Shown piece after piece: positions 1-48,560 of a DNA stretch of 48,560 nucleotides. How positions within the stretch are numbered: the stretch's first letter is position 1; every line of letters begins with the position of its first letter. A model generated the notes under the pieces. That model did not search any database, was not told where the DNA came from, and worked only from the letters and a program-made list of their open reading frames with translations. The stretch is from Clostridia bacterium (lineage in GTDB: Bacteria; Bacillota; Clostridia; Christensenellales; Borkfalkiaceae): positions 1 to 48,560 of the forward strand of contig JAQYLE010000056.1 of the NCBI GenBank assembly GCA_028720205.1, in the 5' to 3' direction. The position numbers and the translations under genes were made by a program.

Positions 1-10
1 TTTTAAGAAA

Positions 11-50
11 ACATAAAAACAGGGACGTAAGAAAAAATTCTTGCGCCCCT
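11..50 (-). terminator. Rho-independent terminator of the small minus-strand gene
   Basis: Bases 21-33 and 38-50 form a 13-bp imperfect stem (one mismatch, one G-U) around an AAAA loop. Read on the minus strand the stem is followed by a T-rich tail (complement of 1-20). It lies about 60 bases beyond the stop codon of the minus-strand gene at 108-401. Confidence 0.55.
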
Positions 51-107
51 TTGACAGTAAAAAACAAATGATAATGTAAAACGAGTGAACGATTTGTTGG
101 ATCAGAT

Positions 108-401
108 TCAATTCCGTAACTGCGGCTGATAGGATTTTCCGCGAATTTCTATAAAACTTTTTGTAAAGTATGCTCTGCCTTTATCACAAGCGCGTATTAA
201 AATGCGTTCGGCGTTATAATCGGCTTTCGGGATATTGCCGCAGGTAAATTCTTCGTCTTTACATACGGAGATTATTTCAAAACCTTTCGTTACGAAGAAC
301 GAGGAAAATTGCCATATTTTTTCAAATCTTCCGTTGCAATCGGCAATCAGGCAAACGTTCAAACCTTTGTGATAAGCGGTAATGCGGAAATAATTACTCA
401 T
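108..401 (-). CDS. Small hypothetical protein of mobile-element type
   Basis: A 97-residue protein starting MSNYFRITAYHKG, with no membrane segment or signal peptide. The ATG at 401 is preferred over the in-frame ATG at 416 because GGAG lies 9 bases before it, inside the upstream codons. From memory, proteins opening with this motif and continuing with a W-Q-F-S-S-F-F-type segment (residues about 31-36) are common passengers of conjugative and plasmid-like elements of Clostridia; their function is unknown. It reads leftward into a terminator at 11-50, and a truncated gene lies 30 bases upstream on the same strand, so both look like the tail of an element operon. The mobile-element link is inference from memory, not from a search. 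Confidence 0.6.
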   Translation of the reverse strand: MSNYFRITAYHKGLNVCLIADCNGRFEKIWQFSSFFVTKGFEIISVCKDEEFTCGNIPKADYNAERILIRACDKGRAYFTKSFIEIRGKSYQPQLRN

Positions 402-431
402 AGTTTTGTACTCCATTTTATAATTTTGTTC

Positions 432-604
432 TTACGCCGCGGTTATGCGTTTTAACTTTTTGTTGGCATACGGCAGCCATTTTTTATGTACAAATTCAAG
501 AACGTCGTCGCTCGGTTTGCTGTCGTGCTCGCCGTAGCATTGCAGCACGCGTTTTTGCGACAAAGAGTATTCCACCGTAACCAGCGGAATAAGATTCTTT
601 TTTT
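432..604 (-). pseudogene. C-terminal remnant of an unrecognised minus-strand gene
   Basis: On the minus strand an open frame ending in TAA at 434-432 encodes about 57 residues of protein-like sequence: it includes IPLVTVEYSLSQKRVLQCYG and ends WLPYANKKLKRITAA. Upstream of about base 604 the frame stays open but runs antisense to the FGGY kinase, so the true N-terminus has been lost. It sits just upstream of the small mobile-element-type gene and would have been co-transcribed with it. I do not recognise the family. The break coincides with the point where kinase homology starts on the other strand, which suggests a DNA rearrangement at the T-tract 598-604. Confidence 0.5.
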
Positions 605-1808
605 GCCTATGATCTACACAGATCCTCGTGGAGAAAAGGAAGCGGAATGGCTCCTTAAAAAATTTGGTGCGGAAAAACTGTTTTCAACGACGGGCGTTTT
701 ACCGCAGAGTATGTATTCTATCGCAAAATTGCTTTGGATAAAAAAGAATTATTCCGAATTGTTTGAAAAAGCGGACAAGGTAATGCTTACGTGCGATTAT
801 TTAGGGTATTTGCTTACGGGGGAGCGGGTCATCGACTATGCTTTGGCTTCAAGAACAGGGGCGTTCAATATAGAAAAGCTGTGTTTTGATCAAGAAATTT
901 TATCCGAATGCGAGATCTCGACGGAATTATTTTCTAAGCCGAAACGTGCTGGAAGTATTGTCGGTAAGCTGAAAAGAGAGTTGTGCGAAGAAATCGGTAT
1001 AGAAGAGTGTATGCTTGTACTTGGTTCGCATGACCAGGTATGCGCAACGCTTGGGGCAGGGGTGATTTCTGCCGGACAAGCTGCGGACGGCATGGGGACA
1101 GTCGAGTGCATTACCGTGTTGTTTGATAAAAAGCCTAACAACTTGGAAATGGGGATACAAGGCTATCCCTGTGTTCCTTTTGCGGTGGAAGGGCTGTACT
1201 GTACGTATATTCTCAATCTTTCTAATGGCTCGATTGTCAGTTGGTATAAAAACAAGCTTTTGCATAATTACATAGGCGAAGAAAGCTCTTTCTTTGCCTA
1301 TGTGGAAAAGAACATGAAGGACCAACCTACGGGAATTTTAGTTTTGCCTTATTTTGGCGGTTCGTCAACACCCTATCAAGACATCAACGCAAAGGGAGCT
1401 ATTCTCAATCTCGACTTGCAAACGTCGGACAGCGATTTGTACAAAGGTATTTTAGAAGGAACAGCTCTTGAAATGTGTCTAAATGCAGATATTGTGAAAG
1501 AGTATGGAATTATGCTTGACGGTGCTGTTGCTACAGGTGGAGGCGCAAATTCGAGGAAGTGGTTGCAAATCAAAGCAGATATCCAAAATATTCCCTATAA
1601 AACCTTGCGTTCCAGTGAGGGCGGGCTTTGCGGTTGCGCTATTTTACAAGCTATAGGCATGAGGCAAGTATGCGATTTTCGTCATGCGGTAGAAATTTTT
1701 GTGCAATACGGAGAGGAGTTTTTACCAAATCCAACACGGCACGTCGCATATCGAAATCAATATGAAAAATATAAGAAACTATATAGAACTTTAAAGGAGT
1801 TTAACTAA
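601..1808 (+). pseudogene. FGGY-family carbohydrate kinase, N-terminally truncated
   Basis: The product matches the FGGY sugar kinase family from the motif P-x-I-x-x-x-D-x-R-x-x-x-E (here PMIYTDPRGEKEAEWL) to the C-terminus, including the ATGGGANSRKWLQIKADIQ adenosine-binding segment near the end. Roughly the first 80-100 residues are missing, including the DxGT phosphate-binding loop that all active FGGY kinases carry. The frame is open back to an ATG at 486, but those 38 residues do not look like kinase; they come from the antisense of a different gene, and no ribosome binding site precedes them. The stop is one base from the next gene, so it was once the first gene of the isomerase-aldolase operon. 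Probably inactive. The sugar it acted on cannot be read from the sequence. Confidence 0.8.
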
Positions 1809-1809
1809 T

Positions 1810-3204
1810 ATGAAATTTGCATTGTTTTTTGGAAACCGTGGGTTTATGCCCGCAGAACTTATCGCAGGCGCAAGAGCGGATATGATTAAAGCCGTAACTG
1901 ACGCCGGGTACGAAGTCCTCGTAATGGACGAAAACGCTACCCGCTACGGTGCAGTGGAAACCCGCGATGAGGGCAGGCTGTATCACGATTGGCTGAAGAG
2001 CCACGAGGGCGAATACGATGGCGTAATTCTCTGTATGCCTATTTTCATTGATGAAAACGGTGCGGTTGCCGCTTTGCAAGACGCAGGCGTGCCTATCCTT
2101 ATGCAAGCATACCCCGACGAAATCGGCAAAATGGATTTCAAGCACCGTCGCGACGCGTACTGCGGGAAGTTCTCGGTGACGGACGTATTCTATCAATATC
2201 AAATTCCTTTTACCGTCATGAAACCGCACGTCGTACATCCTTTGAGCGACGCTTTCAAGCAGAATTTGAGCGATTTTGCAGCGATCTGCCGTGTCGTTAA
2301 GGGAATGAAACGGTTTAATCTCGGTTGTATCGGTGCAAGAACGACGGCGTTCAAAACCGTTCGTTTCGACGAGGTTACCTTGCAGAGATACGGCATTAAC
2401 GTAGAGAGTTTCGACCTTTCCGAACTTATTTTCAAAGTAAACGCAAAAAAAGACGACGATAAGGCAGTGCTTGCAAAAATCGAGCGTTTGGAGAATTACG
2501 CGAATTTTACCAAAGTGCCTGCGGCAAATAAATTGACGCTTGCAAAGATCTCCGTCGTTATCGATGAATACATAGCGGAATACCACCTTGACGCAATCAC
2601 TCTTCGTTGTTGGAACGAAATGGAAACGATACTTCGCGTTTGTCCTTGCGTGCTTATTTCCGAGCTTAACGATAGAGGTATCGTATGCTCTTGCGAAATC
2701 GATTTGACGAGTGCGATCACGATGCGCGCAATGGCGCTTGCGAGCGAAAAGCCTACCGCTTGTTTGGATTGGAATAATAACTACGGCGACGATGAAAATA
2801 AGGTAATCCTTTTCCATTGCGGACCGGTTGCGCAAACGCTTATGGCGGATAAGGGCGAAGTTACCGAACATAAGATGTTTGCCAAGGGAGATCCCGGTTC
2901 GGGCTGGGGTACCAACGAGGGAAGAATTGCCGCCTTCGATATGACCTTCTCCAACGGCTTTACCGAGGACGGGAAGCTCAAAGTATATGCAAGCGAGGCA
3001 AAATTCACGGGCGATCCCATTGAAAAAGCATATTTTGGTTGTGGCGGCGTTGCAGAAATTCCCGATTTGCAAAACAAGCTTATTCGTCTTGCAAAAGGTG
3101 GATTCAAGCATCATACGACGGTTGGTATGGGACATATGAAATACGTTTTGGAAGAAGCATTTAAGACGTATCTTGGTTATGAAGTAATCGATATAGAGAG
3201 GTAA
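1810..3204 (+). CDS. L-fucose/L-arabinose isomerase family protein
   Basis: A 464-residue cytosolic protein of the FucI/AraA superfamily, which interconverts aldoses and ketoses with a divalent metal. Visible family features are the N-terminal Rossmann-like part with an RDEGRLYHDWL segment (about residues 52-63), the RCWNEME motif near 265-271, CEIDLTSA near 295 and a C-terminal HH-containing stretch near 433; acidic residues and a histidine at such places bind the metal in characterised members. A ribosome binding site (aaaggag) overlaps the end of the kinase gene, and the aldolase start lies 3 bases after its stop. With kinase and class II aldolase it would form an isomerase-kinase-aldolase sugar pathway. 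The substrate is undetermined; L-fucose, D-arabinose or another deoxy- or modified hexose are possible. Confidence 0.8.
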   Translation: MKFALFFGNRGFMPAELIAGARADMIKAVTDAGYEVLVMDENATRYGAVETRDEGRLYHDWLKSHEGEYDGVILCMPIFIDENGAVAALQDAGVPILMQAYPDEIGKMDFKHRRDAYCGKFSVTDVFYQYQIPFTVMKPHVVHPLSDAFKQNLSDFAAICRVVKGMKRFNLGCIGARTTAFKTVRFDEVTLQRYGINVESFDLSELIFKVNAKKDDDKAVLAKIERLENYANFTKVPAANKLTLAKISVVIDEYIAEYHLDAITLRCWNEMETILRVCPCVLISELNDRGIVCSCEIDLTSAITMRAMALASEKPTACLDWNNNYGDDENKVILFHCGPVAQTLMADKGEVTEHKMFAKGDPGSGWGTNEGRIAAFDMTFSNGFTEDGKLKVYASEAKFTGDPIEKAYFGCGGVAEIPDLQNKLIRLAKGGFKHHTTVGMGHMKYVLEEAFKTYLGYEVIDIER

Positions 3205-3207
3205 ACT

Positions 3208-4053
3208 ATGTTAGCAAGTTTAAAAGAAGTAGTTGCAGAAGGAAAAAAAAGAAGCATAGCAATCGGGAGTTTTAATACTCCTAATCTGGAATGCTTGCTC
3301 GCGGTTTTGGACGCAGCTGAAACGCTGGATGTGCCTGTGATTATCGCGCACGCACAATGTCACGAGGACGTAGCGCCGCTTGATAAAATTGGTCCTGTTA
3401 TGGTAGAGCTTGCAAAGCGAAGTAAGGTAAAAGTTTGCGTTCATCTCGACCATGGTGAGGACTTCGAGTATTGCAAGCGCGCAATCGAGCTTGGATTTAC
3501 CTCGGTTATGATCGACTATTCTACCCTCCCTTACGAGGAGAACGCAAAGGGGACGAGAGAGGTCGTTGACTTTGCGCATAGTCGTGGCGTAGACGTAGAA
3601 GCAGAACTTGGCGCGCTTCCGCAGAGAGAGGGAGGTACGGGTGAAGTTGCGACTAATCCCGAGGATTTGTACACAAAACCTGCGCTTGTTCCCGATTTCT
3701 TAGAAAAGACGAATGTGGATGCTTTGGCAATTGCGTTCGGTACGGCACACGGCATCTATAAGACCAAGCCTGTTCTCAATATGGATATCATCACCAAGGT
3801 TAGAGAATATACTGATTTGCCCTTGGTTATGCACGGCGGAAGTGGCATTTCTCACGAGGAATACCGTGAAGTTATCCGTCGGGGTGTAGGTAAAATCAAT
3901 TACTATTCCTATATGGCGTACGCAGGTTATGCGGCGGCAAAAAAAACGGTGGAGGGTAAGGAAGCAGACTTCTTCCATAACCTCGCACTCAATGCACAGC
4001 AGGCAATGTATGAAAACGCTCTCGCCACTTTAAAGGTGTTTTCGGGAGAATAA
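3208..4053 (+). CDS. Class II ketose-bisphosphate aldolase (Fba/GatY/KbaY-like)
   Basis: A 281-residue zinc-dependent aldolase of the FbaA/GatY family, which splits a ketose 1,6-bisphosphate (or related phosphoketose) to dihydroxyacetone phosphate and an aldehyde. Diagnostic motifs are VHLDHGED near 80-87 (zinc histidine and catalytic aspartate), AELGALPQREGG near 131-142, FGTAHG near 177-182 (zinc histidine) and MHGGSGI near 207-213 (zinc histidine, phosphate loop). The usual KINI-x-T phosphate-binding strand reads KINYYSYM, slightly unusual and perhaps reflecting a different substrate. It starts at an ATG behind gagaggt and is tightly packed between the isomerase and the epimerase gene. Fructose-, tagatose- or sulfo-sugar bisphosphate cannot be told apart by eye. 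Confidence 0.88.
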   Translation: MLASLKEVVAEGKKRSIAIGSFNTPNLECLLAVLDAAETLDVPVIIAHAQCHEDVAPLDKIGPVMVELAKRSKVKVCVHLDHGEDFEYCKRAIELGFTSVMIDYSTLPYEENAKGTREVVDFAHSRGVDVEAELGALPQREGGTGEVATNPEDLYTKPALVPDFLEKTNVDALAIAFGTAHGIYKTKPVLNMDIITKVREYTDLPLVMHGGSGISHEEYREVIRRGVGKINYYSYMAYAGYAAAKKTVEGKEADFFHNLALNAQQAMYENALATLKVFSGE

Positions 4054-4054
4054 T

Positions 4055-4957
4055 ATGAACGGCAAAATTTCTAATTTTGTCCAAGTTTGCTCCCTTCGTC
4101 GGTATACGCTGACGGAGGGTAGCGAAAAGGGCTTGGATATTCTCGATTGCGACAATGGAAAAATTCGTTTTTTGCTCAATGTTAGCAAAGCTCTTGACAT
4201 TGCGCAACTTTGGCACGAGGGGCAAAATATGTCTTTCCTGTCCAAAAATGGACTGACGGGTAGAGAGATTCCGTTTTTGAATCGTTTTGAAGGGGGAATG
4301 CTCTATACCTGCGGTTTAGACAGTGTAGGTAGCAGAGAAGGATTTGAATTGCACGGCTCGCACCATAATACTCCGGCAAGAGTTATCAAAGCCGAGTGCA
4401 ACGAGGAGGGGATTACCGTAGAAGCGGAAATATCCGCAACGGCGTTATTCGGTAAAAACTTGTTATTTAAACGTAAAGTATTTACGGCGGTCGGATCGGG
4501 AGAAGTACAAATAACCGATACCCTTGAAAACCGAGGTTATATAGAAGAAAATTACTGTCTTTTATATCACGTCAACGTCGGTTATCCTATGTTGGATGCG
4601 GGCGCAAAAATCGTTGCAAACGTCAAAAATGCGACTGCTCGTACTCCTTGGGCAAAGGAAAACGAATGTAGTATGTACGAGATGAACGACGCGAAACCGT
4701 GTCAAGAGGAAACGTGCTATTTCTTGGACATGACAACGCCTACAGTGTCTCTTATCAACGAGAAAATAGGAAAAATGTTTACGCTCAGTTGGTCGAATGA
4801 CATGCTTCCTCATTTCGTGGAATGGAAAAGTATGGCGAGCGGCGATTATGCACTTGGGTTAGAGCCTTGTACGACAAAGTTAGACGATTATTTTACTTAT
4901 AACAGCATAAAAGCTGGGGAAAAGAAAGTATTTTCTTTAAGCATACAAATCCAATAA
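4055..4957 (+). CDS. Aldose 1-epimerase family protein (DUF4432-like)
   Basis: A 300-residue protein of the galactose-mutarotase-like fold, closest in appearance to the DUF4432 group of aldose epimerases rather than to classical GalM. Supporting segments are HGSHHNTPA near 98-106, YCLLYHVNVGYPML near 165-178 (the histidine would be the catalytic acid) and GDYALGLEP near 261-269 (glutamate as base). It starts one base after the aldolase stop with gggaga as ribosome binding site and is the last gene of the isomerase-aldolase unit. It most likely equilibrates the anomers of the sugar handled by that pathway. It is distinct from the galM further downstream, so the island carries two different mutarotases. 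Confidence 0.72.
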   Translation: MNGKISNFVQVCSLRRYTLTEGSEKGLDILDCDNGKIRFLLNVSKALDIAQLWHEGQNMSFLSKNGLTGREIPFLNRFEGGMLYTCGLDSVGSREGFELHGSHHNTPARVIKAECNEEGITVEAEISATALFGKNLLFKRKVFTAVGSGEVQITDTLENRGYIEENYCLLYHVNVGYPMLDAGAKIVANVKNATARTPWAKENECSMYEMNDAKPCQEETCYFLDMTTPTVSLINEKIGKMFTLSWSNDMLPHFVEWKSMASGDYALGLEPCTTKLDDYFTYNSIKAGEKKVFSLSIQIQ

Positions 4958-4971
4958 AATTTGAGGCAAAT

Positions 4972-5028
4972 ATATCCCTGTTAAATTTTTGACGGATAGT
5001 CTCGGAACCGATACAGGGATATTCCCTG
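4972..5028. promoter_or_regulatory. Operator-like repeats upstream of galK
   Basis: Three copies of a CAGGGA half-site lie in the 100-base gap before galK: TCCCTG at 4975-4980, CAGGGA at 5014-5019 and TCCCTG at 5023-5028. The last two make a perfect 6-3-6 palindrome, and the first pairs with the second as a 10-bp inverted repeat (4972-4981 with 5013-5022). A TTGACG at 4989-4994 lies between the arms. The layout suits a repressor that blocks or loops over a galK promoter; an RNA hairpin is the alternative. Confidence 0.4.
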
Positions 5029-5058
5029 CTATACAAACTGTTATGAGGAAAAGTGATT

Positions 5059-6177
5059 ATGAATATGAAATCTTATAAAATTTCAGCGGCAGGGCGAGTA
5101 AATTTAATCGGCGAACACGTTGATTATTGTGGCGGTAAGGTACTACCTGCGGCGTTGTCTTTTAAGAACACGATTAAAATGACGCCAAACGGCACGAATT
5201 TTATCAATTTATCGTGGACAACCTTGCCTGATAAAGTAACGCTCGATATTGATAAATTGGCAGAATATAAGGATGAAAAATACGCCAAGTATCAAGCGGG
5301 CAGTGCCTATGTTTGGCAACGGCTTGGGCATAAAATCGTCGGTTGCGATATGGAGTATGATTGCAAAGTACCGTTTGGTAGCGGTCTTTCTTCGTCTGCG
5401 GCGATTGAAGTATCAACCATTGCCGCTTTATGTGTAGCCGCAGGGGAAGAAATCAATCCCAAAGAAATCGCTCTTGCTGCACAAAAAGCGGAGAATGAAT
5501 ACGTTGGTATGAATTGCGGTATTATGGATCAATACGCATCAGCTTGTGGAAAGAAAAATCACGCTATGCTTTTGAACTGTAAAGCAGTAGAAAGCGTGTA
5601 CGTCCCCATTGAGTTTGGCGATTATCAGCTTGTTATTGCAAATTGTAATAAACCACACGACTTGGTAACGAGCAAATATAACGAGCGCAGACAAGAAACG
5701 GAACAGGCTTTGGCACTCTTGCAAACGCAAACGAAAATCGATTGTCTTGCCGATTTAACGGTTACAAAGTTTGATGAGATAAGCCGTGTTTTGCCGACGA
5801 TTATTCGCAAAAGAGCCTACCACGTCGTTAGTGAATGTGAAAGGGTTCGTTTAGCTATGCAGTCTATGAGCACGGGAAATATGCTTATGCTCGGTGAGCT
5901 TTTGAATGCCTCTCACAAATCTTTGCGTGATAATTACGAGGTAACGGGTAAGGAGTTAGATAGCCTTGCATTTGCAGCGCAGGCACATCCCGCTTGTATC
6001 GGTTCAAGAATGACTGGTGGCGGCTTTGGGGGCTGTACGATTTCTCTCGTTCGTAAAGATAGTGTGGAGGATTTTAAGAAATTTGTTTCTGAACGTTATA
6101 CGAAAGAAACAGGATATCCCGTAACTTTCTATGATTGTGAAATCGGGGATGGGATTATTGTGGAAGAAAATGATTGA
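5059..6177 (+). CDS. galK: Galactokinase
   Basis: GHMP-family kinase of 372 residues that phosphorylates alpha-D-galactose at C1 with ATP, the first committed step of the Leloir pathway. The galactokinase signature GRVNLIGEHVDYCGG (about 12-26), the ATP loop PFGSGLSSSAA (about 109-119) and the C-terminal GGGFGGC motif (about 320) are intact. Of three in-frame starts (GTG 5053, ATG 5059, ATG 5065) I chose 5059 because gaggaa lies at the best spacing. galM overlaps its 3' end by 8 bases. There is no galT or galE in the window, so galactose 1-phosphate must be used by genes elsewhere or by galT lost from this rearranged island. Confidence 0.93.
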   Translation: MNMKSYKISAAGRVNLIGEHVDYCGGKVLPAALSFKNTIKMTPNGTNFINLSWTTLPDKVTLDIDKLAEYKDEKYAKYQAGSAYVWQRLGHKIVGCDMEYDCKVPFGSGLSSSAAIEVSTIAALCVAAGEEINPKEIALAAQKAENEYVGMNCGIMDQYASACGKKNHAMLLNCKAVESVYVPIEFGDYQLVIANCNKPHDLVTSKYNERRQETEQALALLQTQTKIDCLADLTVTKFDEISRVLPTIIRKRAYHVVSECERVRLAMQSMSTGNMLMLGELLNASHKSLRDNYEVTGKELDSLAFAAQAHPACIGSRMTGGGFGGCTISLVRKDSVEDFKKFVSERYTKETGYPVTFYDCEIGDGIIVEEND

Positions 6178-8176
6178 AGCGAAAGTATTTGATAAAACGA
6201 AAGACGGACGGCAGGTGCTTGCATTTACGCTTACAGACGGGAAATCTTACGTTAAGGTTTTGAATTATGGCGGCATTATTCAGAGTCTTGTTGTGCCAGA
6301 TAAAGACGGAAACCCTACGGACGTTGTATTGGGATATAAGAATATAGAGGGCTACGAAAAAAACGACGGCTACCTCGGTGCGCTCATCGGGCGTTTTGGT
6401 AATCGTATAAGGAAAGGTGATTTGCCGATTGACGGTAATCATTACTTGCTTTATTGTAATGATAAAGGGAACCATTTGCACGGTGGAAAAGTTGGGTTTG
6501 ATAAAAAGATTTGGAAACCTGAAATTAACGGCGATGAATTGACGTTGTCTATTGTATCGCCCGACGGTGAAGAGAATTATCCCGGCAATTTAGAGGTTCG
6601 CGTTACGTACACCTTCAAGAATGGCGAATTGAAAATTCAGTATTATGCCGTGTCCGACAAAAAGACAGCAATCAATCTTACTAACCACGCTTACTTTAAT
6701 TTGAGTGGCGAGGGAAGTGGCGACGCTACGGACAACGAAATGTGGATTGATAGCGACTATATTACGTCAACGGACGAAAATTTGATTCCTATGGGTGGAT
6801 TTAGAGCCGTAGAGGGAACGCCGTTTGATTTTAATAAGCCCAAAGCAATCGGGCAAGATATCGACGCCGACGATGAAGATTTGAAAAAAGGCGGCGGCTA
6901 TGATCATTGTCACCTTTTGAAAAATAAGAGCGGTGAGTACGTAAAGTATGCGCAAGCATATAGCTCGAAAACGGGAATAAAAATGTCTTGCTATACGGAT
7001 ATGCCTGCGGTACATTTCTATGCAGGGAATTGCTTAAATCAAAAGGGTAAAACAATTTATTATGGAAAACGTGCAGGCTATTGTTTGGAAACGGAAGCTA
7101 TCCCCAACAACGTAAACGTACCCGAATACGCAGTGCTTGGTAGTTCGATTTATAACGCAGGGCAAAAGTATTGTTTTTCTGCTGCTTATAAGTTTGAAGT
7201 ATATCAAATCATTTCGGCTTTTGCGAGCTGGCTGAAAATTGCGCCTATGCGTATTCAGTTTAAGAGCGTAACGAAGAAAGCGGATTTGGACAGGCATATC
7301 TCTATCTTACAGGAAGAACTGAGAGAGGAAGACAACGAGCATTGTCGAGAGCTTGGCAAGGACTATATCGGTTTAATCCAAGAGGTAGGCAATCGGGAGG
7401 CTTTGACAAGGCGGTTTTTCTTAATCTTCGAGTACGAATCGCCGCACCGAGCCTTTGACGATTTCGCACTTGTCTATTCGACGATGCAGACGGTAGAACA
7501 GAACGCAAGGGCGTACTTTTCCCAATGCGGAAATTCGATTTTACAACACCAAAACGAAGACGAAGCGACGGCGGAGATACTATACATGTATTTCAACCGT
7601 TGTTCTTGTATAGAAGAACCTTTTTCGCAAAGAGTAGAAAGAATCGTTGTGGACGCAGTAAGGGGCGAGGGCGGTATTTTAGGGCTTGACCCCGTACCTG
7701 CTATCCCCATTTCGGCATTCGTAGCTCCGCGCGGGATAGATTTTACGCACGCAAATTATTTCGTTATGGACGGTTTATACTACTCTATCCTGTATATACG
7801 AGCAGACGGGTATCCAAGCTCGGTGCGGGCTGGGTGGATGTCGGCAATTATCAACGCAGGGGAAGGGATTGACGTAGACGTACATTTGCGGAAAGAAAAT
7901 CGTAGCAAGGTCATAGATAAGGTAGCGCAGCGTATTCGGTTGAATAACGTAGGCGAAAAACACGATACCGTTCTGCGCCTGACGGGCTTTACGCGCGGCG
8001 TTGCGTTTGTAAACGGCGTAAATCTCGGCAGACATTGGGCGGCGGAAAATTCGTGTAACAAACTGTTCGTACCCGCGCCTTTTCTGAAAGAAGGAGAAAA
8101 CGAACTTGTGATTTTCGACGTGCTGGCAAACGCAAACGGAAAAACGGTTACGCTGACGGACGATACGTCGGACTAA
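6170..8176 (+). CDS. galM: Galactose mutarotase fused in frame to conjugation-ATPase and GH35 fragments
   Basis: Residues 1-345 form a full-length aldose 1-epimerase that interconverts alpha- and beta-D-galactose: NYGGIIQSL near the N-terminus, catalytic histidine in NLTNHAYFNL (about 171) and glutamate in CLETEAIPN (about 307). GalM normally ends about where this one reaches FEVY (base 7204). Here the frame continues for 323 more codons through a VirB4/TraE-like segment (7205-7960) and a GH35 beta-galactosidase C-terminus (7961-8176). The start ATG at 6170 overlaps the galK stop and has ggaag before it. The galM part is probably functional if the tail does not destabilise it. A three-way in-frame chimera is unusual and may be a deletion scar or an assembly join. 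Confidence 0.85.
   Translation: MIEAKVFDKTKDGRQVLAFTLTDGKSYVKVLNYGGIIQSLVVPDKDGNPTDVVLGYKNIEGYEKNDGYLGALIGRFGNRIRKGDLPIDGNHYLLYCNDKGNHLHGGKVGFDKKIWKPEINGDELTLSIVSPDGEENYPGNLEVRVTYTFKNGELKIQYYAVSDKKTAINLTNHAYFNLSGEGSGDATDNEMWIDSDYITSTDENLIPMGGFRAVEGTPFDFNKPKAIGQDIDADDEDLKKGGGYDHCHLLKNKSGEYVKYAQAYSSKTGIKMSCYTDMPAVHFYAGNCLNQKGKTIYYGKRAGYCLETEAIPNNVNVPEYAVLGSSIYNAGQKYCFSAAYKFEVYQIISAFASWLKIAPMRIQFKSVTKKADLDRHISILQEELREEDNEHCRELGKDYIGLIQEVGNREALTRRFFLIFEYESPHRAFDDFALVYSTMQTVEQNARAYFSQCGNSILQHQNEDEATAEILYMYFNRCSCIEEPFSQRVERIVVDAVRGEGGILGLDPVPAIPISAFVAPRGIDFTHANYFVMDGLYYSILYIRADGYPSSVRAGWMSAIINAGEGIDVDVHLRKENRSKVIDKVAQRIRLNNVGEKHDTVLRLTGFTRGVAFVNGVNLGRHWAAENSCNKLFVPAPFLKEGENELVIFDVLANANGKTVTLTDDTSD
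7205..7960 (+). pseudogene. VirB4/TraE-type conjugation ATPase fragment
   Basis: About 252 residues resemble the N-terminal half of the VirB4-like transfer ATPase of clostridial conjugative elements (the CD1110-type family). Recognisable stretches are ASWLKIAPMRIQFKSVT, REALTRRFFLIFEYE-like text (here NREALTRRFFLIFEYE), QCGNSILQHQNEDEATAEIL, APRGIDFTH and INAGEGIDVDVHLRKE. The Walker A and B ATPase core that should follow is absent, as is the native start, so the piece cannot power secretion. It has no internal stop or frameshift, implying that the insertion or deletion that stranded it is recent. Recognition is from memory of the family. Confidence 0.75.
7961..8176 (+). pseudogene. GH35 beta-galactosidase C-terminal remnant
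   Basis: The last 71 residues of the fused frame match the C-terminal jelly-roll end of bacterial family 35 beta-galactosidases: LTGFTRGVAFVNGVNLGRHW followed by LFVPAPFLKEGENELVIFDV. Around 500 residues with the catalytic TIM barrel are missing, so no enzyme is made. The remnant shares the GCG/CGC-rich codon style of the genes to its right, suggesting it marks the original chromosomal side of the junction. Its presence beside galK and galM says that a beta-galactoside use locus once stood here. Confidence 0.75.
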
Positions 8177-8216
8177 CCGCCGCGCAGAGTCGCCGAAAGA
8201 AAAAACTTCAAAACGC

Positions 8217-8245
8217 TTGACAAACGAAACGGCTTCGTATATGAT
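8217..8245 (+). promoter_or_regulatory. Consensus promoter with no downstream gene
   Basis: TTGACA (8217-8222), 17 bases, TATGAT (8240-8245). The next gene is convergent, so the transcript would span only about 110 bases up to the T-run at 8351-8360 or the hairpin at 8365-8414. It either drives a small RNA or is an orphan left by the rearrangement. Confidence 0.6.
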
Positions 8246-8251
8246 AAAATA

Positions 8252-8360
8252 GTTATTTTATCCGCCGATTGTCTGAACGAAACGTTTTCTCGCTTACAGT
8301 ATATGCGAATCGGCGACAAGAGCCGCCGATCAAAATTCGATAAGTAGTCGTTATTTTTTT
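8252..8360 (+). ncRNA. Possible small RNA from the orphan promoter
   Basis: A transcript starting about 7 bases after TATGAT would contain a 7-bp stem, ATCGGCG paired with CGCCGAT near 8309-8332, and end in the T-rich run 8351-8360. No open reading frame with a ribosome binding site was seen in it. No known RNA family was recognised; this is inference only from promoter plus structure. Confidence 0.25.
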
Positions 8361-8364
8361 CGCC

Positions 8365-8414
8365 ATATGCACAACTGCCGCAAATATAAAAATACTTGCG
8401 GCAGTTGTGCATAT
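8365..8414. repeat. 19-bp perfect inverted repeat between convergent genes
   Basis: Bases 8365-8383 and 8396-8414 are perfect inverted complements with a 12-base loop. The right arm begins 5 bases after the stop of the minus-strand operon, the place of a terminator, but neither strand has a proper U-tract directly after the stem. It could stop or stabilise transcripts of the five-gene operon and shield it from the island. Confidence 0.6.
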
Positions 8415-8418
8415 CAGA

Positions 8419-8874
8419 TCAGTCCTTTTTGCCGGAATCTTTTTCTTCGTTGCGCTCTGCTTCCGCTTTACGCGCGCGGTAATCTTTATATCCCGCTTTC
8501 TGATTGTCGCCTTCGTCCCATTTTTTGCCTTTCGTGGCAAAAACGGAAAGAACACCCGCCGCCGCTACAATTACCGCGATAATCGGCCAGACGTAACTTT
8601 TCGGCAGTTTCAGCGCGAAAATCACGCCTATCGCCGCGATCACCAGAAAAACCGTGCCCCAGAATACGTCCGATTTTTTAAGCACGCCTGTTTTTTTAGA
8701 AAACAAGCCGCGCAACAAAAGCGCCGCGCCGTTTACGCCGCAGGTAATCACAACGACCCAATTCAGGTTGAAAAACCCGAATTTTTCGGGGATCAGAACG
8801 GATAACAGCCATAATACCGCGGCAGCCAGCCACGACAGAGAGATAAGAAATTTAAAGAAAAAATTTTTGCTCAT
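8419..8874 (-). CDS. Small polytopic membrane protein, unknown
   Basis: A 151-residue protein with about four hydrophobic segments (near 8-28, 36-55, 70-88 and 92-112) and a strongly charged cytosolic tail rich in Lys, Glu and Asp. The start has gaggag 8 bases before it. It is the last gene of the five-gene minus-strand operon that begins with the SPFH gene at 12308, separated by 36 bases from the gene before it and followed 5 bases later by the 19-bp inverted repeat. I do not recognise the family. The company of SPFH and zinc-ribbon membrane proteins suggests a role in envelope homeostasis, by context only. Confidence 0.7.
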   Translation of the reverse strand: MSKNFFFKFLISLSWLAAAVLWLLSVLIPEKFGFFNLNWVVVITCGVNGAALLLRGLFSKKTGVLKKSDVFWGTVFLVIAAIGVIFALKLPKSYVWPIIAVIVAAAGVLSVFATKGKKWDEGDNQKAGYKDYRARKAEAERNEEKDSGKKD

Positions 8875-8910
8875 ATCGATTACTCCTCAAGGATTGCATA
8901 GAATTTTTCG

Positions 8911-9342
8911 TCAGCGTAAAATCACCGTTGCGGAAGCGGCGCAGATTTCTTCGCCGTCGCCGATCACCACTTCGTCGCCGTGAACGAAGTTTTTCACCAG
9001 CCCGCCCACGCGCAGTTTAAAATTTCTGTCGTTACCGTTTGCGGAAAGCGCGGTATATACGCCGGGCATAAGTTCTCCGCCTTTTTCGGCGCGGTAAACC
9101 TTGTTGCGCGATAAAATAAAGTCGTTTTGCAAATGAGTGACGTTCATTCCGTCGCGATCGGAAATGGCTTCGTCCTGCGAATATCTTACGCCCTGTACGA
9201 TTTTTACTTTATCCGCGCGTTCTTCCTGCGCTTTTTCGCGTCGGGTGATTTTTCGCATTTTCAGAAAAAGAACCAAAGAGGCAACGAAAAAAATCGCCGT
9301 GGTAACGGATAAAACTAAAATGGCTACGTCTTTGGGGTGCAT
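8911..9342 (-). CDS. Single-pass membrane protein, unknown
   Basis: A 143-residue protein with one N-terminal transmembrane helix (about 7-27), a basic KMRKITRREK stop-transfer stretch and a soluble cytosolic domain of roughly 100 residues that looks beta-rich (ends VVIGDGEEICAASATVILR). ggagg stands well placed before the ATG. It lies 31 bases after the alpha/beta hydrolase gene in the same operon. No family recognised. A topology with a cytosolic beta domain behind a single anchor would suit a scaffold or regulatory partner of the SPFH protein, but that is speculation. Confidence 0.7.
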   Translation of the reverse strand: MHPKDVAILVLSVTTAIFFVASLVLFLKMRKITRREKAQEERADKVKIVQGVRYSQDEAISDRDGMNVTHLQNDFILSRNKVYRAEKGGELMPGVYTALSANGNDRNFKLRVGGLVKNFVHGDEVVIGDGEEICAASATVILR

Positions 9343-9373
9343 AAAACAAACCTCCGTGAAATAAATTTTTGAA

Positions 9374-9976
9374 TTATTGCGTAACGCTCTTCAACCACCG
9401 ATCGAGAAACGCAAGTTGTTCTTCCGTGTGAAACCAATGCTCGCCGTTTTTCATAACCGTCAGCGTCGCTCTCGCCGCCTTTGCAAAGCCGGATACCGTT
9501 TCGTAAGAAGTAAGGTTGTCGTTTTCTCCATAAAGAATATCGGTAGGCGCATTCCACACGACGGGGTTATCCCGTACGTACGAAAGATAATCCCACGAGA
9601 GCGTTTCGCCGAAAGGAGTTTCTATTTCCTTTTTTTCGCGAAGTTCCGTTTCGCTTACGCCGGCGCATTTCATCATGTTTAAAATCAGCGTTTCCATATT
9701 GACGATCGGCGAGATAAAAAACGCCCGTTCAACCCGCTTATCCATTAAGGCGTTCATGGAAAAATAAGCGCCTATGCTGGTTGCGATTAAAGCAACGCCG
9801 CCGTATTTTTCGGCAAGTTTTCCGTATGCGGCAACAATCTCGTTCTTCGTTTCCCACGGGGTGCAGCCTTTATAATCCAAGCCGAACGCGTCGCAACCCG
9901 GAAAAACGGATTTAAACCGTTCCGCTTCATGCGCGTTACCGCCTTTGCCGTGTAAATATAATATCGCTTTATTCAT
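9374..9976 (-). CDS. Alpha/beta hydrolase
   Basis: A 200-residue small alpha/beta-hydrolase-fold protein. It opens MNKAILYLHGKGGNAHEAER, the oxyanion-hole HG motif after the first strand, followed by ATSIGAY with the nucleophile Ser67 (a G-x-S-x-G variant with Thr at the first position), an Asp-containing DILYGENDNLTS strand and GEHWF with the catalytic histidine. The ATG at 9976 is chosen over an upstream TTG because ggagg lies 9 bases before it. No signal peptide, so cytosolic. It is the third gene of the SPFH operon. Substrate unknown; size and cap-less shape resemble YqiA/RBBP9-like esterases, and a lipid or acyl-ester substrate would fit the context. Confidence 0.78.
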   Translation of the reverse strand: MNKAILYLHGKGGNAHEAERFKSVFPGCDAFGLDYKGCTPWETKNEIVAAYGKLAEKYGGVALIATSIGAYFSMNALMDKRVERAFFISPIVNMETLILNMMKCAGVSETELREKKEIETPFGETLSWDYLSYVRDNPVVWNAPTDILYGENDNLTSYETVSGFAKAARATLTVMKNGEHWFHTEEQLAFLDRWLKSVTQ

Positions 9977-10064
9977 TGTTTTGAGCCTCCGCAAATTACC
10001 CGTCGGCGGCGTGCGACGTCCGCGCTTCGGCGCGGTAGTTAATGGGCGAATCAGTCAATGGGTG

Positions 10065-11162
10065 TCAATGGGTGAAAAGGTAAGATAAAAGAACTATACC
10101 CGCTACAATCGCCGTAACGATAATTCCGGCAATCGTCGCCTTCACGGGCGAAACGGGCGCTTTTCCTTTTACCTTTCCGCTTCTGCCGTTGATGTAAAAC
10201 GGATAATTTTTATTATTGTATGTATAGTTACCCGTATACATAGGCAACAACATGTATTTAAACGTGGTATCGGAATACGAAGTGGAAACGTTAAGATATT
10301 TTACCGTATCGTAATGATATTGCGCAAGTATTTTGTTTCTTAAAGTTCTTTCCGCTTGCGTACGCGCCTCCTGCCAGCACGTTTCTCCGCTTTTCGAGTA
10401 AAGCAGCGCCGAAAATCCGTATAAAAAATCGTCCTCATACACAACGCTGTTATTATAATCGTAATGCATCAGCGTGTTCATCACGCTTTTGGGCACGGCG
10501 TCGGTGGCGTTTATGGCGATGTCGTCGAAAAAATACTTATACGTGCCTCTTACGGCAAAGTAGCGTGTGCGTTGCTTTCTTACGTCTTTGCCGTTTTGTT
10601 TCACCGTAACGTAATAATATTCGCCCAATTCTCCCTGATAAACGGAACTGGTTTTCGTATCGAACGTAAATGCCGGCAGATATACTCCGTTAAGATTTTC
10701 GGGGCGGAAATAAGTTTTAAACGTTCGGGGAGCGAACAGTCGTTTTTTTGCCCAGACAATCGCGGTTTGCGCCGCTTTTTCTTTGCTTACGGTAAAGGGC
10801 AGAAGCGCATTGGGGCGGAGCGTATCGATTTCCTCTTTTTCCACTACGGAAGGGGAGCCGCAGAAAGCGCAGACGTGCGCGATTTCGCGTTTGGTAAGCA
10901 ATTCCTCGGCGTTGCAGTTCGTACAGTGGTATGCGTGCGTTTCGTTCTGCCAGCCGTTTTTTACTCCGCTGAGAGCGGAAAAAGCGATTTCCTGCCCGGC
11001 GGAGGAGTTGATTTGTTTTACCGTTCCGCAACTCGGACATTTCAGGCAGCCGGATTCGGGGTCGAAACGCAGATTATCGCCGCACCCGGGGCATTTTTCG
11101 TTTGTAATATTCGTCTGAACGTGTAAAGCGTCGTCGAAAGACGAATTTTGTGTTTCTTCCAT
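10065..11162 (-). CDS. TFIIB-type zinc-ribbon membrane protein (YdjG-like)
   Basis: A 365-residue protein with two Cys4 zinc ribbons at the N-terminus (C24-x2-C27 with C42-x2-C45, and C80-x2-C83 with C98-x2-C101), a middle domain starting LLPFTVSKEKAAQTAIVWAK, and a single C-terminal transmembrane helix (about 341-361), so it is tail-anchored with the ribbons in the cytosol. The layout is that of YdjG in the Bacillus subtilis pspA-ydjGHI operon, where YdjG/YdjH recruit the SPFH protein YdjI to the membrane. Here too it follows an SPFH-zinc-ribbon gene, 30 bases downstream, with ggagg at the start. A membrane-anchor role for that neighbour is therefore likely. There is no PspA gene in this operon. 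Confidence 0.75.
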   Translation of the reverse strand: MEETQNSSFDDALHVQTNITNEKCPGCGDNLRFDPESGCLKCPSCGTVKQINSSAGQEIAFSALSGVKNGWQNETHAYHCTNCNAEELLTKREIAHVCAFCGSPSVVEKEEIDTLRPNALLPFTVSKEKAAQTAIVWAKKRLFAPRTFKTYFRPENLNGVYLPAFTFDTKTSSVYQGELGEYYYVTVKQNGKDVRKQRTRYFAVRGTYKYFFDDIAINATDAVPKSVMNTLMHYDYNNSVVYEDDFLYGFSALLYSKSGETCWQEARTQAERTLRNKILAQYHYDTVKYLNVSTSYSDTTFKYMLLPMYTGNYTYNNKNYPFYINGRSGKVKGKAPVSPVKATIAGIIVTAIVAGIVLLSYLFTH

Positions 11163-11192
11163 ATACGTCGCCTCCGAAAGGTTAAAAACAAT

Positions 11193-12308
11193 TTATTTTA
11201 CTTTTTCGCCGCATTCGGGGCAGAACTTGGCGTTTAAGGCGAGTTTTGCGCCGCATTTGGCACAGACCGAAACGGTAGGCGCGCCGCATTCGGAACAGAA
11301 CTTCGCGCCGGGAGCAAGCGGAGCGCCGCATTTTGAGCAGACGTTCTGCGCCTGCATTTTTTCACCGCACTTGGGGCAGAATCTGGCGCCTGAATCTACC
11401 TGCGTTCCGCACTTGGGGCACGGTTTCGTCTGCGCCGCTCCGGCGCCCACGCCGCCCATGCCGTTTGCGCCGTAAGCGGCGTTCATCGAACGCATCATCT
11501 GCGCGCCCATGCCAAGGCCTATGCCCGCGCTCATCGTACTTCCCGCCATGCCGGGGTTTTTCGCCGCGTCTTTCAATGCGTCCGCCTGCGCCATCTGCGT
11601 ATAGACGTCCACATTGCGGCGGAACATGCCCAGCCGCGCGTTCTCGTCCATCGCTTTTTCCAGTTCCGCGGGAAGAGAGACGTTTTCGAAGTTGAAATCG
11701 GAAAGTTCAAGGCCCATTTCTCCGAAGCGTTTTTCCAAAGACTCTTTTACCGTTTGCGAAAGTTCCATCAGATTGGCTGCCATATCCACCACGGAAACGC
11801 CGCTTTCGCCCATCGCGTCGGAAATCGCCATGACAAGAATGCTTCTGATATGGTCGGTGATATCTTCCGTTTTAAACGTGGAATGCGAACCGGAGAGTTC
11901 GGTCATAAACACGAAAGCGTCTTTCACGCGGAACGAATACGTGCCGTAAGCGCGAACGCGCACAGCGCCGAAATCGGGATCGCGGAGCATGATAGGATTC
12001 GCCGTTCCCCAGCGTTGTTTTGAAAAGCGCGTGGTGTTTACAAAGTACACTTCCGATTTGAACGGACTTTCAAAACCGTATTTCCAGGAAAGGAGCGAGG
12101 TGAGAATCGGCAGGGAATCCGTTTCCAGTTTATAATAACCGGGCAGAAAAACGTCCGCCATGCGTCCTTTATCGCAAAAAATCGCCACCTGTCCCTCGCG
12201 CACCGTAAGTGCCGAACCGCGTTTTATAACGTTCTTTTTCGTGTCTATTTTATAGACGAGGGTGTTTGAAGAATTATCCGCCCACTCAATGATTTTCAAA
12301 AGAGCCAT
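11193..12308 (-). CDS. SPFH-domain protein with C-terminal zinc ribbons (YdjI-like)
   Basis: A 371-residue protein. Residues about 25-255 form an SPFH/band-7-like domain of the group often labelled virion-core-protein-like. A Gly/Met/Ala-rich linker (about 256-295) precedes three consecutive CxxC...CxxC zinc ribbons, beginning CPKCGTQ, CSKCGAP and CAKCGAK. No hydrophobic anchor is present, so membrane association must come from a partner, most simply the zinc-ribbon membrane protein encoded next. SPFH proteins form oligomeric membrane scaffolds. It is the first gene of a five-gene operon behind a near-perfect promoter (12381-12409), with ggagg at its start. Similar to YdjI of the SigW-controlled envelope-stress operon of Bacillus, although the promoter here is of the housekeeping type. 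Confidence 0.82.
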   Translation of the reverse strand: MALLKIIEWADNSSNTLVYKIDTKKNVIKRGSALTVREGQVAIFCDKGRMADVFLPGYYKLETDSLPILTSLLSWKYGFESPFKSEVYFVNTTRFSKQRWGTANPIMLRDPDFGAVRVRAYGTYSFRVKDAFVFMTELSGSHSTFKTEDITDHIRSILVMAISDAMGESGVSVVDMAANLMELSQTVKESLEKRFGEMGLELSDFNFENVSLPAELEKAMDENARLGMFRRNVDVYTQMAQADALKDAAKNPGMAGSTMSAGIGLGMGAQMMRSMNAAYGANGMGGVGAGAAQTKPCPKCGTQVDSGARFCPKCGEKMQAQNVCSKCGAPLAPGAKFCSECGAPTVSVCAKCGAKLALNAKFCPECGEKVK

Positions 12309-12642
12309 TTTTATCCTCCGCGCGCCTGCGTTACGGTTTACCGCCTGTCTGCGGCGCTTGATTTTTTAATAATTTGTTACAGTATAACATATTCGGAAAA
12401 AGATGTCAATAAATTACGGGAACTTTACAAAAATGCGGGAGTTCAGCCGTTTTTTTACAAAATAAAGAAAGGCAGGGGCGTTATTTTCGTTAGTTTTTAT
12501 TTTTCAGGCATATTTTTTCAGGCATATATTTAATTATCACGTTCGCGTTTTGCTTGACTTTTCCGCACTGTTTTTATATACTTTTTGCGATATATAAACC
12601 GACGTTTGCCTTAACCTTTCCGGCGCGGCGGGAGGAGCGATA
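12309..12642. promoter_or_regulatory. Divergent promoter region of SPFH operon and zinc-ribbon gene
   Basis: This 334-base gap holds two outward promoters and nothing else obvious. Minus strand: TTGACA (complement of 12404-12409), 17 bases, TATACT (complement of 12381-12386), driving the SPFH operon. Plus strand: TTGACT (12554-12559), 17 bases, TATACT (12577-12582), driving the gene at 12643. A TTTTTCAGGCATAT direct repeat lies near 12500-12530. Confidence 0.75.
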
Positions 12643-13137
12643 ATGGACGCTGTGGAAAAAGCGCTGAAAAAACAACTGATCTGTGCGATTGCTTTTTCGC
12701 TGATGTTTGCGGCGGGAATTCCCATGATAATTTTCGGCGCGGTGCGTTCGGCGTGGGCGCTGATGGCGGCAGGCATCGCTTTTGCCGCGGCGGGGTTTTA
12801 CGGCACGCCGATCGTCTGGATAAATTACGGCGACAAAGTTGCGCAAAGGCGTGTGGTGTACGCAGTAACAAAAGAGCACCTGCTAACCGTACAAGACGTT
12901 GCCGCTCAACTTTCCAAAACGGAAAAAGACGTGCGTAATCTTCTGAGCGTATGTTTCAATAAAGGGTATTTATCGGGATACGTAAGGCAGGGGGACAATA
13001 TCGCTCTTAACGAGGCGAAAGCGCCCGAAGAAAGAAAGCATGCGGCGGAATGCAGATTTTGCGGCGCGAAATTCGCCTATACGGGCGACGTGGCGATCTG
13101 TCCGTATTGCGGCGCGGCTGACGAGCGAATTTCCTAA
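12643..13137 (+). CDS. Two-TM protein with winged-helix-like and zinc-ribbon domains
   Basis: A 164-residue protein in three parts: two transmembrane helices (about 11-33 and 38-58), a cytosolic stretch that looks like a winged helix (KEHLLTVQDVAAQLSKTEKD onward, about 77-125), and a C-terminal Cys4 zinc ribbon (CRFCGAKF ... CPYCGAAD, about 137-160). ggagg precedes the ATG and a strong promoter lies 60 bases upstream. It is transcribed divergently from the SPFH/YdjG-like operon and shares the membrane-plus-zinc-ribbon theme, so it may belong to the same system, perhaps as a membrane-tethered regulator or recruiting factor. The family is not known to me. Confidence 0.72.
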   Translation: MDAVEKALKKQLICAIAFSLMFAAGIPMIIFGAVRSAWALMAAGIAFAAAGFYGTPIVWINYGDKVAQRRVVYAVTKEHLLTVQDVAAQLSKTEKDVRNLLSVCFNKGYLSGYVRQGDNIALNEAKAPEERKHAAECRFCGAKFAYTGDVAICPYCGAADERIS

Positions 13138-13249
13138 CGTGTTTTTCGAAGGTTGCGCGGGAATACGGCTCCTGTACGTGGCATCTTCGCGCATGCGATT
13201 AATGTTAAACCTTTTTGAATAATTTGACTTTCATTCGCATATTTTTTTA

Positions 13250-13284
13250 ACGCGCGGCAATATATTTTGTACGCGCGCTTTTTT
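13250..13284 (+). terminator. Probable terminator
   Basis: CGCGCG at 13251-13256 pairs with CGCGCG at 13272-13277, followed by CTTTTTT. It lies about 110 bases past the stop of the zinc-ribbon gene and ahead of the promoter of the next gene. Confidence 0.45.
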
Positions 13285-13319
13285 ATCAGCCGAAAACAGA
13301 CCAAATATAGCCTTATCGC

Positions 13320-13348
13320 TTGACGGCTGAAAAGAAAAGGGGTATAAT
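13320..13348 (+). promoter_or_regulatory. Promoter of the beta-helix transferase gene
   Basis: TTGACG (13320-13325), 17 bases, TATAAT (13343-13348); the start codon is about 75 bases downstream. Confidence 0.75.
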
Positions 13349-13423
13349 AAAAGCGACGGATAAAACGGCGCGCGTAAACAATAAACGCGTGCGGAGAATA
13401 AGGATAATAAGGAGGAGAAACGT

Positions 13424-14083
13424 ATGTTGAAAACGAAGGAATTGTTTGATTTAAGCCAATCGTTGGCGGGGGAATATCTTGCGCGATTCGAATATCCGTG
13501 GGAGGCGTTGCGCGGACTGAAAGCAGAGATCGTGCGGATAGGCGAAAGCCTTTCGAAGGAGGAATTCGAGGAGCGACAGCCGCAGGTATGGGTGCATAAA
13601 ACGGCGAAAATAGCGCCTACGGCGTATCTGGGCGCGCCGTGCGTCGTCGGCGCGGGAACGGAAGTAAGGCATTGCGCGTTTATCCGCGGCAGCGCTCTGA
13701 TCGGCGAAAACTGCGTGGTGGGCAATTCCGCGGAGATAAAAAATTCCGTTTTGTTCAACGGGGCGCAAACGCCGCATTTCAATTACGTAGGCGATTCCGT
13801 ATTAGGGTATAAGGCGCATCTCGGCGCGGGAGCGGTGACGTCCAACGTAAAATCGGATAAAAGCCTTGTAACGGTGAAAGACGGGAAAGAGCGTATAGAA
13901 ACGGGCTTAAAAAAAATGGGCGCGATGCTGGGCGATTTTTCGGAGATAGGTTGTAACGCGGTACTCAATCCCGGCACGGTGATCGGCAGAAACGCCACGG
14001 TGTATCCGCTTTCGCGCGTGCGCGGCACGGTGGGGGAAAACTGCATTTACAAAGGCGAAAACAACGTGGTAAAAAAGCGTTGA
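13424..14083 (+). CDS. Left-handed beta-helix (hexapeptide repeat) acyltransferase/GlmU-like protein
   Basis: A 219-residue protein. After an alpha-helical N-terminus (about 1-55), residues about 56-210 show the isoleucine/valine-spaced hexapeptide repeats of a left-handed beta-helix: VWVHKTAKIAPTAYLGAPCV, VVGAGTEVRHCAFIRGSALI and others. Such proteins are often labelled UDP-N-acetylglucosamine pyrophosphorylase because they match the C-terminal half of GlmU, but the nucleotidyltransferase domain with its LAAGxGTRM motif is absent, so at most the acetyltransferase or a sugar-binding function remains. Its own promoter (13320-13348) and ggagg start are clear. It stands alone, between envelope-stress-like genes and the RsgI unit. 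Substrate unknown. Confidence 0.75.
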   Translation: MLKTKELFDLSQSLAGEYLARFEYPWEALRGLKAEIVRIGESLSKEEFEERQPQVWVHKTAKIAPTAYLGAPCVVGAGTEVRHCAFIRGSALIGENCVVGNSAEIKNSVLFNGAQTPHFNYVGDSVLGYKAHLGAGAVTSNVKSDKSLVTVKDGKERIETGLKKMGAMLGDFSEIGCNAVLNPGTVIGRNATVYPLSRVRGTVGENCIYKGENNVVKKR

Positions 14084-14260
14084 GGCAAAGCGAAGACGAA
14101 AGGCGCGTAAGCCGCAGAGAATAAAAAAAGCAAAAAATTTTTTAAAAAACGCCAACGCTTTTTTCTCCCCGGTTGTTTATATATGTGAAAGCCGTAAGCG
14201 GAAGCGGGAGTGCGCCGGTTCCGCAAAGGCGGTATAAAAACCGAGAAGGAGAAAAAAATC

Positions 14261-15559
14261 ATGAAAAAATTTATTGCAGGTATGGCGGGCGCGTTGTGCG
14301 CGGTTACGTTGGCGTTTGCGGGGTGCGGCGGCAACAACGACGATGTGAAATTGGTTCCGCCGTCGCCGGATACGGCTTCCGGGGAAGCCTATATGACGGT
14401 GGACATCAATCCGTCGCTGGAATTTCTTTTGGAAGACGATAAAGTCGTGGGCGTAAAAGCGGGCAACGCGGACGGCGCAACGCTGATTTCGGGCGAAACG
14501 TTCGAGGGACTCGGCAGCGAAGAATGCATAAAAAAAGTGGTGGAACTTGCGGAGGATACGGGGTATCTGAACGAGGACAACGCGGACGTGGATATTTCCG
14601 TAGCGGCGGACGACGAAAGCACGCGGCAAAAAATAGAGGAGCATGCCAAAAAAGGCGCGGAGGCGGGTAGCGTTATTGCCAAAGTAAATATCGGCGCCCG
14701 CGCTCAGGACGTGCGCGAAGTGAAAAAATTGCAGGCGGAAAACGACGAGGCGTACAAATCGCTGACTCCCGTGAAATATCGCCTGATTACCGCGGTGATG
14801 CAGTTCGACGAAACGATGACTTATGAAAAAGGCGCGGAAATGACGATTAAAGAACTCAAAGACTTGCTGGAAGAGCACGAAGACGAGTTTGAAGATTACG
14901 CGGGCGAAGAGTTGAAAGAAGCCATGGAAGAAGCGCGCGACGCGGCAAAAGAGAAGATGGAAAAAGATCTTGCGGAACTTTGCGGCGAAGAATACGCGGC
15001 GAAATTTCAGAAATACCTTGCCTATAAAGCCGCGTACGAAGAACTGAAAAAGCAGGCGGAAAACGCCGTGATTTCGGCGGAGGACGAAGCGGCGATCGCG
15101 GAACTTCTGCATATGAAAGATTTATACGTAGTGGGCGAAACGGGAAAAATCGGCGCGGAAACGTTGGAAAAATTTGTGGATAAACTGCGCAATCTTACGG
15201 AGGAAACGCGCGACGCGATTGAAAAAATATTAGAAAAATACGATGAAGACGAAACGGTTATCTCCGGCGAGGATCTGCAGGCGTTTGGCGATCTGATCGG
15301 AGAGATCGACGAAATCACGCTCGACGAACTGGAAGATCTGATCGAAGATTTTAAAGACGAACTGGAAGAAAAATGCGAGGCGTATCTGGAAGAACACCCC
15401 GAATTGAAAGCGCAGATCGAACGCCTGAAAGACGTTTTCCAACATGCGAAAGATACTTTAAAAGACGCGTTTAAAAGCCGCATTGAAGAAAAGAAAGCCG
15501 AGTTTGCAAACGATAAAGAAAGACGTTTGCAGGAATTTAAAAAGGGCAAAGCCGAGTAA
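14261..15559 (+). CDS. RsgI-domain lipoprotein with acidic coiled-coil tail
   Basis: A 432-residue secreted lipoprotein. The signal peptide ends in the lipobox AFAGC, with Cys22 as the lipidated residue. Residues about 42-130 match the extracellular domain of RsgI-type anti-sigma factors, including DINPSLE at 48-54; the Asn-Pro bond in this motif is the reported autoproteolysis site of RsgI. The rest (about 165-432) is strongly acidic, Glu/Lys/Asp-rich and predicted mainly helical. The ATG at 14261 is chosen for aaggag and the signal peptide; a longer frame upstream has no support. It is followed by the ECF sigma and anti-sigma genes, the latter carrying a paralogous domain. It may be a sensor partner, decoy or stress substrate of that switch. 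Confidence 0.78.
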   Translation: MKKFIAGMAGALCAVTLAFAGCGGNNDDVKLVPPSPDTASGEAYMTVDINPSLEFLLEDDKVVGVKAGNADGATLISGETFEGLGSEECIKKVVELAEDTGYLNEDNADVDISVAADDESTRQKIEEHAKKGAEAGSVIAKVNIGARAQDVREVKKLQAENDEAYKSLTPVKYRLITAVMQFDETMTYEKGAEMTIKELKDLLEEHEDEFEDYAGEELKEAMEEARDAAKEKMEKDLAELCGEEYAAKFQKYLAYKAAYEELKKQAENAVISAEDEAAIAELLHMKDLYVVGETGKIGAETLEKFVDKLRNLTEETRDAIEKILEKYDEDETVISGEDLQAFGDLIGEIDEITLDELEDLIEDFKDELEEKCEAYLEEHPELKAQIERLKDVFQHAKDTLKDAFKSRIEEKKAEFANDKERRLQEFKKGKAE

Positions 15560-15608
15560 TACATAATATAATAACATGACGCTAATACACATACATAACA
15601 AGGCGACG

Positions 15609-15646
15609 GTCCGCCCCGCCGTATAACGGGAAACGGCGGAGCGGAC
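15609..15646 (+). promoter_or_regulatory. Hairpin between lipoprotein and sigma factor genes
   Basis: Bases 15609-15622 and 15633-15646 form a 14-bp GC-rich stem with one mismatch and a 10-base loop, ending 22 bases before the sigma start. No U-tract follows, so it may be a processing, stability or partial attenuation element setting the ratio of lipoprotein to sigma factor rather than a full terminator. I see no promoter of usual strength for the sigma gene itself. Confidence 0.5.
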
Positions 15647-15668
15647 GGCGCTGCAAAAAAACAGGCGA

Positions 15669-16229
15669 ATGAAACAAAGAGCGACAAAAAAACAGGGCGG
15701 CGCGGGATTTACGCGCGAAGAAGAGAGGGCTTTCGCGGCGTTTTACGAAAATACGCGGCGTCTGGCTTTCGCCGTCGCTTTTTCCGTTACCTGCAACGCG
15801 CGGGACGCGGAGGAAATCACGCAGGATTCGTATGTGGCGTTATGGGAAAAATATTCCGAAGCGTTGCGTTTTGCGTTTCAATACGGCAGAAAGCACGAAA
15901 AGGAGTTGAAGAATCTGCTGGCGAAAATCGCAAAGAACAAAGCGCTGAATCTGATAAAAAAACGTCGTCGCGAACAATCGGTGGATTTTACTTCGTACGA
16001 GCCGCCCGGACTGGCTTACAGCGTAGACGAACGGGTGGAAGACGGCGCGGCTCTTGCCGCCGCCGCGGCAAGCCTTACTCAAACCGAGCGCGAGATCGTT
16101 CTGATGAAAAACGCGGGAGCAAAGATGAGGGAAATAGCCGGAACGCTGGGTATTCCGCGCGGCACGGCCTCGTGGAAGTATACAAAGGCGTTGGAAAAAC
16201 TCAGGCGCGAATTGGAGGGAACGACATGA
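15669..16229 (+). CDS. ECF-type RNA polymerase sigma factor
   Basis: A 186-residue sigma-70-family factor of ECF architecture. Region 2 spans about 20-65 (AFAAFYENTRRLAFAVAFSV, then ARDAEEITQDSYVALWEKY) and region 4 about 128-180 (LTQTEREIVLMKNAG, then the recognition helix around IPRGTASWKYTKALEKLRR). Region 1.1 and region 3 are absent. It directs RNA polymerase to a small regulon when released from its anti-sigma factor. The next gene starts inside its stop codon (ATGA overlap), the usual sign of translational coupling to a cognate anti-sigma factor. It is not a SigI-family factor even though its partner has an RsgI-like outer domain. The ATG has no strong ribosome binding site, consistent with low expression. 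Confidence 0.88.
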   Translation: MKQRATKKQGGAGFTREEERAFAAFYENTRRLAFAVAFSVTCNARDAEEITQDSYVALWEKYSEALRFAFQYGRKHEKELKNLLAKIAKNKALNLIKKRRREQSVDFTSYEPPGLAYSVDERVEDGAALAAAAASLTQTEREIVLMKNAGAKMREIAGTLGIPRGTASWKYTKALEKLRRELEGTT

Positions 16230-17623
16230 AGAAAAGTCAAGTGGAAAAAAGGATAAAAAGCGAAATAAACCGTTTCGCCCCGTCCGATTTTCTTTCCGTG
16301 CGACAAAAAATAGAAGGGCGGGCTTCTCTGTTCCCCGCGCAGGAAAGCGCGGAGGTTGAAACGCATAGCGGCGGCGCGGCGGCGATCAGGCGTAAAAAAA
16401 CGCTGTTCTCGTTGCTTGCCGCTTTTACGGCGCTTATGTTGCTTTTGCTTGCGTTGCTTCCCGTGTTTTATAAAAACAAAGCGGCGGAAAAACCTTTCAA
16501 CCCCGCGCCTCCGCTTGCAACGGGCGGAAGTTTTTTCATCGACGTGAACCCTTCCATAGAACTGGAATACGACGCGGAGGGCACCGTACTTTCGGCTCGC
16601 GGACTCAACGACGACGGCAAAGTGCTTCTTTCCGGCTGGGACGCTTCGGGAAAAAGCGTGGACGAATGCGTGAACGAGGTGTTCGCCCGATGCGTGGCGC
16701 AGGGGTATTTTACGGCGCTCAGCGAGGATAACGCGGTGCTGGTTACGGCGGAGAGCGCGGAGGGTACGCGCGACGAAACGCGCACGCAGGAAATTAAAGA
16801 TCTGTTTTGTCAGGCCTTCCGTACGAATCAAATACGCGGCGTGGTGATTACGGGCGTTTCCGATCCCGAGGCCGAGGAGGCGGCAAAAGACTACGGAGTG
16901 GACGGTCAGAAATATTCGCTGATAGAATATTATCTTTCTCTCGGCGGCGAGTTGGACGCTTCGCGTTATTCGTCGATTTCCGTAAAAGAACTGTACGCGC
17001 TGATCGAAAAGATAAGCGACGAGGAAAAAGACGCGCTGGAAGATCTTTGCGAAAGCATTCTCGACGGACTTTCGGCAAAACTCAAACTGTTGGAAAAACA
17101 GGTGAAAACGGCGGTGAAAAATCCGTTTCAGAAGAAAGAGGCGGAACGGTTTTTAGAAGAACTTGAAGATTTGTTGGACGAGATGGACGAGATGGACGAG
17201 GGCTTTTCTTTCTTCGGCGCGTTCGGCGATTACGGCGCGGAAACGCCTGCAATGCCGCAATTTCCTGCGGGACCGTTCGGCGGGGAGGATAAAAGCGCTT
17301 CGGGCGGGGACGCGACGGCGCGGTTTTTAAGTAAGGCGCAGGAACTTTCCCTCTGGTTGGAAGAAGCGGGACTGACGGACGAAGCGGAAGCGGCGCGGAC
17401 GCTGAAAGCGGACGCGGAAACCGCGCTCGCGGAATGGGAAGAAGCGCGCGAACGCCTGCAAAATCTGCTTGATTTCGATGCGCGGCGCGAAGAAAAAGAA
17501 GAAGAGATAAAAAACAGCGGCGACAAAGATAAGAAAGAGGACGACGACTTCGACTACGACGATTGGCAGGAGAGGCACGAAGAAGAATTTATGCTGAATT
17601 GGTATAAAAAAGCGCGCGGATAA
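16226..17623 (+). CDS. Transmembrane anti-sigma factor with RsgI-like ectodomain
   Basis: A 465-residue type II membrane protein. Residues 1-58 are cytosolic, basic, and presumably bind the sigma factor; they match neither the zinc anti-sigma motif nor the short RsgI N-domain. A transmembrane helix spans about 59-82. The outside part starts with an RsgI-like domain (about 100-215) containing FIDVNPSIELEY with D106-x-N108-P109-S110, the bond cleaved autoproteolytically in characterised RsgI proteins. A long acidic helical region follows (about 250-440), with DEMDEMDEG and Glu/Asp/Lys-rich tails. The start overlaps the sigma stop by 4 bases. The ectodomain is paralogous to the lipoprotein two genes upstream. 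Signal release probably follows cleavage and intramembrane proteolysis, by analogy. Confidence 0.82.
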   Translation: MKKSQVEKRIKSEINRFAPSDFLSVRQKIEGRASLFPAQESAEVETHSGGAAAIRRKKTLFSLLAAFTALMLLLLALLPVFYKNKAAEKPFNPAPPLATGGSFFIDVNPSIELEYDAEGTVLSARGLNDDGKVLLSGWDASGKSVDECVNEVFARCVAQGYFTALSEDNAVLVTAESAEGTRDETRTQEIKDLFCQAFRTNQIRGVVITGVSDPEAEEAAKDYGVDGQKYSLIEYYLSLGGELDASRYSSISVKELYALIEKISDEEKDALEDLCESILDGLSAKLKLLEKQVKTAVKNPFQKKEAERFLEELEDLLDEMDEMDEGFSFFGAFGDYGAETPAMPQFPAGPFGGEDKSASGGDATARFLSKAQELSLWLEEAGLTDEAEAARTLKADAETALAEWEEARERLQNLLDFDARREEKEEEIKNSGDKDKKEDDDFDYDDWQERHEEEFMLNWYKKARG

Positions 17624-17710
17624 GCGCCGCGAGCGGATAAGATACGTATCCGCCGTAATCGCGGAGATTGCAAACGCATAAAACGCCGCGAAAAATTCGT
17701 TTAAAAACGC

Positions 17711-17739
17711 TTGCATAATCGAGAAAATCGTGATATAAT
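17711..17739 (+). promoter_or_regulatory. Promoter of asnA
   Basis: TTGCAT (17711-17716), 17 bases, TATAAT (17734-17739). The leader to the ATG is about 80 bases, too short for a T-box. Confidence 0.7.
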
Positions 17740-17824
17740 AATCGGCAAAACAAGCCGCGGACAAAAATGCGCAAACCGATAGGGCGGCAACGCGTTTTAC
17801 GACGGCGAAAAAGGCGGTGTTTTC

Positions 17825-18823
17825 ATGATTCATATTCCCGAAGGGTATAAATCCGCGTTGTCGGTGCGCCAGACGGAGATTGCCATAAAAAAAATCAAAG
17901 ATTTTTTTCAGCGCGATCTTTCCGTGATGCTTAATTTAACGCGCGTTTCCGCGCCCGTATTCGTGACGGCAGACAGCGGACTCAACGATAATTTAAGCGG
18001 TCGGGAACGCCCCGTATCGTTCGGATTGAAATCGGGCGAGAAAATGGAAATCGTCCATTCGCTGGCGAAGTGGAAGCGAAAGGCGCTTGCCGATTACGGG
18101 TTTTCGCGCGGCGAAGGGCTGTATACGGATATGAACGCGATTCGCCGCGACGAAGATCGGGACAATCTGCATTCCGTGTTTGTGGATCAGTGGGATTGGG
18201 AGAAAATCATAGCGAAAGAGGAGCGCACGGAAGAAAAACTGGAAGAAGTCGTGAACGATATTTACCGCGCGTTGTGCCATACGGAAAATTACGTGGCGGA
18301 CGACCTCGGTTTTACGGAACGCATATTTCCGCCGAAAATCACGTTTATCGACAGCGGCGATTTAGAGGAGAAATATCCTGCCCTTACGCCGAAACAGCGC
18401 GAATACGAGGCGGTAAAAAAATACGGCGCGGTGTTTTTAAAGCGCATAGGCGGCAAACTGAAAAACGGAAAGCCGCACGATCTGCGCGCGCCCGATTACG
18501 ACGACTGGAATTTAAACGGCGATATTTTAGCGTATTATCCCGTACTCGATATCGCCTTCGAAATATCTTCGATGGGTATCCGCGTAGACGAAACGTCGCT
18601 TCTTTCGCAATTGAAAGAGGCGGGCGCGGAAGAGCGGGCGAATCTGCCGTTTCACCGCGCGCTTTTAGAAGGTAAACTTCCGTACACCGTGGGCGGCGGC
18701 ATCGGTCAGTCGCGTATCTGCATGCTGTTTTTGCGCAAGGCGCATATCGGCGAAGTGCAGAGCAGCGTATGGGACGAGGAAACGCTGCGCGTATGCCGCG
18801 AGAAGGGCGTTACCCTGCTTTGA
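17825..18823 (+). CDS. asnA: Aspartate-ammonia ligase (asparagine synthetase A)
   Basis: A 332-residue enzyme that makes asparagine from aspartate, ammonia and ATP through an aspartyl-adenylate; its fold is that of class II aspartyl-tRNA synthetases. Family landmarks are the N-terminal RQTEIAIKKIKDFFQ, TRVSAPVFV, the GLNDNLSG loop, the FSRGEGLYTDMNAIRRDE segment, SVFVDQWDWEK and the C-terminal TVGGGIGQSRICMLFLRK motif 3 region (about 289-306). Length is usual for AsnA. It is monocistronic: own promoter upstream and a strong terminator at 18867. The ribosome binding site is a modest aaggcggtg. Use of ammonia rather than glutamine suits an anaerobe of ammonia-rich habitat. Confidence 0.95.
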   Translation: MIHIPEGYKSALSVRQTEIAIKKIKDFFQRDLSVMLNLTRVSAPVFVTADSGLNDNLSGRERPVSFGLKSGEKMEIVHSLAKWKRKALADYGFSRGEGLYTDMNAIRRDEDRDNLHSVFVDQWDWEKIIAKEERTEEKLEEVVNDIYRALCHTENYVADDLGFTERIFPPKITFIDSGDLEEKYPALTPKQREYEAVKKYGAVFLKRIGGKLKNGKPHDLRAPDYDDWNLNGDILAYYPVLDIAFEISSMGIRVDETSLLSQLKEAGAEERANLPFHRALLEGKLPYTVGGGIGQSRICMLFLRKAHIGEVQSSVWDEETLRVCREKGVTLL

Positions 18824-18866
18824 TCAGGCTTTCATCGGTTAATTGAGCGAAACGGAAAAATACGGG

Positions 18867-18904
18867 AACTTCGGCGAAAAGGAAAAAAGCGCCGGAGTTT
18901 TTTT
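18867..18904 (+). terminator. Terminator after asnA
   Basis: AACTTCGGCG (18867-18876) pairs with CGCCGGAGTT (18890-18899) with one G-U pair, followed by a run of seven T. Confidence 0.85.
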
Positions 18905-19035
18905 ATGGAAAAAACGTAAGCGGAGCGAAAAAACAAAGGCGGCGCGCGGTATGAAACGCGGAAAAAAGGGAAATGATTGATACGTGCGGCAGAACAAAAA
19001 AGCGCCGCAAAATCATCTTTCAAGGAGAAACGCAT

Positions 19036-20322
19036 ATGAACCCTTTTGAAGAAAAACCGTTAAAAATCGATTACGCGTTACAGGACTGGACGAAGATTTA
19101 TCCAAAATCGTACGATAAAAACGAACTTTCGCCCTATTCCAAAACGCGTATAATTTTAATGAACGGCACGGAATACGAGGCGAACTGGTTTTCGCACCAG
19201 TTGGCGCGGCATACCGGAAACGACGATTTGCGGCGGGAAATTTCGCTCTGCCGCGCAGTGGAAAAGCAGCAGCAACTGAAAATTTCGCTGTTGAAGCCGA
19301 AAAACGAAAGCGTTCTGGAACACACGATTTCCTACGAGCAACTCGCCGTTGATCTTACGGCGGAACTTGCGCAACGTACCGCCGACTGCAACGTAAAAAA
19401 AGCGCTGGATTTCGCGCTTCTGGAAGATTTCGATCATCTGTACCGCTACGCCGATCTTTTAGAAATGGAACGGAAAATTCACGCGGAAACATTAGTGGGC
19501 AAGTACACGGAGATTATGCCGGGGCGCCCCACCGTATCGCACCACCGCTACCCCAAGGACAACGCGAAACAGCCGATCGACGCGAAAAAGGCGGATTTGT
19601 TCACGACGCTTTCCGCGCTGATCATCGTTGCCGCCGAACAGCAGACGATGAATTATTATATGAACGTTTCCGCGTTTGCAAGAAGCGATCTGGCGCGGCG
19701 GCTGTATCAGGAAATAGCGCTGGTGGAAGAGGCGCACGTAACGCAGTACGAGTCGCTTGCCGACCCCGACGCCACGTGGCTGGAAATGATGCTGCTGCAC
19801 GAATACGCCGAGTGCTATCTGTATTATTCGTGTTATATGACGGAAAGCGACGAATATCTGAAAAAACTGTGGGAGGAAAATCTGACGTACGAAATCTCCC
19901 ATTTGCATAAAGCCAAAGACCTCCTGCAAAAATACGAAGATAAAGATTGGCGGCAGGTGATTAAAAACGGGGAATTTCCCGAGCCGCTTTCTCTGCACGA
20001 AAATATCGCTTACGTGCGCGAAATTCTCTCGTCTACGGCGCAGTACACCGCCGATAAAAACGATTATACGCTTGTGGACGATTTGCCGGAAGACGCCGAT
20101 TTTTTCCGTTTCCAGGCGATAACGAACAAAGACGTGAACAAGGCGCCTTCTCATAAAGTGATAGAAAAGCACGTGGCGCTGTACGGCAGCGATTACCGCT
20201 ATCAGAAGAAAGCGTCGCCCGTGCCGGCGCTCAGAAACCGTAAACGCGACGACGTAAGCGTGGGCAGAATTCCCGGCGCGGCGAAAGCCACGGGCTTTTC
20301 GTGCGGAGATAAGCGCGGCTGA
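19036..20322 (+). CDS. Ferritin-like diiron-type protein, unknown function
   Basis: A 428-residue soluble protein. The central third is helical with carboxylate/histidine patterns of ferritin-like diiron proteins: VLEHTISYEQLAVDLTAELA (about 96-115), EQQTMNYY near 201, EIALVEEAHVTQYESL (about 229-244) and LLHEYAECYLYYSCY near 256-270. Two or more E-x2-H pairs are visible, but I cannot assign all ligands by eye. The ATG at 19036 follows caaggagaaa; a longer frame upstream lacks a ribosome binding site. It sits directly ahead of superoxide reductase, an FprA fusion and rubredoxin, so a role in oxygen, peroxide or iron handling is likely. Much longer than rubrerythrin; no rubredoxin centre. Confidence 0.72.
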   Translation: MNPFEEKPLKIDYALQDWTKIYPKSYDKNELSPYSKTRIILMNGTEYEANWFSHQLARHTGNDDLRREISLCRAVEKQQQLKISLLKPKNESVLEHTISYEQLAVDLTAELAQRTADCNVKKALDFALLEDFDHLYRYADLLEMERKIHAETLVGKYTEIMPGRPTVSHHRYPKDNAKQPIDAKKADLFTTLSALIIVAAEQQTMNYYMNVSAFARSDLARRLYQEIALVEEAHVTQYESLADPDATWLEMMLLHEYAECYLYYSCYMTESDEYLKKLWEENLTYEISHLHKAKDLLQKYEDKDWRQVIKNGEFPEPLSLHENIAYVREILSSTAQYTADKNDYTLVDDLPEDADFFRFQAITNKDVNKAPSHKVIEKHVALYGSDYRYQKKASPVPALRNRKRDDVSVGRIPGAAKATGFSCGDKRG

Positions 20323-20414
20323 GCCGCGCCGACGGTTCGGAAAACCGCGACGGATTTCCCGTGTGAAAATCAGTAGAAAAAAACGGGCGGAACAAAAAAC
20401 GCCCCTTGAAAGAC

Positions 20415-20443
20415 TTGATTTTTTCTGCCGATTATGATATAAT
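20415..20443 (+). promoter_or_regulatory. Promoter of the superoxide reductase gene
   Basis: TTGATT (20415-20420), 17 bases, TATAAT (20438-20443), about 60 bases before the start codon. Confidence 0.7.
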
Positions 20444-20503
20444 AATTCGGAGACGGTGAAAAGAGCGCCGTTTCCGAATTTATTCATTACGGGAGAAAGT
20501 AAA

Positions 20504-20878
20504 ATGGAACAGAAATTTTTTATTTGTAAGCATTGCGGAAACATCGTGGCGAGCGTAAAAGAAAGCGGAGTACCCGTTATTTGTTGCGGCGAAAAGATGC
20601 AGCAGATAGAAGCGGGCAGCGTAGACGCTTCCAAAGAAAAGCACGTGCCCGTGATTTCCGTAAACGGAAATATCGTTACCGTAACGGTGGGCAGCGCGGC
20701 GCATCCTATGGAAAGCGCGCATTCCATCGAATGGGTTTCGTTGCAGACAAAACAGGGTAATCAGAGAAAGGCGCTTAAACCGGGAGATAAGCCCGAGGTG
20801 AAATTTGCGCTTTGCGACGGCGACGAAGTGGTGGCGGCGTACGCGTATTGTAATCTGCACGGGCTCTGGAAAGCGTAA
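20504..20878 (+). CDS. dfx: Superoxide reductase (desulfoferrodoxin)
   Basis: A 124-residue two-domain superoxide reductase, which reduces superoxide to hydrogen peroxide without making oxygen. The N-terminal desulforedoxin centre has C9-x2-C12 and the C28-C29 pair (Fe(Cys)4). The catalytic Fe(His)4Cys site is supplied by the histidine in KHVPV, those in AHPMESAHSIEW, and the C-terminal CNLHGLWK (Cys and His); the conserved Glu-Lys before HVPV is also present (KEKHVP). Start at 20504 behind gggagaaag. It has its own promoter and is followed 55 bases later by the FprA fusion, which together with rubredoxin can supply electrons and remove oxygen or NO. Confidence 0.95.
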   Translation: MEQKFFICKHCGNIVASVKESGVPVICCGEKMQQIEAGSVDASKEKHVPVISVNGNIVTVTVGSAAHPMESAHSIEWVSLQTKQGNQRKALKPGDKPEVKFALCDGDEVVAAYAYCNLHGLWKA

Positions 20879-20933
20879 GCAAAGAAAATCGGAAGCAAGC
20901 GGAAAGCGCGGTAGAAAAAGCGAGGAGAGAACA

Positions 20934-22730
20934 ATGTTTATAGCGGACGGAGTGGAATACGTTGGCGTGAACGATCACGAAGTGGATCTGTTCGAAGGGC
21001 AATACGTCGTACCAAACGGCATGGCGTATAATTCCTACGTAATCAAAGATAAAAAAATTGCCGTAATGGATACGGTGGACGCTCGTTTTACGCACGAGTG
21101 GCTGGATAATCTGGAACGCGCTCTCGGCGGCAGAAAGCCCGATTATCTTATCGTGCAGCATATGGAACCCGATCATTCGGCGAACATCGCGGCGTTTATG
21201 AAAAATTATCCCGGGGCAACGATCGTTTCTTCGAATAAGTCGTTTACAATGATGGGGCAGTTTTTCAAAACGCAGTACGAGGACAGGCGGATTGTGGTGA
21301 GCGAGGGAGATACGCTTTCTCTGGGCGAGCGCACGCTTACCTTTATATCGGCGCCCATGGTACACTGGCCGGAAGTAATCGTAACGTACGACGACAAAGA
21401 TAAAATTCTTTTTTCCGCCGACGGATTCGGCAAATTCGGCGCGCTGGACGTTGAAGAGGACTGGGCGTGCGAAGCGCGCAGATATTATATCGGCATCGTG
21501 GGAAAATACGGCGTGCAGGTGCAGGCGCTTTTAAAAAAGGCGGCCGCGTTGCAGATAGAAAAAATCTGCCCCTTGCACGGGCCGGTACTGGATAAAGATT
21601 TAGGGTATTATCTCAATTTATACAATCTGTGGTCGTCGTATACGCCCGAAACGGAAGGAGTGGTAATCGCGTATACGTCGGTATACGGTCACACGAAAAA
21701 GGCGGTTGATACGCTTGCGGAAAAACTGCGCGCCAAAGGCTGCCCCAAAGTGGAAGTGTGCGACCTCGCGCGCGAAGATATGGCGGAAGCGGTGGAAAAC
21801 GCGTTCCGTTATTCCAAACTTGTGTTGGCAACCACCACGTACAACGCGGATATTTTTCCGTATATGCGTACGTTTATTCATCACCTTACCGAGCGCAACT
21901 TCCAGAAACGCACGGTTGGTTTTATCGAAAACGGTTCCTGGGCGCCTCTGGCGGCGAAAACGATGAAAGGCATGCTGGAAAACAGCAAAGATATAACCTT
22001 CCTCGATACATCGGTGACGATACGTTCCGCGCTTTCCGACGAGAGCGAAAAGCAGTTGGAGGCGATGGCGGAGGAACTGTGCCGCGAATATCTTGCGCAG
22101 AGCAGCGAAACGGCGGATAAAAACAACCTGAAAGCGCTGTTCAACATCGGTTACGGTCTGTACGTGGTAACGTGCAACGACGGCAAGAAGGACAACGGCT
22201 TAATCGTGAACACCGTTACGCAGGTGACCAGCACGCCCAACCGCGTGGCGGTTACCATCAACAAGGCGAATTATTCCTGCCACGTGATCAGCCGTACGGG
22301 AAGAATGAACGTGAACTGTCTTTCCACCGACGCGCCGTTCTCGGTATTTGAAACGTTCGGTTTTCAGAGCGGGCGCAATACCGATAAATTCGCTTCCTGC
22401 GGGTTCGAGCCGCTCCGTTCGGATAACTCTCTGATATTTCTGCCCCGGTATATCAACTCGTTTATGTCGCTGAAAGTGGAACAAACGGTGGATTTGGGAA
22501 CGCACGTGATGTTTATCTGCGAGGTGACGGAAGCGCGCGTAATGAGCGATACGGAAACGATGACGTATTCGTACTACCATGCCAACGTAAAGCCTAAGCC
22601 TAAAACGGAAGGAAAAAAGGGATACGTCTGCAAAATCTGCGGCTATATCTACGAGGGCGACGAACTGCCCGAAGACTTCATCTGTCCGCTTTGCAAGCAC
22701 GGCGCGGCGGATTTCGAGCCGATTGCGTAA
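20934..22730 (+). CDS. FprA A-type flavoprotein fused to flavin reductase and rubredoxin
   Basis: A 598-residue multidomain enzyme. Residues about 1-245 are the metallo-beta-lactamase-type diiron domain with HMEPDHS (H-x-E-x-D-H) near 76-82; about 246-395 the flavodoxin domain with YTSVYGHTKKA binding FMN; about 402-555 a flavin-reductase-like domain (IGYGLYVVTCNDG, NCLSTDAPFSVFETFGFQSG); 562-598 a C-terminal rubredoxin with YVCKICGYIYEG and CPLCKHG. A-type flavoproteins reduce O2 to water or NO to N2O; here the reductase and rubredoxin that feed electrons are built in. Start at 20934 behind gcgaggaga. A stand-alone rubredoxin follows 46 bases later, so electron supply is doubled. NO versus O2 preference is not readable. 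Confidence 0.93.
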   Translation: MFIADGVEYVGVNDHEVDLFEGQYVVPNGMAYNSYVIKDKKIAVMDTVDARFTHEWLDNLERALGGRKPDYLIVQHMEPDHSANIAAFMKNYPGATIVSSNKSFTMMGQFFKTQYEDRRIVVSEGDTLSLGERTLTFISAPMVHWPEVIVTYDDKDKILFSADGFGKFGALDVEEDWACEARRYYIGIVGKYGVQVQALLKKAAALQIEKICPLHGPVLDKDLGYYLNLYNLWSSYTPETEGVVIAYTSVYGHTKKAVDTLAEKLRAKGCPKVEVCDLAREDMAEAVENAFRYSKLVLATTTYNADIFPYMRTFIHHLTERNFQKRTVGFIENGSWAPLAAKTMKGMLENSKDITFLDTSVTIRSALSDESEKQLEAMAEELCREYLAQSSETADKNNLKALFNIGYGLYVVTCNDGKKDNGLIVNTVTQVTSTPNRVAVTINKANYSCHVISRTGRMNVNCLSTDAPFSVFETFGFQSGRNTDKFASCGFEPLRSDNSLIFLPRYINSFMSLKVEQTVDLGTHVMFICEVTEARVMSDTETMTYSYYHANVKPKPKTEGKKGYVCKICGYIYEGDELPEDFICPLCKHGAADFEPIA

Positions 22731-22776
22731 CGTGGGTTGAATAAACGATAAAAATAATTTTTACGGAGGTATTGAT

Positions 22777-22932
22777 ATGAAATACGTATGCAGCGTATGC
22801 GGTTACGTTTACGACGAAGAAAAGGGCGATCCCGATAACGGCATTGCGCCCGGCACGAAATTCGAGGATCTTCCCGAAGATTTCGTATGCCCTCTTTGCG
22901 GCGTGGCGAAAGATATGTTCGAAAAAGAATAA
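22777..22932 (+). CDS. Rubredoxin
   Basis: A 51-residue rubredoxin starting [19 protein letters not shown]. The two CxxCG knuckles are C5-x2-C8 and C38-x2-C41, and the aromatic core (Y3, Y10, F29, F36) and [11 protein letters not shown] are canonical. ggaggt precedes the ATG at 22777. It is the last gene of the superoxide-reductase/FprA unit and is closed by a terminator. It is the probable electron carrier to superoxide reductase and to the flavoprotein. Confidence 0.96.
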
Positions 22933-22963
22933 TTTTTTTTAGAATATACTTCGCGGCGTAAAA

Positions 22964-22995
22964 AAACGTTCCTTACGGAGAAGGGACGTTTTTTC
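22964..22995 (+). terminator. Terminator after rubredoxin
   Basis: AAACGTTCC (about 22964-22972) pairs with GGGACGTTT (22983-22991), with T-run to 22994. It separates the rubredoxin gene from the convergent BFD-like gene. Confidence 0.75.
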
Positions 22996-23025
22996 GTATA
23001 AGTTGCCGAAGGACGCTTCGCCCGT

Positions 23026-23229
23026 TCAGCCGTTGAGAAGTTCGGATATGGTATCCAGAATTTTATCGTGGCAACCGCCGCAACCCGTGGAGCAATGCGT
23101 TATTTCCTGCACGTGACGGAATTGTTTTTCCACGTCCTCGAATTTAGTATGGTCGCCCAGCGCGCGTTCTATATCCGCAACGCTCACGTGTTTGCAATGA
23201 CAGATTTCCGTGTTTTCGGTTAAAGTCAT
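23026..23229 (-). CDS. BFD-like [2Fe-2S]-binding protein
   Basis: A 67-residue protein with the C-H-C ... C-x4-7-C arrangement of bacterioferritin-associated ferredoxin domains: ICHCKHVSVADIERAL near the N-terminus and HCSTGCGGCHDKI near 48-60. Such domains bind a [2Fe-2S] cluster and take part in iron mobilisation or electron transfer. The ATG at 23229 behind ggagg is the start; the longer frame upstream is an AT-rich promoter region. Its promoter (TTGACA/TATACT, 17-base spacer, complement of 23273-23301) is strong. It stands alone and converges on the rubredoxin operon; a link to the ferritin-like protein is possible. Confidence 0.85.
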   Translation of the reverse strand: MTLTENTEICHCKHVSVADIERALGDHTKFEDVEKQFRHVQEITHCSTGCGGCHDKILDTISELLNG

Positions 23230-23272
23230 GATGGTTCCTCCAACGTAAAAGAAAATTTCAAAGAATAAAAAC

Positions 23273-23301
23273 AGTATAGCGTATTTTACGTATTTTGTCA
23301 A
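23273..23301 (-). promoter_or_regulatory. Promoter of the BFD-like gene
   Basis: On the minus strand TTGACA (complement of 23296-23301), 17 bases, TATACT (complement of 23273-23278). Confidence 0.8.
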
Positions 23302-23392
23302 CCGTTTCACCCTTGCGGAAAAACGCGTAAAGCGTAAAGACGAGGATAATTTAAAAAAAACGGAAAGAAATTGAAAAACGACGTAAAAAAGG

Positions 23393-23421
23393 TTGACAAG
23401 CCGTTTTGCTTATGTTAAAAT
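23393..23421 (+). promoter_or_regulatory. Promoter of the rpmG-secE-nusG operon
   Basis: TTGACA (23393-23398), 17 bases, TAAAAT (23416-23421), about 45 bases ahead of the rpmG start. Confidence 0.8.
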
Positions 23422-23472
23422 ACTAATGCGCACCTAAAAAGGGGTGTAATTTTTTTGCATGGAGTTTTCGAT

Positions 23473-23637
23473 ATGGCAACCAAAACGGCAAGAGCCAAAA
23501 TCACGTTTGAATGCACGGAATGCAAACACAGAAATTACGACAGTATTAAGAACAAGAAGAACGATCCCGACAGATTGACTTTGAATAAGTACTGCCCGTT
23601 CTGCAAAAAGCATACGGAACACAAAGAAGCGAAATAA
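23473..23637 (+). CDS. rpmG: 50S ribosomal protein L33
   Basis: A 54-residue L33 of the zinc-binding type: [20 protein letters not shown] with C-x2-C, and a second C-x2-C in [14 protein letters not shown]. It starts at ATG 23473 behind ggag; an in-frame upstream ATG at 23455 overlaps the promoter leader and is rejected. First gene of the conserved rpmG-secE-nusG string. A 7-bp perfect hairpin (23694-23714) lies between it and secE. No tRNA-Trp gene occurs in the gap, unlike in many relatives. Confidence 0.97.
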
Positions 23638-23730
23638 CGGCACGTTTTATTTTACGCCGCTTCTCTTTAACGGAACGGGGCGGCGGGTAAAGCGCGGGCG
23701 GCAACTTCGCCCGCTTCGAGAGGTATAGTT

Positions 23731-23958
23731 ATGGCAAACGCAAACAACACGAAGGAGAAAAAACCAAATATCTTCCGCCGTATCGGCGCGAAGTTCAAAG
23801 AGGTGTTTTCCGAGCTTAAAAGAGTTACCTGGCCGAAATTCCCCACCGTGGTGAAAACGACGGGCGTGGTAATGGTGATCGTCTTTGCCTTTCTGGCGGT
23901 GACGACGGGCGTGGACGCTCTTTTGAATTTGCTTTTAAAACTGCTTGTGGCTAAATAA
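23731..23958 (+). CDS. secE: Preprotein translocase subunit SecE
   Basis: A 75-residue single-span SecE. The amphipathic helix RIGAKFKEVFSELKRVTWPK (about 17-36) with the conserved VTWP motif precedes one transmembrane helix (about 43-70). SecE clamps SecY in the membrane translocon. The small size is usual for Gram-positives. The start follows gagaggt; nusG starts 13 bases after its stop. Confidence 0.96.
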   Translation: MANANNTKEKKPNIFRRIGAKFKEVFSELKRVTWPKFPTVVKTTGVVMVIVFAFLAVTTGVDALLNLLLKLLVAK

Positions 23959-23971
23959 GGGAGATCTTTAT

Positions 23972-24553
23972 ATGGCAGAACAGGAACAACCCAAATGGTA
24001 TATTCTCCATACGTATTCGGGCTACGAAGCGATGGTGAAAGATTCTTTGGAAAAACTTATCGAGAACAACAACCTCGGCGAATATATCACCGATCTGAAA
24101 ATTCCCATGGAACAGGTGATCGAGGAGAAGAACGGCAAGCGTAAGGTGGTGGAAAGAAAACTCCTGCCCTGCTATGTGTTCATCAAGATGATTTACACCA
24201 ACCAGATCTGGTATTACGTAACCAGTACGCGCGGCGTTACGGGGTTTTGCGGGCCGCAGGGTCGACCTATTCCCATGAAAGAGGACGAAGTGCGTAAAAT
24301 GCGTTTGGAAGAGTTTATCTCCGAAGCGGATTTTAAAGTGGGCGATTCCGTATCTATCGAGGAAGGCCCGCTGAAAGGCTTTATCGGTACGGTGAAAGAA
24401 CTCAACGACGCGGCGCAGAAAGCAAAAGTTACCACCAAGATGTTCAACCGCGATACCGACGTGGAAGTGGAATATCTGCAAATCAAGCGTATCGACGCGC
24501 CTATTCCCGATTCCCCCGATTACGAAGAGGAATCTTCCGAAGAGGGAAAATAG
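23972..24553 (+). CDS. nusG: Transcription termination/antitermination protein NusG
   Basis: A 193-residue NusG. The NGN domain (about 8-120) begins PKWYILHTYSGYEAMV and contains LLPCYVFIKM and VTGFCGPQGRPIPM; the KOW domain (about 130-175) has FKVGDSVSIEEGPLKGFIGTV. An acidic tail (DSPDYEEESSEEGK) closes the protein. NusG binds RNA polymerase and couples it to the ribosome or to pausing factors. ATG 23972 has gggaga before it; the longer frame upstream overlaps secE and is not needed. Confidence 0.96.
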   Translation: MAEQEQPKWYILHTYSGYEAMVKDSLEKLIENNNLGEYITDLKIPMEQVIEEKNGKRKVVERKLLPCYVFIKMIYTNQIWYYVTSTRGVTGFCGPQGRPIPMKEDEVRKMRLEEFISEADFKVGDSVSIEEGPLKGFIGTVKELNDAAQKAKVTTKMFNRDTDVEVEYLQIKRIDAPIPDSPDYEEESSEEGK

Positions 24554-24624
24554 GGCAAAGCGCCCGGCAGGCGATCGGCTCGGGAAATAAGCCGATTCCA
24601 TACGATTTTATATTACGTTAAATA

Positions 24625-24678
24625 ATGTGGGAGAGGCGGCAAAACCCAACCGTCGCCTTGTAAATACCACGTAGGAGG
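24625..24678 (+). promoter_or_regulatory. Probable L11-operon leader RNA
   Basis: Two nested helices lie just before rplK: ATGTGG (24625-24630) with CCACGT (24667-24672), and GGCGGC (24635-24640) with GTCGCC (24652-24657). The outer helix directly abuts the aggagg ribosome binding site (24673-24678). A similar GTGG...CCAC-AGGAGG layout is familiar upstream of rplK in other Firmicutes, so ribosomal-protein autoregulation is likely, though the binding protein is not proven. Confidence 0.45.
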
Positions 24679-24686
24679 ATACAGTC

Positions 24687-25112
24687 ATGGCTAAAAAGAT
24701 CACTGCGGTTGTAAAATTACAACTCCCCGCAGGGAAAGCAACTCCGGCGCCCCCCGTAGGTTCCACCCTTGGTCCCTTCGGTATCAATCTGCCCGGATTC
24801 ACAAAGGAATTCAACGCCCAAACCGCCGATAAGGCAGGGTTGATCATTCCCGTCGTCGTTACGATTTATCAGGATCGTTCGTTTACGTTTATCCTGAAAA
24901 CGCCGCCCGCGCCCGTGCTTATCAAAAAGGCTCTGGGTATTGAAACGGCAAGCGCGAAACCCAACTCCGTAAAGGTGGGCAAACTCACCAAAGCGCAGGT
25001 GGAAGAAATTGCGAAGATGAAGATGCCCGACCTCAACTGCACCTCGCTGGAAAGCGCGATGAGCATGGTGGCGGGAACCGCTCGCAGCATGGGCGTGACG
25101 GTTGAGGAATAA
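24687..25112 (+). CDS. rplK: 50S ribosomal protein L11
   Basis: A 141-residue L11 with the usual two domains: [20 protein letters not shown] near the N-terminus (about 22-42) and the 23S rRNA-binding C-terminal part with [20 protein letters not shown] (about 114-134). L11 forms the GTPase-associated centre with L10/L7-L12. Start ATG 24687 behind taggagg. A 54-nt structured leader precedes it and rplA follows after 63 bases. Confidence 0.97.
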
Positions 25113-25175
25113 AGGAGATAGGCGGCAGGGGTTTAAAAAAAACAAGCCCCGATACCGACCGCCAAAGGAGCAGAC

Positions 25176-25862
25176 ATGAAACACGGAAAAAAATACTCTG
25201 ACAGCGTAAAAGCATTCGATCTTACCAAAACCTACGAAGCGGGCGAAGCGGTAAGCATCGTTTTAGAAACGGCAAAGGCGAAATTCGATGAAACGGTGGA
25301 ACTTCACGTTCGTCTCGGCGTTGATCCCCGTCAGGCGGATCAGCAGGTGCGCGGCGTTCTCGTGTTGCCGCACGGCACAGGCAAAACCAAGAAGGTGCTC
25401 GTTATCGCCAAGGGCGCTAAAGCGGACGCGGCGGTTGCGGCCGGCGCGGATTACGTAGGCGCGGAAGAACTCATCGCCAAAATTCAGAACGAGAATTGGT
25501 TTGATTTCGACGTGATGATCACCACGCCCGATATGATGGGTATGGTAGGTAGAATCGGTCGTGTGCTCGGTCCTAAGGGCTTGATGCCCAACCCCAAGTC
25601 CGGTACCGTTACCATGGACGTGGAAAAGGCGATTAAAGAAGTGAAAGCAGGTAAAGTGGAGTACAGGCTGGATAAAACCGCCATCATTCACTGCCCCATC
25701 GGCAAGAAGAGTTTCGGCAAGGAAAAACTCACCGAAAACTTCACCGCGCTGATGGACGCGATTATTAAGGCGAAACCCGCCAGCGCGAAAGGCACGTACG
25801 TAAAGAGCGCGGTGCTCTCTTCCACAATGGGCCCCGGCGTAAAAGTCGCCGCGAAAGCGTAA
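25176..25862 (+). CDS. rplA: 50S ribosomal protein L1
   Basis: A 228-residue L1. Landmarks are [20 protein letters not shown] (about 40-59), the [20 protein letters not shown] segment (about 118-137) and the [10 protein letters not shown] loop. L1 binds the 23S stalk and in many bacteria represses its own operon. Start behind aaaggag. The gap to rplJ is 306 bases because rplJ-rplL has its own promoter and leader. Confidence 0.97.
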
Positions 25863-25959
25863 CGTTTTTTGCGGCATAGAAAAAAGCGCCGGATAAACCG
25901 GAAATACCGAATTAAAACAAAAGAGCCGAAAGAAAAACGCCGTATTCGCGTAAAATCGC

Positions 25960-25989
25960 TTGACTTTTTCAGCGCAGACATGGTAAAAT
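25960..25989 (+). promoter_or_regulatory. Promoter of rplJ-rplL
   Basis: TTGACT (25960-25965), 18 bases, TAAAAT (25984-25989). Confidence 0.7.
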
Positions 25990-25994
25990 AATAT

Positions 25995-26117
25995 CGTTGA
26001 TAAGCCCAAGACGGCAAGTACCGGAAGGTTTGATGGGAAAATTCCCGCTCGCTCAGGCGTATAGATAAGACGGATTTTTTCGCTTGCCTTACGCCTTTGC
26101 GCGTAAGGCGTTTTTTT
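25995..26117 (+). promoter_or_regulatory. L10 leader with attenuator upstream of rplJ
   Basis: The leader contains the conserved L10-leader motif around 26005-26035 (CCCAAGACGGCAAGTACCGG), which mimics the L10-L12 site of 23S rRNA, and ends in a clear intrinsic terminator: GCCTTACGC (26086-26094) pairs with GCGTAAGGC (26101-26109), followed by seven T (26111-26117). Together they form the autoregulatory attenuator by which excess L10 complex cuts rplJ-rplL expression. The 306-base gap between rplA and rplJ is explained by this element and its promoter. Confidence 0.82.
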
Positions 26118-26168
26118 GCCCGGAATGCGTTTCCGGCACGGCTTGAAAATAACACAAGGAGGTAAACC

Positions 26169-26675
26169 ATGTCGAAGAATATCGAAGGAAAGAAGCAAAT
26201 CGTTGAAGAAATCAAACAGAAGATTTCCGCCAGCAAATCGGTAGTTCTTGCCAATTATAACAAGTTGACGGTGCTGGAAGTTACGGCGCTGCGCAACAAG
26301 TTCAAAGCGGCGAACTGCGAATATAAGGTGTATAAAAATACGCTGGTAAGAAAGGCGTTTAACGAACTCGGCGTTACCGATTTCGATAACGACCTGAACG
26401 GAACCACGGCTACGGTGTTCTGTGCGGACGAAACCAGCGGCGCGGCTATTTTTGCCAAAGCCGTAAAGGAAAATCCCGCGCTCAGCGATAAGGTCGCCGC
26501 AAAATGCGCGTATCTTGATAACCGCTATTTAGGCAAAGACGAAGTTACCGCGCTCGCCGCGATTCCTTCCAAGGAAGTGCTCATCGCGAAGATGCTGGGT
26601 TGCTTTCAGTCTTCCATTTCCAAATTCGTTTACGTTCTCGATTCCATCGCGAAGGCGAAAGAAGCGGCGAACTGA
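26169..26675 (+). CDS. rplJ: 50S ribosomal protein L10
   Basis: A 168-residue L10. The N-terminal rRNA-binding domain shows KKQIVEEIKQKISASKSVVL and the LRNKFKAANCEYKVYKNTLV stretch typical of the family; the C-terminal helix (about 140-165) that carries L7/L12 dimers is present. Start behind aaggaggt. It is the first gene downstream of the L10 leader; rplL follows after 128 bases. Confidence 0.97.
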   Translation: MSKNIEGKKQIVEEIKQKISASKSVVLANYNKLTVLEVTALRNKFKAANCEYKVYKNTLVRKAFNELGVTDFDNDLNGTTATVFCADETSGAAIFAKAVKENPALSDKVAAKCAYLDNRYLGKDEVTALAAIPSKEVLIAKMLGCFQSSISKFVYVLDSIAKAKEAAN

Positions 26676-26803
26676 AACGGAAACGCGTAAAAAGCGCGTA
26701 AAAAACGCTTAAACGCAAACAACGCGGCGGGGTCGGGCAACCGCGGCGCGTGAAAAACGATCGCCCGAAAAAAATTATAATAATAACGGAGGAATTTAAA
26801 ACC

Positions 26804-27178
26804 ATGGATGTACAGAAACTCATTGAAGAAGTAAAAGGTATGACCGTTCTCGAACTGAACGAACTCGTTAAAGCGTTGGAAGCGGAATTCGGCGTAAGCG
26901 CTGCCGCTCCCGTAGCCGCCGCAGGCGCTGCCGCTGCCGGTGCGGAGGCTGCTCCCGCCGCGGAAGAAAAGACGGAATTCGACGTTGTGCTTAAAGACAT
27001 CGGACCTAACAAGATCGCCATCATCAAAGTGGTGCGCGAGGCTACGGGGCTCGGTCTTGCGGACGCGAAGAAAGCCGTGGAAGCGATGGGCGTTATCAAA
27101 GAAAACGCGCCCAAAGCGGACGCGGAAGCGTTGGTTGCCAAACTCAAAGAGAACGGCGCTACGGCTGAACTTAAATAA
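26804..27178 (+). CDS. rplL: 50S ribosomal protein L7/L12
   Basis: A 124-residue L7/L12: N-terminal dimerisation domain ([20 protein letters not shown]), an Ala/Gly/Pro-rich hinge (about 30-52) and the C-terminal factor-binding domain with [20 protein letters not shown] and [12 protein letters not shown]. It recruits translational GTPases. ATG 26804 lies behind ggaggaattt; upstream in-frame codons lack a ribosome binding site. A terminator follows at 27194. Confidence 0.97.
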
Positions 27179-27193
27179 GTTTATATATTTGAA

Positions 27194-27232
27194 TAAAAAC
27201 GGCGTTTTGCTTTTTGCAAAGCGCCGTTTTTC
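27194..27232 (+). terminator. Terminator after rplL
   Basis: AAAACGGCG (27196-27204) pairs with CGCCGTTTT (27222-27230), with TTTTGC/GCAAAG extending the stem and T's following; A's upstream make it work in both directions for the convergent XRE gene. Confidence 0.85.
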
Positions 27233-27246
27233 CGTGCCCCAAAAAA

Positions 27247-27603
27247 TTATTTTGTTCTTTCTAAATCGACAACCGCGTCGGCATATGCCTTAATGCGTAT
27301 TTTTCCCTTTTCGCTTGCCGTTCGGTATACGACAAGTAGTTTTTTCTCTTCCGCCGTAGGAAAATCCGCCGTTCTTTCCGCCCGAACCGAAACGTTGCCG
27401 AAGTCGTCCGCCCGCCCTAAAAGATAATCCGTAGAAACTTCGAAATAATCGGCAAGCGCAATCAGCACTTCGTAACCGGGATTCGCTTTGCCCGATTCGA
27501 ACTGCGAAAGAGTGTTGGCGGCAACGTTTATGCTCTTTGCAAGTTGTTTTTGCCGCAGATTATGTTCCTGCCGTAACTCTCTGATTCTTTTTCCGATTTC
27601 CAT
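27247..27603 (-). CDS. XRE-family transcriptional regulator
   Basis: A 118-residue repressor-type protein. Residues 1-65 form a Cro/CI helix-turn-helix: IGKRIRELRQEHNLRQKQLA, then the recognition helix around NVAANTLSQFESGKANPGYE, then LADYFEVSTDYLLGR. The remaining 50 residues are helical with no known domain and may serve dimerisation. Start behind aagggg. Three near-identical palindromes (27621, 27671, 27704) lie in the gap to the divergent zinc-ribbon genes, one over its own promoter and one inside the other promoter, so it most likely represses both itself and those genes. Confidence 0.9.
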   Translation of the reverse strand: MEIGKRIRELRQEHNLRQKQLAKSINVAANTLSQFESGKANPGYEVLIALADYFEVSTDYLLGRADDFGNVSVRAERTADFPTAEEKKLLVVYRTASEKGKIRIKAYADAVVDLERTK

Positions 27604-27620
27604 AATATACCCCTTTATCT

Positions 27621-27716
27621 TCTATATTATAGATAATTTTATCTTTTTTTATTGAATAACGGTTGACAATTCTATATTAAAGATATATAATAACAATAAT
27701 AAATCTATAATACAGA
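27621..27716. promoter_or_regulatory. Three operator palindromes in the XRE/zinc-ribbon intergenic region
   Basis: TCTATA-N-TATAGA-type sites: 27621-27633 (perfect, 6-1-6), 27671-27683 (TCTATATTAAAGA, one mismatch) and 27704-27716 (TCTATAATACAGA, one mismatch). The first overlaps a TATAAT on the minus strand (complement of 27626-27631) for the XRE gene; the second lies between the -35 and -10 boxes of the plus-strand promoter; the third lies just after its start site. Confidence 0.75.
27663..27691 (+). promoter_or_regulatory. Promoter of the zinc-ribbon gene pair
   Basis: TTGACA (27663-27668), 17 bases, TATAAT (27686-27691); an operator palindrome occupies the spacer. Confidence 0.8.
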
Positions 27717-27739
27717 TAAACAAAAGGAGGCAGTAGGAG

Positions 27740-28111
27740 ATGTATTGCAGTAAATGCGGCAAAGAGATTTCGGACGAGGCGTATATGTGCCCGCATTGCG
27801 GAACGATGGTGCGTGATTTACCAAAAGAGGTGGCGGCGGGCGACGGAACGGCGCGCGGGGGCAACGGGGCGCATAACGGTTACCGTAAGACGAACGCTTT
27901 TGCCATTGCGGGGTTTGTGTGCTCTTTTTTATTTGCTTTGCTCGGCTTGATTTTCAGCGTTATGGCAATGAAGCAATGCAGGGAAAGGAACGAAGAGGGA
28001 TACGGACTTGCAAAAGCGGGAATGATTATTTCCATTGTGTCTATGGTACTTAGCGTATTTCTCGGCATAATATACGGGGCGGTATTGGCGTCGGCGTTGA
28101 GTTATATGTAA
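27740..28111 (+). CDS. Zinc-ribbon membrane protein (DUF4190-like)
   Basis: A 123-residue protein. The N-terminus is a zinc ribbon, MYCSKCGKEISDEAYMCPHC (C3-x2-C6, C17-x2-C20), followed by a Gly-rich linker and a two-helix membrane domain of DUF4190 type (FAIAGFVCSFLFALLGLIFS, then GLAKAGMIISIVSMVLSVFL). Start behind ggaggcag. It is first in a two-gene unit under the operator-flanked promoter; the next gene starts 13 bases after its stop and repeats the ribbon. Function unknown; presumably a small membrane protein with a cytosolic metal-binding head. Confidence 0.8.
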   Translation: MYCSKCGKEISDEAYMCPHCGTMVRDLPKEVAAGDGTARGGNGAHNGYRKTNAFAIAGFVCSFLFALLGLIFSVMAMKQCRERNEEGYGLAKAGMIISIVSMVLSVFLGIIYGAVLASALSYM

Positions 28112-28124
28112 TAGGAGTACTGAA

Positions 28125-28541
28125 ATGTATTGCAGTAAATGCGGCAAAGAAATGCCGGACGAAGCGGTGGTGTGTACGGGCTGCGGTTGTCTTTTACATA
28201 AAAAAGAAGTGTCGCAGATGGTAAATAAAGGCGAGGCGCGCGGGAAAATTGATTTTTTGTTGGTTGACGCGGAAAAACAATTGCAAAACAAAGCCGCGTT
28301 GTTTTCTTTCATTGCGTTATGTTGCCTGTGTGTTTCAAGGATATTAACGTATTTTTTCGGACGTACTGTTTTTTCTGCTGTTATTGCAATAGTTTTTTCG
28401 ATTGCGGCAACGGTTACGGGGCTGTTTTCCGCGCTTTTGGGCATTAAGCAAAAAGGCTCGCTTGCGTTGAAATTATTAACAATTCAGATTTTAATCGTTT
28501 CGTTCGCGTGTTTTGTCATTTCAATACAAAATATACTTTGA
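28125..28541 (+). CDS. Zinc-ribbon membrane protein, paralogous N-terminus
   Basis: A 138-residue protein. MYCSKCGKEMPDEAVVCTGC at the N-terminus is a zinc ribbon almost identical to that of the gene before it, at DNA level too (first 24 bases of both genes match closely). The rest has three hydrophobic segments (about 56-74, 80-103 and 115-135). taggag precedes the ATG. The pair therefore probably arose by duplication of the ribbon-coding start onto different membrane domains. A terminator at 28575 closes the unit. Function unknown. Confidence 0.78.
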   Translation: MYCSKCGKEMPDEAVVCTGCGCLLHKKEVSQMVNKGEARGKIDFLLVDAEKQLQNKAALFSFIALCCLCVSRILTYFFGRTVFSAVIAIVFSIAATVTGLFSALLGIKQKGSLALKLLTIQILIVSFACFVISIQNIL

Positions 28542-28574
28542 ACGTTCGGCGAATGTTCCGATTAAATAATCTGT

Positions 28575-28607
28575 AAAAAAATCCGAAAAATTTTTTCGGA
28601 TTTTTTT
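28575..28607 (+). terminator. Terminator after the zinc-ribbon pair
   Basis: AAAAAAATCCGAAAAA pairs with TTTTTTCGGATTTTTTT, a 14-bp or longer A/T-rich stem with T tail. Confidence 0.85.
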
Positions 28608-28619
28608 GTTTTCAAACGG

Positions 28620-28648
28620 TTGACAAGCAAAGAAAAATATGGTATCAT
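28620..28648 (+). promoter_or_regulatory. Promoter of the pyrG leader
   Basis: TTGACA (28620-28625), 17 bases, TATCAT (28643-28648). The transcript would begin near 28654-28656, over 220 bases ahead of pyrG. I found no closer promoter. Confidence 0.75.
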
Positions 28649-28700
28649 TTTCTATGTTTTTAAAAAACACGTTGTTTTTATAAACGTTAATCGAAAAAGC

Positions 28701-28752
28701 AAAGGCGTTTTTTTGGCTGTTGTATACAGGCTAAAAAAAAACGCCTTTTTTT
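28701..28752 (+). terminator. Intrinsic attenuator in the pyrG leader
   Basis: AAAGGCGTTTTTTT (28701-28714) pairs with AAAAAAACGCCTTT (about 28735-28748), with T-run to 28752. It lies between the only visible promoter and pyrG, so pyrG expression needs read-through. The transcript does not begin with GGG, so the CTP-sensing G-reiteration known from Bacillus pyrG does not obviously apply. The 339-base gap 28542-28880 otherwise holds only the upstream terminator and promoter. Confidence 0.7.
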
Positions 28753-28880
28753 ACGGGGCGGCGTTTGAAAAACGGCGCGGCGTTCCGCCGAATCGTAACG
28801 GACTGAAAGCAATCGGTTAACAACGTACCTGTCGCCTTGCGACTTTTTAAATTGAAAACAAACGAAAGGAGAAACCATAT

Positions 28881-30494
28881 ATGACAAAATTCATCTTTGT
28901 AACGGGGGGCGTAGTATCGGGCTTAGGCAAGGGCATTGTGGCGGCGTCGCTGGGCAGACTTTTGAAATCGGCGGGGTATAAAGTGGCGGTGGAAAAATTC
29001 GATCCGTACATGAATATCGACCCGGGCACGCTCAATCCCGTGCAGCACGGCGAGGTGTTCGTGACGGCGGACGGCGCGGAAACAGACCTCGATTTAGGGC
29101 ATTACGAGCGGTTTATCGGCGTGAATTTAACCAAAGATTCTTCGCTGACCAGCGGCAAACTGTATTCTACGGTGCTGAAAAAAGAGCGCGCGGGCGAATA
29201 CGGCGGCAAAACCGTGCAGATCGTGCCGCACGTAACCAACGAAATTAAAAACCATATCCGTCTTGTGGCGAAAAAATCGGGCGCGGACGTAGTGATTACG
29301 GAAATCGGCGGCACCACGGGCGATATCGAAAGTCAGCCGTATCTTGAAGCGTTGCGTCAGTTCCGCGTGGAAGAAGGCGAGGGCAACTGCGCGTTTATTC
29401 ACGTGTGTCTTTTGCCCTATCTCGCCTCGTCGGGTGAATTCAAATCCAAGCCCGTGCAACATTCCGTGCGCGAATTACAGGGGTGCGGTATTCGTCCGGA
29501 CGTAATCATTTTACGTTCCGACAAAGCGCCCGACGAAGAGATTATTGCAAAAGTATCGCTGTTTTGTTCCGTGCCGGAAAGCGCGGTGATTGCTTCCACT
29601 ACGGTAAAGTGTTTGTACGACGCGCCGATAATGCTGTATAAAAACGGGTTGTACTCCGCCGTGGCGGATACGCTTTCCTTAGACGGAAAATGCGATTTAA
29701 GCGGCTGGAAGCAGAAAGTGCAGGCGATGAAATCTTCGAAGAACAAAGTGAAAATCGCCATTGTAGGCAAGTACGTTTCGCTTCGCGATTCGTACATTTC
29801 GCTGGTGGAAGCGGTGCGTCATGCGGCGGGCGAAAACGGCGTAAACGCCGAACTTTTATGGGTAGACAGCGAAACCGTAACAAACGAAAACGCCGGGAAA
29901 AAACTGAAAGAAGCGGACGGAGTAATCGTTCCGGGCGGGTTCGGCACGCGCGGTATCGAAGGTATGATCGCCGCGTGTCGTTTTGCGCGCGAAAACGCCG
30001 TGCCGTATCTCGGCATCTGTTTGGGAATGCAGATTGCGGTGATAGAATTTGCGCGCGACAAAGCGGGCGTTAAAAACGCGACCAGCGGCGAATTTTTAAG
30101 CGAAACGGCGGGCGACGGCTCTGCCGTCATCGATATTCTGCCCGAAAAGAAAGGCAAAAAAATCGGCGGGACCATGCGCCTGGGCGAATACGTCTGCGCG
30201 TTGAAAGAGGGGACGAAAATTTCCGCGGCGTACGGCGGAAAAAGCACGATCCGCGAACGCCACCGCCACAGATACGAATTCAACAACGACTACCGTGAAA
30301 CGCTGGAAAAGGCGGGGCTTACGGTAGGCGGCACTTCGCCCGACGGGCGCATCGTGGAAACGGTGGAAGTGGAAACTCACCCCTTCTTTGTGGGCGTGCA
30401 GTTTCACCCCGAGTTTACCAGCACGCCCGAAACGCCCAATCCGCTCTTTTGCGCGTTTATCGCAAAAGCAAAGGAAAAAGCGGAAAAAGCGTGA
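28881..30494 (+). CDS. pyrG: CTP synthase
   Basis: A 537-residue CTP synthase, which aminates UTP to CTP with glutamine and ATP. The synthetase domain (about 1-267) starts KFIFVTGGVVSGLGKGI with the P-loop and contains EKFDPYMNIDPGT and EIGGTTGDIES. The class I glutamine amidotransferase domain has GGFGTRG, the nucleophile Cys in LGICLGMQ (about 376-383) and the catalytic His/Glu in VQFHPEF near the C-terminus. Length is standard. Start behind aaaggag. It is monocistronic, with an attenuator upstream and a long hairpin terminator downstream. Confidence 0.98.
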   Translation: MTKFIFVTGGVVSGLGKGIVAASLGRLLKSAGYKVAVEKFDPYMNIDPGTLNPVQHGEVFVTADGAETDLDLGHYERFIGVNLTKDSSLTSGKLYSTVLKKERAGEYGGKTVQIVPHVTNEIKNHIRLVAKKSGADVVITEIGGTTGDIESQPYLEALRQFRVEEGEGNCAFIHVCLLPYLASSGEFKSKPVQHSVRELQGCGIRPDVIILRSDKAPDEEIIAKVSLFCSVPESAVIASTTVKCLYDAPIMLYKNGLYSAVADTLSLDGKCDLSGWKQKVQAMKSSKNKVKIAIVGKYVSLRDSYISLVEAVRHAAGENGVNAELLWVDSETVTNENAGKKLKEADGVIVPGGFGTRGIEGMIAACRFARENAVPYLGICLGMQIAVIEFARDKAGVKNATSGEFLSETAGDGSAVIDILPEKKGKKIGGTMRLGEYVCALKEGTKISAAYGGKSTIRERHRHRYEFNNDYRETLEKAGLTVGGTSPDGRIVETVEVETHPFFVGVQFHPEFTSTPETPNPLFCAFIAKAKEKAEKA

Positions 30495-30518
30495 GAAACG
30501 CAATCTGAATTTAAAACA

Positions 30519-30561
30519 GACAAAACGGAAAGAACGCGTCGGCGTTTTTTTCGTTTTGTTT
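30519..30561 (+). terminator. Terminator after pyrG
   Basis: An 18-bp stem with G-U pairs joins ACAAAACGGAAAGAACGC to GCGTTTTTTTCGTTTTGT around a 4-base loop, with T-rich right arm. Confidence 0.75.
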
Positions 30562-30604
30562 ATGTAAAAAAACGTCGTTCGTTCCTTTCGGCATATCTTC
30601 CCGC

Positions 30605-30633
30605 TTGACTTAGGCGCGCTTTTTTGTTATAAT
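30605..30633 (+). promoter_or_regulatory. Promoter of the phospholipid operon
   Basis: TTGACT (30605-30610), 17 bases, TATAAT (30628-30633), about 85 bases ahead of the first start codon. Confidence 0.8.
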
Positions 30634-30718
30634 AAAAGCGCCGTGTGAAAATTCGGCGTCGATTGCGTGTAAATAAAGCGAGGTCGGAGAGTGCGGCGGG
30701 AAAAAGGAGCGCGGAAGA

Positions 30719-31981
30719 ATGAACAAAAAAGTGAAAAAGCATCTGTTCAACGTTTTGTTTGTTCTGGCGTTGCTGGGGCTTACGGTGTATCTGCTTTTAA
30801 AGAGCAATGAAGAACTTTCGTGGGCGGACGTAAAATCGTTTTTTTCGGGTTGCAATCCCCGGTATATCGTAGCGGCGGCGGCGTGCATGCTGATATTTCT
30901 TATTGCCGAAGGGTGCAGTTTAAAGAATATAGCCGGAAGATTAGGCTATAAAATTAAATTCGGATCTTCGCTCGCCTATTCTGCCGCGGACGCCTATTAT
31001 TCGGCTCTGACGCCTTCGGCTACGGGTGGTCAGCCCGCGTCGGCGTACTATATGGTGCGCGACGGCATAGACGCCGGTTCTACCACGTTTATTCTGGTTT
31101 TTAATCTTCTGGGATACACGGCGGCGATTTTCGTTCTGGGAATCGTTGCGTTTCTCGTTTCGGCGTTCACTTCGCAAGGCGGCTGGATATTCTTTGAATT
31201 CAGCGCGTATTCCAAGATATTTATTTTATTCGGGGTTGCCACGCAGGCGTTTTTAATCTGGCTTTTCGTCGCCTGTCTGCGCCGGCCGGGCGCGGTGATG
31301 AAAGCGGGAAACGCGTTGATTTCGTTTCTGGCAAAAATAAAATTAACGAAAAAACCCGAAGCATTGCGTGAAAAACTTTCCGCCATGGTGGAAAAATACC
31401 GCTATTGCGGCGGCGAGATAAAAAAACACCGCGGACTGTTCGTGCAGACGCTTATGTGGAACGTATTGCAACGCGGCGCGCAGGTGGCGATTACGGCTTT
31501 CGTATGCAAAGCCGCCGCGCCTCAGACGGATATGTTGCACGTTTTTGCGTTGCAATGCTTTGTGCTTCTGGGCTATAATTCCATTCCGTTGCCGGGCGGC
31601 TCCGGAATATTCGAATTGCTGTATATGAACGTATTCGCGTCGGAGTTTCCCGCCGCTTTTCTGGTGGTGGCGGTGATGGTGACGCGCGTTATTTCGTATT
31701 ACGGCTGTCTGGTTGTAAGCGGCGTATATACGCTTACGTATCATCTGACGCGGGAAGGCGCAAAAGAAAAATACGCGCAGGTGATAGAGGATATCGCTTC
31801 GATAAAAACGCCGTATTCCGCGGATTTCGAACGCAGCGTGGAAGAGGCGGCAACCCGGGCGGAAGAAGAGGGCGAAAACGAAAAAAATAAGATTGCGTAT
31901 CAGCAAAACGACGACGGTTCGGCAGGGGATTCGGCAGGGGATTCGGCGGACGGTTCGGCGGACGGTTCGGCGGAACGGTAA
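30719..31981 (+). CDS. Lysylphosphatidylglycerol synthase TM-region (UPF0104/flippase-like) protein
   Basis: A 420-residue polytopic membrane protein with about eight hydrophobic helices between residues 8 and 345. It resembles the LPG_synthase_TM (MprF flippase-like) family: YSALTPSATGGQPASAYYM (about 97-115) and NSIPLPGGSGIFELLYMN (about 286-303) are the typical conserved loops. The catalytic aminoacyltransferase domain of MprF is absent, so only a lipid-translocating function is plausible. It is first in an operon with pssA and psd, suggesting it moves phosphatidylserine or phosphatidylethanolamine. The C-terminus ends in a Gly/Ser/Ala/Asp repeat encoded by five 12-base repeats (31916-31975). 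Confidence 0.82.
   Translation: MNKKVKKHLFNVLFVLALLGLTVYLLLKSNEELSWADVKSFFSGCNPRYIVAAAACMLIFLIAEGCSLKNIAGRLGYKIKFGSSLAYSAADAYYSALTPSATGGQPASAYYMVRDGIDAGSTTFILVFNLLGYTAAIFVLGIVAFLVSAFTSQGGWIFFEFSAYSKIFILFGVATQAFLIWLFVACLRRPGAVMKAGNALISFLAKIKLTKKPEALREKLSAMVEKYRYCGGEIKKHRGLFVQTLMWNVLQRGAQVAITAFVCKAAAPQTDMLHVFALQCFVLLGYNSIPLPGGSGIFELLYMNVFASEFPAAFLVVAVMVTRVISYYGCLVVSGVYTLTYHLTREGAKEKYAQVIEDIASIKTPYSADFERSVEEAATRAEEEGENEKNKIAYQQNDDGSAGDSAGDSADGSADGSAER
31916..31975 (+). repeat. Five 12-bp tandem repeats in the 3' end of the flippase-like gene
   Basis: Units GGTTCGGCAGGG, GATTCGGCAGGG, GATTCGGCGGAC, GGTTCGGCGGAC and GGTTCGGCGGAA run in frame and encode a GSAG/DSAD-type tail just before the stop. 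Copy number could vary without frame loss. Confidence 0.85.
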
Positions 31982-32032
31982 ATCGGTAAGAGATCGGAAA
32001 TGAATTCACGAAAGAAATAAAGAGGAAAAAAG

Positions 32033-32737
32033 ATGAAATGCGAGTATAAGCGCGTTGTAGGTTTTTGGCATTACGGAGTGGTGCTTACGTATCTTTCCGT
32101 GATTTCCGCAGTGGTGGGAATCTGTTTTTCCATCGGCGGCAACAGACATTCGATGCCCGAAGTGGGGGTGATATGCCTGTTGCTTTCAGGGTTCTTCGAT
32201 GGATTTGACGGCGCGGTGGCTAAAACGAGAAAGAACCGGACAAAGCAGGACGCGATGTTCGGCGAGCGCATCGATTCGCTTTCGGATATGATTGCGTTCG
32301 GCGTTGCCCCCGTAATGATCGGGTTCGGTATGCATATCACGCGCTGGTATTATATTCTGGTATACGCTATGTATATTCTTTGCGCGTTGGTGCGCCTTGC
32401 GTATTTCGACGTCACCGAAGAAATACGTATGCAACAGGAAGGAAACGCGCGCCGTAAATATTACGAGGGGTTGCCCGTAACCAACGCGGGGTTCATTATT
32501 CCCTGCCTGTTTATGGCGGCTACGTGTTTTAAAACCGAGTACATGCAGGCGGCGATTATGCTGACGGGGTACGCCTTGGTGGCGCTGGCGTTTATCGTGC
32601 GTTTTAAAATGCCTAAATTCACGGTAAAAAAGTTGATTGTAGCGATGGCGGTGATTTCAATCGTGCTGGGTACGGTGCTGATCTTAAAAATCAACAACGT
32701 ATTGCCGCACGTGATTTTGCGCTCGTGGGAGAAATAA
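32033..32737 (+). CDS. pssA: CDP-diacylglycerol-serine O-phosphatidyltransferase
   Basis: A 234-residue integral membrane CDP-alcohol phosphatidyltransferase that joins CDP-diacylglycerol and serine to phosphatidylserine. The family motif is present as FDGFDGAVAKTRKN followed by FGERIDSLSDMIAFG (D-G-x2-A-x...G-x3-D-x3-D, about 61-90); the usual A-R after D-G is A-K here. Five or six hydrophobic segments span the rest. The next gene, psd, makes the assignment to serine rather than glycerol or inositol likely. Start behind gaggaaaa, 51 bases after the flippase-like gene. Confidence 0.9.
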   Translation: MKCEYKRVVGFWHYGVVLTYLSVISAVVGICFSIGGNRHSMPEVGVICLLLSGFFDGFDGAVAKTRKNRTKQDAMFGERIDSLSDMIAFGVAPVMIGFGMHITRWYYILVYAMYILCALVRLAYFDVTEEIRMQQEGNARRKYYEGLPVTNAGFIIPCLFMAATCFKTEYMQAAIMLTGYALVALAFIVRFKMPKFTVKKLIVAMAVISIVLGTVLILKINNVLPHVILRSWEK

Positions 32738-32741
32738 AGAA

Positions 32742-33680
32742 ATGCCCGGGATAAACGGCCCGTCGGGCGAGAGCGGAAACGCAACGGAAAACGCAACTGA
32801 AAACGCAACTGAAAAACGCCGCGAAACGGTTGACGCGCGCGCAAGCGCTCCTTCGGGCGGATTGAAATTTTTATACAATACGAAATTCGGCGGCGCGATA
32901 GTAAAACTGCTTACGGCGCGGTGGGTTTCCAAGGCGGCGGGGAAGTATCTCGATTCCCGTTTTTCGCGGCGGAAAATTAAAAAATATATAAAAAAACACG
33001 GGATAGACATGTCGTTGTACGAACGGGAGGACTATCCTTCGTTCAACGCGTTTTTTACGCGCAGAATCCGTAAGGAACTGCGTCCGTTCGATTTGTCGCC
33101 CGAGGCGTTCGTCGCGCCGTGCGACGGAAAATTATCGTTGTATAAAATAGAAAAAGACGCCCGATTTACGATAAAGGGATTTACGTATACGGCGGCGGAA
33201 CTGATAAAAAACGAGCGGCTTGCCCAAACATTCGAAGGCGGATATTGTTTTGTTTTCCGCCTTTGCGTGGAAGATTATCACCGTTATTTTTATTTCGACG
33301 ACGGGGAAAAAGGCGAAAACGTATTTATAGCGGGCAGGCTGCATACCGTACAGCCCGTCGCGCTGGAAAAACGGCGCGTGTTTTGCGAAAATTGCCGCGA
33401 ATACACAATATTGCAAACGAAGCATTTCGGCACGGCGGTGCAATGCGAAGTGGGCGCGATGATGGTGGGGCGTATCGTGAATTATCACGGCGCGGGAAAC
33501 ATGCTTCGCGGGCAGGAGAAAGGAAAGTTCGAATTCGGAGGGTCGACGATAGTGGTGCTTACGCAGGCGGGCGCGGTGATTCCCGATGAGGAATTTTTAA
33601 AAAACACAGCGGAAAACAAAGAGACGAAAGTAAAGTGCGGCGAGCGCATAGGCAGGGCGGGAAGAAACGCTAAGGCATAA
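32742..33680 (+). CDS. psd: Phosphatidylserine decarboxylase
   Basis: A 312-residue pyruvoyl-dependent decarboxylase that makes phosphatidylethanolamine. The catalytic and processing residues are visible: the YHRYFYFDDG histidine region (about 182-191), and the GGST processing site in FEFGGSTIVVL (about 262-272), where cleavage before serine makes the pyruvoyl group. The N-terminal 30 residues are low-complexity (NATENATENATE) from three 12-base repeats and precede the usual domain start. It begins 4 bases after pssA with gggaga inside that gene. With pssA it completes a two-step phosphatidylethanolamine pathway. Confidence 0.92.
   Translation: MPGINGPSGESGNATENATENATEKRRETVDARASAPSGGLKFLYNTKFGGAIVKLLTARWVSKAAGKYLDSRFSRRKIKKYIKKHGIDMSLYEREDYPSFNAFFTRRIRKELRPFDLSPEAFVAPCDGKLSLYKIEKDARFTIKGFTYTAAELIKNERLAQTFEGGYCFVFRLCVEDYHRYFYFDDGEKGENVFIAGRLHTVQPVALEKRRVFCENCREYTILQTKHFGTAVQCEVGAMMVGRIVNYHGAGNMLRGQEKGKFEFGGSTIVVLTQAGAVIPDEEFLKNTAENKETKVKCGERIGRAGRNAKA
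32778..32813 (+). repeat. Three 12-bp tandem repeats at the 5' end of psd
   Basis: AACGCAACGGAA, AACGCAACTGAA and AACGCAACTGAA, in frame, encode NATE repeats upstream of the conserved decarboxylase domain. Confidence 0.85.
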
Positions 33681-33765
33681 ACAAACAGGCGGAAAACAAA
33701 GAGGGGACGCGCCGCAGGAACCGGGCGGAAGGCGCGACATACGCCGCCGAAACAGGCGAGGAAAA

Positions 33766-34596
33766 ATGGAACGGATACGCGACACGCTGAAAAAATACAA
33801 TTTCACTTTTAAAAAAAGTCTGGGACAGAATTTTATCACCGACGAAAATCTGTTAAATTCCCTGGCGGAGGCGGCGGGGATCGGCAAAGACGACGTTGTG
33901 GTGGAAATCGGCTGCGGCGCGGGCACGCTTACGCGCGAACTTTGCAAACGCGCGAAAAAGGTGGTAGCGTACGAAGTGGATAAAGATTTGCGCCCCGTAC
34001 TTGCCGAAACGCTTCGCGGCTGCGATAACGCCGAAGTGGTGTTCCGCGATTTTTCCAAAGAAAATTTAAAGGCGCTCTACGAAGAAATCGGCGAATATAC
34101 CGTGGCGGCGAATTTACCGTATTATATCACCACGCCTATCGTTACGCGGCTGTTAGAAGAGGGCGTGGGCGTAAAAAGCGTGTGCGTAATGGTGCAGCAG
34201 GAAGTGGCGGAACGCTTCTGCGCCGTGGAAAACACGCCCGAATACGGCGCGATAACGGCGGCGATCGCCTTGCGGGGAAAAGCGACGATTGTTAAAAAAG
34301 TGAGCAGAACCATGTTTTATCCTGCGCCCAACGTAGATTCCGCGGTGGTGAAAATCGATTTTATCAAAAACGCGTTGCCCGTGTTATCGGAAGAAATGTA
34401 TAAAAAAACGGTGCGTTGCGCGTTTTTAAGCCGCAGAAAAACGCTGGAAAACAATCTGATGCGCTTTTTTTCTCTGCCGCGCGAAACGGCGGCGGAAATT
34501 CTGCGAACGGCCGGTATAGACGAAAAGGCGCGCGGAGAAACGCTTTCGCCCCGGCGGCTGGCGGAACTTTCCGACGTGCTTTTTCAAAGATTCTGA
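33766..34596 (+). CDS. rsmA: 16S rRNA (adenine1518-N6/adenine1519-N6)-dimethyltransferase
   Basis: A 276-residue KsgA/RsmA. It shows KKSLGQNFITDENLLNSLAE near the N-terminus, the SAM-binding motif VVEIGCGAGTLTREL (about 46-60) and the catalytic NLPYYITTPIV (about 113-123). It dimethylates two adjacent adenines in helix 45 of 16S rRNA. It starts 85 bases after psd behind gcgagg. The convergent gap to the PAP2 gene holds a 14-bp perfect hairpin. Confidence 0.96.
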   Translation: MERIRDTLKKYNFTFKKSLGQNFITDENLLNSLAEAAGIGKDDVVVEIGCGAGTLTRELCKRAKKVVAYEVDKDLRPVLAETLRGCDNAEVVFRDFSKENLKALYEEIGEYTVAANLPYYITTPIVTRLLEEGVGVKSVCVMVQQEVAERFCAVENTPEYGAITAAIALRGKATIVKKVSRTMFYPAPNVDSAVVKIDFIKNALPVLSEEMYKKTVRCAFLSRRKTLENNLMRFFSLPRETAAEILRTAGIDEKARGETLSPRRLAELSDVLFQRF

Positions 34597-34632
34597 TTTT
34601 CCGCCGTTCGGTAAAAGCGCAAAATTACATAA

Positions 34633-34676
34633 ACCCCTCCTCCGCGGATCGGAACGGCGTTTCGCGGAGGAGGGGT
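34633..34676. repeat. 14-bp perfect inverted repeat between convergent genes
   Basis: ACCCCTCCTCCGCG (34633-34646) and CGCGGAGGAGGGGT (34663-34676) flank a 16-base loop; a few more pairs are possible outside after a 2-base bulge. No U-tract follows on either strand, so it resembles the 8365-8414 element: a strong hairpin at a convergent gene junction. Confidence 0.7.
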
Positions 34677-34743
34677 ATGTCGTACATAGTACTCTGTCGC
34701 GCGTAGCGGGTTAAACGTGCGCCGGCGTCGTCGGGAAAAACTG

Positions 34744-35250
34744 TCAGAGAAAAAACGCGGGAAGCGCGCACGCCGCGCCGAGAAGCGTTCCGCACAGCAA
34801 ATCGCGCGGAAAGTGCCAGCCGCAGGCAAAGCGCGTATAGAACAGCACGCAGGCAAGCGCCGCGGCAACGCAGCCGAGTACGGGCAGATAAAAAAAGCAG
34901 ATCCCCGCGATAACCGCGGCGGAAGAAAGATGTCGGCTGGGAAACGAGCGCCCTTTGCGCGATTTTTCATACAGAGGCGTAATGCCGCGTTCATACGGGC
35001 GTTTTTCGTTAAAAATCAGCCGGAGCAACGAGGTCAACGCCAGGCAAAAGGCGGGCAGGGCGATCAACCGCACCGCGTCGGAAGGCGTATCTTCCGCGCG
35101 GAAAAACGCGAAACAGCATACGGCGGCGTACAGAACGAAAATCGCTCCGGTGGCGATTTTGTCCGCGAGATATACCGTTTTTTTCAGCCGTTGACGGGCG
35201 CAGAGAAACGCGCGGTTTTTTTCGTAAAGTTTTAAGTAAACGTTATTCAT
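34744..35250 (-). CDS. PAP2-family membrane phosphatase
   Basis: A 168-residue membrane protein with four to five helices and the three PAP2 motifs: NEKRPYE (K-x6-RP type, about 81-87), SFPSRHLSSA (PSGH variant with Arg in place of Gly, about 100-109) and TRFACGWHFPRDLL (SRxxxGxHxxxD, with Thr for Ser, about 138-151). Such enzymes dephosphorylate phosphatidic acid, phosphatidylglycerol phosphate or undecaprenyl pyrophosphate on the membrane outer face. The variant residues in motif 2 and 3 do not remove the catalytic histidines. The ribosome binding site is weak. It lies opposite the phospholipid operon, in keeping with lipid metabolism. Confidence 0.85.
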   Translation of the reverse strand: MNNVYLKLYEKNRAFLCARQRLKKTVYLADKIATGAIFVLYAAVCCFAFFRAEDTPSDAVRLIALPAFCLALTSLLRLIFNEKRPYERGITPLYEKSRKGRSFPSRHLSSAAVIAGICFFYLPVLGCVAAALACVLFYTRFACGWHFPRDLLCGTLLGAACALPAFFL

Positions 35251-35352
35251 AAATTTCGGGTAAACGCACGGGCGCAGGCGCGGGGCAATCGACGCGGCGG
35301 TATCGGAACCTTTTTACGAAAAGCCCTTTTTACGCAAACCGCGCTTTTATGA

Positions 35353-35910
35353 TCAGTTGATGGCGGTGCGGATGACCGCCGCGGTTAACGCGCAGCCGAT
35401 AAGAATGGAAAAAATACCCACCGTCGCGTCCAGCCATGCCGGTACCTTACGTTTGGCGGGGGCTTCGGAACTTTCGGCTTCGGAACTTTCGGCTTCGGAA
35501 CCTTCGGTTTCGGAATCTTCGGCGGCGGATGAGTTTTGCGTATAATCGCTTTCGGTTGTTCCGCCGCGTTTTTTCCTCGCTTTTTTCTTTTCGGATTTTT
35601 CTATGATTTTCCGCAAAGAACCGGATACCGCGCGCGATATGCCCAGATAGGCGTACAGAATGCAGGTATCCAGCGTGGCTATCCACACGCAAAAAAACAG
35701 CAAAACCGCAAAAAGCCCGCCGACGAAACGTTCTAAATGATTTTTGTCGAACAGTGAAAAACTCCAATCTTCCAGCCATAAAACGAATACGGAGAGCGCG
35801 GCGAGAAAAATACAGATAAATAGCCGATGAACCTTTCCGCCGCGTTCGTATCGCCTGACGTCTCCCGAATGTCTGCCTGTAAAATCAAACAACCACAAGA
35901 TGAATTTCAT
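35353..35910 (-). CDS. Membrane protein with Ser/Glu repeat, unknown
   Basis: A 185-residue protein with three hydrophobic segments (about 29-47, 62-92 and 163-183). Between the second and third lies a polar stretch, first Lys/Arg-rich, then Ser/Glu/Thr-rich (ESSEAESSEA type), encoded by four 15-base tandem repeats (35461-35520). Start behind gggagaaa. It precedes the PAP2 gene on the same strand by about 100 bases and may share its transcript. No family recognised. Confidence 0.7.
   Translation of the reverse strand: MKFILWLFDFTGRHSGDVRRYERGGKVHRLFICIFLAALSVFVLWLEDWSFSLFDKNHLERFVGGLFAVLLFFCVWIATLDTCILYAYLGISRAVSGSLRKIIEKSEKKKARKKRGGTTESDYTQNSSAAEDSETEGSEAESSEAESSEAPAKRKVPAWLDATVGIFSILIGCALTAAVIRTAIN
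35461..35520 (-). repeat. Four 15-bp tandem repeats inside the membrane-protein gene
   Basis: GGCTTCGGAACTTTC (35461-35475), an identical copy (35476-35490), and two diverged copies (35491-35505, 35506-35520), in frame; on the coding strand they specify five-residue ESSEA-type units. Confidence 0.9.
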
Positions 35911-35979
35911 ATCGTTTTCTCCCTTTTTGTTAAATTATATCAGATTTTTCAAAAAAATGCAAGGATTCGTGAAATAAGA

Positions 35980-36008
35980 TTGACAAACGCCCGCAAAGCG
36001 GTTATAAT
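35980..36008 (+). promoter_or_regulatory. Promoter of the cysteine desulfurase gene
   Basis: TTGACA (35980-35985), 17 bases, TATAAT (36003-36008), a full consensus promoter. Confidence 0.85.
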
Positions 36009-36099
36009 GAGACGTATTCGCAGATTCTATAATATTTTTCACGTAAAATACCCCGTAAAACAACGACTGAATAAAATAACGCGGCGGAGATAAGAAAAA

Positions 36100-37269
36100 A
36101 TGGACATATCGGAAAGAATTTATCTCGATTACGCGGCGTCCACGCCGCTTGATAAAGAAGTGTTGCAAAGCATGACGCCGTATTTTTCCGATTGTTTCGG
36201 AAACGCGAATTCGCAGCATTATTACGGCAGAAAAGCCGCCGAGGCGCTGGACGCGGCGCGGGAAACGATCGCGGCGGCAATCGGTGCGCGCGATAGCGAA
36301 ATCTATTTTACTTCCGGCGGTACGGAAGCGGATAATCTGGCGGTGTTCGGCGCGGCGCGCGCGCAGAAAAAACGCGGCAGAACCCGCATTTTACTTTCGG
36401 CGGCGGAACATCACGCCGTATCGGAATCCGCCGACGCGCTTGCAAAAGACGAGAATTTCGAAGTAGAACGTATTCCGATCGACGGCGGCGGAAAAATCGA
36501 CCTTGCGTTTTTAAAGCGGGTAGCCGACGAACGAACCGCGCTGGTTGCCGTTATGGCGGCGAGCAACGAACTGGGCACGATTCAGCCCGTAAAAGAAGCG
36601 GCGGAAATCGCCCATGCGACGGGCGCGACGTTTTTTACCGACGCGGTGCAGGCGGCGCCCTACCTCAGGCTGAACGTGAAGGAACTCGGCGCGGATCTGC
36701 TTTCGTTTTCGGCGCATAAATTTTACGGGCCGAAGGGCGCGGGAATCCTGTACGTAAAAAGCGGCTTGCCGATGGAGCGGCTGATTGCGGGCGGCGAGCA
36801 GGAGCGCGGTTTGCGCGGCGGCACGGTGAACGTAGCGGCGGCGGCGGGCGCGGCGGCGGCGTATAAAAAAGCCCTGGCGGAAATGGAAGAAAACAATAAA
36901 AAAATCCGCGCGTTGAAACAACGGTTTTTGCGGGAAATTTCAGCGTATCCGTTTATAAAAATAAACGGCGGCGACGGCGACGATTATCTGCCTTCCATTT
37001 TAAATCTTCGGATAGACGGCGCAGAGAACGCCGCCGTGCTTTCCTTGATGGATCTGCGCGGCGTGGCGGCTTCGGCGGGCGCGGCGTGCGCAGGCGGCGA
37101 CGTGTTGCCGAGCAGAGTGCTTCTGGCGGCGGGGCTGAGCGAAGAACAGGCAAAGAGTTCGTTCCGCGTCAGTTTCGGCAAGCATAACACCGAAGAAGAA
37201 ATCGTGCGGGCGGCGAAAATCATCGGCGAAATAGGCGAAACGCTTACGAAAAAGAGCGCAAACGAATAA
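36100..37269 (+). CDS. Cysteine desulfurase (NifS/IscS family)
   Basis: A 389-residue PLP enzyme that removes sulfur from cysteine for Fe-S cluster or thio-tRNA synthesis. Landmarks are YLDYAASTPLD at the N-terminus, FTSGGTEADNLAV (about 69-81), AAEHHAV with PLP-stacking histidine, the PLP lysine in SFSAHKFYGPKGAG (about 203-216) and the active-site loop Cys in SAGAACAGG (about 325-333). Start behind ggagata. No IscU/NifU or MnmA neighbour is in view; the next gene is a 2[4Fe-4S] ferredoxin with its own promoter, so supply of that cluster is one plausible use. Confidence 0.93.
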   Translation: MDISERIYLDYAASTPLDKEVLQSMTPYFSDCFGNANSQHYYGRKAAEALDAARETIAAAIGARDSEIYFTSGGTEADNLAVFGAARAQKKRGRTRILLSAAEHHAVSESADALAKDENFEVERIPIDGGGKIDLAFLKRVADERTALVAVMAASNELGTIQPVKEAAEIAHATGATFFTDAVQAAPYLRLNVKELGADLLSFSAHKFYGPKGAGILYVKSGLPMERLIAGGEQERGLRGGTVNVAAAAGAAAAYKKALAEMEENNKKIRALKQRFLREISAYPFIKINGGDGDDYLPSILNLRIDGAENAAVLSLMDLRGVAASAGAACAGGDVLPSRVLLAAGLSEEQAKSSFRVSFGKHNTEEEIVRAAKIIGEIGETLTKKSANE

Positions 37270-37453
37270 TTTCTCCCTCGGAAATCCTCGGAAACCGAAG
37301 GGGCGTACCGCCTTTCGGGCGGCGGACTGACGGCTTGTTTGCGAAGCGGAAAAGAAGCGGTTTTCCCTCCGCCGTATAACACCGCGTTCCGGGCGGGCGG
37401 AAAAAAAAGTTTTGAAAAAACTCGAAAAACCGCGAAAAACCACCTTTAAACCG

Positions 37454-37482
37454 TTTACGTAAAGCAAAAAATGTGCTATAAT
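37454..37482 (+). promoter_or_regulatory. Promoter of the ferredoxin gene
   Basis: TTTACG (37454-37459), 17 bases, TATAAT (37477-37482). Confidence 0.7.
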
Positions 37483-37517
37483 GATATCACAAATTTCCCA
37501 AGGGAGGTAATTACGTT

Positions 37518-37688
37518 ATGGCACATAAAATTACGGACGAATGCGTGGCTTGCGGCGCGTGCGCGGAAACCTGTCCCGTAGGAGCGATTGCTCCCGGCGG
37601 AAACGGATACGTTGTCGATCCCGACGTGTGCGTCGATTGCGGCGCGTGCGAAGACGGCTGCCCTACCGGTGCGATTAAAGCCGAATAA
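37518..37688 (+). CDS. 2[4Fe-4S] ferredoxin, clostridial type
   Basis: A 56-residue ferredoxin starting MAHKITDECVACGACAETCP. Two C-x2-C-x2-C-x3-C-P motifs (Cys 9, 12, 15, 19 and 38, 41, 44, 48) bind two [4Fe-4S] clusters. The acidic character and size match the low-potential ferredoxins of anaerobic Firmicutes that serve pyruvate:ferredoxin oxidoreductase and hydrogenase. gggaggt and a TATAAT promoter precede it. Confidence 0.97.
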   Translation: MAHKITDECVACGACAETCPVGAIAPGGNGYVVDPDVCVDCGACEDGCPTGAIKAE

Positions 37689-37809
37689 GCCGTTCGTATA
37701 AGCGGATAAGCACGGCGAAACACAAACGTAAAAAAGCGCGGGGAATTTTACCTTGCGCTTTTTCTCGCGTTGTAAAAAATAAGTTTTTATTAAAAGCGGA
37801 GGAGCATAC

Positions 37810-38574
37810 ATGAGCGAACGCTTTGCAAACGGCAACCGGAACCGCGGCGAAAACCGCGGCGAAAAAAAGGAGGGCGTCGTAAAAGAAGACCTGGGTTTTT
37901 CGCGCGTGATTTATCAGGATACGCGGCTGTACCGATTCACTTCCGATTCCGTTCTGCTCTCCCGTTTCGCCCGCGCGAAAAGGGGGGATAACGTTGCCGA
38001 TTTCTGTTCCGGCTGCGGTATCGTCGCCTTTCATTTTTTTCTGGTAAACGGCGGCGGCGAAAAAGGAAGCGTTTCCGACGGCATGCGTTTTACGCTGTTT
38101 GAATTGCAGGAGCGGTTGAACGATCTGGCGCGGCGCACGGCGCAAGAAAACGACTTTGATAATTTTTCGTTCGTTACGGGGCGTTTGCAGGAAATGCCCA
38201 AGGAATATTACGGTAAATTTTCGCTGGCGCTTTGCAATCCGCCGTACGAACAAAGCGGCGCGGCGTGCGAATCATACGAACGGGCGGTTTGCAAAAAGGA
38301 AATCGCCGTAACGTTTGCCGAAATTGCCGCGGCGGCGAAAAAAGCGTTGCGATTCGGCGGCAGATTAGCGCTGTCGCACCGTGCGGACAGAGTGGCTGAA
38401 ATCATCGCCGAACTGAATAAAAACAATTTTGCGGTGAAGCGGTTGCAATTTGTGGCGGGTAAAGCGGAAGATAAGCCGTATCTGGCGCTGATCGAGGCGG
38501 TACAGGGCGGCAAAAACGGCACGGAAGTGTTGCCTACGCTGATTAACGAGGCGAAAACGGGCGGTACGAAATAG
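37810..38574 (+). CDS. TrmN6-type tRNA1(Val) (adenine37-N6)-methyltransferase
   Basis: A 254-residue class I SAM methyltransferase of the YfiC/TrmN6 group. After a charged Asn/Arg/Glu-rich leader (about 1-25) come YQDTRLYRFTSDSVLLSRFA, SAM motif ADFCSGCGIVAF (about 63-74) and the N6-adenine catalytic motif NPPYEQSG (about 142-149). It probably methylates A37 of a tRNA. ggagg precedes the ATG. It forms a unit with rsmI 51 bases downstream, as in many Firmicutes. Confidence 0.88.
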   Translation: MSERFANGNRNRGENRGEKKEGVVKEDLGFSRVIYQDTRLYRFTSDSVLLSRFARAKRGDNVADFCSGCGIVAFHFFLVNGGGEKGSVSDGMRFTLFELQERLNDLARRTAQENDFDNFSFVTGRLQEMPKEYYGKFSLALCNPPYEQSGAACESYERAVCKKEIAVTFAEIAAAAKKALRFGGRLALSHRADRVAEIIAELNKNNFAVKRLQFVAGKAEDKPYLALIEAVQGGKNGTEVLPTLINEAKTGGTK

Positions 38575-38625
38575 CAAATAAAACGCGGAGAACGGCGCCG
38601 GAACCGCGCGCGGAGGAGGTAAAAA

Positions 38626-39429
38626 ATGGTAAGTTTTGTGGCTACGCCGATAGGCAATCTGGGGGATATTACGTTCCGAGCGGTGGAAACCTTAAAAAAC
38701 GCCGACGAGATTTATTGCGAAGATACGCGCCATACCGTAAAACTTTTAAACGCGTATCAGATTAAAAAGCCGCTGTATTCCTGCCATAAATTCAACGAGC
38801 GGCAGGCGGCGGAAAAAATCGCGGCGGCGGCGCGGGAGGGGAAAAACGTGGCGGTGGTATCGGACGCGGGACTGCCCGTGGTTTCCGATCCGGGAAACGT
38901 CGTATGCGAAGTATTGAAAGAACGCGGCGTGCCCTACACGGTGATTCCGGGCGCGAACGCCGCGCTTTGCGCGCTGATCTTATCCGGCTTGCCCGCGGAA
39001 CGCTTTCTGTTCATCGGTTTTCTGCCCGAAAAAGCGGGGGAAAAGCGCGCGCTTATCGAACGGTATAAAGATACGGACGCGACGCTTTTGTTCCACGTCG
39101 CGCCGCAGGATATCGACGGCGATATCCGCGCGCTGTACGAAACGCTCGGCGAGCGCCGTGCGGCGGCGGTGCGCGAAATTACCAAAATACACGAAGAAAG
39201 CGTTCCGTTTTTGCTTTCCCAAGGTCTGCCCGGCGAAAAACGGGGCGAGTACGTGCTGGTGGTGGAAGGAGCGGCAAAAGCCGAAAATCCGCTCTGCGCC
39301 CTTTCGGAACGCGAACATATTCTGCATTATATGCGTTTGGGTTACGATAAAAAAGAGGCTTTGAAAAAAGCGGCGAAAGACAGGGGCGTAAGCAAGTCGG
39401 CGCTCTATTCCTTTTCCGTCGACTTATAA
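38626..39429 (+). CDS. rsmI: 16S rRNA (cytidine1402-2'-O)-methyltransferase
   Basis: A 267-residue RsmI of the tetrapyrrole-methylase fold. Motifs are VATPIGNLGDITFRA at the N-terminus, YCEDTRHTVKLLN (about 30-42), VSDAGLPVVSDPG (about 79-91) and FIGFLPEKAG (about 129-138). The C-terminal helix-turn-helix-like tail (LGYDKKEALKKAAKDRGVSK) matches the family. It 2'-O-methylates C1402 in the decoding centre. Start behind ggaggaggt. Confidence 0.95.
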   Translation: MVSFVATPIGNLGDITFRAVETLKNADEIYCEDTRHTVKLLNAYQIKKPLYSCHKFNERQAAEKIAAAAREGKNVAVVSDAGLPVVSDPGNVVCEVLKERGVPYTVIPGANAALCALILSGLPAERFLFIGFLPEKAGEKRALIERYKDTDATLLFHVAPQDIDGDIRALYETLGERRAAAVREITKIHEESVPFLLSQGLPGEKRGEYVLVVEGAAKAENPLCALSEREHILHYMRLGYDKKEALKKAAKDRGVSKSALYSFSVDL

Positions 39430-39496
39430 AAAAGGCGGAACAAACGGGAAGAAAACCCGCGCGAAGTGCGTGCGGCGAAGATATAAAACGTCCGAT

Positions 39497-40009
39497 TTAC
39501 ATAACGCGGCATAAAAAGCAGGAAAAAATCACCGACAGAACGTAGGTTATCGCGCAGATACACGTTGCGGCGGCGATTTTTTTATGTTTCACGCCGGAAA
39601 AATACACCGCGCTCACGTAAAAAATCGTTTCGTTTCCGCCGTAAATCACGCAGGCGCAGCGACCGATATAACTGTCCGCGCCGTGCGCCGATAAAATGCG
39701 CGATAAAACGGCGGTGGCGCCGCTGCCCGAAAGGGGTTTTACCAAAATAAGTTCGCAAAGTTCCGCAGGCACGCCCGCGGCGGAAAACCAAGGCGCGGCT
39801 TTTTGCAGAAACAATTCCTGCAAGCCGCTTTTTTCAAACAGCGCGGATACCATAGTTACCGCCGCTATATACGGAAACACGGATAAAACGAGCGGCGGCG
39901 CTTTTTTTACGCCCCGCAGAAACGATTCGTAAACGTTCGTTTTTTTCGTTGCGGCAAAAACGAACGTGAGTAAAAACAACGCGGGAATCAGGCAGGCGAG
40001 AAATTTCAT
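39497..40009 (-). CDS. spmB: Spore maturation protein B
   Basis: A 170-residue membrane protein of the nucleoside-recognition (Gate) family. It contains FLRGVKKAPPLVLSVFPYIA and VKPLSGSGATAVL (about 90-102), hallmarks of SpmB. In Bacillus, SpmA and SpmB are needed for full dehydration of the spore core. Its ATG overlaps the spmA stop (ATGA), so the two are co-translated. Its presence argues that the organism or its recent ancestor sporulates. Confidence 0.9.
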   Translation of the reverse strand: MKFLACLIPALFLLTFVFAATKKTNVYESFLRGVKKAPPLVLSVFPYIAAVTMVSALFEKSGLQELFLQKAAPWFSAAGVPAELCELILVKPLSGSGATAVLSRILSAHGADSYIGRCACVIYGGNETIFYVSAVYFSGVKHKKIAAATCICAITYVLSVIFSCFLCRVM

Positions 40010-40683
40010 TTTTCCGCGCTCCGAAAGTTTTTTGCGGCGACGGCAAGCCGATTCGTTTTTATTTTTACGGCGCTTGTTTTTGCGGCGCGGCGCGCAGTCC
40101 GCGCCGTTTTTTTCGGGCGGTAAACGAATATCGTCAAAGGCAGAGAAAGCGCAAGAAAGAACAGAGAAGATAAAAGAATCGGCAGAACCACCGAAGAGGG
40201 CGAAGCGCTGTTTACGGCGGTGCGCAGAGCGATGACGGAAGTGGGAATAAGTTGCAGCGAGGCGGCGTTCAGCGTAAACAGCACGGCCATGGAGTATTCG
40301 GTTTTTTTCTTTTCGGCGGAAAGCGTATTGTTTTTGCCGCCCAACAGTTCCGCCGCGCGCACGCCGTAGGGCGTGGCAAGCGCGCCTAACCCCAACAGAT
40401 TGGCGGAAACGTTCATACACACGCACTCGGCAAACTGCGGATCGCTCGTTTTGAACAGCGCGCGCACGGGCTTTTTCAACGCGCGGGCAATGGCGGAGGT
40501 TACGCCGCAATCCTCCCATAGCGCGGAGAGTCCGCAAAACACGCAGTACGATGAAAGAAGCGCGAGGCAAAGCGTTGCCGCCGAGGAAGCGGAAGATAAA
40601 AGCGCGGGCAGAAATTCCTGCGGAGCGAGATATAAAAGCCTTGCCGCGCATACGATAAACATTACGGTAAAAAGCACGTTCAT
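40006..40683 (-). CDS. spmA: Spore maturation protein A
   Basis: A 225-residue membrane protein paired with SpmB, with five or so helices and the Gate-domain segment NVSANLLGLGALATPYGVRA (about 91-110), followed by LNAASLQLIPTSVIALR (about 137-153). The C-terminal tail is basic (RPKKTARTARRAAKTS). Start codon at 40683; only a weak ribosome binding site is visible. It reads away from metG. Known role: spore core dehydration and heat resistance. Confidence 0.9.
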   Translation of the reverse strand: MNVLFTVMFIVCAARLLYLAPQEFLPALLSSASSAATLCLALLSSYCVFCGLSALWEDCGVTSAIARALKKPVRALFKTSDPQFAECVCMNVSANLLGLGALATPYGVRAAELLGGKNNTLSAEKKKTEYSMAVLFTLNAASLQLIPTSVIALRTAVNSASPSSVVLPILLSSLFFLALSLPLTIFVYRPKKTARTARRAAKTSAVKIKTNRLAVAAKNFRSAEK

Positions 40684-40979
40684 AGCCTATTGTATGCGTT
40701 TTTTTTCTGCGTTATGAAAAAAGATCGCCGCGCTTTTGCCGCGCCCGCGCCGCTCCTTTGTCGAGACTTTGCCGCGCCCGCGTTGCGTATACCTCGCCCG
40801 CCGCGTTGCGTATGCCGCGCATACCCGGAACAAACGGGCGCAAAAGGAGCGCAAAACGGGCGCAAAACGGGCGCGGGATAAAAAAACGCTTTACATTTTC
40901 CGATAAAGGTTGTATAATACCAAAGAAAGCGGCGACAAAAAGACGGGAAAGTTCAAAAGAGTCGTCGCGGAGGAATCAA
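40684..40979. promoter_or_regulatory. Divergent spacer of spmA and metG with metG promoter
   Basis: This 296-base gap holds a full promoter for metG, TTTACA (40890-40895), 17 bases, TATAAT (40913-40918), and a very GC-rich half (40720-40876) with short direct repeats such as GCGCAAAACGG twice in tandem near 40850-40871 and CCGCGTTGCGTAT. No T-box or SAM riboswitch pattern was seen for metG. No sporulation-type promoter could be assigned by eye for spmA. Confidence 0.65.
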
Positions 40980-43004
40980 ATGGCGGAAAGCGTAAAAAAC
41001 GCAGAGAAAAAGAAATTTTATATTACCACGGCGATCGCGTACGCTTCGGGCAAGCCGCACATCGGCAACACGTACGAGGCTGTGCTGGCGGACGCGATAG
41101 CGCGGTTCAAGCGCAAAGAGGGTTACGAAGTGTTTTTGCAGACGGGCACGGACGAGCACGGGCAGAAGATAGAGGAAAAAGCCGCCGCCGCCGGCGTTAC
41201 GCCGCAGGAATACGTAGATAAAGTATCGGGCGAAATCCGCCGTATCTGGGACAGCGTGGGAACTTCGTACGATAAGTTTATCCGAACCACCGATAAAGAC
41301 CACGAAAAGGAAGTGGCGGCGATTTTCCGTAAGTTTTACGAGCAGGGGGATATTTATAAAGGCAGTTACGAGGGCTGGTACTGCACGCCTTGCGAATCGT
41401 TTTTTACGGAAAGCCAACTTATCGACGGCAAGTGCCCCGATTGCGGCAGAGAGGTGAAGCGCGAAAAGGAAGAGGCGTACTTTTTCAGAATGGGGAAATA
41501 CGCCGACCGCCTGATCGAACACATCGAAACGCACCCCGATTTTATCCGTCCCGTTTCCCGTAAAAACGAGATGATGAACAACTTTTTAAAAAAGGGTTTG
41601 CAGGATCTTTGCGTTTCGCGCACGTCGTTCAAATGGGGCATTCCCGTGGATTTCGACGATAAACACGTGGTGTACGTCTGGCTGGACGCGCTGACCAATT
41701 ACATCACGGGTATCGGATACGACGTAAATAACCCTACGGCGCAGTTTAAAAAACTCTGGCCTGCCGATCTGCATCTGATCGGCAAGGATATTCTGCGCTT
41801 TCATACCATATACTGGCCCATCTTTTTAATGGCGCTGAATCTGCCTTTGCCCAAACAGGTGTTCGGTCACCCGTGGCTGCTTTCGGGCGAGGACAAAATG
41901 TCTAAATCCAAGGGCAACGTGATTTATTCGGACGATCTGATCCGTCTGTTCGGCGTGGACGCCACGCGCTATTACGTGTTGCACGAAATGCCCTTCGACG
42001 ACGACGGCGTGATTTCGTGGGATCTGTTTACGGAAAAATACAATTCCGATCTCGCCAACGTTCTGGGAAACCTTGTTTCGCGCACCGTGGCGATGATTAA
42101 AAAATATTTCGGCGGCACCGTATCGCGCCGCGCGGAGGCGAAAGACGAGGGGACGGACGAAGAATTTAAACGTATGGTTTCCTCTACGGCGGCAACGGTG
42201 GTGCAAAAAGGCGACGAATTGCGTATCGCCGAGGCGCTTTCCGCCATTATGGCGGTGTTCCGCAGGGCGAACAAATACATCGACGAAACCGCTCCGTGGG
42301 TGCTTGCCAAAGACGAGGCGGGCAAGCCGCGGCTCAACGACGCGCTTTACAATTTGTCTCAGGCAATCGTTACGGGCGCTTCGCTTTTATCGCCTTTTCT
42401 GCCCGAAACTTCGGCGAAAATTCTCTCCTCGTTCGGCGCCGCCGAACGGTCGTTCGAAGAATGCGGCGTATTCGCGTTGCAAAACAGCGTAACGGTAACG
42501 GAAATACCGCCGCTGTTCGCCCGCGCCGATATGAAAACGCTGGCTCCCGAAATAGAAAAAATCCGTCGGGCGCAGATCGAAGAGGCAAACGCTCCGGCGG
42601 CGCAGAGCGCTATGGCGAACGGTAAAACAAACGACGGCGACAAGAACAATGACGGCGGAAAAGGCGCGGAAGAAATTTCTGAAATTTCCGTAGAAGATTT
42701 TGAAAAAGTGCGTTTGCAGGTAGGCGAAATCGTCGCGTGCGAAAAGGTGAAAAAATCCTCGAAATTATTGCATGAAACGGTGAAATTCGGCAACGAAACG
42801 CGCTCGGTGGTATCGGGAATCGCAGGGCATTACAAACCCGAAGAACTCGTCGGCAAAAAAGCGGTGTTCGTCACCAACTTAAAGCCGGTGAAACTGTGCG
42901 GCGTGCTTTCGGAAGGCATGATTTTAGCGGCGGAGGACGAGGAGGGGAATTTCTCGCTCGTCTGCCCCGAAAAGAGCGTAAAAGACGGCACTCGCCTCGG
43001 CTGA
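40980..43004 (+). CDS. metG: Methionyl-tRNA synthetase
   Basis: A 674-residue class I synthetase. The HIGH motif reads PHIGN (about 26-30), the KMSKS loop EDKMSKSKG (about 304-312), and the zinc insertion CTPCESF ... CPDCGRE (about 138-163) is intact. An Asp/Asn/Lys-rich linker (about 535-570) leads to a C-terminal EMAP/Trbp111-type tRNA-binding domain (about 570-674). The ATG at 40980 follows ggagg; the frame extends upstream but only through the GC-rich spacer. It charges initiator and elongator tRNA-Met. tatD follows in the same direction, as commonly in Firmicutes. Confidence 0.96.
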   Translation: MAESVKNAEKKKFYITTAIAYASGKPHIGNTYEAVLADAIARFKRKEGYEVFLQTGTDEHGQKIEEKAAAAGVTPQEYVDKVSGEIRRIWDSVGTSYDKFIRTTDKDHEKEVAAIFRKFYEQGDIYKGSYEGWYCTPCESFFTESQLIDGKCPDCGREVKREKEEAYFFRMGKYADRLIEHIETHPDFIRPVSRKNEMMNNFLKKGLQDLCVSRTSFKWGIPVDFDDKHVVYVWLDALTNYITGIGYDVNNPTAQFKKLWPADLHLIGKDILRFHTIYWPIFLMALNLPLPKQVFGHPWLLSGEDKMSKSKGNVIYSDDLIRLFGVDATRYYVLHEMPFDDDGVISWDLFTEKYNSDLANVLGNLVSRTVAMIKKYFGGTVSRRAEAKDEGTDEEFKRMVSSTAATVVQKGDELRIAEALSAIMAVFRRANKYIDETAPWVLAKDEAGKPRLNDALYNLSQAIVTGASLLSPFLPETSAKILSSFGAAERSFEECGVFALQNSVTVTEIPPLFARADMKTLAPEIEKIRRAQIEEANAPAAQSAMANGKTNDGDKNNDGGKGAEEISEISVEDFEKVRLQVGEIVACEKVKKSSKLLHETVKFGNETRSVVSGIAGHYKPEELVGKKAVFVTNLKPVKLCGVLSEGMILAAEDEEGNFSLVCPEKSVKDGTRLG

Positions 43005-43078
43005 TTATTTAGCGGCGGAACGGAAAAAAACGATAAACATCGCAGGACGGTAAAGTCGTAAGACGGGAGGAAAAGCGA

Positions 43079-43894
43079 TTGAACGCATTGATCGACGCGC
43101 ATTGTCATCTGACGAACGAAGAGGAATACGCGGCGGCGGGCGGCGTGCAAAGCGTGCTGGCGGCGGCAAAAGCCGCGGGCGTGAAAACGCTGATCGTCAG
43201 CGGATTCGACCTGAACTCTTCCAAAAGGGCGCGCGACCTTGCCGAAAATAACGACGGCGTGTTTTTCTGCGCGGGGTTTCAGCCGGAAGAGATAAAAAAA
43301 TACGAAACGGGCGAAGAGGACTTCACCCGCGCGGTTGAGGAATTGCAAACGTTATTGACGCATAAAAAATGCGTCGCCGTGGGCGAAATCGGGTTGGATT
43401 ATCACTTTCCCGATAATCCTTCCAAAGAGTTTCAGCGCGAAATATTCAGAAGGCAGATAGATCTCGCCTGTCGGTCGGGGTTGCCCGTAGTGATTCACAG
43501 CCGCGACGCCTGCGCGGATACGCTGGAAATTCTGAAAGAGGAACGCGAAAAACTCGGCAGGGGATTTTTGATGCACTGCTTTTCGTACAGCGCGGAAACG
43601 GCGGCGGAATTCGCCGCTTTGGGAGCGTACTTCTCTTTCGGGGGAACGGTTACGTTCAAAAAGGCGGAAAAAACGGCGCGCGCGGCGATTGCCGTGCCGC
43701 AGGAGCGCATTTTAACGGAAACCGATTGTCCGTATCTTGCGCCGGAACCGCTTCGCGGCAAATTCCCCAATACGCCCGCCAATGTGGCGTACGTTGTAAA
43801 ACGGCTTGCGGCGTTGCGGGGCGTAGACGAAGAGGAGTTTTGCGCGCAGGTGGTAAAAAACGCCGCAAGGCTTTTTCCCGCCACGGCGGAATAA
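43079..43894 (+). CDS. TatD-family metal-dependent nuclease
   Basis: A 271-residue TatD/YabD hydrolase of the amidohydrolase-like TIM barrel. Metal ligands sit in IDAHCHL (about 5-11), GEIGLDYH (about 103-110), VVIHSRDA (about 140-147), LMHCFSY and ETDCPYLAPEP (about 218-228). TatD proteins are 3'-5' DNA/RNA exonucleases. The start is a TTG at 43079, 8 bases after gggagg; no ATG is in reach, so the rare start codon is probably real. It precedes the radical SAM gene that usually accompanies this subgroup. Confidence 0.93.
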   Translation: MNALIDAHCHLTNEEEYAAAGGVQSVLAAAKAAGVKTLIVSGFDLNSSKRARDLAENNDGVFFCAGFQPEEIKKYETGEEDFTRAVEELQTLLTHKKCVAVGEIGLDYHFPDNPSKEFQREIFRRQIDLACRSGLPVVIHSRDACADTLEILKEEREKLGRGFLMHCFSYSAETAAEFAALGAYFSFGGTVTFKKAEKTARAAIAVPQERILTETDCPYLAPEPLRGKFPNTPANVAYVVKRLAALRGVDEEEFCAQVVKNAARLFPATAE

Positions 43895-43954
43895 ACGGCG
43901 GAAAGAAAGCGGAATGAAGGCGGATAACGGAACGTTAGAGAGGTAAAACAAACA

Positions 43955-44860
43955 ATGGGCAAAAACAACAACTTACGCCGCTATTTCGGCGAAAAAGCAG
44001 GCGCTAGCAAAGCCGACGGCAATAACGGCAATAACGAAAAGAATAATAATCAGAATAATAATCACGCGCAGGAGAGCGTCAGGAACAACGCGCAGGGGAA
44101 CGGGAGCAAGCCGGCAAAAGCGCAAAGCGCCGCGAAAGCAAGCGGCGGAAATAAAAACCGTTTTCCGTCGAACGGAGGAAATAAAAATAAGCAGAAGTCC
44201 CGGGGGCAAAACGGCGCGCAGGGAAACGGCAAGGGGGCAAACGACGAAAACCGTAAGGATACGTACGTATACGAACTGGACGGCAACATATACGTCAACC
44301 TCACCAACAAATGTTCCAACGGTTGCGAATTCTGCGTGCGGAACGAACGGGCGAGTTATTACGGCAATTATTTATGGTTGCGCCACGGCGAGCCTTCGGC
44401 GGAGAAAGTAATTGCGGCTTTATCGGTAAAAGATCTTTCCGCCTATAAAGAACTTGTGTTCTGCGGCTTCGGCGAGCCGACTTATAAAATGGCGGAAATG
44501 ACGGAAATTGCCGACTTCGCGCATTCCAAAGGGCTGAAAACGCGTCTGAACACCAACGGGCAGGGGAATTTAATAAACAAGCGCGACGTCGTGCCCGAAC
44601 TTATCGGAAAAATCGATCTGGTCAACGTATCTTTAAACGCGCCCGACGCGGAAAGTTATCAGAAAATCTGCCGTTCGATGTTCCGCCTCGACGCGTTCCC
44701 GGCGTTGTTGGAATTTGCCGGATCGTGCGTGAAACACGGCGTATCCTGTCGCTTCTCGGTGGTGGACTGCATCGGCGAAGACGCGGTGGCGTCGTGCAGA
44801 CGGCTGGCGGAATCGGTAGGCGTGCCGTTATACGTGCGTAAATATATCGCGGATAGTTGA
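43955..44860 (+). CDS. TatD-linked radical SAM protein
   Basis: A 301-residue radical SAM enzyme of the group found next to tatD (TIGR04038-type). The cluster motif is CSNGCEFC (C-x3-C-x2-C, about 118-125) after DGNIYVNLTNK; later come FCGFGEPTYKM (about 168-178) and LNTNGQGN (about 195-202). Unlike the compact family members I recall, it carries about 100 extra N-terminal residues dominated by Asn, Gly, Lys and Gln, certainly disordered. Start behind agaggt. The reaction is unknown; conservation of the pairing with TatD suggests nucleic-acid or tRNA-related chemistry. Confidence 0.85.
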   Translation: MGKNNNLRRYFGEKAGASKADGNNGNNEKNNNQNNNHAQESVRNNAQGNGSKPAKAQSAAKASGGNKNRFPSNGGNKNKQKSRGQNGAQGNGKGANDENRKDTYVYELDGNIYVNLTNKCSNGCEFCVRNERASYYGNYLWLRHGEPSAEKVIAALSVKDLSAYKELVFCGFGEPTYKMAEMTEIADFAHSKGLKTRLNTNGQGNLINKRDVVPELIGKIDLVNVSLNAPDAESYQKICRSMFRLDAFPALLEFAGSCVKHGVSCRFSVVDCIGEDAVASCRRLAESVGVPLYVRKYIADS

Positions 44861-44969
44861 TATCTTTCCGGGTATATTCCGAAAAGTATCCGGAAAAGCG
44901 AACAACCGTAATATTTTTTACGAAAACGATGAAAAACGGCTGAAAATTTTTAAAAAAACGTAAAACCGC

Positions 44970-44999
44970 TTGACAGAACGGGGCGAATCGGGGTAAAAT
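44970..44999 (+). promoter_or_regulatory. Promoter of the cyclophilin-like lipoprotein gene
   Basis: TTGACA (44970-44975), 18 bases, TAAAAT (44994-44999). Confidence 0.7.
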
Positions 45000-45026
45000 A
45001 AAAAAGTATCAAGGAGAGAGAGTACG

Positions 45027-45866
45027 GTGAAAAAGGTGACTTTTAAAAAATTGGCGTGTTGCATGTGCGCGGCGGCGGCTTCGGCTGCCACGCTGGTTAC
45101 GTTCGCTTCCTGCGAAACTTCTTACCCCAAAGCGGAAATCGTAATCGATTTTAACGGCTCTTCCTACACGCTTACGTACGAACTGGCAAGAAAACTTGCG
45201 CCCGCCACGGTGCGCCATTTTATCGAACTTGCCGATAAAGGATTTTACGACGGCTTGTGCGTGCACGATTATTCCTCTACCAAATGGATTACGGGCGGCT
45301 ATAAAGCGGCGGAAGGCGACGACCTCGATTTGGAGGAAGTTGCGTATTTCGATATCGTAAAAGATTGGAATTTAACGCAGTCCGTATGGCTTTCCGCCGA
45401 TAAAAAAGATCCGGCGAACACCGTATACGGCGAATTTTCGGCAAACGCGTACAAAGTGGAATCGGGGGCGTGGAAACAAACGTACGGCTCGATTTCCATG
45501 TTTTATACGGATAAGAGCGTAGAAGATAAAGTTTACGTGGACCGCTACGACGGCGACGGGCAGAGTTATAAGCCGTATAAATACAACAGCGCTACTTCTT
45601 TATTCTATTTTTATACTTCTTCGTCGGAATCTTCCAGCAATAAATATTGCACGTTCGGCAGATTGGACGAGGACGGTAAAGAGGAGTTCGATAAACTTAC
45701 GGCGGCGATTTCCGATTATGAGGAATCGCTTGGCGACGAGTCGTTTACGCAGAGCGTGAGTCTTACCTGCGATACGGGCGCGCCGCTGGATACCGATTCC
45801 GTTATTACGGCAAACGTGCCTAAAAAAGCCATAGTTATCTCTTCCGTAAAAATCAAGAAATATTAA
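45027..45866 (+). CDS. Cyclophilin-like lipoprotein, probably catalytically degenerate
   Basis: A 279-residue lipoprotein: signal peptide with lipobox TFASC (Cys29). The following domain reads like a peptidyl-prolyl isomerase, KLAPATVRHFIELADKGFYD then WITGGYK, but the catalytic FHRV is VHDY and the QGGD loop is replaced, so the active arginine is missing. A long insertion rich in Tyr, Ser and Asp occupies the middle (about 150-215). The start is GTG at 45027 behind aaggagag, at the usual distance. It has its own promoter and a terminator after it. More likely a surface chaperone or binding protein than an active isomerase. Confidence 0.75.
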   Translation: MKKVTFKKLACCMCAAAASAATLVTFASCETSYPKAEIVIDFNGSSYTLTYELARKLAPATVRHFIELADKGFYDGLCVHDYSSTKWITGGYKAAEGDDLDLEEVAYFDIVKDWNLTQSVWLSADKKDPANTVYGEFSANAYKVESGAWKQTYGSISMFYTDKSVEDKVYVDRYDGDGQSYKPYKYNSATSLFYFYTSSSESSSNKYCTFGRLDEDGKEEFDKLTAAISDYEESLGDESFTQSVSLTCDTGAPLDTDSVITANVPKKAIVISSVKIKKY

Positions 45867-45880
45867 CCGATAATTCGGTA

Positions 45881-45926
45881 TAACAAACGCTCCCATTTGC
45901 GTCGCAGACGGAAAGGGAGCGTTTTT
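45881..45926 (+). terminator. Terminator after the cyclophilin-like gene
   Basis: AACGCTCCC (45885-45893) pairs with GGGAGCGTT (45915-45923), followed by TTT; it serves the plus-strand lipoprotein gene and lies ahead of the convergent gene. Confidence 0.8.
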
Positions 45927-45971
45927 GTATGCAAAGCGGAATAAAAATCGGTTTTTCTTTACTCCGCCTCG

Positions 45972-46856
45972 CTATGCTTTTTTAAAATCGACGATTACTC
46001 CTTCGGAAAATTCGGCGGTATAATAATCCGCTTCGAACAGCCGCTCCCCCTTCTTGCGTATTACGCCGCACTCGTTTTCGTTATCGCAGGGAAAGGCGTA
46101 GACGAAATCGCCCAAAAATAAACGCAGTTGCGCGATTTTTTCCTGCAAATCGCGGGATAAAAACGCCGAAACGTCGGCGCCGATACGGAAATTTTCAAAA
46201 AAATCATACGCGCGGTGCGCGCTTTTCGCATTCCCTTCTATCGTTTTCGATATCGGATAGCAATCGTTGTTCGTCAGCGCCCACTCGCCGGAAAGAGTGC
46301 GGTTTCCTCCGCCGTGCAGCGGCAGAACGCAGCGCAGCGTTCCGCTTTCGTAGGAAAAGGAAAGAACGGTTTCGTCGAATATTTTCTTTCCCTGCGCGTT
46401 AAAAACGCAAAGGGCGTTTTTTCCTTCGATAAAATACAGATCTCCGCGCTTGGAAATCCGGGCGCTCTCGTAGCGCAGCGGCAGAGGCGATACGTAAAAC
46501 CCCGCGGGAGTTTCAAACGAAACGAATAATCCGCCCTGAAAATAAACGGTAATCAGGTCGGCGGCAAAGCGTTCCTGCGCCACGACGCGCGTATCGGGCG
46601 AGCGGGGCGGAAAATCGCGCGCGTATACCGCCGCGCCGTCGCGGAGAAGATACGCTTCCACCCCTTCGGGCGGAGAAAAAAACAGGCGCTCGTTTAAAAA
46701 TACGCCCAAAGGCAACCCGTTCTGCGGCGTAAAACAGGCAAAGAGATTATCTTTTAAACGAACGTCGTCGAAGCGGTCGAACGTATCGGTTACGCCCGAA
46801 TATTTGCCGTCTATGCACAGGCAACAGGGCACGGAAGATAAAAAACGTATTTTCAT
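45972..46856 (-). CDS. Hypothetical protein
   Basis: A 294-residue protein, beginning MKIRFLSSVPCCLCIDGKYS, without signal peptide or membrane helix. The composition is beta-rich in the N-terminal two thirds, with regularly spaced aromatic and Gly residues, and helical near 205-245. I do not recognise it. The first segment has the form of a short extracytoplasmic-like beta domain, but no export signal is visible. The ribosome binding site is poor. It is convergent with the lipoprotein gene and divergent from the DNA-binding-like gene at 47023. Confidence 0.7.
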   Translation of the reverse strand: MKIRFLSSVPCCLCIDGKYSGVTDTFDRFDDVRLKDNLFACFTPQNGLPLGVFLNERLFFSPPEGVEAYLLRDGAAVYARDFPPRSPDTRVVAQERFAADLITVYFQGGLFVSFETPAGFYVSPLPLRYESARISKRGDLYFIEGKNALCVFNAQGKKIFDETVLSFSYESGTLRCVLPLHGGGNRTLSGEWALTNNDCYPISKTIEGNAKSAHRAYDFFENFRIGADVSAFLSRDLQEKIAQLRLFLGDFVYAFPCDNENECGVIRKKGERLFEADYYTAEFSEGVIVDFKKA

Positions 46857-47022
46857 ATCGTTATTTTATTCTTTTTTTATCGTCGGTTATGTATAAAAGC
46901 GCAAAAATAGGTTAATAATCTTGCTCGCCGAAGGTAAATTAGGCAAAATAAGAACGCGGCGCAAGCGCGCGCGACGTGCGTCGCGGCGTGCGGGCGACGA
47001 AAAAAGAACGGGAGGATACGCA

Positions 47023-47709
47023 ATGAACGCATCGGAAAAAATCAACGGTTATACAAAGGAGGAAGCGAAAAATCTGGTGGAATACATCTGGACGGGGAAA
47101 AAAGCGGGTAAAACGCTGACGGCTCTGTTCAAATCGTACGGCGACGAGCACGGCAGGGCGCGCGGCAGCGTACGCAATTATTACTACGCCCTGATGCGCA
47201 ACGCGAAAAGCGACGAGCGCGTGATGAAACTGCTTGACGGGAAGGATCTCGCCGTGGAAAAAATACGCGAATTCACCGAAGAAGAAACGCACGAAACGCT
47301 GAAATCCATTCTTGCGGAAAAGAGCAAGGGGATTTCCGTACGCCGCGCTATTTTAAACATCGCGGGGGAAGATCAGAAAAAGATGCTGCGCCTGCAAAAC
47401 AAATACAGAAACGTGCTGAAAAAACAGCCCGAAAAAATCGCGCAGGCGGAAAAAGAACTGGGCATTAAAACGTCGGGCATAAAAAAGACCGGCGCCGGAA
47501 ACCGCGCGGAGAAACGCGCCGAAGAATTACGCGGCGCGGCAAAGACGGCGAACGATAAAAACGCGCCTTGCAACGAATTTTTAAAACGCCGCCTCGAACA
47601 GGAAATCAACGCGCTGTACGAGCGCATCGCGGGAGCGTTACGCGAAGAGAATCAACGCCTCAGAGCGGAAAACGAACGGCTGAAACGCCGCCTTGAAAAC
47701 AGATTTTAA
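47023..47709 (+). CDS. Putative DNA-binding protein with C-terminal coiled coil
   Basis: A 228-residue basic protein. Residues about 8-65 look like a Myb/SANT- or RsfA-like helix-turn-helix (YTKEEAKNLVEYIWTGKKAG, then GRARGSVRNYYYALMR). Two more short helical repeats follow (EFTEEETHETLKSILAEKSK; ISVRRAILNIAGEDQKKMLR). A Lys/Ala-rich linker leads to a leucine-zipper-like heptad stretch at the C-terminus (REENQRLRAENERLKRRL). The ATG at 47023 follows gggagg; a longer frame upstream is not supported. I recall similar unnamed proteins in Clostridia. A prespore or cell-cycle regulator is conceivable but not shown. Confidence 0.65.
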   Translation: MNASEKINGYTKEEAKNLVEYIWTGKKAGKTLTALFKSYGDEHGRARGSVRNYYYALMRNAKSDERVMKLLDGKDLAVEKIREFTEEETHETLKSILAEKSKGISVRRAILNIAGEDQKKMLRLQNKYRNVLKKQPEKIAQAEKELGIKTSGIKKTGAGNRAEKRAEELRGAAKTANDKNAPCNEFLKRRLEQEINALYERIAGALREENQRLRAENERLKRRLENRF

Positions 47710-47812
47710 CGTTTTTTTGAAAAAGTTAACGAGAGAAAACAAGAAATTTGTCGTCTTGTAAATGAAAAATCGGTGAAAATAAAAAAATCTGGCGCGAAAG
47801 CGGGTAAATTGC

Positions 47813-47841
47813 TTGCCAAAAAATGAAAAAAAAGGTATGAT
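47813..47841 (+). promoter_or_regulatory. Promoter of yajC
   Basis: TTGCCA (47813-47818), 17 bases, TATGAT (47836-47841). Confidence 0.7.
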
Positions 47842-47885
47842 ATAGGAAAGTAACAAGCAAAACTTATCCATAAAGGAGAAACGTT

Positions 47886-48344
47886 ATGTTAAGCAATTTA
47901 TTGGCGGAAAGTTCCGGCGGTTCCAATTGGGGATCGATTGTATTTATCGTTCTGATCGTGGCGGCGTTTGTGGCGATGATGATTTTCAATTCGCGCAGCA
48001 ATAAAAAGCGTCAGCAGGAAAGTCAGAAAATGCTGGACGCGATTAAGCCCGGAAGCAAGGTGAAAACCATAGGCGGCATCTGCGGCGTTGTGGTGGAAGT
48101 AAACGCGGAAGAAAACACGTTTGTGTTGGAAACGGGCACGGAAAAAAGCGGAAAAGCGTATATCAAATTCGATAAGCAGGCGGTATATCAGACGGACGCC
48201 GTCCCCGCTGACGAAAAAGCGGATAAGAAAACGGTAAAAGAAGAAAAGGCGGCCGAAACCGCCGAAGCCGTTCCGGCGGAACCCGTTGCGGAGAAAGAGT
48301 CGACGGAAGAAAAAGAGCCCGGGCAGACAAGCGAAGAAAAATAA
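47886..48344 (+). CDS. yajC: Preprotein translocase subunit YajC
   Basis: A 152-residue YajC, a small accessory subunit of the Sec translocon. One transmembrane helix (about 18-36) precedes the conserved cytosolic part: NKKRQQESQKMLDAIKPGSK, then VKTIGGICGVVVEV. The C-terminal 45 residues are an unusually long Ala/Glu/Pro/Lys tail beyond the normal 90-110-residue protein. Start behind aaaggagaaa. secD/secF, its usual partners, are not in view, since a terminator and probable insertion sequence follow at once. Confidence 0.93.
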   Translation: MLSNLLAESSGGSNWGSIVFIVLIVAAFVAMMIFNSRSNKKRQQESQKMLDAIKPGSKVKTIGGICGVVVEVNAEENTFVLETGTEKSGKAYIKFDKQAVYQTDAVPADEKADKKTVKEEKAAETAEAVPAEPVAEKESTEEKEPGQTSEEK

Positions 48345-48376
48345 GCGTTTTTTTAAAAATCAATAACGGTTTAAAA

Positions 48377-48406
48377 GGGGCTGTCGCGTTAAGCGGCAGT
48401 CTTTTT
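48377..48406 (+). terminator. Terminator after yajC
   Basis: GGGCTGTCGC pairs with GCGGCAGTC (with G-U wobble) around a short loop, followed by TTTTT. Confidence 0.75.
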
Positions 48407-48410
48407 GCGT

Positions 48411-48447
48411 AAAAAAAATACCCAACCGAGATAAAACGGCTGAGTAT
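48411..48447 (-). terminator. Leftward terminator at the edge of a possible insertion sequence
   Basis: ATACCCAACCG (48418-48428) and CGGCTGAGTAT (48437-48447) form an 11-bp stem with two mismatches; on the minus strand it is followed by eight T. It would stop transcription leaving the right-hand element. Confidence 0.5.
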
Positions 48448-48462
48448 TTTCTGCTTTTATGA

Positions 48463-48510
48463 TATAATTGTGTTGCAAAGAAAATATTTCTAAAAGCGAG
48501 TACAATTATA
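48463..48510. promoter_or_regulatory. Promoter -10 and 9-bp inverted repeat before the edge gene
   Basis: TATAATTGT (48463-48471) and ACAATTATA (48502-48510) are perfect inverted repeats 30 bases apart; the left arm contains a TATAAT box, with only a weak -35 upstream. Possibly self-regulation of a transposase gene. Confidence 0.4.
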
Positions 48511-48512
48511 CC

Positions 48513-48560
48513 ATGTTTTTTAATTTTGCGCAAGTAAAAATGCCGTTAGAATTAGGAATA
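48513..48560 (+). CDS. Start of a gene cut by the window edge, possibly a transposase
   Basis: From ATG 48513 the frame reads MFFNFAQVKMPLELGI and leaves the window. The opening, the AT-rich composition unlike the neighbours, and the flanking hairpin and inverted repeat recall an IS1182/IS5-type DDE transposase, but 16 residues are too few to be sure. There is no strong ribosome binding site, as is usual for transposases. Confidence 0.35.
   Translation, partial: MFFNFAQVKMPLELGI

Follow-up and report, generated by a model that had tools for sequence, protein, structure and literature searches.

Why does a bacterial sigma factor unit encode the outer domain of its own sensor twice, once on the anti-sigma factor and once on a lipoprotein? 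The question is raised by positions 14261-17623 of the window, i.e., the entire stretch of 48,560 nucleotides from a Clostridia bacterium of the gut analysed here. The domain is of the RsgI type, one of the few kinds of bacterial device believed to convert a mechanical pull into transcription. A first, sequence-only reading described three consecutive genes, and this observation is confirmed:

14261-15559, + strand: lipoprotein gene, 432 aa, lipobox AFAG-Cys22, RsgI_M match
15669-16229, + strand: ECF sigma factor gene, 186 aa, regions 2 and 4
16226-17623, + strand: anti-sigma factor gene, 465 aa, inner domain 1-58, RsgI_M 105-234, acidic helical tail

The sigma and anti-sigma genes overlap by 4 bases.

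Linkage of the three genes

A survey of gene order in related genomes, which the sequence-only reading had proposed, demonstrates that the trio recurs. A same-strand RsgI_M lipoprotein gene adjoins 34 of the 40 non-edge ECF/RsgI_M units of the window's family and is absent at six (L116 was scored 'none' by the script, yet a lipoprotein adjoins by coordinates; the types of L204 and L216 were assigned by hand; 14 duplicate proteins and the edge loci were set apart). The matched contigs G083:C91, G085:C2, G100:C4 and G150:C115 were left out of the unit counts. Further, the sigma, anti-sigma and lipoprotein distances correlate among each other (Mantel r 0.82, 0.64 and 0.68 in 46 units; 0/2000 permutations). 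Because of this recurrence and these correlated distances the trio is more than a chance arrangement. Ten lipoproteins of the family have no sigma gene within 4 kb, one of them in the window's own genome. Class-wide, RsgI_M was found in 58 of 146 other genomes; judged by coordinates alone, only four genomes have two RsgI_M matches on one strand that lie within 2.5 kb of each other and belong to separate open frames.

A search of the genome contigs with the anti-sigma sequence alone as a query gave no match. In a second contig search the query was the lipoprotein alignment A2; the best 80 of 128 relatives constitute the named set, which is biased towards lipoproteins because of this query. No cultured organism with the trio was recognised among the named loci; Sporobacter termitidis DSM 10068 (L129) possesses the ECF pair, but no lipoprotein gene adjoins it in the 7 kb covered.

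The sigma factor and the inner half of the anti-sigma factor

The sigma factor is of the ECF type. It matches Pfam Sigma70_r2 (PF04542) and Sigma70_r4 (PF04545) above cut-off and TIGR02937 (sigma70-ECF) with 58.3 bits at a cut-off of 42.9; no region 3 was found. Scoring against purpose-made ECF and SigI profiles gave the same assignment, and unlike SigI the protein has a region 4. The ECF assignment of the sequence-only reading thus stands. Its view that an RsgI-type partner makes this sigma factor an exception to SigI pairing does not: among the units with RsgI_M anti-sigma factors in the order set, 23 are ECF vs 8 SigI, and the pairing is not unusual.

The inner domain of the anti-sigma factor differs from RsgI_N, as had been noticed. 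A Pfam search for RsgI_N gave no match up to an E of 1. Of the 22 proteins in alignment A4, RsgI_N matches 3, a count given without the names of the matching proteins; the set contains three SigI-partnered members. A single transmembrane helix at about residues 59-82 (hydropathy peak; predicted helix 59-86) separates the inner and outer domains. The window's genome also encodes a site-2 protease, the M50 peptidase G000:C65 (201.7 bits).

The outer domains and the Asn-Pro bond

Both ectodomains match RsgI_M (Pfam PF23750) above the curated cut-off of 25.3 bits, in agreement with the RsgI assignment made from the letters alone. Neither result that would have overturned that reading, ectodomains that match no RsgI model or a lack of co-occurrence in related genomes, was obtained. 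Each contains an Asn-Pro pair between two strands:

14387-14719, + strand: RsgI_M (SEA-like) domain of the lipoprotein, residues 43-153, 67 bits, E 2.9e-18
14408-14413, + strand: Asn50-Pro51 codons, predicted self-cleavage site of the lipoprotein, between strands 42-48 and 52-58
16538-16927, + strand: RsgI_M (SEA-like) domain of the anti-sigma factor, residues 105-234, 87.7 bits, E 1.3e-24
16547-16552, + strand: Asn108-Pro109 codons, predicted self-cleavage site of the anti-sigma factor, between strands 101-106 and 110-115

The D-x-N-P-S-x-E motif reported for the anti-sigma factor is present as D106-V-N-P-S110-I-E; the lipoprotein has D48-I-N-P-S-L-E54. The Asn-Pro pair is kept in 87 of 87 lipoproteins, solo ones included, and in 75 of 77 ECF anti-sigma factors, with 5 proteins of unclear type held separate. 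Six PDB chains match. Five start at the residue aligned to the Pro, and the first letters seen for two of these are both Pro; the sixth chain is the RsgI GGG mutant. By analogy, it is likely that the lipoprotein and the anti-sigma factor both cleave themselves at this bond, and the outer domain is, on the same analogy, one that works like that of RsgI. That Asn-Pro is kept for folding alone, as a tight turn in proteins which are never cut, is highly improbable: the residues flanking it do vary (NPE, NPQ, NPA), as such a role would allow, but five of the six solved relatives were deposited as chains that begin at the residue aligned to this Pro.

The lipoprotein is an old paralogue of the sensor domain

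The lipoprotein has a signal peptide with lipobox, and Cys22 is invariant in 23 of 23 lipoproteins. Its AF2 model has a mean pLDDT of 84. In a fold comparison with the PDB, the ten top-ranking hits are without exception periplasmic domains of RsgI, with probabilities of 0.99-1.00 and a TM by target of up to 0.79; the best E is 2.3e-3, and none reaches 0.001. The sequence-only reading was thus correct in recognizing a paralogue of the outer domain on the lipoprotein. It is not a recent second copy, because the two domains are only 22% identical in the window and likeness within a unit (24.2%) is no higher than between units (23.7%). A recent duplication of the anti-sigma ectodomain is also at odds with the mostly separate tree branches. 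Judged from their sequences, the two domains are old paralogues. On the RsgI_M tree the lipoprotein label needs 8 changes vs 60.7 when shuffled; since so short a tree (137 columns) leaves 74 of its 179 inner branches open, single placements were not used.

In three genomes the inner half of an anti-sigma factor is fused to an outer half of the lipoprotein type. Two of these loci are without an adjoining lipoprotein gene, the third is on a short contig. Conversely, at L130 and L134 a profile search finds no RsgI_M in the protein at the anti-sigma position, and the lipoprotein is retained; at L078 the anti-sigma domain has no Asn-Pro, yet the lipoprotein still has it. These exceptions indicate that anti-sigma factor and lipoprotein need not share a trigger.

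They also bear on a possible co-inhibitor function. RseB acts as a co-inhibitor on RseA, and the lipoprotein could similarly bind to the anti-sigma ectodomain and keep it stable for as long as no ligand draws the lipoprotein off. The presence of a surface accessory protein encoded beside sigma and anti-sigma factor, the common fold of both outer domains and the negative feedback which a sigma-dependent production of the lipoprotein would generate are all compatible with this. Nevertheless, we consider it unlikely, as the nearly equal identities within and between units carry no sign of co-evolution of the pair and the lipoprotein persists beside proteins without a detectable RsgI_M.

Promoters and the intergenic region

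Two further elements were located outside the reading frames:

14152-14182, + strand: predicted promoter recognised by the unit's own sigma factor (autoregulation), CCAAC-N17-TGTTTATAT, 78 nt upstream of the lipoprotein ATG
15603-15650, + strand: hairpin in the lipoprotein-sigma gap, no T-run, MFE -39.5 and z -3.8 for the gap stretch

The conserved -35/-10 motif preceding the unit is known from sequence alone. CCAAC with the 17-nt spacing recurs in most lipoprotein-first operons, and the sigma and lipoprotein genes bear the same ECF-type promoter motif. The lipoprotein-first motif reaches at least 12/14 in 17 of 19 upstream regions (shuffles 0.5%). The sigma-first motif reaches at least 14/15 before 29 of 60 sigma genes, 21 of 31 adjoining lipoprotein genes and 14 of 37 lipoprotein genes classed as solo (shuffles 0.5-0.65%). 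In both cases the consensus was derived from the same upstream regions that it scored, and shuffles were mononucleotide. The promoters of sigma and lipoprotein genes agree at 16.06 of 17 positions within vs 14.52 between genomes (0/5000 shuffles; computed from the 17 units, out of 29, in which both sites are strong, statistics ignoring genome kinship).

In 20 genomes, chosen because they hold the unit, 24 of 25 exact motif copies are situated before a sigma or an RsgI_M lipoprotein gene, with none in the reversed-pattern control; three of the 20 have no exact copy. With up to one mismatch the window's genome contains one copy, that of this operon, and the reversed control also gives one. Sites away from the unit number 6 vs 6 in the reversed control when the scan set, likewise chosen for holding the unit, includes the window's genome, and 9 of 40 sites with up to one mismatch lie elsewhere than at sigma or lipoprotein genes, compared to 15 in the control. 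A broad stress regulon is not supported, since sites elsewhere do not exceed the control; strict patterns can miss degenerate targets. The solo lipoprotein gene of the window's genome scores 11/14 on the lipoprotein-first motif, its -35 half being poor, and is outside the strict scan matches.

It is therefore very likely, as far as promoter motifs can tell, that the lipoprotein is a target of the sigma factor. As motif copies are nearly all located at sigma and lipoprotein genes, with one in the window's genome, it is probably the main output. The sequence-only reading, which saw in the lipoprotein a bystander or competitor of the sensor, was incomplete in this respect: the promoters point to a regulated product.

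The gap hairpin is possibly an element of mRNA processing or stability. Compared with mononucleotide shuffles, 13 of the 19 lipoprotein-first loci gave a z of -2.5 or below (the L114 gap extended into its sigma gene). In the window no housekeeping promoter was found between the lipoprotein and sigma genes; scores of at least 9/12 occur in 13 of 19 such gaps (shuffles 11.5%). A generic sigma-70 and terminator scan yielded nothing beyond chance.

The tails and what they may sense

The lipoprotein tail is modelled as folded helices rather than as a disordered probe of the wall (10-residue blocks mostly at pLDDT 80-95, lowest 63-78). The hydrophobic fraction is 0.39 in ECF-type anti-sigma tails and 0.43 in lipoprotein tails vs 0.18 in the SigI type. 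The suggestion that the tails sense cations is weak: an EF-hand-like loop is discernible by eye in some relatives, but in the window the loops are degenerate and the Pfam E is 0.086.

The second suggestion was the wall. The RsgI of B. subtilis has reportedly been proposed as a cell-wall integrity sensor with tails that probe gaps in the peptidoglycan. The same outer domain, long acidic tails, and transpeptidases and murG in the window's own genome would fit such a function here. However, two Acholeplasma-type MAGs (L123 and L169) contain the complete trio, and a third (L130) has sigma factor and lipoprotein. In five Acholeplasma, Izemoplasma and Tenericutes MAGs with RsgI_M lipoproteins (completeness not stated) no transpeptidase match (PF00905) was obtained, and murG scored at most 18.9 bits, compared to 253 in the window's own genome and 220 in the walled G156. 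Thus, wall sensing is probably not the general purpose of the trio. Considering also the more hydrophobic, helical tails, a wall integrity sensor is improbable.

A proposed circuit

With some reservation, we favour a circuit in which an ECF sigma factor is controlled through a breakable domain on the surface and has the lipoprotein as its dedicated output. Gene order and overlap suggest that the inner domain of the anti-sigma factor holds the sigma factor at the membrane. Fold, motif and solved relatives suggest that the RsgI_M domain would cut itself at Asn108-Pro109 during folding, the halves staying joined through a shared β-sheet. A pull or a binding event at the tail would strip off the outer half. 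As with RsgI, the RseP-type site-2 protease, whose gene lies at another place in the genome, would then cut the stub in the membrane and free the sigma factor, which would transcribe its own unit from 14152-14182, lipoprotein gene first. The lipoprotein would place many more related breakable domains with helical tails on the outer face of the membrane. There it may absorb whatever insult or load had broken the sensor, and so reset the circuit by negative feedback.

Whether the lipoprotein feeds back on the signal or acts elsewhere is, to us, evenly balanced. It could be a plain effector, i.e., a sheddable, self-cleaving target of the sigma factor with its own job as coat, adhesin or decoy, which never touches the sensor. 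The Asn-Pro retained even in solo lipoproteins, a tail more conserved than that of the anti-sigma factor (mean pairwise identity 0.41 vs 0.30, two sets of 8) and the persistence of the lipoprotein where the sensor domain has changed are in line with this. Yet the domain common to sensor and output and the three fusions would be left unexplained, and we find a plain effector rather doubtful. The fullest version of the favoured circuit is put forward tentatively: a closed loop in which the sigma factor serves almost solely its own lipoprotein and the surface is flooded with further breakable domains, which soak up the insult or cap the bare stub anew by strand exchange, a device transferable between sensors, fusable and operating without a wall.

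Comparison with known systems

SigI/RsgI of Bacillus and Clostridium thermocellum shares a single-pass anti-sigma factor with an Asn-Pro containing, SEA-like RsgI_M outer domain and a long tail, an anti-sigma gene directly downstream of sigma and an available site-2 protease. Here, in contrast, we find an ECF sigma factor with region 4, no RsgI_N, a tail predicted to be helical instead of disordered or carbohydrate-binding, and an adjoining RsgI_M lipoprotein with a sigma-type promoter. Such a lipoprotein is next to 0 of 44 non-edge SigI units in the named set and 2 of 6 in the order set. RpoE-RseA-RseB of E. coli likewise has a single operon for sigma factor, anti-sigma factor and an accessory protein of the envelope, and a site-2 protease pathway, yet it has the RseB fold and a DegS step whereas the accessory protein here is paralogous to the sensor domain. 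SEA domains of the MUC1 type are self-cleaving surface domains with halves held non-covalently and shed under force, as proposed here, but are eukaryotic with another scissile bond. Sigma24C of C. thermocellum is an ECF factor. In the part of the source consulted, the RsgI-like pairs of this organism include sigma24C-Rsi24C; compared by description alone, it differs by a GH5-like module, and a lipoprotein partner is not mentioned in that part (PMC3990059).

A circuit whose product shares the breakable domain with its sensor appears to be new in this form. New are the counts of Asn-Pro retention, the common promoter motif, the fusions and the occurrence in Acholeplasma-type MAGs. The likely output is identified: like the sensor, it is a surface protein that contains the breakable domain, and the natural fusions show which parts can be swapped. 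This suggests that bacteria have sheddable surface proteins under mechanical or binding control, comparable to SEA domains in mucins. That the trio occurs in lineages which apparently lack a wall speaks against peptidoglycan as a universal ligand, a question which is directly testable. Sigma switch and breakable lipoprotein may together constitute a self-contained alarm-and-repair loop.

The three-gene unit

Three adjoining plus-strand genes form the unit, with a predicted promoter ahead of the first and a hairpin between the first and the second:

14152-14182, plus strand, predicted promoter upstream of the lipoprotein gene (copy of the lipoprotein-first motif)
14261-15559, plus strand, RsgI_M lipoprotein gene, first of the trio
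15603-15650, strong hairpin lacking a T-run, between the lipoprotein and sigma genes
15669-16229, plus strand, ECF sigma factor gene
16226-17623, plus strand, membrane anti-sigma factor gene, its start overlapping the sigma end by 4 bases

The sequence-only reading had assigned both outer domains to the RsgI type and the sigma factor to the ECF type. Both assignments are borne out. The Pfam RsgI_M model gives 67.2 bits for the lipoprotein and 87.7 bits for the anti-sigma factor against a curated cut-off of 25.3 bits; the sigma factor contains both region 2 and region 4 and scores above the threshold of the ECF superfamily model. Its region 2 match contains an insertion of about 10 residues (residues about 65-78), absent from seven aligned relatives. 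RsgI_N, the SigI-binding inner domain of classical RsgI, is detected in 3 of 22 proteins in an anti-sigma alignment which took in three SigI-partnered proteins. EF-hand-like loops were seen by eye in helix-loop-helix segments at L110, L119, L120, L125 and L126, and in degenerate form in residues 262-362 of the window lipoprotein. The own genome (1.94 Mb, 96% complete) has three RsgI_M genes, the third a solo lipoprotein on contig C50. The closest named relatives of the window are uncultured Clostridia, chiefly from deer and sheep gut.

Conservation of the Asn-Pro bond

From a profile search 227 RsgI_M proteins were aligned after removal of duplicates. The Asn-Pro pair is kept in 87/87 lipoproteins, 75/77 ECF anti-sigma factors and 58/58 SigI anti-sigma factors; it is found in 0/5 proteins of unclear type. 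The neighboring Asp and Ser are variable, most of all in the lipoproteins. AlphaFold2 predicts an identical order of strands and helices for the domain in both window proteins, with Asn-Pro between strands 1 and 2: residues 101-106 and 110-115 in the anti-sigma factor (pLDDT about 90 in the domain, 71 for the whole model), 42-48 and 52-58 in the lipoprotein (mean pLDDT 84). A fold search with the lipoprotein model returned RsgI periplasmic domains as all top ten PDB matches (best E 2.3e-3, probability 0.99-1.00). Sequence searches matched six PDB chains. In five of them (8hep, 8her, 8u9o, 8heq, 8hdj) the first residue aligns to Pro109 of the anti-sigma factor or Pro51 of the lipoprotein, as expected if the Asn-Pro bond is broken; chain letters were inspected for two of the five, and both start with Pro. 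The title of the sixth, 8t9n, names it an RsgI GGG mutant. Self-cleavage of RsgI domains is stated in excerpts of PMC12203970 and PMC10575876.

Distribution of the unit

RsgI_M is present in 82 of 151 genomes (the own and 150 relatives). Around the matches 100 stretches were retrieved, four matched contigs being excluded. The three-gene order, proposed from a single contig, recurs: among 42 deduplicated ECF/RsgI_M units of the family set the lipoprotein follows in 22, precedes in 12 and is absent in 6, while 2 units lie at contig edges. The gaps span 4-369 bases across all sets. In the order set a same-strand lipoprotein accompanies 3/18 non-edge ECF units, one more having it on the opposite strand; 2/6 non-edge SigI units have a lipoprotein alongside. 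The corresponding figures in the named set, 9/12 ECF units (10/12 with L116 corrected by eye) and 0/44 non-edge SigI units, are biased because the lipoprotein served as query. A class survey found RsgI_M in 58/146 other genomes, with tandem pairs in only four by manual reading. At L200 (3491-6264) and L203 (1-2978) an RsgI_M lipoprotein lies downstream of a SigI-RsgI pair; thus, the lipoprotein partner is not restricted to ECF sigma factors. A comparable arrangement at L223 involves a secreted protein in which Asn-Pro became Lys-Pro.

The lipoprotein as a probable sigma target

Judged by promoter motifs, the RsgI_M lipoprotein is probably a product of the ECF sigma factor's activity. Lipoprotein-first operons share the motif CCAAC-N17-TGTCTATAT 38-86 nt before the start codon, in 17/19 upstream regions at ≥12/14 versus 0.5% of shuffles. 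Sigma-first units have [CG]CAA[CT]AAA-N14/15-GTTTAAT before sigma (29/60 at ≥14/15), repeated in the short intergenic gap ahead of the lipoprotein (21/31) and upstream of lipoproteins classed as solo (14/37), at a shuffle rate of 0.5-0.65%. Each consensus was derived from the regions on which it was scored, and the shuffles were mononucleotide. In 17 of the 29 units, those with both sites strong, sigma and lipoprotein sites share 16.06 of 17 box positions versus 14.52 with shuffled partners (0/5000, kinship of genomes ignored).

Genome scans used strict patterns on genomes selected for having the unit, and sites were assigned to genes by hand from coordinates. Across 20 genomes 24 of 25 exact sigma-first sites precede either the sigma gene or the gene of an RsgI_M lipoprotein, and the control gave 0 sites; three genomes have no exact site. 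With up to one mismatch there are 40 sites, 31 at these genes and 9 elsewhere (control 15). The lipoprotein-first motif at the same tolerance gave 14 sites in eight genomes, 8 at the unit (one per genome) and 6 elsewhere, against 6 for the reversed pattern; in the own genome the lone site is the unit's, and the reversed pattern also gives 1.

Several individual sites are recorded here. The sole exact sigma-first motif outside a unit (L258, G046:C92:30746-30776) precedes a hisIE-like gene by eye. A one-mismatch lipoprotein-first motif (L234, G031:C12:63865-63895) lies upstream of a lipoprotein, by eye a trypsin-like protease; such outlying sites equal the control number. At L142 (4471-6917) an RsgI_M lipoprotein gene is divergent from one that by eye encodes a subtilisin-like protease, and both have a sigma-type motif. 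The own solo lipoprotein (L033:4292-5506; G000:C50:7732-8109), with nuoE/nuoF-like and ABC-transporter neighbors named by eye, scores 11/14 with a poor -35 half and was missed by the strict scan. A GTGnAAGG-like stretch 3' of the -10 element was noticed by eye in the window (14183-14193), at many lipoprotein-first promoters and at the L130 and L134 sigma genes.

Between lipoprotein and sigma, a housekeeping-like promoter precedes sigma in 13/19 lipoprotein-first loci (shuffles 11.5%); none was found in the window gap. The gap folds at z ≤ -2.5 in 13/19 (window z = -3.8). Together, such a promoter and a stable fold would be consistent with steady, low amounts of sigma alongside larger, regulated amounts of lipoprotein.

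Wall sensing

The proposal that the tails could sense the state of the wall was not supported, and wall sensing is probably not the general role of the trio. Five Acholeplasma, Acholeplasmataceae, Tenericutes and Izemoplasmatales genomes hold RsgI_M lipoproteins, and the transpeptidase PF00905 was found in 0/5; these are MAGs of unstated completeness, in which gene absence counts less than in closed genomes. A search for murG gave nothing in three of them and a weak match in two (18.7 and 18.9 bits), compared with 253 bits for the own genome and 220 for G156, which has a transpeptidase but is itself below the murG cut-off of 250. The M50 site-2 protease match is strong in all five (190-213 bits). 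Two, L123 and L169, have the complete trio; no copy of the promoter motif was found at their units.

Proposed mechanism and exchange of the sensor

The RsgI sensor domain is already known, and PMC3990059 provides at least one RsgI-like anti-sigma pair as precedent. Searches of open-licence PMC papers brought up no account of an RsgI_M lipoprotein partner under sigma control. The sigma factor of the precedent pair we take to be of the ECF type.

We propose that the anti-sigma factor combines an inner domain of the ECF type with a breakable sensor like that of RsgI. Once the outer half is lost, the stub would be open to a site-2 protease (G000:C65 in the own genome), and cutting of the stub would release sigma, which would boost its own unit, the lipoprotein most of all. 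Outside, the lipoprotein may soak up what broke the sensor or may have a separate role; this is the least secure step.

Fusion anti-sigma factors at L064, L072 and L073 have inner and TM parts matching anti-sigma factors only (9/9 hits each), while the ten best hits are all lipoproteins for the outer domain (53-58% identity to the best hit) and for the tail (41-43%). Such fusions would result from a deletion in an array of sigma, anti-sigma and lipoprotein genes. A script found no adjoining lipoprotein at L064 and L072; L073 is a 4.5-kb contig. The RsgI_M search gave no further match in G038 and G052, and an additional pair on a different contig in G050. At L130 and L134 ECF sigma and lipoprotein are kept, and the anti-sigma place is taken by a membrane protein without RsgI_M by our in-house profile; the motif precedes the lipoprotein in both and sigma in L134, with a weaker copy in L130. 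At L078 a lipoprotein with Asn-Pro adjoins an anti-sigma factor without it. From these fusions and replacements, sigma and lipoprotein seem to make up the constant part of the circuit and the sensor its variable part.
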